Of a stretch of 64,000 nt of DNA, positions 1 to 64,000 are shown piece by piece. Within the stretch, counting starts at the first letter, position 1; every line of letters begins with the position of its first letter. The notes beneath the pieces are model-generated. The model was not told the origin of the DNA, made no database searches, and saw only the letters and a program-made list of their open reading frames with translations. Source of the stretch: Dichomitus squalens LYAD-421 SS1. Taxonomy: Eukaryota > Basidiomycota > Agaricomycetes > Polyporales > Polyporaceae. The stretch covers positions 17,254-81,253 of the forward strand of contig NW_006766884.1 in the NCBI RefSeq assembly GCF_000275845.1. The letters run 5' to 3'. A program made the translations under genes and the position numbers.

Positions 1-105
1 AGAAAAAGCAGTGAGATCACGGGCATGCGCGGAATGGACTTCTAGATTACATGCTGGACGTCTGTTTTACACAATGATACTGCTTTCGACTTCTCTGTGC
101 AGCAT

Positions 106-799
106 TCACTCGAAGATCCACTTGGCCTGGTCGTGAGTGTACTGTACGATACCCTCGGGGAACCAACTGCACCGAAGACCATCAGAAACAGAATTCAAGG
201 CAATGGTAATTTGACGTACAGAGCGATCTCCTTCTCCGCGTTCTCGACGGAGTCAGAGCCGTGGCAGATGTTACGGCCGACAGCAAGGGCAAAGTCACCA
301 CGGATGGTGCCTGTGGAGCAAGCACGTGCTCAACAGATGCTAGATACAATCTCATGTAGAAGCAAGCGACATACCAGGAGCGGACGCTAGAGGGTTGGTC
401 GCGCCGAGCATAGAGCGGCCGGTCTTGACGGCATCAAGACCCTGCCAAACCATGGCAACGACGGGGCCGGAAGCCATGTACTGGATGAGGCCAGGGAAGA
501 AGGGCTTGCCCTTGAGGTCAGCATAGTCTATGCGCGTCCATCGGTAAGACCAAGTTCGCGAGCAATCTGATTCGGCGGCGACGTACGCTTCTCGAGGTGC
601 TCGGGAGTAGCGTGAACAAGCTTGAGGGCAATGAGCTTGAAGCCGCGTTGCTCGAAGCGACCAATGATGTTGCCCACGAGTCCGCGCTGGACACCGTCGG
701 GCTGCAAAGAGCGCGTTCCGTCAGCGGCTGCTTGTGTTCGGCCTGGCTGGCCATTGTGCGCACCTTGACCATGATGTAGGTGCGCTCGTTGACCGACAT
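106..799 (-). CDS. NDK1: Nucleoside diphosphate kinase
   Basis: Transfers the gamma phosphate between nucleoside tri- and diphosphates, keeping NTP pools balanced. Five exons (764-799, 587-701, 375-527, 220-310, 106-166) join to 456 nt, giving 151 residues, the normal family size. The protein opens [12 protein letters not shown], continues into [16 protein letters not shown], and later shows [14 protein letters not shown] and [16 protein letters not shown]. The active-site histidine is in NICHGSD, followed by [13 protein letters not shown]. All four introns are 53-64 bp with GT-AG ends. It is divergent from QCR7, with 257 bp between the two start codons. The family call is firm; cytosolic versus mitochondrial location cannot be read from the sequence, and no targeting peptide is visible. 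Confidence 0.95.
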
Positions 800-1056
800 G
801 GCGACTGTAGGAGTGGGCTTGGGAAGATGGAAGAAGATAAAGAGATGGAGGAGGATGAAGAGGACTGCCGACGTTTTATACATCTCTGCTTCGATCTTTA
901 CCCTTCCTCGTATCGATCCCAAATCGGGCACTCAATCATCGGCGTAGTAGCTAGCGCCCAAGCCACTGGAGCCAAACAGGGTCATACAGACGTCGGGAGG
1001 AGTCGCGGTTTGGCGTCGGCGACGGACGCTGCACAGTGCACATAGACACCACCACG

Positions 1057-1613
1057 ATGACCATCTTCGGTCCTCTTGGCCCCTCCCTCGCCCCCGCCAT
1101 CCGCAGGAACCGCGGCATCTACGCATGGGTTAAGCCCATCGCGGACTGGTACGCCAACGCTGCTGGCTACAGAAAAGTCGGCTTGAAGTACGACGACCTC
1201 CGTACGTGACGTTTCGCGCTCCGTCTTCGTGTTCCCTGATCAACCGCGTCCTCCTGCAGTTGTGGAGGAGCGCGATGATGTTCAGCGGGTGAGTAGTCAC
1301 TTCCTTTCTGCGTTCGGTAACGAATGTGAACCTTGTGCACCAGGCATTGGGGCGTTTGACCCATCGCGAGGCCTACGACCGTGCGTATCGCTTCAAGCGT
1401 GCTTCGCATGCTTCGGTCCTGCATGATGTTCTCCCTAAGAGCGAATGGACCAAGCCGGAGGAGGTACGCACTTCGACAAAGTCTTCTATGACGTTATCCT
1501 GACGCCAGGATGTGAAGGATGTCCGTTACCTCAAACCCCACGTTCAGGATGTTGAGCAGGAGAACCTGGAGCGGTGGAAGTGGGATCATGTGGAGGTTCA
1601 GAGGACGCGGTAG
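1057..1613 (+). CDS. QCR7: Cytochrome bc1 complex subunit 7 (14 kDa, QCR7)
   Basis: Small matrix-side subunit of respiratory complex III (ubiquinol-cytochrome c reductase). Exons 1057-1201, 1260-1288, 1344-1463 and 1509-1613 sum to 399 nt, or 132 residues, the usual size. The start reads MTIFGPLGPSLAP, followed by the family hallmarks GYRKVGLKYDDL, VEERDDVQR, REAYDRAYRFKRA and LPKSEWTKPEED, then DVRYLKPHVQDVEQE near the C-terminus. The second exon is only 29 nt. No transmembrane segment is expected and none is seen. Divergent from the NDK gene; tail-to-tail with transketolase. Confidence 0.95.
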
Positions 1614-2149
1614 ACATCTTGCTTACAAGAGCTTATAGCCGACGAGAACCTTACCTCGCCACCTACATAATGTCATCCTCGTCATTCGCCAGAAGTCGTC
1701 GTGCTCATGTTCGCACTGACTCCGGCTCATTGCAACCTGACTCTACTGTCACGTACACCAGTATTGAGTACGTCCTCGTGATGCCTGATTTTACCTCAAC
1801 CGACTTCCGCAGAGCACACGATCCTCGTGCGGCCGCTTCTTCCCTCCTCGAGTTCATCCGGCCGATAAGAGAGTGCGTATTCACGGTCTTGGCTAGTCAT
1901 CGGGTCCTCTCGAGCATTCTGGTCGCCTGCAGGATGACTATCTGCCGTAGTCTTTGTTCCCTGGCCATGATATCTTGTACGGCATCCCTGGTCAGGCGTG
2001 CAGGAGAAGTGCGAATCATACCGTGCTCTATATACCGCGGGATTACATGCATACAGACTTCAATCTACTTTGCTATTACTCTATTGAGCCCCAAGTACGA
2101 ACCCGCTCCAGTCAGCTCGAGTGGTTGTGGGCCATCCAGAGGTATCGCT
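1614..2149. other. Tail-to-tail spacer QCR7/transketolase
   Basis: 536 bp between two stop codons. It should hold both 3' UTRs. The open frame that crosses it on the plus strand runs antisense through transketolase and has no family resemblance. I see no gene here. Confidence 0.6.
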
Positions 2150-4964
2150 TCAAATGGCCTTGACGAGAGGCGAGACGACCTCACCGCCCTTCTGCTTGTA
2201 GAAGGTGACGACCTTCTTACCGAGCTCGGCAATGTCTGTGAACGTGAGTTTCAGCACCTCCATCTGGACGACATAAACCCGAATGACGTACTGGGACCAG
2301 TGAGGCCAAACTTCTCGTACACCTTCTTGTACGGGCCGGACGCGCCAAAGGTCGTAAGGCCGTACTGCTCGTGGCTGTACTTGGCCCACCCGAGGGTCTG
2401 TTCGTCGTCGCATCGCAAACGGTGAGCCCACACGTCCTCTTCGCCCGCATGTTACAAGGAACTCACCGACAACGCCTCAACGGCCAAGATCGGCGCGCCG
2501 CTGCGCAGCACGCTCAGCCTGTACTCCTGCGGCTGCTGGTCGAACACGCTCCAGCACGGCAGCGATACGATCCTCGTCTTGATACCCTCGCTCTGCAGCT
2601 GCACCGCCGCTTCCAGCGCGATCGACACCTCAGAGCCGGACGAGACGATCGTGAGGTCCTCGCCCTGCACCTCGTGCACGACGTACCCGCCCTTGAGCGC
2701 GTTCTCGAGCGTCGAGCCTTCGAGGTTCGGCAGGTTCTGACGCGAGAGCGAAAGGATCGAGGGCGTGTGCTTGCGCGTGAGCGCAGAGTAGTATGCCGCG
2801 GACGTCTCGTTGCCGTCAGCGGGGCGCCAGAAGTCCAGGTTGGGGAGGGCGCGGAAGTGCGCAGCGGTTTCGACGGGTTGGTGGGTGGGGCCGTCCTCAC
2901 CCAGACCGATGGAATCGTGTGTGGCTGTTCGTGCACGAAATGAATGTCATTAGCTTCAAGGCCATTGTTTGTAGGGAGAATATGTAGCGAAGTGACGCAC
3001 CAACCCATATCACCTGGTGCCCGCTCAGCGCCGACAACCGCACCGCACCGGCGGCGTATGAGACGAAGTTCTGTGCAGCACAAACGAATATTCAGGATTT
3101 ACATCACTTCAGCCAGTCGGTCAATTTACCAAGAAGGTGGCAACGAAGGGGATGATACCGCCATACGCGTGCAGACCATTGGCAATAGCACCCATACCGT
3201 GCTCACGGACACCAAAACGGATGTAGGTGCCCTTATATGAGCCAAGACCAGTGCTCTCGGGCTGGAAGTCAATCATCGTCTTCGTGCGTGTGAGGTTCGA
3301 GCCCGTCAAGTCGGCCGAACCGCCAACGAGCTCAGGGAATACAGGGACGATCGCAGACAGCACAATCTCGGAAAGTTTACGGGAAGCCTGCGCGGGATCG
3401 GAGGGCTTGTACACGGGCAACGCCTTTTCCCAACCGTCGGGGAGCTTGCCGGCGATGCGGCGGGTGAGCTCAGCGTGCTCCTTAGGGTACTTCTGGCCAT
3501 AGGACGCGAGGAGGGCGTTCCAAGCGGCCTCGGCCTTGGCACCCTTGGAGGCCACAGCATGGTACGCGTCGTAGGTCTCCTGGGGAACGTAGAATGACTG
3601 ATCAGCAGGCAGGCCAAACTTGGTCTTGAGCTGCTGGATATCATCGGCCTTGAGAGCTAATTCGTCGTATTTCAGACGGCGCGGATCAATCGAGTAGCGT
3701 GGCATATAACGCACGAGAGCCGTGGACACCATGAGTGCCCTGCTGCTTAGAGCCGTAGCCGATGGTGGTACGGAGACGAATAAGGGTGGGCTTGTCCTTG
3801 ACTTTCTGCGCCTCGGCGATCGCGTTGTAGATACCGGCAAGGTCGCTGTTCACATGTTCGTGAGCCAACGGCCAGTCTGTGGGAATGACCGAGCTCACCT
3901 GTCACCGTTGTCGACGTGCAAGGTGTGCCACCCGTACGCCTGGAAACGCAGCTCGACGTTCTCAGTGAACGCAACGGCAGTGTCACCATCGATAGAGATG
4001 TCTACGAATCAATTAGCACCACTGCCAAAGGGCGTTGTTGCCATAAGAACCCACGGTTGTCGTCGTAGATCTAGCGCATACGATCAGCGGCATTCGATTT
4101 ATGGCCAATGGTCGTGTTGCGACATACCACAATGAGGTTGCCCAATTGCAAGTGACCAGCAAGCGAAGCGGCCTCGCTAGCAACACCCTCCATGAGACAG
4201 CCATCACCAGCGAACACTGTAACATCCATTCAGACCCGTCGCGTTGTGGCCCATAACTCTTGGCAACAAACCATAGGTGTAATTGTTGATGAGATCGAAG
4301 CCGTCCTTGTTATAGGTAGCCCCGAGGTGAGCCTGGGCGATGGCAAGACCGACGGCGTTCGAGATACCCTGCCCAAGGGGCCCGGTAGTGAGCTCGATAC
4401 CGTCGGTGTGGCCAGCCTCCGGGTGACCAGGGGTCAAGGAGTCAAGTTGACGGAACTGCTTGAGGTCATCCAGAGAAAGCTTGTAGCCCAAAAGATGGAG
4501 GAGGGTGTACTGCAGAGCACAACTATGCCAGAATCAACTGACGGCGACGGGTGCAACATGTCGTATTGACTGACCCATGTCTAGAGGAACCCATAGTCAG
4601 CAACGGCTGGATATAGTTTCAATACGCGTTTACGCACCCGTTCGAGAGTACAAACCGATCGCGGTTGAACCACTTCGAGTTCTTAGGGTTAGCAGTGAAG
4701 AAGCTGACCTCGCAGTTAAGTACAGGGGAGCCTACAACACGAAGATGACACACCGGGTGAACAGTACATGGGCCGCAGGAGCCAGACCCATAGGAGCACC
4801 TAGAGGCGGAAGACATTTGATCTATATCCCAAACTCGCTTTTAATCGCCATATTTGTTTCGCACCTGGGTGGCCGGAGTTAGCCTTGCCGACAATGTCGG
4901 CCGCTAGGGCACGAATGGTGCCGATGGCAATCGCGTCGGAGGACTCAGGTGCAAATTGAGACAT
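2150..4964 (-). CDS. TKL1: Transketolase
   Basis: Thiamine-diphosphate enzyme of the non-oxidative pentose phosphate pathway that moves two-carbon ketol units between sugar phosphates. I traced 14 exons: 4865-4964, 4754-4799, 4638-4703, 4575-4580, 4272-4522, 4128-4216, 4055-4070, 3899-4001, 3715-3845, 3130-3656, 3001-3070, 2467-2924, 2292-2397 and 2150-2235. They sum to 2055 nt, or 684 residues, the normal length. Landmarks are [47 protein letters not shown], the ThDP motif [18 protein letters not shown] and GEDGPTHQP. The SNGHG motif is complete only if a 6-nt exon is included; see the separate entry. A second tiny exon (16 nt) encodes IYDDN. Divergent from CMC2, with a TATA box 63 bp upstream of the ATG. 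Confidence 0.96.
4575..4580 (-). other. TKL1: 6-nt microexon of transketolase
   Basis: On the coding strand the six bases ACATGG sit between ...ctctag and gtcagt.... The flanking introns are 57 bp (4581-4637) and 52 bp (4523-4574). Joining exon end ...AACGG, the microexon and TTGTGC... gives N-G-H-G-C-A, the invariant ThDP-binding motif (His69 in yeast Tkl1). Skipping it gives N-G-C-A, still in frame but without the catalytic-site histidine. Confidence 0.85.
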
Positions 4965-5283
4965 GGTTGAGGCAGAGGGGAGCTTTGGGGAAGGGAGTTC
5001 GCGGTGGGGAGGGAGAAATGTCCCTGCTATATAGCCTTGCGAAGGCAGTCGCGACGCTGATATCTAATCACGCATCCCGTCGGCGTCTGACTCTCCGCTC
5101 CGGTCCGCGCCCTGTCTCGGATCTGTGAGTGCCTTCCGGCGTCCGCTGTCCTTGTCCCGTAGCTGCTACTTTCCCTCCACCGACACCGTCCCTTGCCAAG
5201 CTCTCAGACAGGTCTGTGCGTGGAACAAGGCTCTGCACGACGCGAAAGTCGGTTCCTCTGCTCGCGCGCAAAGTCACGGGAAC
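4965..5283. promoter_or_regulatory. Divergent promoter, transketolase/CMC2
   Basis: 319 bp between two start codons. A TATATA box at 5028-5033 lies 63 bp upstream of the transketolase ATG and is palindromic, so it could be read either way; its distance fits transketolase better. The CMC2 side is GC-rich without a clear TATA. Confidence 0.5.
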
Positions 5284-5670
5284 ATGCACCCACAGTTGAC
5301 GGAGAAAAAGCTAGGTTCGCACTCTCCCGTCCAGGCGTGTCGCTGAAAGGCCCATTCGAGGTATCTTACATGTGAGACTGACAAACGAGTTTCACGCAGT
5401 GTGTCTGGAGTTCATTCAGGCACTTGATGCCTGTCACGCCGACGGTTGGTCGCGCTGGACGGGAGGCTGTAACCAGGCAAAGCAAGACCTGAACATGTGT
5501 CTTAGAAAGGAGGTGAGTCTGCACGTCCATGAGTAATATTGACACATGCCCGCTCACGTCCGGTCATCGTATGCTCTAAGCGTGTCGACCGCACGACAAA
5601 GAATCGGGAGCAGGCGAAAGCAAAACGAGAAAGAATTGAGTATGCTTGGAAAGAGCTCCGTGAAGACTGA
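5284..5670 (+). CDS. CMC2: COX assembly mitochondrial protein 2 (twin CX9C)
   Basis: Intermembrane-space protein needed for cytochrome c oxidase assembly, imported through the Mia40 disulfide relay. Exons 5284-5314, 5400-5512 and 5581-5670 give 234 nt, or 77 residues. The start MHPQLTEKKL is the family signature. Two CX9C motifs are exact: Cys12/Cys22 and Cys34/Cys44, with TGGCNQAKQDLNMCLRKE around the second. The tail RVDRTTKNREQAK...EYAWKEL is also typical. The first exon is only 31 nt, so simple ORF callers would miss the gene. Together with QCR7 it makes a respiratory-chain theme at this end of the window, probably by chance. Confidence 0.95.
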
Positions 5671-5958
5671 GCATGCACGTGCCACCTTGCGGATTTACCC
5701 TCTCGCTCTACCCTACATGGCACTCCGCGAGACTCGAGAGAGATTCGAGAAGTCTCGGGTATTCATGGCATCCAAGAACGTGGGACTTCGCAACACCCGA
5801 CAAGGAGGCTTCGCCCACGCTCATCATGTTTGCCGAGTCACCGCTCCTTTGACGTACAATTCAATACTGTACATTGGATATCTCAATGACCACACATATC
5901 GTACACATTCGTACGTTTTGATTCGTCTCTAATGGTCGAAACTCCGCGCCAGGATATT
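5671..5958. other. Tail-to-tail spacer CMC2/GH31
   Basis: 288 bp that should contain both 3' UTRs. Nothing else recognised. Confidence 0.5.
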
Positions 5959-8900
5959 TCACACACGAAGCGAAACCTGCGTCTGGCCGCTCGCCACGTC
6001 CGCCCTATGCACCTGCCCGCCTGCGAGGTAGCTGACAGACGCCAGCCCGACCTCCCCACTCGCTACGCCCACGAAGACCTGCCCACCCTGCAGCTTAGCT
6101 TCGATCACGCCTGCGATCTGAGTGCCCTTGCCCGTGGGCACCTCCGTCTGCACGACCTGGCCCTCCTCGAGCTCATAGACCTGCACGTCGACCGTCTTCG
6201 CGAAGTCGTAGTCCGGCCGTCCGACCCCAGTCGGGCCCAGCGCCAGCACGCTCCCCTGGCGGACCCACACCGGCAGCTGGTCGATCGGGACGACCTCCTT
6301 GATCCACGTCGGGCCGACACGCACGCGCTCCGGGTTCCAGAACGACGTCCAGCGCCCGGCGGGGAGGTAGTATTCCGACTCTTCGCCATCCGGGACGAAC
6401 ACGGGGGCTACAAGGAGGGAGGGCCCGAACATGTATTGCCGGTCGAGGTAGTGTGTGGTGCGGTCGTCGAGGAAGTCAATGAACATCGCGCGCTGTATCG
6501 GGTGGCCCTTCGTGTGGCTATGGATAGACTATGATGGCGGACCAATTAGCATGTCATTAGACGAAAGCGCTTCTGCGCTTCTGCGAAGGGGAAGACGCAC
6601 GAGGCCGTAGAGGTAAGGCATGAGTCGGTGCTTCGCATCTAGGAAGCGTGCCATGTACGTTGCCGCTTCCTCTCCATACTGCCACGGGACACGGTACGAC
6701 ATGGAACCGTGCAGTCGGGAATGTGACGAGAATAACCCATACGCGACCCAGCGATGATAGATTTCCGGCGGCGGGTGGCCCTCGAAGCCACCAATGTCAT
6801 GTGAGGTGAACGCGAACCCTGAAGCCGTCAAGCTGAGGCCGCCTCGAAGCGTCTCTGCCATCGCCTCGAAAGTCGACTCGCAGTCCCCACCCCAATGCTA
6901 GCAAGCAGGTCAGTACCGCGACCTGGGGCGTATCATGTTACGATTCTGTCGGCTTACCACAGGGAACCTGATCCGGAGCATCGTCGCGATTAGCGATGGA
7001 CGTATACAATCTGACGTCTGGAGATTACCTCTGCCCGCCAGCCGTCGCGGAACGCGCGAACACGACGGCCTCGCCCTTTCCGAACCTCCGCTCTAGCAAC
7101 TTGAAGACCAGTTCGTTGTAGATGACCGAGAACGTGTTGTGCACGCGCAATGGGTCGGATCCATCGTGGAAGACTACGTTCGCGTGGGGGATCCGCTCTC
7201 CGAAGTCGGTCTGTGATGCAGCGCGCGAGTGATGATGAGCACAAGACCAGGCATAATGAAGAAGCAGGAAGGAATTGTCTCATCGTTCACCTTGAAAGTA
7301 TCGACACCTAGATCGACCAGTGCGTCTAGCTTCTCTTCGTACCATCGGCGTGCCTCGGGATTTGTCACGTCCACAACGCCTAATCCAGGCTGCCACAGAT
7401 CCCACCTGTTTGGTCGCGGCGTGTCGGTAGTCCCAGTGAGCTGAAGACGCAGAGAACGATGGAAACAGTATGGTGACGGATACGTACTGCCACGGCGTGC
7501 CGTCCTTGCGCTTGATCAGATATCCGCCCTTCACGGCTTCCTGGAAAATAGGAGAAAGTTGGGAAATATACGGGTTGACTGTCGGCGATGGCGCCGAGAT
7601 CGACAAACAGTCAGCCAATGCGAAGAGAAGATAAGCGACAGTCGGATGAGTGAGATAACGCGAGGAGAGAATTCGGACAGAATACGATGAGGACAAGGGA
7701 TGGGAACGACGCACTCCAAACGCAGATCTTGACACCATACTTCTGCTTGATCTCGGATAGATAGGCCTTGGGATCGGGGAAATTGTCGGGATCAAACGTG
7801 AAGGAGCACCTGGTGATACACGATGAGCGGTAAAGAGAAGACCCTAGACGATTTGCAAAAATGACGCGACAAAAGTAGGTGACGAACCATTCGTATTGCT
7901 TCATCCAGAAGCAGTCTAGGTGGAAGACGCGCACTGGGCATTTCCTCTCGGACATCCCTTGAAGGAAGCTGGATACCGTCTTCTCGTCGTAAGACGTAAG
8001 AAAGGACGTCGAGAGCCATAGACCGAAGGTCCATGAGGGAAGTAGCCTAGGAGAATATTAGATCGTGGCGAGTTGAAACCTCTGAACATCCATACGCGGG
8101 ACGACCAGTGATACGAGTATAGCGCTCAAGAATCTGATGCACTGACTGAGAAGGCGTGGTTAGGAGACAACATCGAGAGTACTGACCTCCAGTGGCGATG
8201 GGCCATAGATTATAAAGTATTCCAGAGACTCGCCAGCAACGCTCACGCCAACTCGGCTGACCTTCTCGCTGCCCACCTCAAACTCGACCTCACCAGGGTG
8301 GTTCACAAACACGCCGTAGTTCCGGTTGGTGATGTAGAAAGGAACACACTTGTAGGCCTGCTCGCTAGACGTACCGCCGTCCTGGTTCCAAACGCTAACG
8401 GACTGACCTGAAATCCGAAGTCGCGAGCGTCACCACAATCCCAAACCTAATTGCGCGGAGTGGAAGCATACCTACCATTCTTGACGAACGGTCCGAACTG
8501 TTCCCCCAGACCGTACAGAAGCTCCCCAGGAGAGATGTTGAGTTCCGAGTGCACGTAACGCACGAACTCGGGCGGCGGGCCTGGGTTCGGGTTCGAGCTA
8601 GGGTCTGTCGTGAGACACGACGTGTTCGACACGCTCCGGAGCGTCCATTTGTACGGCACATCATAGATGCCCTGGTGCTTGTAACCCGCCGAGGTGAGCG
8701 TGCGAGTGGGCGACTTGAACGTGATCGTGTAAGGGTTCTGGGCGATTTCAGCGGTCAGGCCACCAGTGGCCACAGTCCATGTATTATCTGTCTTTGTTAG
8801 AGATGCAGAGACCACAGGGGGATCGTCGGGGAATAGTGCAATGTTGGGCGTCGGGTCGACGTGCTTGAAGTGTTCGATCCTCACGCCTATAACACCCTCA

Positions 8901-9136
8901 GTCGGGGAGTGCACGCGCACGCTGAGCACGGGTCCTAGAAGACACTGTCAGTATCTTGTTGAGTGTGTGTCAAGAGATCACTGCGCACCTGCAAGCGTAT
9001 CTCCACGGTGGCGGATGGGCTTGGTAGAGACTTGGAGATTGAAGCCATCGCCATCCTGGAGGCCTTGGACGACCTGAAGGCCGTGGTATGGCTTGACGCC
9101 GCTTTTGAGCAACCAGAAGCCGTCGTTGAACCTCAT
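5959..9136 (-). CDS. GH31 glycoside hydrolase, alpha-xylosidase (YicI) type
   Basis: Intracellular retaining alpha-glycosidase; the closest architecture I recognise is the alpha-xylosidase YicI subgroup. It may release alpha-xylose from xyloglucan oligosaccharides, but an alpha-glucosidase role cannot be excluded. Twelve exons: 8989-9136, 8476-8934, 8187-8407, 8096-8133, 7888-8046, 7715-7809, 7488-7578, 7291-7405, 7029-7210, 6958-6967, 6601-6897 and 5959-6528. They sum to 2385 nt, or 794 residues. It begins [25 protein letters not shown] and [11 protein letters not shown] follow. The nucleophile Asp is in [10 protein letters not shown] and the acid/base Asp in HWGGDCES. The C-terminal beta domain follows [10 protein letters not shown]. 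No signal peptide is seen, so it is probably cytosolic. Exon 10 is a 10-nt microexon. Confidence 0.93.
6958..6967 (-). other. 10-nt microexon of the GH31 gene
   Basis: GTTCCCTGTG on the coding strand, between ...ggatcag (intron 6968-7028) and gtaagcc... (intron 6898-6957). It joins GGQ-R to F-P-V-H-W-G-G-D and keeps the frame into the acid/base motif. Skipping 10 nt would shift the frame just before the catalytic Asp. Confidence 0.8.
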
Positions 9137-9187
9137 ATCGTGAGATGAGTTTGGGGCATCAGGTCGAAGTCGATGAAGGCTGGTGCT

Positions 9188-9193
9188 TTATAT
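9188..9193 (-). promoter_or_regulatory. TATA box of the GH31 gene
   Basis: TATAAA on the minus strand, about 51 bp upstream of the GH31 start codon, in the context tcaTATAAAgcacc. The distance suits a short 5' UTR. Confidence 0.5.
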
Positions 9194-12100
9194 GAGGCAA
9201 GAGCCATGAAGAGGACGGGCCGCGACCGTCGGGCGGGACGGGACGAACATTGAGCGTGTCCAAGATACAGGGCCCGGACTAACCACGGAGGAATGTTCTC
9301 AGCGCAGCAGAGACAGATTCTGAGGAGATCAGGCTTCGCACATGACGATGTCCAGCTTCTGCCCAATCCTACTGGCATCTGCACGCGTTGGACATCGTCT
9401 GGCATGTGAACAGACGTAAGATGCATGAACCATATCGCGGCTATGCTCCAAGTCCCCGGCACGACTAGTCCGCCGCCGGCGCGCCCGTTCCCGAGTCCCG
9501 CAGCTCGCGGTTGATTCGTATTATAACCGCGCTAATCGCGTAGTCCACCCATAGGCCTGGCATGACGACGTTTAGGCCCATCCTCAACATCTCTTCCTGG
9601 CACATACATAGCATCATGAGACTGCACTTGTCCGAGTGGCATGCCTTTGAGAGGATTCTTCGAGTCGGCCTTGGGCTCCATGGTGGCTGCCATAGCTTTG
9701 GGAGATCGCGAGATTTGGACGGCGAACGAAGACCGATCGGTGAGATGACAGTCGACGTCGAAGGAGACAAGAGGATGAACAAGAGGATGGACCTGGGCGA
9801 AGCAAAGGTGCGCTCGCCGCTCTTCTCGGGTCAGTATCGAACAATGAATGCCAGGCGAGAGTGTCGACAGTTTGTGCCGGCGATGCGAACACGTGCGTCG
9901 TGTTTTTCATCGCGACGTTGACGGGTCTCGTCGCGCTCTCTCTTCTCACTCATACTGCCCTGCAGCCTACCTGTGCAGCCTCTGCGCTGAATTCAGCTTG
10001 GACTGATTGATTTCTGCCAAGTGCCCTGCGCCGACCCACCGATCAACATACCATATGGTGGGCTTGTCATTCTTCGGACAGTCCCTTACTGCCACCTACG
10101 AACCTAACCTGGATGTCAGTTGCTATGTCCGAGCATCGCTAAGTACGCACTGTGCGAAGTCGACTGATCCTCCATAGATGAACAGAGCGATTTCCGGTCA
10201 CAGGTTTGTCCTTGTTCTGGAGTACATGCTATTTAACTCACGTGGCGCAGACGTCGTAGCCTTTCCAGTAAGCCGAGCCCGTCTCTGTCTCGCATCTCGC
10301 ATAGAATCACATGGGATGCGGTGCACCTGCCACACCTCGACTCTCCAAGACAGGAGGGAAACGATCGCAGACAATCTTGTTAGTCCCCCTGCGTGCCGGT
10401 CTAGAATCAACTTCACGAGGCTGACAAGTTGACATTCGTGAATAGTACTACGCCAGCGTAACTGCCAGCCGCAGGGATATCCCGTCAGCCTATCCTCCGA
10501 ACGACATACAAGGTTGCATCATGCGGTGACTCCTCTTTACTCTGAACCCTCATCATCTTCTTATCTTTCCCCTTCATGCCTGCACAAGTTGTCTACGGGA
10601 TCACTCCACACGTATCACCGATGAACGCATCATACATCTCTTCTGCCGTCTTCCTCCCCCGGCACTAGACGCTCGTTTGGTATGTTTTCTCCAGTGCCGT
10701 CTCGTTCTTGGGCATCTCTGACGCGATTTCTGTCTCCCGTCCGTAAAACCAAAAGCGACCAGCATCGTTCACCAGCATTAATAATAATCCGCACCTCATC
10801 CTCCCGATTCGCTACTCTTGGGGCGAGGAGGAGCACAACGCACTGTGGTCACTGGAGGTATTGTAAGTAATGCCTTATCACCTCGCGCTGGTTCCCTACC
10901 TGATACTGTCGATGGTACGCAGCGTCCGGACGTACGTCAGCCATCGGCCGGCCGTAGCAAGTGATACAGTTGCCACCAAAATCGTTCTTCGTGGTCCCTG
11001 GCGTATATCCTTGAGCACTTCCGAGCCGCCGGAGTCGTAGGGATGTATACCAGGTGGGGCCGACGGACTTGGGCGGTGGCTCCCCCTCGTCTGGTCGGCC
11101 CCTTCGGCCTACGAAGACGATGGCGACTGCTTCCCCTTCTCTACCTCGGAGCACTGGGGTAAGATTACGATCCGTACATCCGTGAGAAGTACTCTGAATG
11201 TCTGAGGCTATGTTTTACAGTCTCCCTAGGCAAGCCATGGCTATGCCCCCTCCGCTGGGAGGACATCACGGGCGTACCGGTGGTCGCGAACGTGCCTCGA
11301 CCCTATCCTTCAAAGGCTGAAGCAGGCGAACTTTCGCAATCCCGCAACTACAATATTCCTGTTGGAGATTCGCAATTGGGAGATTCGGGGATCACGCAGA
11401 ACAAGTTATCCATAAGCGTCATATGTATCCTTGCACCGTTGTACTTGAATATACTTAGAACACTTTACTGGGACCGTCGGGACGTCATCGCAAGGAACCC
11501 AACCATATCACCTTCCTGATGAGCACGATGCACGCAACAAATCCAGCCTCCCATGAAGAAGTGTCCGGCAGCTCACAGTCTCAGCAACATCCACCATAGC
11601 CTCCCATGCCTCTGTTCCAGTTCCATCTGACTCGTGCTCCCGACTGATTGTCGAACCGAGGACGGGACATTCGTGCCCCGCGGTCCCCACCCGCCTTCGA
11701 GCTCGCTTTCACCTCCTTAACCACGACAAGTTGCTCCGGGATATTCGCCATCAACTCCCGGTCGCCTTCGGCCTCAAAAAGTAACCTCGCCTACGAGTCC
11801 TCGAGTCCTCGAGATGTTGACCTTCCTGGGAGAGGAACATTCAGGTGAGGCCTGAATCACCTCGCCTTCGGTCATATCAGACTAGTGAGCTGACCGCAGC
11901 TGCAGAGGGTCAATTCGGCAACAAACTCGCACATACGACGCCATACACGCACGTCCTCAGCAATTTGCCACCGGGACAGTATGAAGAAGCGTCCATGGCA
12001 TCCTCGAGCAACAGTGTTCACCCCTCCGAGCATGGAGCCCAGATGCCGCGAGACGTCGCGGCAGCCGCTAGAGGGGTGCATGCGGTGTAGACCCTCCTCG

Positions 12101-14733
12101 CCCTCCCGTGCCAGCGACTTGGATGGCTGACGCTAGCTCTAAGCTCGTGGTCCCTTTGCGAAGTACGCTAGCCGTGGCGCTGCTCGCCAGGCCCATTGGT
12201 TTGAGGCTGGTACCGAGGTCATGTCCAAGTCGTGCGCACATTCCCAACCAGCCCTCAGGCCTTCTGGCGGGGTCGAGGACTGGTTGGGGACTGCAGCAGG
12301 GCTGACGGGTGTACGCGGTGATATATGCCAGGTTGTCTGTGGAGGTGTCTGCGACGGCGAGGCCGATGTCAGTTAGGATAGCAGGAAAGAGAAAAGTCCA
12401 AGTCCACTGTGTTCCTAGCTTAGTGTACAAGAAATTGCATAACAAGCAAACTCTTTGACTCGTACCGGTTAGACTGTGACGGTGTCTGAGCTATCAGGGG
12501 GGCTCATTTCTTGTGAACCGCTCATTTTACCGCGCCGCGCTTACCTGCGAGGTTCAAAGTCAGCTCAGCGCCTTGTGACACTTGCGACACAGTGAGAAGG
12601 GAAGGCACCGGGTGCACGAGTGTATAGGCCTTGAGACTTTGGACAAGAGAAGGTTGCTGTAGGGCCCTTGAACACTCATAAGCTAGTACATGAGATTACT
12701 CCAGATACGTACTCAGCCCAGAAAACCTGAATCTATGCGTCGCCCGGCTCTAAGCGCCCCAGTTGGACTACAGCCTCGGAGTCCGACTTTGAGCCTGTTC
12801 ACTGGTTCAAGGATTCTTGGACAATGTATATCTACAGGCCTGCACTTGTTGAAGTGGCATTTTGTGGCGGCCCCGTCGATTGTACTGCACCCAGCGCCCG
12901 CCCTTCTCGGCGCTACAAGTGCCAGGCGCTTGAGCCAACGCCCCGGAGAGGCTCCCAATCTTCCGATCCCCTTTACCTGAACAGTCAGCCTACAACAGGC
13001 GGACGGTGTAATAAACCCAGCCACGAGACAAGCACAAACGATGTGGCATACGTACGCTTACCTCGTCAAGCTGAACAACGTAAGGAATATGGCGTCGTAG
13101 TCATCCCGCTGAATCCTGAAACTTCGTGCGCGGTGGAACGCTTTGTCCGACTCTCAGCCCTTGTGGTATTGCGAGCGCATGACGCACCACCATCGATAGC
13201 CGAGCGCCGTCCTTGCAAGAGACCGCGCCTCGAGGCTAGATTGTGCAAGGCCGCATTGTGGGGAACCTTCTTAATTGGAGCTTCCATGATGCCGAGGAAG
13301 CTGGACATTCCTCTCCAGGCGGCTCAAACAACGTACTGTAGATAGACAATTCCACGGCTCGTATGACACACGAGAGGATGGCTGGTCAAACGGTGGCGCC
13401 ATTCTACTGGCCCCGATCTCCAAGCTGTTATATGTACGATGTGGATTGAGTAGGATCGATATCGGGGCGCGTCAACAGTACGTACCACGTACAGCCTAGA
13501 AGCATTTCCCGATCTATTCGCACACCAGGATTCCATGAGCTTGGAAGGCATAGTCGACGTAGGTGGCGCTTGTGAATTAGGGCATCGTCTGACATGCCAA
13601 TCGATGAGATGAATGGACAGTACTGCATGGAGCTAGCCTCAAACCTTCTCGGAGGGTGAAATAAGCGGGGCGACACCGCCTACCGATCGAGGTGACCCCA
13701 GAAGCTCACTACCGGGACAGTATGCGAGCTATAGTGCTCTGGACCCGGGAGCGTCCAAATCATTCCGCTCAATGCTTGCTTCCATCGGAATCGCTAGCAA
13801 AAGATCGTAGTCCGTCGAGTCGATGGGTCCCGTAAATTTGCACCCGACCCCGTCAAATTCAGAAAGGTATGCTGCAATTCCATTATGCGCCGTTAGCGAC
13901 GGCTACTGACGCCAATTAGAGGAGAGATCATTCCAACAGCCAACGGAGCAACGATGCACGCTCTCACGCGGAACGCTTTGCATTGTGCAGCTGGGGCAAG
14001 CGGGCTTGTGCCACGGATGCTGACGTCGTCGACGCCGTTTCGCCGTGACGGTGGTACAAGCATCCAGCGATAGCGAGGCGCGGCGCAGTCTCGGCGGACG
14101 GCACTCGCAGTGCAGAAATCAACAAACCACGTAGTGACTGAGCTTGACCGTCGCCACTCAAAGTTCGAGATCGTTGTGTGGCCGACCGCGACACGTACGA
14201 TACTGGCTGGCAACCGCAAACCGCTTAACGGCGTCGTGCCATGGCGGAACGACCCTCAAGAGCATCGAACGTTCGCCGTCGCCGCGGACCGGCGATCAAG
14301 TTAGATCCCATTCAGAGATTGGTGTCAGATCACGATACGTAACCCAGATACGCCGCGCGCGATCAATGAGTTCAGCGGCGCTAGAGGCCAATTTTGACCT
14401 GCAATACATAATGGGCCGCATGCGTCGGTAATTCCTCGTCGTCCTACGCGAATGAATACATTTAAATGTAGCTGGGGACTTATCTGCTAAGCGGATAGCG
14501 AGGCTGTCCGAGTTTCCCGAGCGAATCCCTGTGATATTGCCCACATATCGTCGTCGTCCGTTTCTGCGACCCTGTCTACCAAGCGAGCTGGACCTCAGAG
14601 AATCACAAAATTTCATATGGCGTGAATAGATGTAGTCAACGTTATTCAGAAAGAGTGGCAGAGGGAGATTATGGGCGGTGTGAATAGTTGCTGTTGCTTG
14701 AGCATAATGTACAACATCCGAGGATATACCATA

Positions 14734-14750
14734 GACGACGACGACGACGA
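14734..14750. repeat. (GAC)n microsatellite
   Basis: Five to six tandem GAC/ACG triplets in non-coding DNA just beyond the 3' end of the SLC35F6-like gene. Confidence 0.7.
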
Positions 14751-14874
14751 AGAGGTAGAGTCCCACGATGAATTGCATTGCGTAAGTGTAACACATACGT
14801 ATAGCCTCAAATTGGCCTCCAGAGTCCAGCTACGGAGACATGTGGTGTATAGACCAGACGCGAGCCTACAGGAC

Positions 14875-17066
14875 TCAGATTCTGATCTCACCTTCAGCCT
14901 GGCTGGAGACGCCATGGGTGTGGGCATGATTCGAGTGTTCTTCGGGGGGCACGACGTCGAAGCCGGTGCGACCCAGTTCCGAGGGAAGCACGGCTGTGTC
15001 CTCAAGCGCTTCCTCAGCAAGCAGCGTCTGCGTCTCGCCGTCATCGGGGGCGGGCGCTGCGCCGGTCCGCTCGGAGGCTGGGCGCAGGAAACGTGGGGGC
15101 GCTACGAGGTGGTTAAACATGAACTGCGAGGTCAGATGTCAGCATATAGATCCGAAGAAATGCAGCGTGCCGTGAAACAATACACACCGTGCCGTATCTG
15201 CGTCAAAAGGTAACAGCGCTCATGAGCATACCCGGGCACCTAGGGTCGTCAGGAAGACGGGAAGCACTCACACGAGCAGTCCGAAGCCGGTGACTTGAAG
15301 CAGGGAGATGGGCCACACGAGTACCTCCCAGCCGAGACCGAGAGAGACGATCCAGATGGTAATCGTCCTGCACGTGTCGGTCAAGCTGCGCACAGTGGCG
15401 GAAACGTGCCGAGTAAGGCTGAGACCGAAGAAGTTGAAGAACGAGATGGAAAAGGCGATGACTACTCCGGACCAGAGCACCGAAGGCGTGTCAATCATCT
15501 GGTGCCAGCCGCGCGGAAGATCGAAGAACGGTGAAACAGACGAGTAACGCGCTAGAAGCGGCATTGCGAGCACGATGCTGAGCGCTCCAAAGAAGCCCTC
15601 AAGACCAACGGCGACCAGCGGGGCGACAGTATAACGAGCCATTATCTTCTCTGTGCGCAGCATGAGAATATGTCAGCCATGACTGAATGTACACAACACG
15701 AGCGGTATGATTGAGAAGGGAGACACACCTTCAACAACGAATTGGGTGGCCGTGCTGTCAACAGCCGGGTCGATACGTGCCGTCGCAGGGAAGATGCGTC
15801 AGCAGACATGTCACGGCGAGCGGTATAATCGGAGAAGAGTGGCGATATATACGACGAATGAACGAAGGAAGTCGGCCAAATTAGAAGATACGTACAAGAT
15901 TTGGGCAAACGCAATGAAGAATACACCTATGGACTGCGGTCAGGTGATGTCCGAAGCCCGCTGCGGGAAAGAAGCAAAACCCACCGACAAGGACCTTGGT
16001 AACTTCAGGCTCCTCCACAGGCTCTGGCGGGGGAAGCTTGTCGAAGCTGCCGGTACTAGACTCTTTGACGGCATCCTTGATCATAGAGCCGCTAAGGCCG
16101 ACGAGAGAAACACCTGCCATTACGGTGACAAGGGCTACCCATCTGTGGAACCAGCATGAGCATGTCGCTCAAAGGTAGTGCCGGCGGGCTAAGAGATAGC
16201 TCGATCGAGCAGAATGCGTGGGAAGGCGGGCAAACTCAACTGGTAAAGCCAGAGACGCCTACGTAGGAAGATGACGGAGAGTACACCGACGAAGAGGACG
16301 AGAGCTCCTCGTGTCATCTGATAGATCGAAACCGGGGCGTAGAGCAGACCGACGTTCATTAACTGTAAACGCACATTGTGACAGAAGAGGCAAGACAGGC
16401 GGGGGATATCAGGGTGTGTGACATGAGAAGATTGGGGCGGTTAAGGATAAGCGGAAAGCGCACCGTGGTGCCGGTAAGGTCGCATGCTGCAGGAAACCAC
16501 ATAAGCAAGACCTTCCAGCCGTCTAAAGGAGCATGGGGGATCTCGGCCTTCGCTCCAGTGGCAGGCTCCTCTTCGGTGTCGGAAGGCAAAGCCAAGTGTT
16601 GGGACTGACGCCTGGCGCGAAACCAGGAGTAGATGACAGGAAGGAAGCCTGGCACAAGAGCACGTGTCGTGAGGGGATGATCGCAATAGAGGAGATACAC
16701 ATACAAAGCATCTCTCCGACTGACGCGGACGGTGACAACGTCAGGTCTCCGTGTGTACAAGGAGGACTGAGAGGAGTACGCACGGAACATCTGTAAGGTT
16801 TGCCATACTGGCTGCTCATAGAGAATGCGCCTCGCAGGATTAGTGTCGTTGCAGTTCTCGACACATTGCATGTCCTATATGGCGGAAAGGGTGAATTCAC
16901 AATACGGACAGGCGAGACAGGGTGACACGCACTTGCCACTTGCTCCATAGCGAGTTGCTGGAGCCCTGGTAAGAGTCAGCTTGTGTTTTAGCCTCGCGCA
17001 AAGAGAGTCACGGACGGTGATGAGCATCCCGGCGATGAGGATGGGGACGTATAACGAGGGCGGCAT
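14875..17066 (-). CDS. SLC35F6-like drug/metabolite-type transporter
   Basis: Multi-spanning membrane protein of the DMT/SLC35 group, closest by eye to human SLC35F6. The substrate is unknown; relatives sit in lysosome/vacuole or other endomembranes. The start MPPSLYVPILIAGMLIT leads into GSSNSLWSKWQ, matching the family N-terminus. Later come WFPAACDLTGTTLMNVGL, YQMTRGALVLFVG, ATQFVVEEKIM, GLEGFFGAL and FFNFFGLSLTRHVSATVR, each preceding or within hydrophobic helices. A cytoplasmic tail follows VYGTFMFNHL and ends EGEIRI. About 450 residues from about a dozen exons, one of them 10 nt (15188-15197). The conserved charged loop after helix 4 is replaced by an acidic, proline-rich insert (PPPEPVEEPEV). 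Divergent from the arrestin gene, with 247 bp between the ATGs. Confidence 0.9.
15188..15197 (-). other. 10-nt microexon of the SLC35F6-like gene
   Basis: ATACGGCACG on the coding strand between ...gacgcag and gtgtgt.... It supplies Y-G-T between ...GFGLLV and FMFNHL, inside the last helix. Without it the frame breaks before the C-terminal tail. Confidence 0.8.
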
Positions 17067-17313
17067 GGCTGGCGGTGGCAAGGCGTGGGCGTTTGTGTTT
17101 GCGGGGACGGTGTGGGAGAAGGCTCGGATGGAAGACGGCCGGGAAAGGCAGGTGAGATCGGGGGAAATAATTAAGTAAATAAGTAATGGGGAAACGAAGA
17201 AGGTCGCCCAGAATTCTATTCTTCGGCTTGGATGGGATGTTGGTACCATCACCCAATGTTCGCCTACTTATATCGACCCCGCCTCCTCCGGGTCCTCCTC
17301 CTCCCCCCTCCCC
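17067..17313. promoter_or_regulatory. Divergent promoter, SLC35F6-like/arrestin
   Basis: 247 bp between two start codons. An AT-rich patch (aaataattaagtaaataagta, about 17164-17184) and CT-rich DNA before the arrestin ATG are the only visible elements. Confidence 0.4.
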
Positions 17314-19533
17314 ATGGTCAAGCTACTCCTCTCCACGACCAGGGGCAACTCCGGCAACCGCTTCTTTCCCCACCAAGGCTACCTTGGTCTCACCCCCGTC
17401 CGCGTCGAAGGCAGTACGTGCCACCGTCTCCCTCCCCTCCGTCCCCCATACTCACATGCGCCGCAGTCGTACGCACAAAACTCGAAGAGGATGGCAGGCC
17501 AGTACCTGCGAAGTCCCTCTCCATCTCCATTCGCTGCTACCAGTCTCGCCTTACCCGTTCCCGCTCTGTCCGCTCTACCCTCGTCGTAGATCATACCGAC
17601 GTCCTCTGGGTCAAACCTCCAAATAAAGAATATGCGGACGTCGGGGAGCTCGAGCTGCCTTTCAAGCTCACTCTGCCAAAGCGGACTCCGGGTTTCAGCA
17701 CCGCAAATTATCAAGACTACCGTGTCTTCTGGCGGCTAGAAGCGAGTAAGTCATCACGCTAAATGTCACGCTTGCACCCCATCTGCCAATGTCCTGTTGG
17801 TGCATTTCCTTTGTCCGTGTTCTCATTCTCTCCTCCAAGTCCTCGATCATGCACCATTTCCAGCCGTCGGCTCCCGCATTGTTCGGTACTATGATCTCGC
17901 CCTTGTCCGCTACGATCTTCCACCCTCGATACATCTCCCATTGCCCGGACACGCGCTCAATCACACAACAAACAAGCCTCGTGCACCTGTGGTCCGGTAC
18001 AATGTCTTCGCCCCCACCACACCGGTAGGACCCTCTGACATCATACACGCAACTCTCCTCCTACAGCCAGTAGACCCGTCAGTTGCTATCAGAAGCGCCA
18101 CTGTGTCAATAGAGCGTCGGATAGAGCTTCACAACACGCCAGCTGCTCCCACTCCACTTGTCACTGCAGGCATCAATCATGTCGGAGCCGCTTCCCTTTC
18201 ACCCATCGCAACCTTCTCGTCCGTTTCCCCTACACCTTCAATGTATCCCGACGAAGACGCTCCCACTCCAACAACTTCCCGCTTCAAACGCGGCTCTCGG
18301 TCCAATCCACAGTCGCCGTATGGACCTGGTCCATGGGGTTCTAGTCAATCCGCATTGGACTCCGTGACGACTGTTTTCTCTAGTTCGTCCACTTTCCCCC
18401 TCCTATCACCGTCCAGTGTGACAAGTCTCTCCGGAGTTACTTCCCCCATCCCCAGTCCTCGAATACCGTCGCCATCCCAGCCGCCACCCTCCCCTTCTCC
18501 ATCTTCCGTGTCCGCATCACCCATCGTCTCTTCTGTTCCTTCCACTAGCGACGATATCCTCAAGACGCTGACTATGACACTCACAACAGCCGATGTCACT
18601 TCCTTCACATGCGACTCTTCCGGCGTCTGGGTCAAATCCGTTGGGCTGCAGTGGCCCGAAAACCGCAGTAATTCGCGGTGGGCTGTCGGCGAAACTATGC
18701 AGAGTGACTTTGCATCCGTCCGTTTCTATCTACGCACGAGAGTCATCGTTGCTGGACCCAGCGGATCAGAAACGCTCGACCTTGACGCGCGCGAGATCAC
18801 TGTCGTCCCGACGAGCGAAGCCGATCGGAAGGTTGCTATGGAGAGGTGGGCAGAGCAGAAGGAGCTCTCGCTTCGAAGCAAATCGAAGAGCCCATGGAGA
18901 AAGCGCGGCGAGGACGGTTCGGGCGCGGACTCCAAGATGAACGGCCACGGACTTCCATCCCCACCTCAGACCCCCGCGCAATCGAGTGACGGCGGTGACC
19001 ACCGCCAGTCCACCCACTCCGAGCGCGATCGCGAGCGCAAATCGCGTAAGAAGGTACCGAGGAGACCACATACGTCCGCCGGTCCGAGCGACAAGTCGTC
19101 CTTCTCCTTCGCTACGAACGCTGCTGTGGTGTTGGGACGCTCCGATCGCGACCGCCCAGAACCTCTCTCGCATACTTCCAGTCGCGACTCGGCGTCTAGC
19201 TCGCACAGCGGGAACTCTTCGCACACGCGGATCAAGGATTCCGGTCTGGGCGAAAGCATGCTGAACGCGGTCGACAAGGTGCGCGGAAAATCGCGCGCGT
19301 CACGCGAGGATGGGAAGCGTGAGAGAGACACCGACGATGACAGGGAGGACGAGCGGGAATGGCGGGAAAAGGTGAAGGCAAAAACGTCCGGCCTGGATTT
19401 GAAGCTCGGAGCGCCCGTCGCCGACGTGCGCGCATGGGAGGATATCCTCGCTCACGTCGAGACGCAGTCGCAACGGAACAGTGTGGGCATTTTGGGGGTG
19501 TTGGGCATGTCGCGCAAGCGGACGGCGAGATAG
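17314..19533 (+). CDS. Arrestin-like protein
   Basis: Probable alpha-arrestin-type adaptor, a class that links membrane transporters to ubiquitin ligases. Exons 17314-17413, 17467-17745 and 17840-19533 sum to 2073 nt, or 690 residues. The first half has arrestin-fold features: a short strand-rich start (MVKLLLSTTRGN), GYLGLTPVRVEG, KLEEDGRPV, VGELELPFKLTLP, YRVFWRLEA and APVVRYNVF. A Ser/Pro-rich low-complexity insert (about residues 200-290) precedes a second beta-rich part (TLTTADVTSFTCDSSGVWV). The C-terminus is long, basic and Ser-rich, with repeated charged clusters, and probably disordered. I did not see a PPxY motif, which many Rsp5-binding arrestins carry. The family call rests on overall pattern, not one decisive motif. 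Confidence 0.75.
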
Positions 19534-20412
19534 TCCCCAGCTTGCCCAGCTCCCCCTCATCTTTACATCCGCACATCGACCTTCGCATGCACCAGACGAC
19601 CGGTGTTCGCAGCTTGCTCGTCTGTATGCCTCCTCGTCATCGTTTGACACCACGTTCGGCTCCAGTCTACGCTCTCTTTTCTATAGCGGCTTTCAGGTGA
19701 TATGCTACGCATCGTCTCGAGCAGTTTCCTCTTCGCTTTCGGTTCATTGCCCATTCGTTCCCCATGTTGTCGTATACGCCCATTGTTCTCTCGCGCACGT
19801 CTGCACATAGCAAACCCGTCTCTCACCTCCGTTCCTCGTTGCATTCGACCTTTGCTTCCTACACATGCATCTCAAGCTTGCCACACACACCACTACATTC
19901 TGACTGCACACACAAGCACATCTATACCGCAATACCCGTCGATAATAGCAACAACTTGCTCGCTTCCGTCGTTACCGCTCTCCGGCTCGTACCCCATCCC
20001 AGGCCAACATCAGTCTTCGCCTCCCCCATCTTATACACGTCCTCTTCGACCACGACCACGCCCCTTCGGGTTCCATGCATCCGTGGCGCGTGCGTGGAAT
20101 CATGTATCTGCTCACGTATGTTTGTAGTCTATCGATCGCACCCTAATTCCCGCGAGCGCGTATGAATAATTCGTACGTACTTCCATCGTCCTCGTTCCCC
20201 AGCCACATACCGCACGCATCGCCATGTATTTCATAGTCTACTCACCGATCGCACTTCCCATAGATAAATTATGCAGTGTTTGCGCTTCCCTGCCTCTCCC
20301 GGAGTCAAAATGCTACGTATCTACTTCGCGAAGACGTCGACCTGTTCTGTTCTGCGCCCTCTTTTCTTCCCCCGACGTTAGCTGACGCTCTGCGGTGGCT
20401 GCGAGCTACGCA

Positions 20413-20433
20413 CATATATATACGTACGTACGT
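20413..20433. repeat. (AT)n(ACGT)n simple repeat
   Basis: Alternating AT followed by tandem ACGT units in non-coding DNA. Confidence 0.7.
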
Positions 20434-22056
20434 GCAGGAGCGCATCTGACACGGACATCGTCGCGACGAGCTGATGTGCGTTACGCAAATGGCAGATTGC
20501 AGTCCATGCACGACTTCTCGACGGTCAGATTTCCAGCTAATTTTCCGCCGACGGCGCTGCGTATCTCCCAGAAGGTGACTTCCCGCCTGGGCGTGGCTGC
20601 TTCTCGTCTCGTCCGTGCCGCCGGGCCCACGGCTTCTCGCCCTTCTGGCCCACAACGTGTCCGTGTTTCTCGCGCCGCGCGTGCAGGAATCCTCGCGGTG
20701 TCTTTCTCGGCGACGGACTTTTGCGTCCGCGCCGAACATGCTGCTATCTAACTCTGCGATTTGTCCGAGCTGATCTGACGCGGTCTGCAGATTTCATAGA
20801 GATCCTGGTATCCGCATTGGCAACTGTCGGAGGCAGCTGGCCCGGACGTGATGCATTGTCAAGAATGTCGGACGCCCGCCAGTGAGTCTCGCGGACCGTG
20901 TGGCGTAGCGCGCGTCCGAGGCTAGCCGGGTATGGATGCTCTCCGAAGTCCATCTTTGAGCTTCAAACAAACCTTCCGCTCGCCCGGCTCTCCTCCGCCT
21001 CGCGATCGTAGATCGATTGAAGAAATTGTCTCTTGTTTGCACGTCAGGTCTTGTCTCATGGGCAACCCCGTCTCGATGTACTTGCGTTTCATGTGAGCAA
21101 GATGTGATGAGGGCTGGACGTCCCGACTGTGGGCTCCTCCGTAGCGCAGCCTTCGAATCGATGAATGGCGGCCGCGGGGAACGGGGCGTACGTACGTACT
21201 GTGCAGTGAGCCAATCTGATCCAACGCTCCCCAGTACATACCGTCATCGTGAGGCAAACGACGAGGGGGTGCGACCCTCGTCGCTAGGGTATGATAGCGT
21301 GCGGTCCCCCAGTCCCCACACTTCACAGATGCGGGTGTTGTTGTCGCACGCAATTACGCTCGGCGTTGATTGGGAGGAAGGGACGTTCTCAGCTTCGATA
21401 CAGGGAAGCTCGAACGCGTGTAGTTCTGCGGACATGTGCACCTTCCGCAGGCGACGTCACGTTGTCGCGGCCTTGTGCTGTGCGGCCCTCGGTCGTTTGC
21501 TCGAAGCACCACGCCAAGACGGCATCCGCGCGGGAGGCTTCGAGGGTAAGGCCAGCCACTCAATTCATGCATTCTAGACTTTCCAGGAAGAGCTAGAGGT
21601 CGGAGTGAAGTGGGCGCCACTTGGGATCTTGTGCGGGGCTCTGCGTGCTGTACTTACTTACAACATGGCAAGACTCCCGATATGGGTAGGTGGGCGGTCA
21701 GAGAGGGAGGCGTGTGTATCAACTCTGAGATAGAGTTCCTACTAACCCGCACATGTCAACATGCCCCCATTTCCCACTCCATCCGGAACCGATGTTGAGA
21801 GCGGCTAAGTGCGAGATGGGAGAGCGCGATGAGATGTTCAGACGAGATGCCGGGGCACAGGCATGCGATGAAGTCAAAATTGGCTTGGGATGGTGAACCA
21901 TATGTACCGGCCCGGTCCAAATGGCGGCTTCATCGGGACGAGCTTGCGGGCAAGTGACACAGCTAACATACGTGCACATCGTGGTAAAGGCTGACTGAAT
22001 AGGAGTCTCAGGCTCACACAGGATTGTCTCACGAACATGGTATGCTGACCCGGTCA

Positions 22057-22068
22057 CCCCCCCCCCCC
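22057..22068. repeat. Poly-C run (12)
   Basis: Uninterrupted run of twelve C; its length is prone to sequencing error. Confidence 0.8.
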
Positions 22069-24721
22069 GCCGACGACCTGCAGAAGAGCATAGTAGTTTG
22101 GACTAGAAATGCCAATGAGACCCTCGCGGACGATTACATAACAAGAATTTGTGGCAGGACAAGATGATCTGTCATCATCGAGAGCCTCATGATCCTGAAC
22201 GATCCAACTGCAGGTGAGTAACCTCTCCAGAAACTACTGTTGGGCCCAGTATGGTAGATACTTGCCATTCCGCGTGATTCGCACAACAGCAAAACATCCA
22301 CGCTGTCTCCCTCTGAGACCAGTCCCTCTTCGGCAGGTTCTTCTCACATCCAGAGCCTGCTTCGCCTGCCTTGGCTGCCACAAACATCACCAGAAGGCGT
22401 CGAGAGGCCCCGCTAAGGCTATACGCCGCTTTTGCCACGCTGCCAAAAGTGCGCTGATTGAACATGGACATGTTTCGACATGCATATGCCTTTCCTGGCG
22501 GCCGGAGCTCGAGGCTGTGTACGTTTGGTTTTGCGCGGTCAGTGTGACACCCCCTCGAGGCTCGGCGACTCTTGGCATTCGTTGATGAGTCCGCAGCTCT
22601 GCCGCCTTAACAGCCGTTCGCCCGGCGGACCGCTCTGAGCTTCGCTCGTTATCTGTGGCCATCGACGAGACGAAGAGGAGCTCCGAAGGGCCCGAAAGAA
22701 CCATCTAACACCGCCCGTGGCAATCACGAGGTGCGCGCCGACATGCATGTCGTGCGGCTTCGTTCTCCCGTAGGGAGAGCCGCCGACTGAAAGACCACTT
22801 CAGGCCATTCGGGAGCCTCACTTACGGCAGCGCGGTACCGAGAGCATGTGGCACCGCGGAGCCAGAGCGTCCGATGCTACTTAGACAGGCTCTGCTTCTC
22901 ATCTTCTCCGGTCACGGAATGATGGCTGCCGTGTACGCGTGCCGGCGTGGGCTGCCCCCACGGGCCACTGATGAGCGTGTCGCTCTCGGGGGTTCCTCGG
23001 GGTCAATACGTATACCGTTTTCTTACCTCTTGCACCCTGGAGGCGGGGTTATCTGGTCAGTCTATTTGTTTTCAAGATTTGAGATACGCCGCGACTGACC
23101 GGTAAGCTCATCGTAGATGCTACCCGGAGAGTATTTGGAGATTGGTGTATAAGGCGGTAGAGCATGGAAATATCGAGATCATACGTTTGCGAATGGCTTC
23201 AATCACTAGCAAAAGATGCCTTACGACTCGCACGGCATGCAAGAAGATCGTCTGCCGCCGGTCCTACTAAAACACTGTAAATGGACCCCAGGCTTTTTGC
23301 CATCGTCCGCCGCACCTACAGTTATGCCTTTTGAGCTATGTACAGAATATCCCTCATTGCGAAGGGATCATGGGACTCACATATTCCTTACTACAATTCA
23401 TGAGGTAGCTGTACTGAGCTATCTGCATATGCACCCCGTATCGTCTAGAGCGAACGTTTATGGTTGCATGATATTGTAAGTCTACCTGCCGATGGGCGAG
23501 CCGAAGAAGGGCTATCCGTATGGCATCGCCTTCTATCATGCGATTGATACTACCTTCCGCCATTCCCGACCTGATAAAGGTGGTATGTCTCACGCCTCGT
23601 ATGCCGCCGCTTATACGAATCATAAGCTTCAACAGACTCCGCCCGAAAACTTACTAAGCAGGTCAATCACCTACCCGATCGCTTTCCCCAACGTGTGACA
23701 CCTTCTTTGCACAAGGTTTGACTTACCCGGGTCGAAACACGTCTATCCGCGTGGCCAGTGAAGGGGATCTCGGCCAAACAGAGTTCGATCGGTCCGCGAG
23801 GCGGGTCATTTGCGCACCACGTTCCCGAGGAAAGTACCAAGGCCCAGCAGGGAAGGCTTATGACGAGAACATGGCGGCTGAGAAGCACCACTAAGGACGC
23901 CGCGTGGCTAGCTTCGTTTGGCCCTTCTGCCGCAAGTGACGAGAACGACGGTGCTTCGGAATCTATGGCGGCTTGCTCCAGCAGTGGAGGAGGCGGGGGT
24001 CAACGTCCTGAAGAGGGAGCTACCGGAAGTCTCGTCACCAATAGAATTCACTTCACGGTTACCGGCCATGCGCTCACTTGGTTCGACGAGGGCGAAAAAG
24101 AGGTGATATCATCACCCAGTTCGCCGATTTCTGGGCGTGCTCCCACCGCAAGTGGCTTGTGAATCCACGCGTTGTAGTCTTGCCTGCTGCCTGGCCTCGA
24201 ACCGCGCGGACGGGTGGCAGTATGGTGGCGCACACTGAGTTAAGCTTTTCTCTGGAAGTTTTCAAGGCATGGCATTATTCTGTTTCAGGATCTGCCCGAC
24301 AGATCAAAGGTCATAAGATACGTCTCGTTTCATCTCAAGTCGGACGTAGCTTACGAAGCATATGCTCTGGAAAGGACATTGTTGTTCATTCGTGCGAACT
24401 TTTCAGGGTCTGAGATGTTTCTACTCAGGGGTCTGAGTAACTGGTCTAGTCGTGGGTGGTTCAGTAACGTTAACCATCACTGCCTAACTTACATGGCGAG
24501 AGCCCAGAGCGCTGGGCTGGGCTTTTATTCGTTCGCACGCGTGGAATGAGTCGCGCGCTGGCCTGTCCGTGACGAGCGACGATCTCCGGCTTCCCCATAT
24601 TGTCAACGTACAGAGCTATCACAAGGACTGAACACTTACATCATGGAATCACCTCATGCCGGTAGGGATATCAGGAAGCCTACCATCACCGTTACATGGA
24701 GTAGGTACGTACGACATGAAG

Positions 24722-26450
24722 CTACGGTAAAGGGGCGGGAAGCATCCGCTCAATTTCGTCCTCCGATTCATCATCGCTGTCAGTGTCCCGCTGGGCGTCT
24801 TCACGGGCGAGGCTCTCAAGCTCCTCTAAATCCCACCTGATCATGCTCTTCGTCATGCGGAGACTCTTGACAGCATCTGCTAACCTTGATAGAATTTCAT
24901 CGCTGGATAGACAGTGTTACCATACCAGCTGAGTTATTGCGCCATATGGCTGAGCTTACCTGGCATACGCTAGCGTCCATACGCAGAAGTCATCCACCCA
25001 TATTTTGCTGTAGACGTAATACACCTCGTGATGATCCAAGATGTCTTTCACTTCCAGCAAACACCGCGCCACGAGTCGCTTACCGCGCGACAGAAGGCCT
25101 GCGACGTCCGCACGGCATGCTTCTGCTAGCGCGAAAGAGCGATACAACGGGAATGCGAGGGCACGCCGATAGGAGACAGTGAAGGTCGAAGCTACCTCTG
25201 CCTCGGTGAATGCACCCGGTACCGCAGAACGCTGCTGCGGTTGGTCATAAGGCGCGGGATCCAGTGCGGAGAAAGCTGGTGTGAGAGACGCGAGGGTCCA
25301 AGCGCTTTCCGGTGTCGGGTCATGCTGGGTCGTCCGCATTTCATACGCATACGAGAATAGTACGGTAAGCAACGTCAGATACAGGGCATGGGTCTGCGCT
25401 GGCGTTGATAGATCTGTTGATAAAAGGTCAGTGCTTTGTGGAGCCAGTCAGCTGTTGTCAATACGCACACTCCTTTCGGGGAAGGCGTAGCATGACTATA
25501 TTCTCTTTCTCTGTGTACTCAAACTCTTCTGGCGGGGAAGTGAGGTGGGGGTTCGGCCATGAGATGAGTTCCCGGATGTATTCGTCGTCGACGTAGTCAG
25601 CCCTACGTAGCGCCTTCGGATTAGCATCAGATCATGGGAAGTACTTCCCCTGCTCACATGTAGTATTCTTCATCCCACTTCTCGTCCTCGTGTTTGAGAC
25701 GTTTTTGGCGGCGCTCTTCGGGAGTGCTCGTTTCGGCGTCGGCGCGAAGTTCATTGACCTCATTCTCAGTATGTTCCGCATGCCTGAAGTATCCGGAATG
25801 CGTGTTTAAGAAGCCGTACCGCTGCTCAGCGGTCGTCCGGAGTGGTGGTAATACCTCCGGAATAGATTGTGGCAGTTGCCAGTCGTTCTCTGCGGCTGCG
25901 AAATACAAGGTTCGTTTGGCCGTGTGATCGGGAGGCAAGTCGGCGGCCGCATACCTTCTAAGATCTCCCGCTGCTCTAACGTCAGCTCTTGCGTCCGCTC
26001 AGCGAGTTCGTCCACACCATCATCTTGTGGCGTCTCTGGATTTTCCAAGATCTCTATTACTGGCTGTGTCTGTGCTTCCTTAGGCGGGCGTGGCGCGAGG
26101 AGCTTAGCTAGCAGGTCGAGGTCTTCGAACTCTTGTCCAGAAACTTCCTTGGTAAGTGTCACCGTCAGATATCCGGTGCTCGGGTCATAGACAGCGGATG
26201 ATGCGTCGCCTTCAAGGAGCGCGTGCGAGAAATTGAGCCGTAGGAAGTAGGGGTTGATGTGAACGCTGAAGAGCGTCTCGTCGACACTGATCTCGACGTC
26301 CGATGCCTACTTCCGTTCCCGGAAAATTTCAGCTCAAGTGCAGGTATTGGCGGCGTAAAAACTAGATGGACTTACCCGCACGGACGGGCAGTATATGCTA
26401 ATGACCACCGAATTTTCTGTCTGGGAACAGGAAAAGCGAGGGGTGATCAT
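24722..26450 (-). CDS. SHQ1: SHQ1, H/ACA snoRNP assembly chaperone
   Basis: Nuclear/cytoplasmic chaperone that holds the pseudouridine synthase Cbf5/dyskerin before H/ACA RNP assembly. Six exons (26376-26450, 25955-26306, 25658-25895, 25469-25602, 24960-25413, 24722-24902) give 1434 nt, or 477 residues. An N-terminal CS domain starts MITPRFSCSQTENSVVISIY and contains VDETLFSVHINPYFLRLNF. A linker rich in Glu/Pro follows, then AAENDWQLPQ, YGFLNTHSGYF, YTEKENIVMLRLPRKE, LFSYAYEMRTT, ESAWTLASLTP, FPLYRSFALAE and WVDDFCVW, all hallmarks of the SHQ1 domain. The tail is acidic (TDSDDESEDEIE). All introns are 55-69 bp. Divergent from TRP2. Confidence 0.94.
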
Positions 26451-26673
26451 GGTGGTTTGTTAGAGCGTTGCGTAGTGTACGGGCGCTCCGTCGCGGAATG
26501 GATAGATGTCGTCTGGAATCGCAGCTTTGACTGCATCACCTCGCAATGGCTGGTCGTCTGCTCCGATGCTGTCGCGACTGACCGCTAGAGCCCTCTTCAG
26601 TTATGAAAGCCGGACTCGAGTTCGGAAGTGAGTTGAGAGCGAGGACAGATGCCTGCCAGCAGGCGTGCTCGGG

Positions 26674-26680
26674 TGACTCA
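26674..26680 (+). promoter_or_regulatory. Gcn4/Cpc1 site TGACTCA
   Basis: Exact TGACTCA 105 bp upstream of the TRP2 ATG and 41 bp upstream of its TATA box. This is the classical binding site of the general amino acid control activator (Gcn4 in yeast, CPC1 in Neurospora), and TRP2 is a textbook target. Confidence 0.65.
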
Positions 26681-26720
26681 GGCGCACAATTTCTTCGGGT
26701 TCACCATCCACGCTGCTCAG

Positions 26721-26727
26721 TATATAA
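26721..26727 (+). promoter_or_regulatory. TATA box of TRP2
   Basis: TATATAA 58 bp upstream of the TRP2 start codon. Confidence 0.6.
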
Positions 26728-26784
26728 CCCTTTTGCCCGACGTTCTCCCTCAGCGATATCCTGGCCGCACCGCACTCGCTGAAT

Positions 26785-28621
26785 ATGTCTCTAGATACCC
26801 AGGTCAATATGCATGTTGATCCGGGAGACGTGTTCGGTTCTGACGGTCCCGATTGTTCCTTCCACAGAAACTCCCAGCGTTTCCACCTCTATCTACTGTT
26901 GAACACATCATTCTCAAGGAAAAGCAAGGGAACTGCGTTCCAGTATACGTCGAGCTCCCTGGCGACTTCCTCACACCATGCGTCGCGTACTTGCGGATAG
27001 CGAAGGACTCGAAGTATAGCTTTCTTTTGGAGTCGGTAGTTGCGGGGGAGAACCTTGCGCGATATAGCTTCGTCGGAGCGGGTGCGTCCTCCATTCAATC
27101 CATCTACCACCCTTTCCACCCCGCACTCACGCACAATTGCGTATCAAGACCCGTTCAAAATCATCCGGGTGGGACCCAATGAAGAGACGACTGGGGACCC
27201 GTTGGTCGCGCTGCAGAAGGAGCTGGGGATGTACAAGTATGTAAAGCTCCCCGAAGTCCCCACATTCACAGGCGGCGCGATCGGATATGTCGGGTACGAT
27301 TCTATCATGCATTTCGAGTCCAAAACCGCGCGTGTGGTAGAAGACCCCCTCCGTATTCCCGAGGCGATCTTCATGCTTGTCGACACCCTTCTCATCTACG
27401 ACCACCTCTACCAAAGCCTGAAGGTCGTCTCGCACGTTTTTTGTCCTGGGGATGCTGGCCAAGTCAACTTGTCGTTCATCTATCAGACCGCGGTCTCGAA
27501 GGCGAGGAGGCTGGCCAAGCTCATCATGAGCACCACGACACCAGAGGTGTACCAGCAGCCAATCGTACTAGGAAACGAGGCCGTCTCGAACGTCGGAAAG
27601 GCGGGATACGAGGGCTTTGTGACGAAGCTGAAGGAGCATATTGTGGCGGGAGACATCATCCAGGCAGTACCATCGCAACGACTGGCGCGTCCGACCAACC
27701 TCCATCCGTTCAACGCATACAGGCATCTACGGCGCATCAACCCGAGTCCATACATGTTCTACCTCGATTGTGGTCACATACAAATTGTCGGAGCAAGTCC
27801 GGAAACGCTGTGCAAGGTAGAGAAGAACAAGGTGTACAACCATGCTATTGCTGGTACCATTCGAAGAGGGCAGACACTTGAAGGTGCGCGTGCCTTGTGT
27901 CCGTCGCCTTCTGTCATACCCTAATTGACCGTTATTCCAGAGGACGAGAAGTTAGGTGCAGAGCTTCTCGCGTCGGAGAAGGACAGGGCCGAGCACATCA
28001 TGCTGGTTGACCTCGCACGGAACGATGTGAACCGCGTGTGCAAGCCGGAGACGGTGCACGTCGACCATCTGCTCAAGCTTGAGAAGTTCAGCCATGTCAT
28101 TCACTTGACTTCGCAAGTCTCTGGCGTCCTGAGGGCCGGTAAGACTAGGTACGCCTTTTCAGGCAAGACAGCTTCTGTCGCCCCTTGTATCTGACGATTA
28201 CGGTATAGGTTCGACGCGTTCCGATCCATCTTCCCCGCAGGCACGGTGTCTGGAGCTCCGAAGATTAAGGCCATTGAGCTCATCTACGAGCTTGAGAAGC
28301 AGCGCCGAGGCGTTTATGCCGGCGCAGTGGGACGCTTCGACTTCGCCGACGACGAGATGGACACTTGCATCGCCATTCGTACCATGGTATTCAAGGATGG
28401 CATCGCGTATCTACAAGCTGGAGGAGGTATTGTTTACGACAGCGTGGAAGAGGACGAGTACGTGGAGACATTGAACAAGCTCAAGGGTAACATGAGAGCG
28501 CTCGATGTAGCGGAACGTACGTTGTCTCAACTTACCTCCTTTGATGGAGAACGTGCTGACCACACGGGACCTCGCAGAGTACTGGCACGATATCCAAAAT
28601 GCGAAGGGTGCGCCGGCATAA
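26785..28621 (+). CDS. TRP2: Anthranilate synthase component I
   Basis: First step of tryptophan synthesis: chorismate to anthranilate, using ammonia from the TRP3 glutaminase. Exons 26785-26802, 26868-27081, 27149-27883, 27941-28148, 28209-28516 and 28578-28621 sum to 1527 nt, or 508 residues. The feedback-inhibition motif LLES is in [13 protein letters not shown]. The chorismate-binding domain shows [36 protein letters not shown] and [15 protein letters not shown]. The first exon codes only six residues. This left copy is the complete gene; its last two and a half exons reappear after the N gap as an assembly duplicate. The stop codon is 40 bp from the MRP4 stop. Confidence 0.96.
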
Positions 28622-29007
28622 TGATGTATTAAAGAACATATTGTAGTGTACGAGTGGCGATCTATGCTGAGTGTGGCTCCCTGTGCCGTGGCCCCTTCTT
28701 GGCTGCCACAAGTGCAGCCTTTGCCTGCTCCTCCTCGTAGAGCGCGACACCTTCTCGACCCGCTACGCTGAGAAGTCCCGCGATGAGCTCTGCTGTCCGT
28801 GTGCTCTCGTCGTTGGCCGGAATGGGGTACATGACAACCCGAGGGTCGACGTTCGAGTCGACGATACCGATGGTAGGTACATGCTCGAGAGCGCACTCTC
28901 GTATGGCGTGGATGTTGGGGATGGGATTGAGGAAGATGACGAGGTCGGGGACGACCTGCTCATCCTTCGCAACGTCGGGGCCGAACATGTGGACCCTATT
29001 CGTCAGC
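28026..29007. repeat. Left copy of a 982-bp assembly duplication
   Basis: Bases 28026-29007 recur at 29095-30076 with a constant offset of 1069. I compared the lines and found no difference. The copies abut both sides of the N run. This is the signature of two contigs whose overlapping ends were scaffolded instead of merged. Confidence 0.95.
28662..29007 (-). CDS. MRP4: MRP4 3' part, truncated duplicate at contig end
   Basis: C-terminal part of mitochondrial uS2m (NRVHMFGPDVAKDEQ through GPRHREPHSA), cut by the N gap at its upstream side. Identical to the same segment of the complete gene at 29731-30701. It should be removed when the overlap is collapsed; it is not a second gene. Confidence 0.9.
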
Positions 29008-29094
29008 NNNNNNNNNNNNNNNNNNNNNNNNNNNNNNNNNNNNNNNNNNNNNNNNNNNNNNNNNNNNNNNNNNNNNNNNNNNNNNNNNNNNNNN
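29008..29094. other. Assembly gap (87 N)
   Basis: Run of N between the two copies of the 982-bp overlap. The true gap is probably negative, so no sequence is missing. Confidence 0.98.
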
Positions 29095-29690
29095 TGTGAA
29101 CCGCGTGTGCAAGCCGGAGACGGTGCACGTCGACCATCTGCTCAAGCTTGAGAAGTTCAGCCATGTCATTCACTTGACTTCGCAAGTCTCTGGCGTCCTG
29201 AGGGCCGGTAAGACTAGGTACGCCTTTTCAGGCAAGACAGCTTCTGTCGCCCCTTGTATCTGACGATTACGGTATAGGTTCGACGCGTTCCGATCCATCT
29301 TCCCCGCAGGCACGGTGTCTGGAGCTCCGAAGATTAAGGCCATTGAGCTCATCTACGAGCTTGAGAAGCAGCGCCGAGGCGTTTATGCCGGCGCAGTGGG
29401 ACGCTTCGACTTCGCCGACGACGAGATGGACACTTGCATCGCCATTCGTACCATGGTATTCAAGGATGGCATCGCGTATCTACAAGCTGGAGGAGGTATT
29501 GTTTACGACAGCGTGGAAGAGGACGAGTACGTGGAGACATTGAACAAGCTCAAGGGTAACATGAGAGCGCTCGATGTAGCGGAACGTACGTTGTCTCAAC
29601 TTACCTCCTTTGATGGAGAACGTGCTGACCACACGGGACCTCGCAGAGTACTGGCACGATATCCAAAATGCGAAGGGTGCGCCGGCATAA
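29095..29690 (+). CDS. TRP2: TRP2 3' part, truncated duplicate at contig start
   Basis: Copies the end of exon 4 and exons 5-6 of TRP2, including GTVSGAPK and the TAA stop, with the same introns. It lacks the first 60% of the gene because the contig starts here. Treat as an artefact. Confidence 0.9.
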
Positions 29691-30076
29691 TGATGTATTA
29701 AAGAACATATTGTAGTGTACGAGTGGCGATCTATGCTGAGTGTGGCTCCCTGTGCCGTGGCCCCTTCTTGGCTGCCACAAGTGCAGCCTTTGCCTGCTCC
29801 TCCTCGTAGAGCGCGACACCTTCTCGACCCGCTACGCTGAGAAGTCCCGCGATGAGCTCTGCTGTCCGTGTGCTCTCGTCGTTGGCCGGAATGGGGTACA
29901 TGACAACCCGAGGGTCGACGTTCGAGTCGACGATACCGATGGTAGGTACATGCTCGAGAGCGCACTCTCGTATGGCGTGGATGTTGGGGATGGGATTGAG
30001 GAAGATGACGAGGTCGGGGACGACCTGCTCATCCTTCGCAACGTCGGGGCCGAACATGTGGACCCTATTCGTCAGC
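29095..30076. repeat. Right copy of the 982-bp assembly duplication
   Basis: Mate of 28026-29007. It starts inside a TRP2 exon ([13 protein letters not shown]) and runs into MRP4. Confidence 0.95.
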
Positions 30077-30701
30077 GTACCTGGCAGCCAACGCTCGCCA
30101 ACGTGGTAGCCCTGCTTGCCCAAACGTTCCGCCGCGAGACGTACGGCTGGCCGGAGGTCCGACCGCGTGCCGACGAAGACGATGGACCCTCCGCGTGCAG
30201 CGACACCTCGTACGACCTGCGCGGCACGTCGGAGGAGAGGGAGGGTGTGGTCGAGGTCGATGATGGTGATGCCTGCGCGGACACCGTAGGCATACGGGAT
30301 GAAGTTAGGGTTCATGCGTGTCTCCGAGTGACCAAAGTGGGCCCCGGACGCGATGAGGGCGGAAAGCGTGATGTCAGACGGTGCTACGGGTCGGTGGAGG
30401 GAGTGGTGCGGTTGGAAGGTGTTGTCTCGGTTCTGTGTTGAACCGTACTCGGAGAAGGTATCAACTGCGACGGGGCTCAATACCTCAAGTATACAGATGA
30501 GCACACATATCACGCACTCAGTGTCTGATATTCCGCCCGCTTCAACTGGAATTCTGTCCAGTCGTCCGGGGTCTCCAGCGGCCTCTCCTCAATCTTGGCA
30601 AACGAGTTATGGCGAGCCTGAGCAAGAACCGAGGTGGCGAAACGAGTCCGCCGTGAACATCGTGCGGCATTGGCTGTCCAGGAGCGGGCGAGGGATGCCA
30701 T
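29731..30701 (-). CDS. MRP4: Mitochondrial small-subunit ribosomal protein uS2m
   Basis: Component of the mitochondrial 37S ribosomal subunit, bacterial S2 family. Exons 30518-30701 and 29731-30464 give 918 nt, or 305 residues. The N-terminus (MASLARSWTANAARCSRRTR) is rich in Arg, Ser and Ala without acidic residues, a good matrix-targeting peptide. The S2 core includes ASGAHFGHS, NPNFIPYAYGVRAG, IIDLDHTLPLLRRAA, VFVGTR, ERWLPGTLTNR, PDLVIFLNP, REC and GIVDSNVDP. An in-frame ATG 57 nt upstream (30758) is possible, but the chosen one gives the better presequence. Divergent from SSB, with 204 bp between the starts. Confidence 0.94.
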
Positions 30702-30905
30702 GGGTCGCTGGCTGGACGCGGTGGTGGCGGAGAATAACAAGTCGCGCGCTTCCGACAAGCGCGTGGCAGCCGCTTACCTCAGCCGCCTCAATCGATTTTT
30801 TTCTGCTTGACGCCGCGGGCGAGATCCTCCAGCTTTGGCCTAAGCCTTCACCATCTCTCTTCCCCTCTCTCCTCTTCACTCTTTCTCTCCCTTATCAAAA
30901 CAAAA
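30702..30905. promoter_or_regulatory. Divergent promoter, MRP4/SSB
   Basis: 204 bp shared upstream region. The SSB side ends in a long CT-rich tract (about 30850-30900) directly before the ATG, typical of strongly expressed fungal genes. No TATA box seen. Confidence 0.5.
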
Positions 30906-31642
30906 ATGGAGGATATCTTCGACGGTGCTATTGGCATTGATCTCGGTACCACCTACTCGTGGGTATCTTCGTCCGGACTGTGCCGTCCGCAAAGCCTAAA
31001 TCTATGCAATCTTACAGCTGCGTCGGTGTCTGGCAGCACGACCGCGTCGAGATCATCGCAAATGACCGTACGTACTTCCTCTGCATACCTCGAACGTATT
31101 TCAACAATTTTATGTAGAGGGCAACCGGACGACGCCTTCGTACGTCGCGTTCTCCTCGGAGGAGCGCCTGATCGGCGATGCCGCCAAGAATCAGGCCGCG
31201 ATGAACCCCAAGAACACCGTATTCGATGCTAAGCGTCTTATTGGCCGGAGATATGAGTAAGTCGGCTGCTTGTCTTTGCGCGATTGCTTTGGGCTCATTT
31301 TATATCATTTTACTAGCGACCCCGATGTCAAGAAGGACATGACCCACTGGCCCTTCGAGGTCATCGACAGGAACGGGTCTCCTTTCATCAAGGTTGACTA
31401 CCTCGGCGAGGAGAAGACCTTCAGCCCCCAGGAGATCTCGTCAATGGTCCTTACCAAGATGAAGGAGATCTCAGAAGCCAAGCTTGGCAAGACCGTCAAG
31501 AAGGCTGTTGTAACGTGAGCAATTTCCTTCTCAATGCCTTCCGAAGAGCTTCATGTCAACTGTTGGGCTCAGTGTCCCTGCCTACTTCAACGACTCGCAA
31601 CGTCTGGCTACTAAGGATGCCGGCGCCATTGCTGGCCTTGAG

Positions 31643-31674
<32 letters not shown>

Positions 31675-31822
31675 TGCCATTGCCTACGGCCTTGACCGCC
31701 AGTCAAGTGCGGAGAAGAACGTCCTCATTTTCGATCTTGGTGGAGGAACTTTCGATGTGTCACTCCTGAACATCACTGGCGGTGTCTTTGCCGTCAAGGC
31801 GACTGCCGGTGACACTCACTTG

Positions 31823-31854
<32 letters not shown>

Positions 31855-32971
31855 CTTCTTCAAGAAGGAGTTCCAGAAGAAGACCAGCCTCGATATCTCT
31901 GGCGATGCCCGTGCCCTCCGCCGTCTCCGCTCTGCTTGCGAGCGTGCCAAGCGCACTCTGTCCAGCGTTGCTCAGACCACCGTCGAAGTCGACTCTCTCT
32001 TCCAGGGCGAGGACTTCTCGGCGAACATCACCCGTGCTCGTTTCGAGGAGATCAACGCTCCGCTCTTCAAGTCCACTCTTGACCCCGTTGAGCGTGTGCT
32101 GAAGGATGCGAAGATGCCCCGGGAGAAGGTCGACGACATCGTCCTTGTCGGTGGCTCTACCCGTATTCCCAAAATCCAGTCGCTCGTCTCCGAGTACTTC
32201 GGTGGCCGTCAGCTCAACAAGTCCATCAACCCCGATGAGGCTGTGGCCTACGGTGCAGCTGTTCAGGCCGCTGTTCTCACCGGCCAGACCTCGGACAAGA
32301 CCGCCGACCTCCTCCTTCTCGACGTCGCTCCCCTCTCCCTCGGTGTCGCCATGCAGGGCGACATCTTCGGTGTCGTCGTCCCCCGTAACACGCCCATCCC
32401 CACCACCAAGTCTCGTGTCTTCACCACTGTTGAGGACAACCAGACTACCGTCACCTTCCCCGTTTACGAGGGTGAGCGCACGCAGTGTCGCGACAACCGT
32501 CTGCTCGGCGAATTCGAGCTCACAGGCATTCCCCCCATGCCCCGTGGCCAGGCTGAGCTGCACACCACTTTCGAGCTCGACGCGAACGGTCTCCTCAAGG
32601 TTACCGCCCAGGACCGTGCGTCTGGCCGCAAAGCACAGATCTCGATCCAGAACTCTGTCGGCCGTCTGTCGTCGGTGGAGATCGACCAGATGATCAAGGA
32701 CGCAGAGCACTACAAGCAGGCGGACAAGGACTTCAGCGCACGGCACGAGGCCAAGGCAGACCTCGAGAGCTACATCCACCAGGTGGAGAACACGATCACG
32801 AGCCCCGAGATTGGCATGAAGATCAAGCGTCATGCCAAGTCGCAGGTCGAGGCGGAGCTCGCGCGCGCGCTCGAGAAGCTGGAGATCGAGGACTCGACGG
32901 CGGACGAGCTCCGCAAGGCGCAGCTGGGCATCAAGCGTGCGCTGCAAAAGGCGACCGCGGGCATGCGGTAG
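30906..32971 (+). CDS. SSB1: Ribosome-associated Hsp70 of the Ssb class
   Basis: Cytosolic Hsp70 that binds nascent chains at the ribosome with the RAC (Zuo1/Ssz1) co-chaperone. Exons 30906-30958, 31018-31067, 31118-31256, 31317-31514 and 31573-32971 sum to 1839 nt, or 612 residues. Hsp70 signatures are [28 protein letters not shown] and [15 protein letters not shown]. Ssb-type features are the VEIIANDQGNRTTPS region, [10 protein letters not shown], and a C-terminus ending [17 protein letters not shown] with no EEVD, unlike the Ssa class. There is no ER or mitochondrial signal. The early introns are crowded at the 5' end, as in other basidiomycete HSP70 genes. Confidence 0.95.
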
Positions 32972-33323
32972 TGCGGGACAGTTTACGACCGGGCATGATT
33001 CGCAATTCTGTCTGTAGATATGGCGCCGTGCGGGCATATGTGTGTGTAGGATGTCTCCTATGATGTATGTGTACAACTCGCTGCCTCATGCATGCATACT
33101 GCTTTCGTCTGGCTCCCCGTCGCTGTCTGTTTGCCTTTGTCTCTCTTCGCTTCTCGTGCATCGCTGCCCCTGTCCTTTCTTCGATCGCATATACGTACGC
33201 AAGAATGAAGGTTTCTTTGTAAAATCAGAATACCCGTTGCGCTGCTCTGATGCGACGACAAGACAAGACAAGGCGAAAGCTACTATTGCTACAGACAACA
33301 CGCAAGAGAAGAGTTGTGAAGAG
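32972..33323. other. Tail-to-tail spacer SSB/RFC2
   Basis: 352 bp. T/C-rich 3' UTR-like DNA; no gene recognised. Confidence 0.5.
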
Positions 33324-34788
33324 TCAGGAATCGGATGTTATGGCCTTGTGAGCTCGCAAGCCGACCTCCAAGATCCAGAGCTCTTCGTCGGCACCGTCGC
33401 ACAGGGCCTTGTCGGCCTCCGCGAAGACCATGGCACACCGAGCCTTCTGGCGTGCAGTAAGCGTGGGGTGCGCTACGACGTAGTCGTGGAGCTGAAACAA
33501 TATCAGACGAGTTTCCCATTAATAACAAGGACATGGAGGAAGGACGTACCTGGGCTATGATCTGCGACGCAGAGTAGCCCTCACGGATGATCGCCTTCGC
33601 CTTCTTCCTCACCCCATCGAACCCCGTCGCCTTCCCGCCCGCGTCGACGTCGACATCCATCCCGTCTCCCCCGCCGGTACCGAGCGGCTCGATCCCGAGC
33701 GCGCCCGCAAAGCCCACGACGACGTCGTCGGGCACGACGCCCGCGATCTCCTGCACGTCGCGGGGCGTGATGGGCGCGGGGGGCGCGACGGACGTGGCGA
33801 GGCGGGCGGCGGACTGGAGGTAGGTGATCGCGCGGCGGAGGTCGCCGTGGGAGGTGGCGACGAGCGCGGCGGCGGTGCCGGGGGAGAGGGGCACGTTCTC
33901 GGCGGCGGCGATCTGGGCGAGGCGGGCGGAGGTGGCGGAGGGGTCGAGCGGCTTGAAGCGGAATTTGGAGCAGCGGGAGGCGAGGGGCTCGATGATCCTG
34001 TGCGGGGTGGGGTGAGTGCGTCGTTGGAGGAGGGAGAGGAGGGAGAGGAGGGAGAGGATGGAGAGGAGGGAGAGGAGGGAGAGGAAGGAGGAGGGGCGAG
34101 AAGCACCTCGTCACGTAGTTGCAGACTAGACAAAAACGCGTGATGCGCGCGTAGAGCTCCATGATGCGACGCAGGGCGGCTTGAGCATCTTGGGTCATGG
34201 AGTCGGCCTCGTCGAGGATGATGATTTTGTAGGGTGGACAGGGGTATGTTTTGCCGTCCGACGCGACGGCCTGTGCGCGGGGTGTCTGGCGGGCGAAGTT
34301 CTTGATCTTCTCGCGGACGATGCTGATACCACGCTCGTCTGACGCGTTCAGTTCGAGTACACGAGAGCGAAAGTTGTCTGGGCTGGAGAGGGGGAGAAAG
34401 TCAGATGCATGTAGAGGGCGAGGGGATGGCGAGCGTACCCGAAGAGTTGTCGTGCAAGAGCTAAGATGGTGGATGTCTTGCCGGTTCCTGGTGGTCCATA
34501 GAAGAGCATATGGGGGAGCTGCACATCAGCTTAGTGTGAATCGCGGTAGCAGGAAAGCGGAGACGTTGTACGTTTGAGGAGGTCAGTGTCTTCCTGAGGA
34601 CAGCCACTGTGTGTTCTTGTGCGGAGACATCGTCAATTGTCTTCGGTCGGCTGGACAGTCCTCCGTCTGTTCGCTGCTCGACCGTTTAACGATCACACTC
34701 ACTATTTCTCAACCCATGGCTGGTGCTGGGGGTCTATTGCGGACTGCTTCTGTGCAGCTTTTGTGGCCTGTGGCTGGAAGAAGGACAT
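33324..34788 (-). CDS. RFC2: Replication factor C subunit 2
   Basis: Small AAA+ subunit of the PCNA clamp loader. Six exons (34703-34788, 34572-34650, 34439-34518, 34107-34382, 33550-33997, 33324-33491) give 1137 nt, or 378 residues. It starts [13 protein letters not shown], then [14 protein letters not shown]. Walker A is GPPGTGKTS (about residues 63-71), followed by [22 protein letters not shown], typical of yeast Rfc2/human RFC4. Walker B is ILDEADSM, sensor 1 [10 protein letters not shown], and the Ser-Arg-Cys finger is in [25 protein letters not shown] and [12 protein letters not shown] mark the lid and collar. An unusual Gly/Asp-rich insert ([16 protein letters not shown]) sits in the collar. 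The intron at 33998-34106 is a long pyrimidine tract on the coding strand. Confidence 0.94.
34026..34095. repeat. Purine-rich GGAGA minisatellite in an RFC2 intron
   Basis: Tandem imperfect copies of ggagggaga on the plus strand (CT-rich on the RFC2 strand), filling most of a 109-bp intron, about twice the usual intron length here. Confidence 0.8.
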
Positions 34789-35051
34789 GGCGGGATGCAG
34801 GGCAGGGGTGACGGTCGCCGTCGGAAACGCGCTGTGACGCGTGTGGAAGCGCGAGACGTCACGGGGTGGTCACGGAGGGACGGTAGTGTGACGGAGCGCG
34901 TCGTTGGCTCTCACCTCGACGTCCTCGCCGCCCCAGTCCTCGCCCGACGTGGATGAAGACCCCGATGAGCGTCATGACAAACGCCGACATCAACAAAGGC
35001 ACGTAGGCCGCGTCTCCTCTCTCTCTCAACGTTCTCATTGTCCCCGCAGCG
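34789..35051. promoter_or_regulatory. Divergent promoter, RFC2/CAF-1 large subunit
   Basis: 263 bp between the RFC2 ATG and the first secure CAF-1 ATG. It holds an exact ACGCGT at 34837-34842 (MCB box, MBF target at G1/S in yeasts) with a close AACGCG at 34826-34831. Both neighbours act at replication forks. Confidence 0.5.
34837..34842. promoter_or_regulatory. MCB-like box ACGCGT
   Basis: Palindromic MluI cell-cycle box 49 bp upstream of the RFC2 ATG. A 6-mer is expected about 16 times in 64 kb, so position and context, not the match alone, make it interesting. Confidence 0.35.
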
Positions 35052-38021
35052 ATGCCTACCCAGGAACGCGTGCCCAGCGGTGAGTGCCTACCCCGGTTGC
35101 TACGCTTGCCGACCTGCTCAATCCCGACCAGAAAAACCAGAGAGGCCGCTGCTAGTGGAGCTGAAGAATGGCAAGCTGGTCTTCAAGCAGAAGTCCCTCT
35201 CCTTCGAGAAGATGTCCGAGACCATGCAAGGTATGTGTCTTCCCGCGGCCCGTCCCATCGCGCGATTCGAGCATGCCGCCCGACAGAGATCGTCAACTTC
35301 CGCGAGATGCTCGAGGAGAGGCTGGCAGCCAAGCAATCACCCCTGACAGCCGTCCCGGACGAGCACAAACCCGTCATTGCCAAGCTTGTACACGAGAGGT
35401 GCGCGTCCCTTCTCGGTGGTTAGAGTGTGCTCACGCGTCCGGTTCAGCGACAAGACCCTGCAGGCCCTTGCAAGGCATATACAGCAAGAGCTTCTACCGA
35501 CCATGGACGAAGACGAGGAAGAAGACGCTACTCCCGCTGTCCTCCCGCTCGCCACGGTCGAGGATGCCATCAAGTCCGTCGCGAGACGTGTCAACTACGG
35601 CCTGGATAATCCTACCGAAGGTGGTAAGGTACCTGCTGCCTGGCTCATCTGGCGATGGGAGGTGTCGGATTCGTGTCGGGACTGGCTACCGAAGAATGCG
35701 AGGGAGAAGGTGGACAACAGGTATAGGGAGCGTCAGCAGGTGCGTTAGCGCGTCTCTCAACAAACTCGTCGCTTGCGCTGAAGCTGCTTCGTAGCTCAAA
35801 AGCGACGTGAAGACCCTGTTCGACTCCCTTGCCGAGAACGAGCAGATAGCCATCCTCGGGACGAAGTCCGTGCCCAAGACACCTGCCCGCGCGAAGCTCA
35901 ATGTTACGAATAGCATTTCCGACACAGAGATAATCGACCTGCGCGATAGCGCAATGAATCCTACCCCTCCTGCTCCATCCAAGGACGGTCCGGAGAACGG
36001 AGAGGTACGTGCTTCATGCGTCTAGCTTGCCCGCGTGGGTCTCAATTGGCGGCACGCAGGAGACTCAGCAAGACGGTCCTGAGAAGAAGGGTGCAGGAAG
36101 ACCAAAGAAACCGCTGGACACAGAGAAGGCGGCAGAAAAAGCGGCGAAGGTAAGCTCAGACTTCCGGTCATTTCCCATTTTGTATTCAAGCCTCGGATGT
36201 GTCCACGTAGGAGAAGGAACGGCAGGAAAAGAAGGCAGCGAAAGCCGAAAAGGAGAGGAAGGCCCTGGAGGCACAAGCAAAATCCCGCTCGATTATGGCT
36301 AGCTTCTTCGGCAAGGCCAAACCCTCTGCGAGTGCATCTCCCGCGAAGCCTCTGGCGTCCAAGGACGGCGAGAGCGGCTCTCCGGGACCGGCGACGGTGC
36401 AGTCAGACTTTCAACGGGCCTTTCGACCGTTCACTTTGAAGAAGGGCGCAGAACTCGCTCCTATTAACTGGTTCAGAGACCAGAGGAAACGGGAGCGTCA
36501 GAAGCGAAGGCTGGAGAGTCGGACGGAGGGGAACGTGATCGTCATAGAGGATGAGGACGAGCAGAATGATTCGGAGTTAGCGGACGTGGAGATGGAGGAT
36601 ATACAGGAGTCGGAAGCGCAGGGCCCTCGAGGTAAGCTCCCCAAGACGCATTCTCATCCACGGATTTCCGTACACAATCACACGACCGCAGAACATCTCC
36701 AGCACATCCTCGCTCGCCTACCCCCAGGCCTCCACTCGCCCCGCCGACGCCGCCAACCCGCCGGCTTCAAGATCTACCACCCCCTCCCCGTCCGCACGCT
36801 CATGGCGCAGCTCTCCGAGGCCGAGGTCGCGGGGGACGACACCGCCGTGCGGCGGCTGCTCGCGCTCCTGCGCGACCGCAGCGCGATCCCCGCCAAGGCG
36901 CTCTCCTTCCACGAGGACGCGCGACCGGGGTACTTCGGCACGTTCACGCGCTCGTCGCGCGAGATCGGGCCGCGCACGCCGTTCGCGCGGGACGCGGTGC
37001 AGGTCGACTACGGGCACGACTCCGGGGAGGAATGGGCGGAGGAGGACGCGGGGGAGGCGGACGACGTGCTCGACGACGGGGGCGAGGAGGAGGGCGCAGA
37101 GGACGAGCGGGACTCGGATCTGGACAGCTGGCTGGTGGACGACGATGAGGTCGAGGAGGAGGGGACGTCGGGAGGGGAGAGGGTGGGGTCTCCTGGCTCC
37201 CCGGAGCTCGAGCTGCTGCCGCTGCATGGGGCGGGGGCGAAGCGGAAGACGAAGGGGGAGGAGAAGGATGCAGAAAGGGGGGAAAGGGTCGGGGGAGGGA
37301 AGAAGAGGCGGGTCGTGGTCCCCCTCGTGCCGTTCTGCAAGGGCCCGGAGTGGGAGACGAGCATCGGGCAGTGCGCGTACGCGCCGTTCGGGGCGTACCG
37401 CATCCAGCTGTTCAACGGTGCGTGGTCACAGCATAGCCTGTGCGAGGTGGGTGCTGACGGTGACGACGTAGACACCCCGTTCCCCATCGACCCCTTCAAG
37501 TTCGTGTCGGCCCCCATCGAGCAGCAGGTCGCTGGCCCAAGCGGCCAACATAAGGCGCAGACGGCGGAAGGATTCGTCATCCCCGCCCTCCCTCCGCACC
37601 TCGCCAAGTCGAATCCGTTCGCCTCGAGCTCGTCGCCCTCCGCCTCTGCCTCCTCCGCGAGCCCCTTACCAAGCTCGGCCGGCGCGCCGGCGGGCGAGAA
37701 GACGAAGCGCATCGCGCAACCGCCCAAGAACCCGTTCCCGGAGGCGCACATGCCGCACCTGCTCGCGCGCATCGACGGGCTGGCGACGAGCAGCCTGCTG
37801 GGGATCGTAGAGACAGTGCACCGGGAGCTGCAGGAGCATAAGGTGAAGAAGAATGCAATCGAGGCGAAGGTGCGCGAGGTGGGCGAGAAGTGCAAGGAGA
37901 AGAAGGTGTGGGTCGTCAAGGCGGACGTGCGGGTGAGCTCTTGCCTTCTCTTGTTGTATCTGTACGGGGGAGAGGCGCTGATGGACGTGTGTTTCCGTAG
38001 GCGCAGTATGGGCTGTCGTGA
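35052..38021 (+). CDS. RLF2: Chromatin assembly factor 1 large subunit (p150/Cac1)
   Basis: PCNA-bound histone H3-H4 chaperone that deposits nucleosomes behind the replication fork. Ten exons from 35052 (35052-35079, 35132-35230, 35287-35398, 35448-35739, 35795-36004, 36060-36149, 36211-36631, 36692-37417, 37472-37932, 38001-38021) give 2460 nt, or 819 residues. Features: KNGKLVFKQKSLSFEKMSETMQ near the start, a short K/E/R-rich helix (about 278-302), then a PIP-like motif RSIMASFF (303-310) lacking the usual Gln. The CAF1A domain follows with LSFHEDARPGYFGTF and VDYGHDSGEEW, then an acidic tract and QLFNDTPFPIDPF. The last exon codes AQYGLS. An acceptor AG lies 2 nt before this ATG, so a further upstream exon (ATG at 34953) is possible; see findings. 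Confidence 0.88.
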
Positions 38022-38172
38022 GTCGTTGTCCGTGCCGAGAGGGGCGTTTCGTCACTTTCGTGTGTTGTCCGAGCGGTGCTGTTGTGGTGTATCATATAGG
38101 ACTTGTATATATTTCCACATCGCTAGCGTACAGATGTTTCAAGACATGATAGACAAGAAGGGAGGGTATAAG

Positions 38173-39008
38173 TTATGGGTAATGATACGAAGGACGAACC
38201 CGAGACTTCCTCATGGACGCGAGCCTCCAAAGCTCGTTAGCATACTCTTCGTCCGACTTCTTCCGGTCGTCGAATGTGAGGCAGTGGACATCTCCCGACT
38301 CTGCGCCTGTGAGCACGAGTCAGGATGAGGTCACACTGCAAAGAATACGCATATAAGCAGGTACTCACGAACAAGCATCCGCCCGCCCTTGTCCATGATC
38401 GGCTCGAACCCGAGTCCCTTGTACAGCGCAAGCCTCAGCCTAACGACGTGACAAAGGATCAGTCCCTGCGCGCTCGAACAGGCGCATCTACTCACGTAGT
38501 AGCATCGAGGTCGTGGTCTGCCGCAGGATCCGACGTCTCCAGTACGCGAGTCTCTTCCTTTAGTCGCGCGAGCTCCGCCTCCTTGCCTGCTAAAGCGCCC
38601 TCGGCGTCGTTGATGGCCTTTGCGAGCGAGAGGCGTGTGGCGTCGAGGTCGTTCATGTGCGCGACGTGCTCTTCCGCAGAGGGGATGGTCGACGGTCGGG
38701 TGGCGGATACGCGCGCAGCTTCGAGCACCTTGGCAAGCTCTGTAGCATAGGGGAGCATTCGCACGGCGGTAGAATGGGTGCGACGTAAGGAAACTCACGT
38801 TTGAGTTTAGCATGAGCATCGTGCAGTTCCTTCTGCCGCGCGTCCTGCTTCAGAGCCATCTGCTCCTCCGCGGCGGCGATAGTGAGGTAGTCGTCCTCTG
38901 GGTCGATGATGGGGACCATCTCCCGGATGGCTTTCCTACACGGACTTCAGCTTCATGGCTGATAGGAGTGCGGCCAACGTACACGGTATCCTTGATGTTG
39001 ATAGACAT
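38173..39008 (-). CDS. SPC24: Kinetochore protein Spc24
   Basis: Subunit of the NDC80 complex; dimerises with Spc25 and anchors the complex to the inner kinetochore. Exons 38983-39008, 38799-38935, 38496-38739, 38369-38439 and 38173-38306 give 612 nt, or 203 residues. Residues about 25-130 form a heptad-rich coiled coil (AEEQMALKQDARQKELHDAH, later LAKAINDAEGALAGKEAELA). The C-terminal globular domain begins LRLALYKGLGFEPIMDKGG and contains SGDVHCLTFDDR and YANELWRLA, matching the Spc24 fold signature. Tail-to-tail with the CAF-1 gene (151 bp); divergent from CRM1. Confidence 0.88.
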
Positions 39009-39843
39009 GGTCGGACTGTCGGTGTAGAACGTAAAGATTGTGGCCGGCATCCGAGTCGCCGTCGAAGACGTTGTACAACACGTGTGACGGGACACAACGC
39101 GATCACATGACGCCGGTCACGCGGAAAGGAGTTGGGGGGACGGAGGATGACACATGCACAAGATCTATGTAGAGGCTGGAGCAGTCGTCGTCGATGACAA
39201 ACACACAACCTTGCACAAATTGGACATCGGCCGGAGATCTGCCAGTGGTGGCTAGCTCACTGCAGCTCGACAAGTCCCCCTCCCCAGCGCGCCTCATGGA
39301 TTCCTCATGCCCCCTTTCCCATCATCATGAATTCATCTGTAGTGGTCCATAGCACGTACCGTATGCATCCGCTTCATGTTTACAGGCGAACACGAAATTC
39401 TGTTCCACTAGCCGAGATGCAGGGACGCGTATGTGCTATGGACGACTATAGTGGTCAATCATCTTCAATCATCTGTCCATACGTCCTAAACAGCCTCAAA
39501 CAAATGACGATGGCGCATCAAAAACCGCTGTATTCGCTGTCGATCTTACCGAGGCCCTGCTTGAGTGCGCGTACTGCCACAGGCGCCCAACTTGTTACCC
39601 TTCATAATCACTTGGTAAGCACGACCAGCCCTCAACCCTCTTATGGCACTATGGGGCAATATCTGAGTTTGAATTTGACTTATGTGCCGAAGGAAGCCAG
39701 ATAAGACAAGATCTAATCCCCTAGATCTCACCCTCTGCCCATTGACCGCCACAGCCTTTGGCTCTCCGAGGTTCCGTCAGCAGTTCGACATCGACCACGA
39801 CTACGACTACTTCCGTAACGCGTCCATCGATCCACTTGCCACC
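39009..39843. promoter_or_regulatory. Divergent upstream region, SPC24/CRM1
   Basis: 835 bp between two start codons, the longest of the head-to-head spacers. ACGCGT occurs at 39425-39430 and 39818-39823. No TATA box and no open frame worth calling. Confidence 0.45.
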
Positions 39844-42800
39844 ATGGAGGTATGTCGCGCACTCCTCCACGACTCTCGCGCCTGGGTTCACTGTCTTGCA
39901 GGGCATTCTCGACTTCTCCGCAGAGTTCGATGTCTCGCTCATGGACAGAGTGGTGATGGCTTTCTATTCAGGAGTTGGCCAGGAGGTGCGTGTTGCATCC
40001 ATTCACACGCGTTCATTCCGACCTGATATGCGATCTACGTGACAGCAACAACTGGCCCAGCAAGTTTTGACTCAATTTCAAGATAGCCCAGACGCCTGGA
40101 CCAGGGTACCTGATATCCTCGAACGCTCGTCGTTTCCGCAGACGAAGGTACGATCACATCATCTACAACATTGTCCCGTCAAGCGGTTTGTGCTGAGACG
40201 CTTCCAGTACATTGGTCTGCAGATTCTGGAGAAGTTGATCAACACGAGGTGGAAGTCACTTCCCGAGGGTCAGCGGCAAGGTGCGTGGTTCGTATAGTGG
40301 CACAACTCCGTGCTTCTCATCTGTTCTTGTCTTAGGCATCCGGAACTTTGTCGTCGGGATCACGGTGAAGGTCGCGTCGGATGAGGCGACAATGCGGAGA
40401 GAAAAGACCTACTTGAACAAGTTGAACCTCGCGCTCGTTCAGGTGCGTCCCTCGTCTGTGTATATGGAGCTACACGACATAACCATGGCCTCCCATGATA
40501 TCAGATCCTCAAGCAGGAGTGGCCGCACAATTGGCCAATGTTCATCCCGGAGCTCGTCGAGTCCTCGAAGACGAATCTCTCGTTATGCGAGAACAACATG
40601 GTGATCCTCAAGCTCCTGTCTGAGGAAATCTTCGACTACTCGGCCGAGCAGATGACGCAGGCCAAGGTCAAAAACTTGAAGAACCAGATGTGCGGCGAGT
40701 TCTCCGAGATCTTCAAGCTCTGTTCAGAGATTTTGGAGGAGGCCCAGAAGACGTCCCTGATCAGGGCAACCCTGGAGACGCTGCTTAGATTCCTTAACTG
40801 GATCCCTCTGGGTTACATCTTCGAGACGACTATCATTGACCTGCTTCTAAACCGGGTGGGTTATAGCGTTGCTCGTCTGCTGTCCGACCACCTGTGAATT
40901 GACTTCCCTTGTATAGTTCCTGGAGGCACCCGACTTCCGGAATGTCACCCTCAAGTGTTTGGCGGAGATTGCGGCTCTGAATGTAGGCCCAGAATACGAT
41001 CCCAAATTCGTCATTCTGTTCGCTATGGTCATGACCTCTGTGAACCGCATGATCCCTCCGAGCACCAACATCGCGCAGGCGTACGCGAATGCTGGCGACG
41101 CTGGCCAGGAGCTCGTCCTCAATCTTGCCCTCTTCCTATCCAACTTCTTGTCCACGCATCTGCGTGCGGTCGAGACTGAGCAGAACCGCGATGTTCTTTT
41201 GAACGCGCATCTATATATGGTCAAGATCTCGCAGGTGGACGAGCGCGAGATCTTCAAGATTTGCTTGGAATACTGGCTGAAGCTCGTAGCGGAGCTCTAT
41301 GAGGAGATCCAGAGCCTGCCGATCGGCGACAGCGGGCTGCTCATGGGGCTCAGCTTGGGTAGCACGAACTCGATGCTGAACGGCCAGTCGTTGCGCAAGA
41401 ACATCTACAGCGACGTGCTTTCCAATCTTCGGCTCGTGGTGATCGAGAAGATGGTCAAGCCCGAGGAGGTGCGTATCTGGCTTCTGACCCCGTTACACTA
41501 CGTCCTCGCCTGACCCTATTCATCACCCATATTCATTTGGTCCGTACATTAGGTTCTTATTGTCGAGAACGAGGAAGGCGAGATCGTTCGAGAATTCATG
41601 AAGGAGAGCGACACTATCGTGCTTTACAAATCAATGCGCGAGCTTCTCGTGTACTTGACCCACCTGGACGTGGCGGACACCGAAAACATCTTGACAGAGA
41701 AGCTCCAGAAGCAGGTCGACGGCTCGGAGTGGTCTTGGCAGAACCTAAACACGCTCTGTTGGGCCATCGGTTCTATCTCCGGCGCCATGAGTACGTGCTT
41801 CATTTTCGCGCTTAGGCTTGGTGTTTCATGTTAACGAGGCTCACGCAGACGAGGAGACGGAGAAGCGCTTCTTGGTTACAGTCATCAAGGATCTGCTCGG
41901 ACTCTGTGAGATCAAGCGCGGGAAAGACAACAAGGCCGTCGTCGCGTCCGATATCATGTACATTGTTGGCCAGTATCCCCGGTTCTTGAAGGCGCACTGG
42001 AAGTTCTTGAAGACCGTCGTCAACAAGTTGTTCGAGTTCATGCACGAGACGCACGAAGGTAATGGTCGTGACTCGCGGGATTGCGACAGATGCTGAAACG
42101 AGGCGCGTGCGACAGGCGTGCAGGACATGGCTTGTGACACGTTCATCAAGATCGCGCAGAAGTGCCGGCGTCACTTTGTGATGCAACAGTCAGGAGAGTC
42201 CGAGCCCTTTGTGGACGAAATTCTGCGGTTGCTGCATCGAATCACCGTCGACTTATCGCCGCAGCAGGTACGCGGCCCATTTCTCCGCTGATGTCAAAAA
42301 CCCTAATTGTCGCGTATCAGGTCCACACATTCTACGAGGCCGTTGGATACATGATCTCCGCTCAGCCGAACAAGCCTCAGCAGGAGAAGCTGATTGCGAA
42401 ACTCATGGAGCTGCCCAACAATGCGGTACGCGCCGCGCCCGCACCCTGCAGAACAGAGTTTTTACTCATATGACGTGCAGTGGGATTCCCTCATGGCCCA
42501 GGCGGCGCAGAACATGGACGTGTTGAGCAGCCCTGACAACATCAAGATCTTGTCCAACGTCCTGAAGACCAACGTTTCAGCGTGCACGTCCATCGGCACG
42601 TTCTACCTTCCCCAAATTGGGAGGATATTCTTGGACATGCTTGGTTTGTACAAGGCCGTCAGCGGTATCATCAGCGAGACCGTTGCCCGAGAAGGTACGT
42701 CGGCCCTGGGGCTCGTTGGCAGTTCGAGCGGCCAGCTCACACAGATGGGAAGGCCTCATTGCGACCAAGACGCCGAAAGTTCGGCAGCTCCGAACAATCA

Positions 42801-44026
42801 AAAAGGAAATCCTCAAGTTGATGGAGACGTTCGTCAAGAAATCGGAGGACCTCGAGATCGTGAACAGCAATTTCATGCCGCCCTTGCTAGACGCGATCCT
42901 GGGCGACTACAACCGCAACGTGCCCGCGGCACGCGATGCGGAGGTGCTGAACGTCATGGCCACGATTATCGGCCGCCTGGGGGTACGGACTTCTTCGGGG
43001 CTTCCCTGCATCGCCTCGGCGTTCCCGCTTGCTAATTTGTCTGATCTAGCCCCTGCTCACACCTCAAGTGCCTGCGATCCTAGACGCCGTCTTCGAGCCG
43101 ACATTGAACATGATCAACCAGGACTTTGCGGAGTTCCCAGAGCACCGTGTCGGGTTCTTCAAGCTGCTGCGTGCCATTAACTTGCACTGCTTCCCAGGTG
43201 CGCACATGGCGGCTCCACGCTCTACGCCCGAACGATCACACGCTAACAATACCTGCAGCCCTGTTGACCCTTCCACCGGCGCAGTTCAAGCTGTTCATGG
43301 ACAGCATCATCTGGGCTATCAAGCACACGATGCGGGATATAGCCGAGACGGGCCTGAATCGTATGCCTTCCATTGTTACGCTCGGAAGTTATGTCAGACT
43401 GACTCAAGCGCGTGGCGGCGATAGTGTGTCTGGAAGTCGTCAACAACTTCGCTGGCGCCGATCCGGCGGTAGCGAACGCGTTCTTCCAGCAGTACTTTTT
43501 GAGTATCATGCAAGACATCTTCTACGTTCTGACGGATACGGATCACAAGAGCGGCTTCAAACTCCAATCGCTGCTGCTCGCGCGGATGTTCCAGCTCGTC
43601 GAGACGAACCAGATTTCCGTCCCGCTGTTCGATCCCGCAGCAGTGCCTGACCCAACGATCAGCAACGCGGTATTTTTGCGCGAGTACACGGCGAACCTGC
43701 TCAAGTCTGCGTTCCCACATGTCCAAAAGTGGGTTATCTTCGCTTCTGCGGCGATTGGATGGTCTTCTGATGTGATGGTCAGTTCGCAAATCCAGACGTT
43801 CGTCCTTTCTTTGGGCGAGTTCCACAGCGATATCAACCGGTTCAAGCTTGCGCTTCGCGACTTCCTGGTGCAGCTCAAGGAGTTCTCTGGGGATAACGCG
43901 GACCTGTACCTCGAAGAAAAGGAGCTGGAGGCCCAGCGCAAGGCGCAAGCGGAGCGCGAAGCTGCGATGCGCATCCCGGGAATGCTCAAGCCGTCGCAGC
44001 TCGAGGACAAGGACGAGGATATTTGA
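39844..44026 (+). CDS. CRM1: Exportin-1 (CRM1)
   Basis: Karyopherin that exports leucine-rich NES cargo with RanGTP. I traced 17 exons with introns of about 50-85 bp; the product is about 1080 residues, the normal size. It begins [20 protein letters not shown]. Conserved blocks include [162 protein letters not shown] and [17 protein letters not shown]. The NES groove carries Cys in [15 protein letters not shown], the leptomycin B target. The C-terminal tail ends in acidic DKDEDI. The last intron (about 43728-43779) is in frame and could be misread as coding. Confidence 0.97.
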
Positions 44027-45724
44027 CGGACAAACGCGCGCGCATCGTCTCTGCATGACTGACTTATCTGTATGATAGACATTCCCATCTCGGTTCTGTT
44101 CACTTTCGAGTCGCGCTTGACTGATTGTTTTTGCTGCCGCTTGCTCCTCTCAATCACCCCTGCCCCCTGAGCGCCATGCATTCCCCCTGCCCCTTACTCC
44201 CCAGGTTTTGCCCTGTCCCCCGAACCCCACAGCCTCCCAGATCGTTCGTGTCATTGGGTTGCGGGGCCCATGTCGCGCCCGGCCCCGTCCCGTCCCTCGT
44301 CTTGCCAGCAGCCCTCTGTAACCTTGCTATCGCCATCTCGCTGTTCACCGCATCTACAACACATGTAACAATAGCTTATGACCGAGGAATACAAGAGACT
44401 AAGTAGTAATGTATCTGTGCTCCGATGGAGGCATGCCGGCCCGGGCCCGGGACCCACAGAGACGGCGCGTCTTGGCTTGGATCGTCGAGGGGGTTCTCGC
44501 GCCGGTCTGTAGTGGCCACTGCATGGTTGTGACCAGTGAATTGTATGGCTGTGGCCAGTGAATTGTATCGTTGTCCCATGGTCGCCAAGGGTCGGACAGC
44601 CCTTCACTCTTCTCATTGCTTCACAGATACAGCCGCAGCCCGCGGCCAGGACTTCAGCTGCCGACACGGAATGGATGCACGCTATTCCAAATGTGGGCTG
44701 AGCGCCCGAACACTGCTGTGTACCATGTTGCCCGATGACGTCCTCTTGACTCTCCGTTGAACATTGAACATTAAACTCAAGGTTACTTCGCAGATGAGTT
44801 TCGTAAAGACGCCGTTATTGACATGGTCGAGTGAATGGGACGCATATGACGCATCCTCTGCTGGGAGGAGCTCGGAGGCGTCAGCGCTTGCTCGATGTTT
44901 CGAGGTTATACATAGCATAGTCTTGCGATACAGAGTGGCGCGCCGAACGGTCCTCGAGGCAGCTGAGATATGCCTCGTTCTATGGAAGACCAGGAGGGTT
45001 CCTTCAGAAACTGATGAAACATACGCGGGATTGGCTTCTCTACCACTGGAATTGTCGCCGACATGAATGAGACGCTGAGAATCGGAGCAGGTAAACGTGC
45101 GTTGCGCTGTCATTGCTGGGAGATCGTTTGTGCGTCCTATGTGAGCGGGAGCGTCAATGACATGAACGCCTTCCCTGGTGGGCGAACCCAGCATTCTTCG
45201 ATGTCCACCAGCCCCCACTGCATCCGAATCGAAGGCCTCACTGAGTGTTGCCTGACAAGCCGAGACTACGCGCTCGGGTAAGGCGATCGCGGGAGAAAAT
45301 GAGAGAAGGAGTGATTTCGAAATGTGCACTCTTCTGACAGTGTTTCCCCTGGCGACGAACCTAATTGAAGTAACGACACTCAATACAGCCATCTCATTGC
45401 TTGTGGAAATGGTGAGGACACTGAGGCGGCGTTGTCGGTCAGTTGTACTTGAAGCAGGAGTTAGCATCGTCCGGGTGAACAATCCGCCGCCTATCCCAGG
45501 TTGTGGGATCGGCTAGAGACTTTGAATCTCAGCGACGGAGTAAATCTTGCAATGCGAAAAGAGTGTGCTGATCGCTATCGGGCATAGCCGACGAGATACC
45601 ATCTGCGAGCAGCCAGGGCGTCTTCACCATCTAGCTCCGCTTGCCATTACGTCCACCTTCGCGGGCGGCCACACCGTTCGATCCTGCCGTTGCACGTCCT
45701 TCATATTCTACTTAACGCTTCGAG
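44027..45724. other. Intergenic 1.7 kb, CRM1 to TMA20
   Basis: The CRM1 3' UTR and unassigned DNA. Two direct copies of a 21-bp unit (tgtgRccagtgaattgtatSg) lie at about 44527-44568. A 266-codon open frame on the minus strand (44682-45482) has no recognisable domain; see rejected items. Confidence 0.5.
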
Positions 45725-46549
45725 ATGTTCAAAAAGTGCGCAGGCACGATGCACATGTGCCGCGGCCTCGTGGATTCGCTGACAATGTGACTGGATGAAT
45801 CTCCGCAGGTTTCAGCCCTCAGCCGACGTCTCGGGACAAGTCAGCGTGAAGACCTCAGTCCAGCGGTCTATCAGGTCTAACATTCTCGCGCAATGGAAAA
45901 TCAACCCGGAGACCTTCGACCAGATATGGCCCAAGAAGGAGTCCCTCACGCTCGTCAAGTGGTCAGTCCTCTTCCACCGATCGCTCTCCTAGATCGCTGG
46001 AAGGCAATGGTCGATGTCCGACGATTCTATTTCCTTACGCGTCTGCCTTTGCCGCACATAGCAGAGACCATATCTCTATCTACACACTCCACGGCGAGCC
46101 GCTCTTCTTCCAACATTTCGACGGTCCATTCTTCCCCACGTTGAGGCTGCTGCACAAATGTACGTGTTCGCTCTTGCTAAGTCTCTCATGGGTCGAGATG
46201 GCGTCATACCTTCCTCTGGAAACTTCACGCTGACCTATTGTCCTATCCGCTTGTAGACCCTTTCATTCTGCCCGCTGTGAAGGTCGACCGCGGGGCCATT
46301 CGCTTCCTGCTCGCAGGCGCCCATATGATGTGCCCAGGGTTCACGTCAGCGGGAGGCTACCTTCCACCAGCAGACCAAGCGCTACCTGCCAACACGCCTG
46401 TCGCTATCCATGCCGAAGGCAAGGAGCACGCGGCCGGCATCGGCATCACCAAGCTAGGCACGGAGGAAATCAAGAGCGTCAACAAGGGTGTCGGGGTGGA
46501 AACGGTAACGTATCTTGGAGATGATTTGTGGAAGCTGCAACAGCTGTAG
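45725..46549 (+). CDS. TMA20: Translation machinery-associated protein 20 (MCTS1 homologue)
   Basis: Ribosome-associated PUA-domain protein that, with Tma22/DENR, recycles 40S subunits and supports re-initiation. Exons 45725-45735, 45809-45961, 46062-46159 and 46257-46549 give 555 nt, or 184 residues, the normal length. It starts MFKKFQPSADVSGQVSVKTSVQR and continues with PKKESLTLVKC, LFFQHFDGPFFPTLRLLHKY, VDRGAIRFLLAGAHMMCPG, TPVAIHAEGKEHAAGIG and VNKGVGVETVTYLGDDLW. The PUA domain covers about residues 93-175. The first coding exon is only 11 nt. Confidence 0.95.
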
Positions 46550-47621
46550 TTTGATCGTGCGTTATAGGCTCCGTGCGCGCTGTTGACGAAGTGTATGTGC
46601 TGTATCACTAGTCGTGTGTCAATGCTCTGCCCCATCCTCCGGATTCTACTCGTCCGTACGTTCCGCATCTGGTGACCGATCGTCATATTGTCCTTGTTTT
46701 CAAGAGCCTTGAGTTGGCTTAGACCTCACAGGCCCAGTTGCATAGACACTACCAAAGCCTGACGCGATATCAATGGAATCTCACAGTACACGAGAAGTAC
46801 AATACACGCGGAACCGATCAAAGCTTGTACGCACGTAGTTGTGGATGATAACGGCAGGCCGGTCCTGCGGATCGTGGCACGAAGCCTTGCGGACCGCGTC
46901 GATCGACAGTCGACAGCAGCGCGCTCGGGTCCTTTCTATCCCTCGTTGCCTGCTTCGCGACTTGACATATCGGTAGAATTTCTTTCTACCGGTCTTGCTC
47001 GCTGCTTCCGACCGCATTGATGTGCGTCAGCGCCGAATGGTATGGGCGTTACCTCGATCTCAGAAGGGCGAGCATTGAACCTTATTCACAGGCTGGGTTC
47101 TGGCTCGTCAAAGCAGAGATGTAAGGGAAGGTGGGACCGGCACTACACGATGATATCACTAGTTGCGTGCACCGATCCGGGCGAAGTCCACAAGCTTGCA
47201 GTGTCGCCGCCCCCATCACTGTTGACCCAGTGCGCACCGTTGGACCAGCTGCCCGATCACACAAGGCCGACATTCTGACTGTTATCTCAACAGGGAAGTT
47301 GACTACTCCCAGCTCATCCTGGGCGTATCGGGTCTCCTGGTCCCTGTCCGAATCCGCGTGTCACTGAGGATGTCAGATGGCAGGTCTACGAGATCGTGGG
47401 TCAGTATTCACGTTGCGCAGGTCCAGCCCCTTCCCGTGATGTCGATTGCATCAGGCAAGCGTCAAGGTGCGTTTGAGACGCTCCGACTGGATGTCATTGA
47501 ATATATAGCTCATCCTGCCTCGTCCCCTTGCAGCCTATCCACGTCCTTCCTGACCTTGGCTGGTTGTCCGTGGAACGCTCCGGCACCGTGTCGTGGTCCA
47601 TCACTTCTCCAGCACTCCGCG
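46550..47621. other. Intergenic 1.1 kb, TMA20 to first Zn-cluster gene
   Basis: No gene recognised. A TATATA box at 47502-47507 serves the next gene. Confidence 0.5.
47502..47507 (+). promoter_or_regulatory. TATA box of Zn-cluster gene 1
   Basis: TATATA 114 bp upstream of the start codon at 47622. Confidence 0.4.
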
Positions 47622-48205
47622 ATGTCTTCCGAACAATCCAAGCCGCAACCCTGCAATAGCTGCCGTTGGCGCAAAGGTACGCGTCTTTTCCCCACCCCAC
47701 GGTGTCTAACGCGCCTTTCGCGCTGAGAGTCGCACAACTTCATACCCAGTCAAGTGCCTGCAGAAAGAGGGCGCGGAGCGTTGTCATGAGTGTCACAAGC
47801 GAGGCGAGGCCTGCGAGCGCGGCAGCAGATCCGCAGTGGCTAACAATTCGCCTTGCGAGGAATGGTGAGCGTCCGCCGGTCCTTCGCGTGGTCGCCAGGT
47901 GCAACCGTTGCTGACACGGTGTCGGACGCGGTACCAGCAAACGCGCTCATGTGGCATGCGACATGCCAAGGTCAGGTCCGTGTGCCCGTTGCGGGTACTT
48001 GGGCCAGACGTGTACCCGTGCGGTGGCTGGTTGTGGTGAGTGTCGACCGTGTTCCATTGTCCGTTAGTGTCACTGACGACAGTGGCGCCCCATCCCAGGC
48101 AGTCCGGCTGCCAATCCGACGGGCGGGGCAGCACCTTCTATCTCGTCCGATGATCCGCTGTCGTCGAGGAAGCCCTTCTTCGACGTCGTGCTGAACCAAG
48201 GCTGA
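47622..48205 (+). CDS. Small tandem double Zn(II)2Cys6 protein, copy 1
   Basis: Predicted DNA-binding protein of only 124 residues with two fungal binuclear zinc clusters in a row. Exons 47622-47676, 47750-47864, 47938-48035 and 48099-48205 sum to 375 nt. Cluster 1 uses Cys11, 14, 21, 30, 33, 40 (CX2CX6CX8CX2CX6C; CNSCRWRKVKC at its start). Cluster 2 uses Cys54, 57, 64, 72, 75, 82 (CX2CX6CX7CX2CX6C; CEECKRAHVAC). The basic loop between the second and third Cys is typical of DNA contact. A 13-residue linker joins the clusters. The tail ends PFFDVVLNQG, like copy 3. There is no fungal_trans (MHR) domain or coiled coil. Intron 3 must use the second of two AGs (48097-48098) to reach that tail. 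Confidence 0.8.
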
Positions 48206-50485
48206 CGCCCGCAGCGCACAATCACCCACGCCGTTACGTGTTTTCGGGGGGTCTGACCTGGAGGCGATAGTCCGGGACTCCGAGAAGAATAGCTCCACAA
48301 AGGCTGTTTGATATTGCCGCGCACCCTATCCATTCAGGACTACAGTACATTAATTACGAGCCTTCTCTGTTGTCACCCAATTAATCTACACGAGGTGTTC
48401 GAACATTGCCTGACAGAAGAGTGCAGTACGGCAGCGTACGTATCAAATGTGTGATTAGCACGATAGGGCCGTGCCTTCATTTGCGCCCGCGGGTTTGCTT
48501 CTCCATCTATTAGGGCGTATGAGAGAAGACCATCGCGAAGTTGCAAAGTGGACTTTCTTGACGCTCCGTGGTGAGCGTCCAATAGGATGCACGAAAGCGG
48601 CTTCCGTCCCTGAGGCTCTCCGATATGTCCGCAGCCCACGGCCGAGGGCTCGTCTGGGCGGAGTTTCGTTGGTACATAGCATGAGAGCGGGGTCACTGCT
48701 CTGCCGGCGGTACACGGGAACCAGAGGTGCGGGTCAGGTCCCGGACCACTCGTTCTGTGGGCGCTGGCGGGCGGCGACTGCAAGCAAGTGGCGCCCAATC
48801 CACACCCGCCGCGTGCCTAGTTGGCTTCCGCCTATGCAACACCCTTCCGTGAAGCTATCGCATTGCTGTCTTTGGTCTCAACTCGAGGAGACGTTCCCAG
48901 CGACCAGCATCGCGTAAGCTACAGAGGCTTCAACTCCGCCTTTGACAACAGCACGGCTGCACCGTTTCTTCGTCCAGTTCCGGGGCAGGGGACGGGCTGT
49001 CGGGACCAACGCGATCTCTGGTTGTCCTGCTCCCTTGATGGCCCTAGCTAGCTTCATCGCGCAAAGGGAGTAACGTTCGGCGCACGTGGTCCGGGTATAG
49101 TGCGTCTCGTTGCTGTCATCGTCGCTTCCGATCTTCTATCGCTAAGGCTTCTCACGCAGCCTGAAGCCGGGGTACGTGCCAACGTGGAGACTCAAGGTCT
49201 GTCTTACGTTTCGCAAGCCACTCTTATTCGTGCACGCAGCCTCACGAGCTTCTGCGGCGCGCCATCGTGCGTACTCTGAAACATTGAAATTTACCGCAAC
49301 CTGTCTTCTCGCATCGCCCGCGCAGGGCCCTTGCTGCCTCGCGACGCGGGGTATTGCTTGGAATAGCAACAGCCACTGCTTCATCTGGAGAGGAGAGGGG
49401 GAACGGAGCGTCTGGGATTGCCGCTGCACCATGTATGTCAAGCTAGTCCGCTGCTGACGTCTTTGACTGATCTTCTGCCAATAGCCTCGGAACAATGCAA
49501 AAACGACGGCAGGTACAGGCGCTCATCGTGGGCTATCGGAGGACAATGGACTTGAGCACCACGCAATTGTTGACCTTACATAGGTTCACCGTTCCGACAC
49601 GCTAGACATTCCTCTTTCAGATACACCGCGTCGTCGAACGCTTCGAAACCCTTACCTGCGGGAGAAGTGTCGAGTGCGCAGCAAACTCATTGAACTCTCT
49701 CGGTTCACCGTCGGGTACTGCTATTGCTTGTACGCCGCACAGACGTAATTGCTTATGCACACTTGCTATGGTAGCCGGTATGTCCTCATAACCGCCTTTG
49801 GTTATCCTTGTCGTTCCAAACTGACGGACCGCGCCATGCGCACGGCCTAGAACAGTTGGCTGTGTCGAGCCGAGCCGTCGATGCAGACCACGCTCGGGGT
49901 CAAGGGCGAACATGTCGCGTGTGAGACGGGCGCGCCGCAAGGCATGAATGCGGCGCCGTAGCTTTCCGCAATGCGACTAGTGCCGCGCGGCGGAAATCGC
50001 CGCCGTCCTCTTCTCTCCTGACCCCCGAATGTTGCTGAGCTGCTAGCCATTCCTACTTTAGTCACGGACTCAATCGGCGGACGTAGGGGATGCGCTTTCA
50101 CTGAGTCTCTCCTAATTAATTGGTCTGTGGTGAAAACAGGCATGTCCTGCAGAATTTCGCATGCGGTATCCGGACGCGAAGCTGCATGAACACGGCGGAG
50201 GATGCTGACGGAGCCCGTAGACGCGGGCATGCCTAGGACAGCTGCACAGGGTTCCCACCTTTATCATGTATTTTCCCACCCACAGAGGCGTCATCTCACT
50301 GACCCTCGTCCTGGGAATTTGGGAATTTGGAAAGGATGGGGTTCGACGCAGGTTCTGCCGTGATGCAACGTTTTTCGACCGTCCCGCTGCTTTCCCACTT
50401 TTGCGACTAGCTATATAGGCATGGCTCCGTGTCCCGCTTTCGTCATGCTCTCGCCGTCCCTTCTCTCCCTCCTGTCTTGGTCGAG
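48206..50485. other. Intergenic 2.3 kb between Zn-cluster genes 1 and 2
   Basis: No gene recognised. The last 240 bp is the promoter of copy 2: three TTCCCAC heptamers (50252-50258, 50273-50279, 50392-50398), a doubled gggaattt at about 50313-50328 and a TATA box. Confidence 0.5.
50412..50417 (+). promoter_or_regulatory. TATA box of Zn-cluster gene 2
   Basis: TATATA 68 bp upstream of the start codon at 50486. Confidence 0.45.
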
Positions 50486-51369
50486 ATGACCAGGTCCCCC
50501 GAGCCGCCGAAGAAGATTGCCTGTACCAACTGCAGCCGCAAGAAGAGTGAGCCCGCCTTCGCCACATGGCCCTATGCTTTCACCCTGAGCATACCCTTCT
50601 CTGTTTGCGTCGGTGTCTAGCTCGATGCGAGAACTCCGCTGACGGTCGGCCCTGCGCGACATGCACGCAAAAACGGCTCGACTGCAGATACCCAGACCCA
50701 GATGCCCCGGGCTCGGGTGGTGCGCAGCGCAGGACCTCATGCGACTCTTGGTACGTTCCTCCTCGACGACTCCGCTGCTTCCTATGCCGATTCCAGCCCA
50801 CTCTACGCAACCCCTCGTTGGCAGTCACAAGGAGAAGGTGCGCTGCCGGCGCGCCAAGGACGGCGAGGACGACACGAGGTGCATGAACTGTCGCGAGAAG
50901 AACATCCAATGTGTCTTCCCCAATGCTGGAGAGCACGGTCAGTGAGGACCTGTTGACCTGTCGACTAGATCCTGATGCCCCCTCTGCACTCGTTGGCCGT
51001 CTCCCCGGCACATAGAGGAGCTTCCTGTTGCAGACTCCGAGCAACCCGTAGCGGGGCCGTCTCACAGCCAGGCTGCTTCATCCGTCCATCGTGGTCAGTG
51101 TTCATTGCCCGTGTTCCTTCTCTCGTCGACGACTCTGAGCTGCCCCGCACCCTCCTTCAGCATCTGCCGAGTTGACCGGCGACTCACAGCGCCCAGCGCT
51201 GACGGTGGACCCGACTGCCGCAGCCGGTGCCAGTACTTCCGCACCGGTGACGCCAAACACGCGTCCTAACAGCCCCGGCCGCAACAATTGGAGGGAGGTG
51301 TGTTTGGCACCGTCTCCCGAACGTGAGGACTTCGAGGAGAGTTTCGCGGAGGCGTACTTGAACCAGTAA
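50486..51369 (+). CDS. Small tandem double Zn(II)2Cys6 protein, copy 2
   Basis: 190-residue relative of copy 1. Exons 50486-50546, 50621-50750, 50825-50937, 51034-51093 and 51161-51369 sum to 573 nt. Cluster 1 uses Cys13, 16, 23, 32, 35, 42 (starts CTNCSRKKTRC; CX2CX6CX8CX2CX6C). Cluster 2 uses Cys61, 64, 71, 83, 86, 93 (starts CDSCHKEKVRC; X11 between the third and fourth Cys). An 18-residue Pro/Gly/Asp linker separates them. The C-terminal half is Ser/Pro/Ala-rich, probably disordered, and ends FEESFAEAYLNQ, weakly like the VLN tails of copies 1 and 3. One extra intron relative to copies 1 and 3. Both clusters have the Lys/Arg-rich loop expected for binding CGG-type half-sites, but no target is known. 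Confidence 0.8.
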
Positions 51370-52406
51370 ACCATATTGCTTCCAATATTTGTCTTCTAGT
51401 CTTCACCATGCATAATGACTCCCTAATGTTCGTTGTCCCTCTAAACCCCCACTCCTCTTTGGACATTTGTAGCCTACTATAGTACCTTTGTTTGCTCCTG
51501 TATCCCTGTCGATCGTCCGTTGAGCAGAACCTTCGGGGAATCCCCAAATTCAACCTCCGAAAGGAGGGCTGCCAGGGTTCCCCATAGCACAGCAGGCTGC
51601 TGACCAAGATTGAACCATGTCCCTTTCGGAGCGGCGTACTGATGTCGAGTCGCCGAAGTATTATTTCATGGCCGCTCGCTCTCAAGTTGCCTTGATCGAT
51701 GGTGGGCGCGATTGATATCGCTTCTACAATTGCTCGTACCTCCGCCGCGGTGTCATCGCAGAAACCTCCGCGACGCACCAACTGCTGATATATGGACAAT
51801 CGATTGTTGGGGGATGTGGTGTCATAGTCCATTCGCACGAATCCTGGTTCGTGTGCAGATCGATATCTCCGGTTCCACCTTGAATGCCCTATCAGGATGG
51901 GGAAGATCCCCACACCACCAAGCATTTCCCTGACATGAGTTACACTTAGTAGTCGCCGGAGAAGAGTGGCGGAAGGAACAGAAAGGTTCAATTTAGCAAT
52001 ACGGCGACTGCTGCTTGCTATGCGGGGCGCGCTCGGAGGAAGCGCGGGCGACCTCTCAAGATCTCAAGCCCGACGACGCGGGTAGTAGACGGGGCAGAGG
52101 GTATAGTTGTTCGTTGCCAACCAATGCGCCGACACCAAGGCGAAACTCTGAGCCGATCTCATGATACAGAGTTTCGCGTCGCTACATAGACCACCGCTGG
52201 TACCAGGAAGCCAGTGTGAACGAGCACGCTGGCTCCCAGAAGAGGTCATCACGATGGGGTTCTAAGATACCAGTCATACGAGGGATAGCGCTACGATAGA
52301 TGTCACCCAGCACACAACTCTTGAGCCCGCGGTCCTGAGCGTACGGGACAGCGGACGGTACCAGAGATTGAAGCCTCCCTCGTTCCTGCGAATTCAACCG
52401 TCCCTC

Positions 52407-52428
52407 AAACGGGGGATACCCCCGGTTT
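52407..52428. repeat. GC-rich hairpin, with a diverged second copy
   Basis: aaacgggggatacccccggttt can fold on itself with one bulge. A related aaacgggggatgtccctcgg occurs at about 52466-52485, so the unit is also a short direct repeat. Confidence 0.6.
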
Positions 52429-54919
52429 GTCATCCTGCCTGCTCTGTAGCGCCAGAACCTCCTCCAAACGGGGGATGTCCCTCGGATTAGGGATCCGTCC
52501 TATCCGTATACATTCAACGTACCGTACTGCACGCTGACACGCAACCGTCCTGGACTCCGGCGTTAGCAAATGGCCTGTATAAGGTCAGCACAAGATTCAT
52601 CTCCGTGGTCCCAAGAAGCCTGAGATCTTACCCCAAATCTGAGAAGCGCGAAATGCGAGCAGGCGGCTGACGTACTATGGCCAATGTGGCATATTTCCGT
52701 GGGCCTCTGGCACTGGGCTGCAGGAATCATGTCAGTCGGGCTGCAGCGCCGCCCCATGCGTCAGCGGTTTAGTTGGCTTCTAAAGATAGCCTACAGTTCG
52801 TTCTCCAATCCAAGCGCGGCGGCAAGCGCATCCAGTGACCTGGTGAATTCGATTCAAGCGAGCGTCGGTGTAGGTGGGAATAACGGCTGCCTATATCGGA
52901 ACGATATGGTTTAGCGCGCATCCCAATCAAACTTAAGGGTATATGGGAGATGCGCTCTGAATTGATTCAAGACGAATACGTGTATAGTATGTCGCGCCGT
53001 CGCAAGCCGAGGTGCTCCGTGTTGCAGCAGCGGATGGCCGAGCGGAAAGAAGTTCTGCGAACGAGACGACTCGGCCAAGCCTCCTGCTCCTTGCCGACCG
53101 ACGGCGTTTAAGCCACGCTAGCTACCATCTAAGCCGCAGGGAGCGATCAAACGTTGGACTCTGCCTCGACGCCGTCTCACCCTCTTCTCTACTGTGCTTA
53201 GCCGAGTCCCAATACTGTCGTCGATTTCCCGCCGAAGGCGTACCCTTTACGATGAAACAACATTTTGCGCCCGCACAGACTGCACGCCCGAAGTCATCGT
53301 GAATGATATCCTGTAGGACTGGCAAACCTCCACTGAATGGAACATTGGCTGTACGAGTCTATACGCCAGTATCCACGAAAAACGGCCTCTGGAGACACAC
53401 CCGTGAAGGTTCATGGTTGCTGGCACGACATGTATGCCAAGTGGTACGTCACAATAATCAGAACAACCGGACCCAAGCCCAAGACTTGATCAGATGTCTT
53501 GCGTCCTCCCATTGAGTTGAATCGCCAACGCCCTGGCTCGCAGCCCACAATGGACACGTCCATCCGTTTCCCGCAGCAAGGACAATTTGTCGTCCCACAT
53601 TCCGATCTGCTGTCTTCTTAACGATCCCGCGTGTGCTTCGTATTTGCCTCCCACGTACGTCTCTGCATTTACCGACATCAGCGCCTGAGTCGTAATTGAC
53701 AGCGAGCGGCTTACGCGTTTTGCTTTTATTCTGTCCCAGCCCCTTGGGCTCCTGCCCGACGGAACCCAATGTCCTCTGCCCAGATACTTGGCTGACGACA
53801 TAAGATCCGGTCACTAACTTCTTACAAGCAACATGTTTCCTGCCGGGCTACCTTTACTCCTCCCGAGGGCAAAGAAGCCGAGCTCCCGGCATGCGCATGC
53901 CCGAGAGCTGGACATAGAATATATGCGTAAGTTGCGCAAGGGTGTCCGAGATGACGTACCCGAGAGAAGATTGGGGGAGAAGCTCGCTGCGGGCAGAAGT
54001 TGATTAATCACCAGCTGGTAGAATCTCCGTCGGGTCGCGCTCAGTCTGGTACGTTGTAATTTCGTTCTGTTGCGACTACCGAGCCATAAAGGTCGCCATG
54101 TAACTAGGACAGGCAATAGCAATAGGTCCGCGTTGTGCCGATCCAATGGTCATCAAGGCGCTCCTGCGTATAGTATGTTTCCCGGAGTACATGAGGACCG
54201 CGAGACCAACGACGGTGGCGCGTGCCAGGTCCTTGGGAATGCAGTGAAGCTTCCATGCAACCGCTCGATCATGCGGAAGCGAGCGTGTAGGATGACGCAC
54301 GGCAAGTTGCGGGACGACTTTCCCCAGTGGATCCCTGCTTTGGCTACTGCCGGTGGCGCCGATCTACGAGTCGTCGTCAACGTCGCCTCGAACTGTTCCC
54401 GGTGAGGTGCCAGGGAACAGCTCGAGGCGACATCGCTGAGTGCATGTACGGGGCAGTCCTAATGCGGTGGTTCACGCCGGTTTTCCGTCTCGTGGCCGCA
54501 ACGGCGAAGGCGGGCCACTGTGAGATGATGCCATTGGGGGATGATTAAACTCTATCCCTTTCAGCCGTCTGTTCCGCTGTCTAGCAGATAGGACGAACCT
54601 CCAAATCCACGCGCAGTGATGAATGGGATGAGCTTCCGGAGCGCTCAAGGTGACCACGCTTCTCTTCGTTCGGATGTCCAGCGGAAACCCGATAAGCTAT
54701 GAGATCAGGATTACTGCCCTTCAGGTGGGACCTTCCAGTCAGTGACCCGCTTTCAGGTCCAGCGCTTTCGTTTGCTGGATTCGATACTAACACTGATTTT
54801 GTCAGGAGCCTAGCTGGACTATCCACCTTAATGTCTTAATGCACTCTCATCGCGCACCAGTCCGGCGACAAAGAGTCGCGCGCAGACTCTGTACCATTTC
54901 GTCGATGTGGGAGGTACAT

Positions 54920-54927
54920 ATTTAAAC
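54920..54927 (+). promoter_or_regulatory. TATA-like element of Zn-cluster gene 3
   Basis: TATTTAAA 101 bp upstream of the start codon at 55029, followed by CT-rich leader DNA. Confidence 0.4.
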
Positions 54928-55028
54928 CTGTCTCAGCTATGGTCCCTGCACTTCGTCGCCTCCCTCCTCTCCTCTCGACCAAGGCCTAACGCGCTTACTA
55001 TCACTACCCTTTCTACCATCTGAACGTC

Positions 55029-55600
55029 ATGTCTGGAAGTGGACGCAAGTTACGCGCGTGTAGGAGCTGCTCACAGCGCAAAGGTACGTCGTCGCTTTGA
55101 CCCTCGTCATTGAGCCATTTCGCTCATGCTGCCTCAACTTCGTGGATCCGTAGTGAAGTGCTTGCCGTCAGAGGGGGACCCGCGTTGCCGGGAATGCGTG
55201 AAACGCAGCAAACACTGCGAACGCCCCGAAATCACTGCGAACCATAATCCCTGTGATAACTGGTAAGCGCTCAACTTCTGCAGACAGACCATCGGCGCTG
55301 CGGCATGTACTAACAGCAAGGTCCATGCAGCAAGCGTTCTCACGTAGCCTGCGAGTGGTCTGGGGCTGGACCTTGTACGTTTTGCTCAAGCGCACGTAGC
55401 GCAGCCTCGTGCTCGCTCGCCTCCGAGAACTCGGGGGGTTCTGGTGCGTATGCGATAACCGGCCGGCTTGTAACTCGCGGGTTTAACAGATCACGCCCAC
55501 GACGATGCCAGATCGGACGCCCTCATTCGCCCTCGATCCGATGCGACCGTCATCGTCCCCGCAGACGCATTACTTCGACATCGTTCTAAACAAGCATTAA
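55029..55600 (+). CDS. Small tandem double Zn(II)2Cys6 protein, copy 3
   Basis: 121-residue protein, closest to copy 1. Exons 55029-55083, 55154-55262, 55331-55443 and 55512-55600 sum to 366 nt. The first exon is 55 nt in both copies 1 and 3. Cluster 1 uses Cys11, 14, 21, 30, 33, 40 (starts CRSCSQRKVKC), the same positions as copy 1. Cluster 2 uses Cys52, 55, 62, 70, 73, 82 (starts CDNCKRSHVAC); its last spacer is X8 instead of X6, so folding of this cluster is less certain. An 11-residue linker (ERPEITANHNP) resembles that of copy 1. The tail reads HYFDIVLNKH, matching the DVVLNQG end of copy 1. The last intron again has to use a second downstream AG (55510-55511). Confidence 0.78.
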
Positions 55601-57821
55601 GTGCTCGGGCGGTCGCTGCGCGTCATCCAGGATGTACGTAACAGCTTCACTTGGTCCAATCGAGTCGCAGACTACGAAAAGGACGGAGAGACATGGTGAA
55701 CACGTTGGGGGCGCTGGCGACATAGCATAAGATGTTTTGTGTAGTTGAAGTTGGTATTGGTGCCTTTGTTGGCACTTGTTCCCTATAGCTATAGCTAGCG
55801 TTGTCTCAAGGTGATTTTCCAACGTATCATTATGCTCCACACAGCGCGGCCAACAGGAGGCTTCATTCCGCTAGCTGGGTACATCAAGAAGACGCCGGCC
55901 ATGCAGCGTAGCCGGATACTCTGAAATGGGTGAAGGAGACAGACAGAACGGGGCCCGCTAAGCCTCGATCACACTGGCAACCGAGATGAAAGACGGGCTT
56001 CATGTTGAGAGAGGAGCGGCGTCGTTGGCTGAGCGCAACGAGGGCGACGCGAGCTCGAGCTATTGTGGGAGAATAGCCACTGTGCTCTTGGGAGAATCGC
56101 AGTAAGATTGAGTGTGCGACAAAGATCTGTGGGTACCACGTGGGTCAGATCCGTCGATCGATGTGGCGACCAACCAACTTCGGCGCCCACCCACGCCCCT
56201 GCGCTCCGCGCTGTCCCCCGACGTCCAGTCCACAAACCTGATACTTCTCGGCTCGGGCCTCCTCGTTTATCCTTGTCATCTGCGTATGCGACGGGACGTC
56301 TACGCGTAAGTAGGGCGGCAGCTACCATGAAACCTCGATTCGAGGCCTGAAGGCATCAAGGACGTGCCTCACGACTAGGCAAGCGTCGCGGGTTCGCCTC
56401 AACGCGTTCCCGATACACGTGCTCGGGAATAGTGCGTTCGGTTGCCACTTCCCTGTTTGTGGGGAAGACAATGAACACGCGGTAGGGCGTGGCAACCGGC
56501 GCTGAACGAACCCGACACTTTTGAAGCGGCCCGTCGGACTTGAACGCAGTACTCTCAGGACGACCAGATAGATGTTCATCACATTGTACGCCCCAGGACA
56601 CTCATGAATTGCTCCCAACAGACTTCTCAAGACCCTGCAGACGTTCGCGAAGACGGAGACCCGTAAAGAAGGAGAAGATCGTGCCTCAGAAAGGCAGCGT
56701 CATCTATAAACTGCGGTATTCAGGGATGAGGAACGCCAAAATCGTGCCGCTGCTCCCCTAAGGGCCGCAGAGGTGCGTCCAAATTAGAAAGGGACTAGCT
56801 CGTTGGAGTCCCTCTCGAAGCCTGAGTCGACTCCATGATGGAATTCTCAACACGTCGGACATCTCGTGCTCGAGACGCCGATGAGACGAGACGTACATAC
56901 CATACAGAGGCTTTCTGCGCCCCGGACCAAGCAGATCTGGCCACAATGGCATCTTTTATTGCCCATTTGTCGCATAGCCTCCGAACCCTTTTGTCGCCTG
57001 GCGTTCGGCATCGGTCTATTGCATTTCGGGCATACAGACACAAATTGCCAAAGGTGAAATCTTCCGTCGGGCCATTCTCGAGAACTCACCGAAACAAACG
57101 GACGATGGCTGTATAATCGCCGTCCTGGAATGCATGTTTGCTATTTTGGGCTTCTTGATGGCATTTCCCGTAGCCGACGGCGAGGCGCCAAGTGGGGTTC
57201 TCTCGTCCTGTTCATAGCTTTCAGGCTATACACCTTGTACGCTATTGTAGGCAGTGGAGTTGGCTTTGGCAGCTGGAAAATATGCGCGATTCCAGCCGAC
57301 ACTGGCATACTTGGTATAAGATATCAATTGCCCGCTGTACTGGACCCGATGCTGCGGATAGCGCCCTCATCCTTTACTTTCCTGAATCTCTCATTACGCA
57401 CGCACCTCCGTCTTCCCTCTTCGGACCTAACATGACTCGCCCAGCGGACCCTGTGCATTTTCCCTTAGCATTCATAGGCAGAAGACCCGATTCTCCGCCG
57501 GCGCGCTGGCCAGGGTCCCAGCCTCATCTCTGCACTGACGACACATTCGGTTCGAGAACGCGCGGCCTCGTCAATGAGGGACTCCGGCCTATAGGGACGC
57601 GAGCTGATTTTGTAGGTGTTCCCACATATGCTTGATCATTGGCTCCCGGAAGGCCCAAGCATGACGGCGTCCTTGGGAAAATACGAGTGCCTAGTGGGGG
57701 GCGGTCCTAGGGACGAAGTGGCGGATCTTTAACGTTTGTTTCCCCCTTGCCTCAGATATCCACTGACTATTTATTCCAAGCGGACACCCAGGTTCCTCTC
57801 GCTCCTCCCCTCGCCTTCCCC
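55601..57821. other. Intergenic 2.2 kb between Zn-cluster genes 3 and 4
   Basis: No gene recognised. A Cys-rich minus-strand frame (56847-57089) has several CxxC pairs but no known arrangement. TTCCCAC occurs at 57619-57625 and a TATTTATT element at 57768-57775. Confidence 0.5.
57768..57775 (+). promoter_or_regulatory. TATA-like element of Zn-cluster gene 4
   Basis: TATTTATT 46 bp upstream of the start codon at 57822, followed by CT-rich leader DNA. Confidence 0.35.
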
Positions 57822-58716
57822 ATGAAGATGAAGAACATCTTCAAGAAGAAGCGGACGCGGTCCCCCCATCCTGCGTGCACCCCCTGCTCTGACAAGAAAG
57901 GTGCGTCGCCCAACTATCTATCGTCTCTTGTTGCCATTGACTCAACGCTTGCCCACGTGTCGGTGCCTCTGCACCTTGAAGTCAAGTGCAATCCCATCAA
58001 CGGCGTCGGACTGCCTTGCCAGGCATGCATCCAGCGCAACGGGATGTGCGAGTGGCCACTGGGGTCAAGTTCTACCAGGCATTGCGGCCCGGATGGGCAC
58101 AAGCGTGGCGTTCGTTCCTGCCAGAACTGGTGGGCAACACAGTCCCTCACCATAAAACCAGCATACTGACGTCTCGTTATGGAGCCGCGCGAGTAAAATG
58201 CGCTGTGAGCCTGCGGGCCATCCCAGTGGTGCTTGCCGTAGATGTAGGCGGGCCAACCTCGACTGCTCGTTCGCCGGATGTTACTTAGGTCAGTGCTCCG
58301 TTCACGCACCCATTCGTTGGCCAATGACTCTTCTACATCCACACCCAACCCCTCCTCTAATCTACGCCGCCCCCATATGCTCCAGCAGGAGAGGCCTCAC
58401 CCTCGAACGATGGGCAGTCTGTCGCCGGGCCGTCTAACCAACGCATGGCCAACGATCAGGGTGAGCCTGTTACGCAACAAGTCAAGCTACGCGCCCATCC
58501 TCAATCGACCTTGTTCGTTGCGTCCTAGGCACATACTCCCCTGGCATCCAGCACCCCGTTGCAGGGGGTTCTCAGTCTTCATGGTTGACGGTGGATACCG
58601 GCGTCGCCAATGTCGGCGGGAGCGTGAGTTCTGCCGAAGCGACGCCCACGTCTGGCCCTAGCAGCCCCAGCTCGTATTGGCTTACCGTCATGGGGGCTGA
58701 GGACTCCGACTCCTAG
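57822..58716 (+). CDS. Small tandem double Zn(II)2Cys6 protein, copy 4
   Basis: 197-residue member of the local family. Exons 57822-57900, 57982-58129, 58185-58288, 58386-58460 and 58529-58716 sum to 594 nt. The N-terminus is strongly basic (KNIFKKKRTR), a plausible nuclear localisation signal. Cluster 1 uses Cys19, 22, 29, 39, 42, 49 (starts CTPCSDKKVKC; X9 centre). Cluster 2 uses Cys73, 76, 83, 93, 96, 103 (starts CQNCRASKMRC; X9 centre). The 23-residue linker contains one extra Cys61. The C-terminal half is Ser/Gly/Thr-rich with two copies of a WLTV motif (SSWLTVD and YWLTVMG) and ends EDSDS. The intron/exon plan matches copy 2. Confidence 0.78.
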
Positions 58717-59327
58717 TCAACCGCGACGCAGCCTAACGCTATCGGCGACTGCTTGCTATGCCGGTTCTGTATCGTATCTGCCTTGTCCCGTCTTCTTGAT
58801 GAAAAGCCTAACTTAGATACCTCGCTACTACTAAGTCCCACTCTGCACCAACCCCCGCTCTTATTAGCATGACTGTAACCTCTATTGTCCTATCTCGATC
58901 TGTTTGTCCAAGATGTGCCCTAGCACGCTGTAGCTCTTGCCTTATACTGATGTGGATGCCCCATGCGCGCAGATATGAACCCAGCGACGATCGTTCCGTC
59001 GATCTACCTGGGGGGAACAATAGGTCATCCCGAAGCGTGCATGAGCCCTCAAGCTGATCCCTTGCCTGACGCCTTTACATGGCTGACAAATCTTGAGCTC
59101 GTTGTTATTGGCACCGCTTTACACGATGGAGCCAGAGCAGTACTAGGCGAATCTGATAAGTCCTAGACTGTGGAGGCCCAATCGCGCGCCGGCGCCTTGA
59201 GATTGTGATGCGCTGTGCGGCCTTGGCCATCGCGTCGCGCAAACCCAAGGCACGGCAGGGAACCGGATGTATTCAACCCTGGAAAATGCAGAAGAAAGGG
59301 GACGCAATAGTTTACCTTCCTCGCCAC

Positions 59328-59992
59328 TACAGTCATACACGGGTCCTCGGGACAGTCAAGTGTTGTCGCTCATCCCAAACCATTCCCTACCTGTGCAGCC
59401 CATATCGGACAATGCCATTATGTATGGTACACAACAAGGCACTGCACGCCTAAGTTTCATGGTAATCCAACTATGTGTGAGAGGGATCGGGGACAATCAT
59501 CCCAAATTTCTCTCATCGCACGTCCCTCGGTCCTCGGGACAGCGCTTAATTCCCTCGTATGGAACGAAATTGCTGTTGCCGAGGATAGCCGAACCCGGAT
59601 ATGGTATGTGGACATCTAAACGCCAAATTGCTTGAGCGCAAGAACTACCCTTCCACACTGTGTCGATGACTATCAGGGCTCAGTGTCAAAATCTCACCAT
59701 ATAAAGTTGCTGAGAGAAGGAGATATATGTCGCCTTGTTGTACACCAGAAGTGGGGCACGCCCATGGGCACGGTGAGTATAGATTTGGGCGGGAACCAGT
59801 CCCAGATTTGGTTTTCGTGTAAATCTTGTACAGAAACTGGGCTGGTGACTTCACTTCTGGGTCGCCTCTGATGAAATTTGAGGAGAGGTGAGCTGTAAGA
59901 AGTCTATATAGATATATACAAAAACCTGAGGCAGTAGGATAGAGGGAGGGTCAGAAACCGCGCAGTGTCCCGAGGACCCGTGTATGACTGTA
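59328..59992. mobile_element. MITE-like unit with 26-bp terminal inverted repeats
   Basis: tacagtcatacacgggtcct (start of the left end, 59328-59353) is repeated as an exact reverse complement at 59967-59992. The 665-bp unit codes for nothing obvious. A third partial copy of the inner end (ggtcctcgggacag) lies at 59529-59542. No target-site duplication was established. Confidence 0.5.
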
Positions 59993-60396
59993 TCGGACAA
60001 GTTTTCGGGCTGATAAGTGGTACACTACCTCACCAGTTTCCCACGGGTATTGACATGGTGAAATCAATGCCCATTCTCAGAGCTTTTCGACCGTCGAAAA
60101 GTGGTCGTAGCATTTACCATCATGGCAACTTGCGACTCATGTCGTGCAACGCCAACGCCTTTTGGCCATCCGAGCAAAACGACTACTTGCCTTCTAGGGC
60201 ATTTCCCCCGGTGATATATGGCCTGAGAGATCCAATGATGTATAGAATAGGCAGAAAGTCGCCATAATGGTAAACAGCACGACCACTTCTCGATGGTCGG
60301 AAAGCGTTTGCAACAGGCATTGTTTTCGCCACGCCAGAAGTCATGGGAAATTCTTCCGGTAGTAATCGCTGTAACGGCGCAAAAAGTTGCCCAATA
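59991..60396. mobile_element. Foldback (long inverted repeat) element
   Basis: Bases 59991-60133 pair with 60253-60396 in reverse complement over about 144 bp without gaps, at roughly 70% identity by eye, around a spacer of about 119 bp. The near-palindrome ttttcgaccgtcgaaaa lies inside the left arm and a similar ttttcgaggatcgaaaa at about 60437. Non-coding; a decayed MITE or hairpin element is the likeliest reading. Confidence 0.55.
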
Positions 60397-61220
60397 ATGG
60401 CGAGGAGGGGGAACTATTGCGTCCCCTTCTCACCGCCTTTTCGAGGATCGAAAACAACTGGTTCCCTGCTCCATTCTCGCGGTCGGCTCCCGCGCGCTAA
60501 ACACCGCAGCGAGGTACAAACATTCGCACGAACTGGGCATGTATGAGCCTGATCGCGCGGCGTAGCGCATGATTGACTGTGCGCACACGGCGCACACAAG
60601 ATCTCGGCTGCCCAGCAGAAGACCGCGGTGGTTGGGTGGGTGCCTGGCGTTCAGCGTCGCCCGATGGCTGCTGCTGGCAATGCGCAATCCTCGTGAGATG
60701 CAGATTGTGGCACAACACGTAAGGCGGGAGGGGGCGCGAGCAGAAACACTGCGGGTAGCGCCAGGGCGCGAGAGAAGGAAGAACGAAAATTTTGTCACGA
60801 GTGACGTGGGGCGGGTCTTGGTAGCGCACAGAAGAAGTCTGTCCGACAACGGACCGCGAAGCTCGCGAGCGCGCCGTCGACGTGTAGACGCACAATGCCC
60901 TCGAATGCGTAGTTGGCTTGTCGTTCAGAGACCGCGAGCAAATGTGAGTCTCGGCGAGGCCATCAGGACCGGGAGATAGTGAGGTGTGTCGACCTCCAGC
61001 TGCTGTACCAGGCTCGGGTCGTCTGTGAGAAGGCTGGTCAGCTGGCAATAATCTTCCTACAGAACTGCCAGTCATCCCGGGCAGCTCTGTTCGCCGATGG
61101 CAACGTCTACAACGCGTAGGTTTGACACAGTCCGAGTCGGCAGTCGCCTGACGAAGTGTCTGCAGACGTCTCGGCGACCATAAATAACGAACGCCTGACG
61201 ACGTGACCTACAAATATTGT

Positions 61221-61253
61221 ATGCGAAGTGATGCATGTATGCATGCTTCGCAA
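61221..61253. repeat. Short palindrome
   Basis: tgcgaag (61222-61228) and cttcgca (61246-61252) flank an inner stretch with two ATGCAT boxes. It can form a cruciform or bind a dimeric regulator; function unknown. Confidence 0.6.
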
Positions 61254-61888
61254 TTCATACGGCTATATGCGCAGATCCACCTTTGGCGCTAGCTGAATGG
61301 AGTGGTGGTGTTCATTCAAAGGTCTTTGGAGACTATGAACGTGCCCTGAAGGATGCTAATCACTTCAATCTCTGCGCTGTTACCTCGAAGATGAGGATAG
61401 CTAGACTAGACAAAGCTATGAGTATCTGCTTGGTCGAGAATCTAGGTCATAGGATACGCACGAGCCTTCGTGCCAGTGTCGACACAAGTGGTCCTCTTGG
61501 TGTCCGACGTGTGGGAATGGTACAAGAGAGTCCCTACCAGCTGTTTTCACGTTGAAATGCGGCTTCAGCTACGTCAGAGATGGGCACAATGATATGTGTC
61601 TTGGAGAAAGCAACCGTTATGTCGCTGTAGATGAGCGCTGCGGACAGAGGTGAAGCGGAGTGTCCGGCCCGAAGCAGTATTTAGCGCCCGTGAATCGGCG
61701 AGATCTGCGTATCGCTGATCGAGTTCAAGTTCTGTGCAGACTTCATGGTTTGTCAAACGCACGCGTGGTAGGTAGACACTGGTGGCTTGCTGATCCTCAT
61801 AAAACGGCCATAGTATAGGTGCGCACTAGGCATTACGTGTCGTCGCGCCTTTGGGTGATCCCGACTGACGGACATAGCAGCCACTGTA

Positions 61889-63597
61889 ATGTCTCGAGGG
61901 GGAGGCGAGCCGCAATTTAGCTACGAGGATCACTTCACACCCGCGCGCACGCGGAAGAAACGCAAGAACAGGCAGCCAGCAGATCTTCCCGACCCCACAG
62001 TCCTCCTAGAAAAGACGTCGGAAGAACTCGCTCGGACGAATTGGTTGCGAGACACCCAGCGTACGTCTGGTCGCACTTGATCCCGCTAGAACTCTTGCCC
62101 GACTCATTCTTATTGACCCCTTCAGAGGCACTGCGCGAATCCCTCGAAGGGGCATTCGCCCTCGAGTCGGACGTCGTCCCGGACGTCCTGTGCCTCGGGC
62201 TTGGGAGCCCTGCATCGTCGCGTGATGCCCGTGCTCAACTTGCATTCCTCCTTGCAGCGTGCGACGATCTGCGCATAGTGTGTCGTCTTCCCATGTATGT
62301 AGGGCGTTCTCATCAAAACTTCACCGCGTGTTCATCTCCCCCAGCCACGCAAGAACGTGTACGTCTTCGACCCCGTATTCACGGACCAGGATCGCGAGCT
62401 TCTCGCGCAGCTCGGCTTGACTTCTCTCCCCGAGAACCGCGTATGTCTCCATTCTTGCCTCCTGCGCTTTCTATTCTGACTGCTATCCTGGACGCGCGTG
62501 TGCGCATTTACGCTGTCTTGTTGGCGCTATATGGTTATTTTTGCTGACTCTGCCTGACTCGGCGTCCGCAGGTGGCCCGGCACAGAGTACAATCGCCCAC
62601 GATTGTCTTCATGCCGCATTGCGACCTTCACCTCTATGACAATCTCTTCCGCGAGAACTGGGGCAAGGAGCAGCTGCCCCGCATACTCCTGATCGCCAAT
62701 CGCCTAAGCGAGTATGCTGCAAAGTACGTACACCCCTTGCCGCGGTGCTTTTCCGAGGCTCTCGTGCTCCGATCCTGTCCCTGCGCCGTGCCCCCGCATG
62801 CTCCCCGCACCCCCGAAATCCGACGCCCCCTTCCGTTCATACTTCCCGGGTCATCTGTCGTCCCGTTCGCGCGTTGCTGACTTGGTTCTCTTACGCGCTA
62901 TGATGTTACAGCATCCCATCAAGGAAGCTCAACGCGGAGTATCCGTGCGTCGCACGTCTCGGTATGTTCCCCGCTTTCCTCTGCATGTGCGCTCCGTATC
63001 TCACCCCTTTGCAAAACCTTCCCCTATTGGCGGCCGCTTCGTTTGCCAACGTCCCGTCGCCGAACGTCGCTACGACAAACGATGCCCTGACCCTGGAATT
63101 TGCCATTCCCCTCGGCGCGATCCCCCGCGTCCGCGTTACGGCCAATCGTCGTCCTCATCTCGCTCCCGTTCCTCGCTTCCTTGCTCGCTTCGGTGTTCTC
63201 ACCTCCCCTTCCCCCTTTGTGCTTGCGTTTCTTGCGGGCGCCACATGCAGCACCCTATCTGACCAGCCGGCCGCTGCAGCCGAGCGTCGCGTTCCCCACC
63301 GCCTTCAACAACACCGCGTTCCAGTTCGTGAGCGCCGGAAGCCTGGCGGAACGAAGCCTTGGCGACGGCGAGGACGCGCCCGACTGGTGGACGCTCCCCC
63401 CGATGACGACGACAGCCACTGAGACCGTGGAGGCGTCAGAGGCCGTTCACAGCGTGGGTCCCGGTGACGATATCGCGACGCCCGGGGCCGGATCCTATTC
63501 TGAACCCAAGCAGCCGAGGGTTGGTAGTGCGGACGCCAGTCCGACGTCGGCCTCGCGATCGGCGATGCCCATTACGGAGGCGCCAAGTGCGTCGTAG
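61889..63597 (+). CDS. SRR1-like domain protein
   Basis: Relative of plant SRR1 and yeast Ber1; the biochemical role is unresolved, with relatives linked to circadian/red-light response, microtubules and haem metabolism. Exons 61889-62060, 62126-62277, 62345-62440, 62572-62723, 62912-62961 and 63251-63597 sum to 969 nt, or 322 residues. A basic N-terminal stretch (RTRKKRKNRQ, possible nuclear signal) precedes the SRR1 core: DVLCLGLGSPASSRDARAQL, VYVFDPVFTDQDRELL, LPENRVARH, TIVFMPHCDLHLYDNLFREN and RILLIANRLSEY. After FPTAFNNTAFQFVS a Ser/Thr/Pro-rich tail of about 85 residues looks disordered. The last intron (62962-63250) is 289 bp, by far the longest in the window. Confidence 0.88.
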
Positions 63598-64000
63598 CCT
63601 TGCTCGACGGCAGTGATGTGCCGGTCGACACCGGGTTGTCGTCGACTTTTGTCGACTTGTCAACTGATGACGAAGGCTACAGGTGCACAAAAGCGCACGT
63701 CAACTTTCGCACAGGGCGGTCTACCTGTGCAGGCGCCCAGGCACTGTATATGATTGGGCGACGCGCTATCGCGAACGCGTTCAATCGACATATTGGGATT
63801 ACTCTGTCGATTTTGCTGCAACTCTTTGACTCCCGCCATCGATGGGCTCTAGCTTATTCCCCCTTCATGTAGTGCTCTGTATACCTCGTAGCTAATGAAT
63901 ACGTCCTGCATACAACCATAACGGCGGCATACACTGAGGCTCAAAAATCTGCGGAAAGCGAGGCAGCGGCTAGATGTCTAGCTACCGAACGTGAGTAGTG
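63598..64000. other. 3' flank of the SRR1 gene
   Basis: 403 bp to the window edge; the SRR1 3' UTR and unassigned DNA. No gene recognised. Confidence 0.5.

Follow-up and report, generated by a model that had tools for sequence, protein, structure and literature searches.

Zn2Cys6 factors of the Gal4 type (PF00172), which often also carry PF04082, form a very large class of fungal regulators whose specificity is usually explained by the spacing of two subunits. AlcR and Pho7 have one cluster per protein, and the proteins described here differ from both in having two. AlcR is described as reading DNA without dimerising, and the same has been proposed for Pho7, whose asymmetric site suggested that it might bind as a monomer like AlcR (PMC5559640, in excerpt). 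Chains with two clusters are on record in ascomycetes. The predicted proteins CCG_02279 and CCM_00582 each have two C6 zinc domains and stand among DUF3468 proteins (PF11951) (PMC6471507, in excerpt). PMC10305253, in excerpt, also mentions a factor from Alternaria that has two Zn2Cys6 domains. Dual-specificity fungal transcription factors (e.g., C2H2 plus a zinc cluster) likewise hold more than one DNA-binding domain per chain, but their classes join domains of different types, and the available portion of PMC5415576 names no class with two zinc clusters. Proteins with two C6 domains are already known from ascomycetes; very short two-cluster proteins arranged as a two-gene cassette in polypores were not found among the matches listed in a search of mostly non-subscription literature that covered titles and the starts of abstracts. 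None of the terms sought occurs in PMC3998117, and the passages of PMC10141177 that came up deal with something other than two-cluster proteins.

We describe such an arrangement in Dichomitus squalens, a wood-decay fungus for which gene disruption by CRISPR/Cas9 has been published (PMC12997857, in excerpt). The window, meaning the whole 64,000-base stretch that was analysed (C2:17254-81253 in a genome of 40.3 Mb and 116 contigs), holds four plus-strand genes, A, B, C, and D, within 11 kb. Their spliced products have 124, 190, 121, and 197 residues. A-type and B-type genes alternate along the DNA, beginning with the A-type gene A; the tree, the number of introns, the tail motif, and cluster 2 all distinguish the two types.

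47502..47507, plus strand: putative TATA-like box 120 bases before the start codon of gene A (plain pattern match with no chance control)
47622..48205, plus strand: gene A, A-type, 124 aa; exons 47622-47676, 47750-47864, 47938-48035, 48099-48205; clusters at residues 11-40 and 54-82; tail FFDVVLNQG
50486..51369, plus strand: gene B, B-type, 190 aa; exons 50486-50546, 50621-50750, 50825-50937, 51034-51093, 51161-51369; clusters at residues 13-42 and 61-93; tail with LTVDPTA and NWREVCLAPSP
55029..55600, plus strand: gene C, A-type, 121 aa; exons 55029-55083, 55154-55262, 55331-55443, 55512-55600; clusters at residues 11-40 and 52-82; tail YFDIVLNKH
57822..58716, plus strand: gene D, B-type, 197 aa; exons 57822-57900, 57982-58129, 58185-58288, 58386-58460, 58529-58716; clusters at residues 19-49 and 73-103; tail YWLTVMGAEDSDS
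47622..51369, plus strand: cassette 1, A-type then B-type with 2280 bases between; same pair at consecutive Ganoderma adspersum locus tags
55029..58716, plus strand: cassette 2, A-type then B-type with 2221 bases between; types from tree, intron number, and cluster 2

The exon chains were modelled by hand from the window, with stop codons confirmed and included in the coordinates. Since splice sites were picked with the cluster pattern in mind, the hand models alone are no independent proof. All 14 introns are GT..AG and 55-97 bases long, with the second intron of gene D ending in GAG, a rare acceptor. In all four genes, intron 1 (phase 1) lies directly after the position-8 lysine of cluster 1, intron 2 (phase 2) interrupts the second cysteine codon of cluster 2, and intron 3 (phase 1) lies behind that cluster; a fourth intron, of phase 1, is present in B and D and absent from A and C. 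Among public D. squalens models, P0004 (BD309DRAFT_962856) equals gene A over 124 of 124 residues, whereas P0003 (BD309DRAFT_962865) and P0001 (BD311DRAFT_654870) differ by a single substitution each from genes C (120/121 residues) and D (196/197 residues). P0002 equals gene B over 101 residues, which include both clusters, and then takes another splice and loses the tail; the tail of the hand model recurs in the Ganoderma B-type proteins P0005 and P0009. In P0008, from G. leucocontextum, exon 1 of the A-type is present but read in another frame, which hides cluster 1 and indicates that this model starts wrongly and retains an intron. At least these two public models of the family, P0002 and P0008, look misspliced.

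The original prediction, that each of four plus-strand genes encodes two complete Zn2Cys6 clusters in a chain of 121-197 residues, is confirmed by these models and, over both clusters, by the public models of all four genes. A HMMER search for PF00172, from which two hits each were expected, found two stretches in 4/4 proteins, with whole-protein E values of 1.1e-8, 7.8e-14, 2.4e-8, and 1.7e-11 (A to D) and scores of 34.4-51.9 bits against a Pfam cut-off of 21. By motif scan, C-x2-C-x6-C-x(7-11)-C-x2-C-x(6-8)-C occurs twice in every protein, giving 12 cluster cysteines, and 11-23 residues separate the two clusters. Ganoderma proteins P0005, P0006, P0008, and P0009 also have two PF00172 stretches, P0006 and P0009 with full first exons. 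GSI_13564 of G. sinense, a B-type protein, has no cluster 1 in its annotated form, and with 12.3 bits its cluster 2 stays under the Pfam cut-off.

The genes resemble Gal4-type factors in cluster pattern, in the recognition lysine of cluster 1, and possibly in a helix pair per cluster, predicted with low confidence, and they differ in holding two clusters within 121-197 residues and in lacking PF04082. The latter family was absent from all four proteins (hmmscan, E up to 1), and none of the at least 28 PF04082 matches listed for the genome falls in the window. The same hmmscan gave PF00172 only, so that PF11951 is absent as well, which sets A to D apart from CCG_02279 and CCM_00582 as these appear in the excerpted source. 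Hence the predicted lack of a regulatory domain stands as far as PF04082 is concerned, whereas short conserved motifs in the tails make "no regulatory part" too strong a description.

Two gene types, rather than one freshly born family as had been proposed, are apparent in trees of eight sequences (including the partial P0008), which are short and unrooted and were built from full-length and core alignments. A split with support of 100 (full length) and 99 (core) places A, C, and two Ganoderma proteins on one side and B, D, and two others from Ganoderma on the other. Gene A and its Ganoderma relatives form a group separate from C (95 and 90), as do gene B and its own relatives with respect to D (98 and 97). 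If the tree is rooted on the type split, C and D would have branched off before Dichomitus and Ganoderma parted; alternatively, C and D may change faster. No relative of C or D was found in any named Ganoderma; P0012 has a D-type tail. Further homologue searches added P0009-P0012 with the B-type alignment and nothing new with the A-type alignment.

In G. adspersum, the locus tags of the two types follow directly on each other (V8D89_007294 and V8D89_007295), and both list longest contig 471472. In G. leucocontextum, both list one contig of 184015, which was taken as the same contig, so that linkage there is apparent. Because the two types are linked in Ganoderma too, the A-type and B-type genes are, on sequence comparison, an old two-gene cassette with two copies in D. 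squalens. The clusters stay intact across the distance between the two genera, and no DNA similarity between cassettes 1 and 2 was detected at E up to 0.01. Recent local birth was rejected on the presence of both types in Ganoderma and this lack of similarity, and with it the proposal of a local family; origin by tandem duplication was counted as supported.

Genome searches for further members used proteins B, C, P0006, P0009, and P0001 as queries, gene A being represented by its relative P0006, and returned the locus of A to D and weak matches elsewhere, with no further member. The best weak match (C1:1447263-1447415, E 4.6e-4) contains one cluster only by motif scan and was set aside. An exon-by-exon PF00172 search listed at least 28 matches in the genome but not A to D, since introns interrupt their clusters; it could overlook other two-cluster genes divided like these. 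Motif scanning around the 28 listed matches found a second cluster nearby only at C7:1122190-1122927. There, the minus strand appears to carry a single longer gene with two Zn2Cys6 clusters, spaced by about 650 bases and each with an intron after its first CxxC part, a build unlike that of A to D. Within the window, no fifth copy emerged when every six-frame segment was searched with a profile: the hits were exons of A to D, and the best other segments had E values of 0.15 (core profile) and 1.4 (full profile).

Structure prediction is consistent with the expected fold at low confidence. The model of gene A, made from three aligned sequences, has a mean pLDDT of 57, with cluster blocks at about 60-77 and helices at residues 12-17, 31-36, 55-60, and 73-78, two per cluster. 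That of gene D, from four sequences, has a mean pLDDT of 49, and the expected helix pair is clear only in cluster 2. Neither low-confidence model shows a helix of four or more residues after cluster 2, the side on which Gal4-type factors carry their coiled-coil dimerisation helix. Foldseek gave 23 matches for A and 13 for D, all taken as Zn2Cys6, with a best E value of 0.14 and none below 0.001; the assignment was made mostly by titles, with 1cld counted by its name LAC9 and 6gys_B presumed to be a Zn2Cys6 protein. AlcR and Pho7 are among these matches to low-confidence models, and 2alc (AlcR) ranks first for D. The matches agree with a Zn2Cys6 fold and add little weight. When the sequence of gene B was compared with solved structures, the top three of eight matches were EED chains aligned to its tail (E 0.024-0.028), which were taken as low-complexity matches; Zn2Cys6 chains rank below them (E 0.22-0.68).

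The residues that would face DNA differ between the clusters. In Gal4, Lys18, at position 8 of CxxCxxxxxxC, bonds to CGG guanines (PMC5559640, in excerpt). Cluster 1 has lysine at this position in all seven family members in which it is readable. In cluster 2, position 8 is histidine in 4/4 A-type proteins and lysine or arginine in 4/4 B-type proteins. Position 10 of A-type cluster 2 is alanine in all four, while cluster 1 keeps K-x-K/R; B-type cluster 2 has basic residues at positions 8 and 10 in all four. Among nine other PF00172 matches in the genome with an unsplit cluster, position 8 is lysine or arginine in seven and neither in two. Pho7, with asparagine at the lysine position, still requires the CGG triplet (PMC5559640, in excerpt), so that a missing lysine is no proof of lost binding.

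Beyond the clusters, A-type proteins carry [FY]FD[VI]VLN at the C terminus or within two residues of it in 4/4 cases (P0003, P0004, P0006, and P0008). B-type tails carry LTVDPTA and NW[KR]EVCLAPSP in P0005, P0007, P0009, P0010, P0011, and gene B, and not in P0002, which has a different end; gene D shares its C-terminal tail with P0012. The tails are short and probably disordered, and their conserved motifs may be contacts with a co-regulator.

Upstream of the genes, AT-rich boxes similar to that of gene A lie at -74 (B), -110 (C), and -54 (D), again as plain pattern matches with no chance control. No 8- to 10-mer is common to at least three of the four 400-base upstream stretches; CGG pairs are present in them, likewise with no chance control. 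Of 76 open frames of at least 150 aa, 19, plus one shorter frame, were searched against Pfam. Matches upstream comprise anthranilate synthase, Hsp70, CAF-1 subunit A, exportin CRM1, and a PUA domain, and SRR1 was matched downstream; these matched neighbours are housekeeping genes and do not point to any pathway. A minus-strand frame at 31763-33085 runs antisense to the Hsp70 frame and reaches 227 bits against PF10712 ("NAD-GH"), which we take to be a family built on antisense Hsp70 frames. Elsewhere in the window, 28026-29007 and 29095-30076 form an exact direct repeat (982 bases, 100% identical, 87 bases between), the first 190 bases of which recur at C35:51776-51965 with 100% identity; a recent duplication, a mobile element, or an assembly artefact could account for it. 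Downstream of gene D, 59255-59329 and 60395-60469 form an inverted repeat of 75 bases (79% identical); a small mobile element may have left these as its ends or as copies.

Judged by sequence, A to D are most likely minimal DNA-binding regulators. We lean, by a little, toward reading the locus as an old cassette of two genes for minimal zinc-cluster regulators, each chain having two clusters in place of a dimer. Cluster 1 would read a CGG-like triplet through its standard recognition lysine, and cluster 2, basic in the B-type and with histidine in the A-type, would contact a second, different half-site or steady the first contact. One chain with two clusters could thereby do the usual job of a dimer, and binding of paired half-sites without dimerising is a reasonable inference. 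The tail would bind a co-regulator, and A-type and B-type proteins would act in one circuit. Counted in favor of this reading were the two clusters in 4/4 proteins, the shared intron phases 1-2-1, the position-8 pattern, the conserved tails, and the linkage in Ganoderma, along with the predicted helices of gene A, the Foldseek matches, and, by analogy, Gal4 Lys18 and the monomer precedent of Pho7 and AlcR. Against it stand A-type cluster 2, which has neither the recognition lysine nor a basic residue at position 10, the low confidence of both structural models, Foldseek matches none of which falls below E 0.001, and the absence of a common promoter motif. The chances that both clusters touch DNA appear about even. 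Linkage of the two types is no proof of joint action, and it is unlikely that A-type and B-type proteins sit together on one site. Similarly doubtful is a bolder version in which they are obligate partners, placing four clusters from two chains on one extended site, with the A-type histidine cluster setting a new half-site specificity.

Other explanations account for parts of these data. Cluster 1 alone may read DNA, with cluster 2, above all in its A-type histidine form, kept in its zinc fold as a module for protein binding or A-B dimerisation. The histidine and alanine of A-type cluster 2, set against the K-x-K/R of cluster 1, and the intactness of the clusters between Dichomitus and Ganoderma would fit this arrangement, but the basic B-type cluster 2 and the example of Pho7 speak against it, and we consider it rather unlikely. 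A role as mini-repressors that occupy CGG half-sites and exclude full-length zinc-cluster factors is suggested by the missing PF04082 domain and the Gal4-type cluster 1. However, a bare competitor needs neither an altered second cluster nor a linked second gene, and conserved tails suggest a positive partner contact; the tails and the altered A-type cluster weigh mildly against such competition, which seems quite improbable. Finally, the joined models could be wrong, exon skipping or read-on giving one cluster per protein or a longer body. Hand-picked splice sites, the departure of P0002 from gene B after residue 101, and the deviating first exon of P0008 could be read in this way, but the public models cross both clusters in all four genes, the Ganoderma proteins have the same layout, the P0008 deviation points to a fault in that model, and no PF04082 match lies within the window. 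We regard such an error as very improbable, and A to D as almost certainly real two-cluster genes.

In sum, on sequence grounds the family of A to D, read as an old cassette with two clusters per chain, looks like a little-known group of minimal gene regulators. Such genes are easily missed, being short and intron-rich, apparently misspliced in at least two public models, and unlisted by an exon-by-exon PF00172 search. The invariant histidine of A-type cluster 2, in place of the lysine that reads CGG, means that its specificity may differ. A natural short chain with two clusters lets the linker be tested against the dimer interface as the setter of half-site spacing. If an obligate A-B partnership were true, zinc-cluster regulation would here have moved from coiled-coil dimers to tandem clusters and a linked partner gene.
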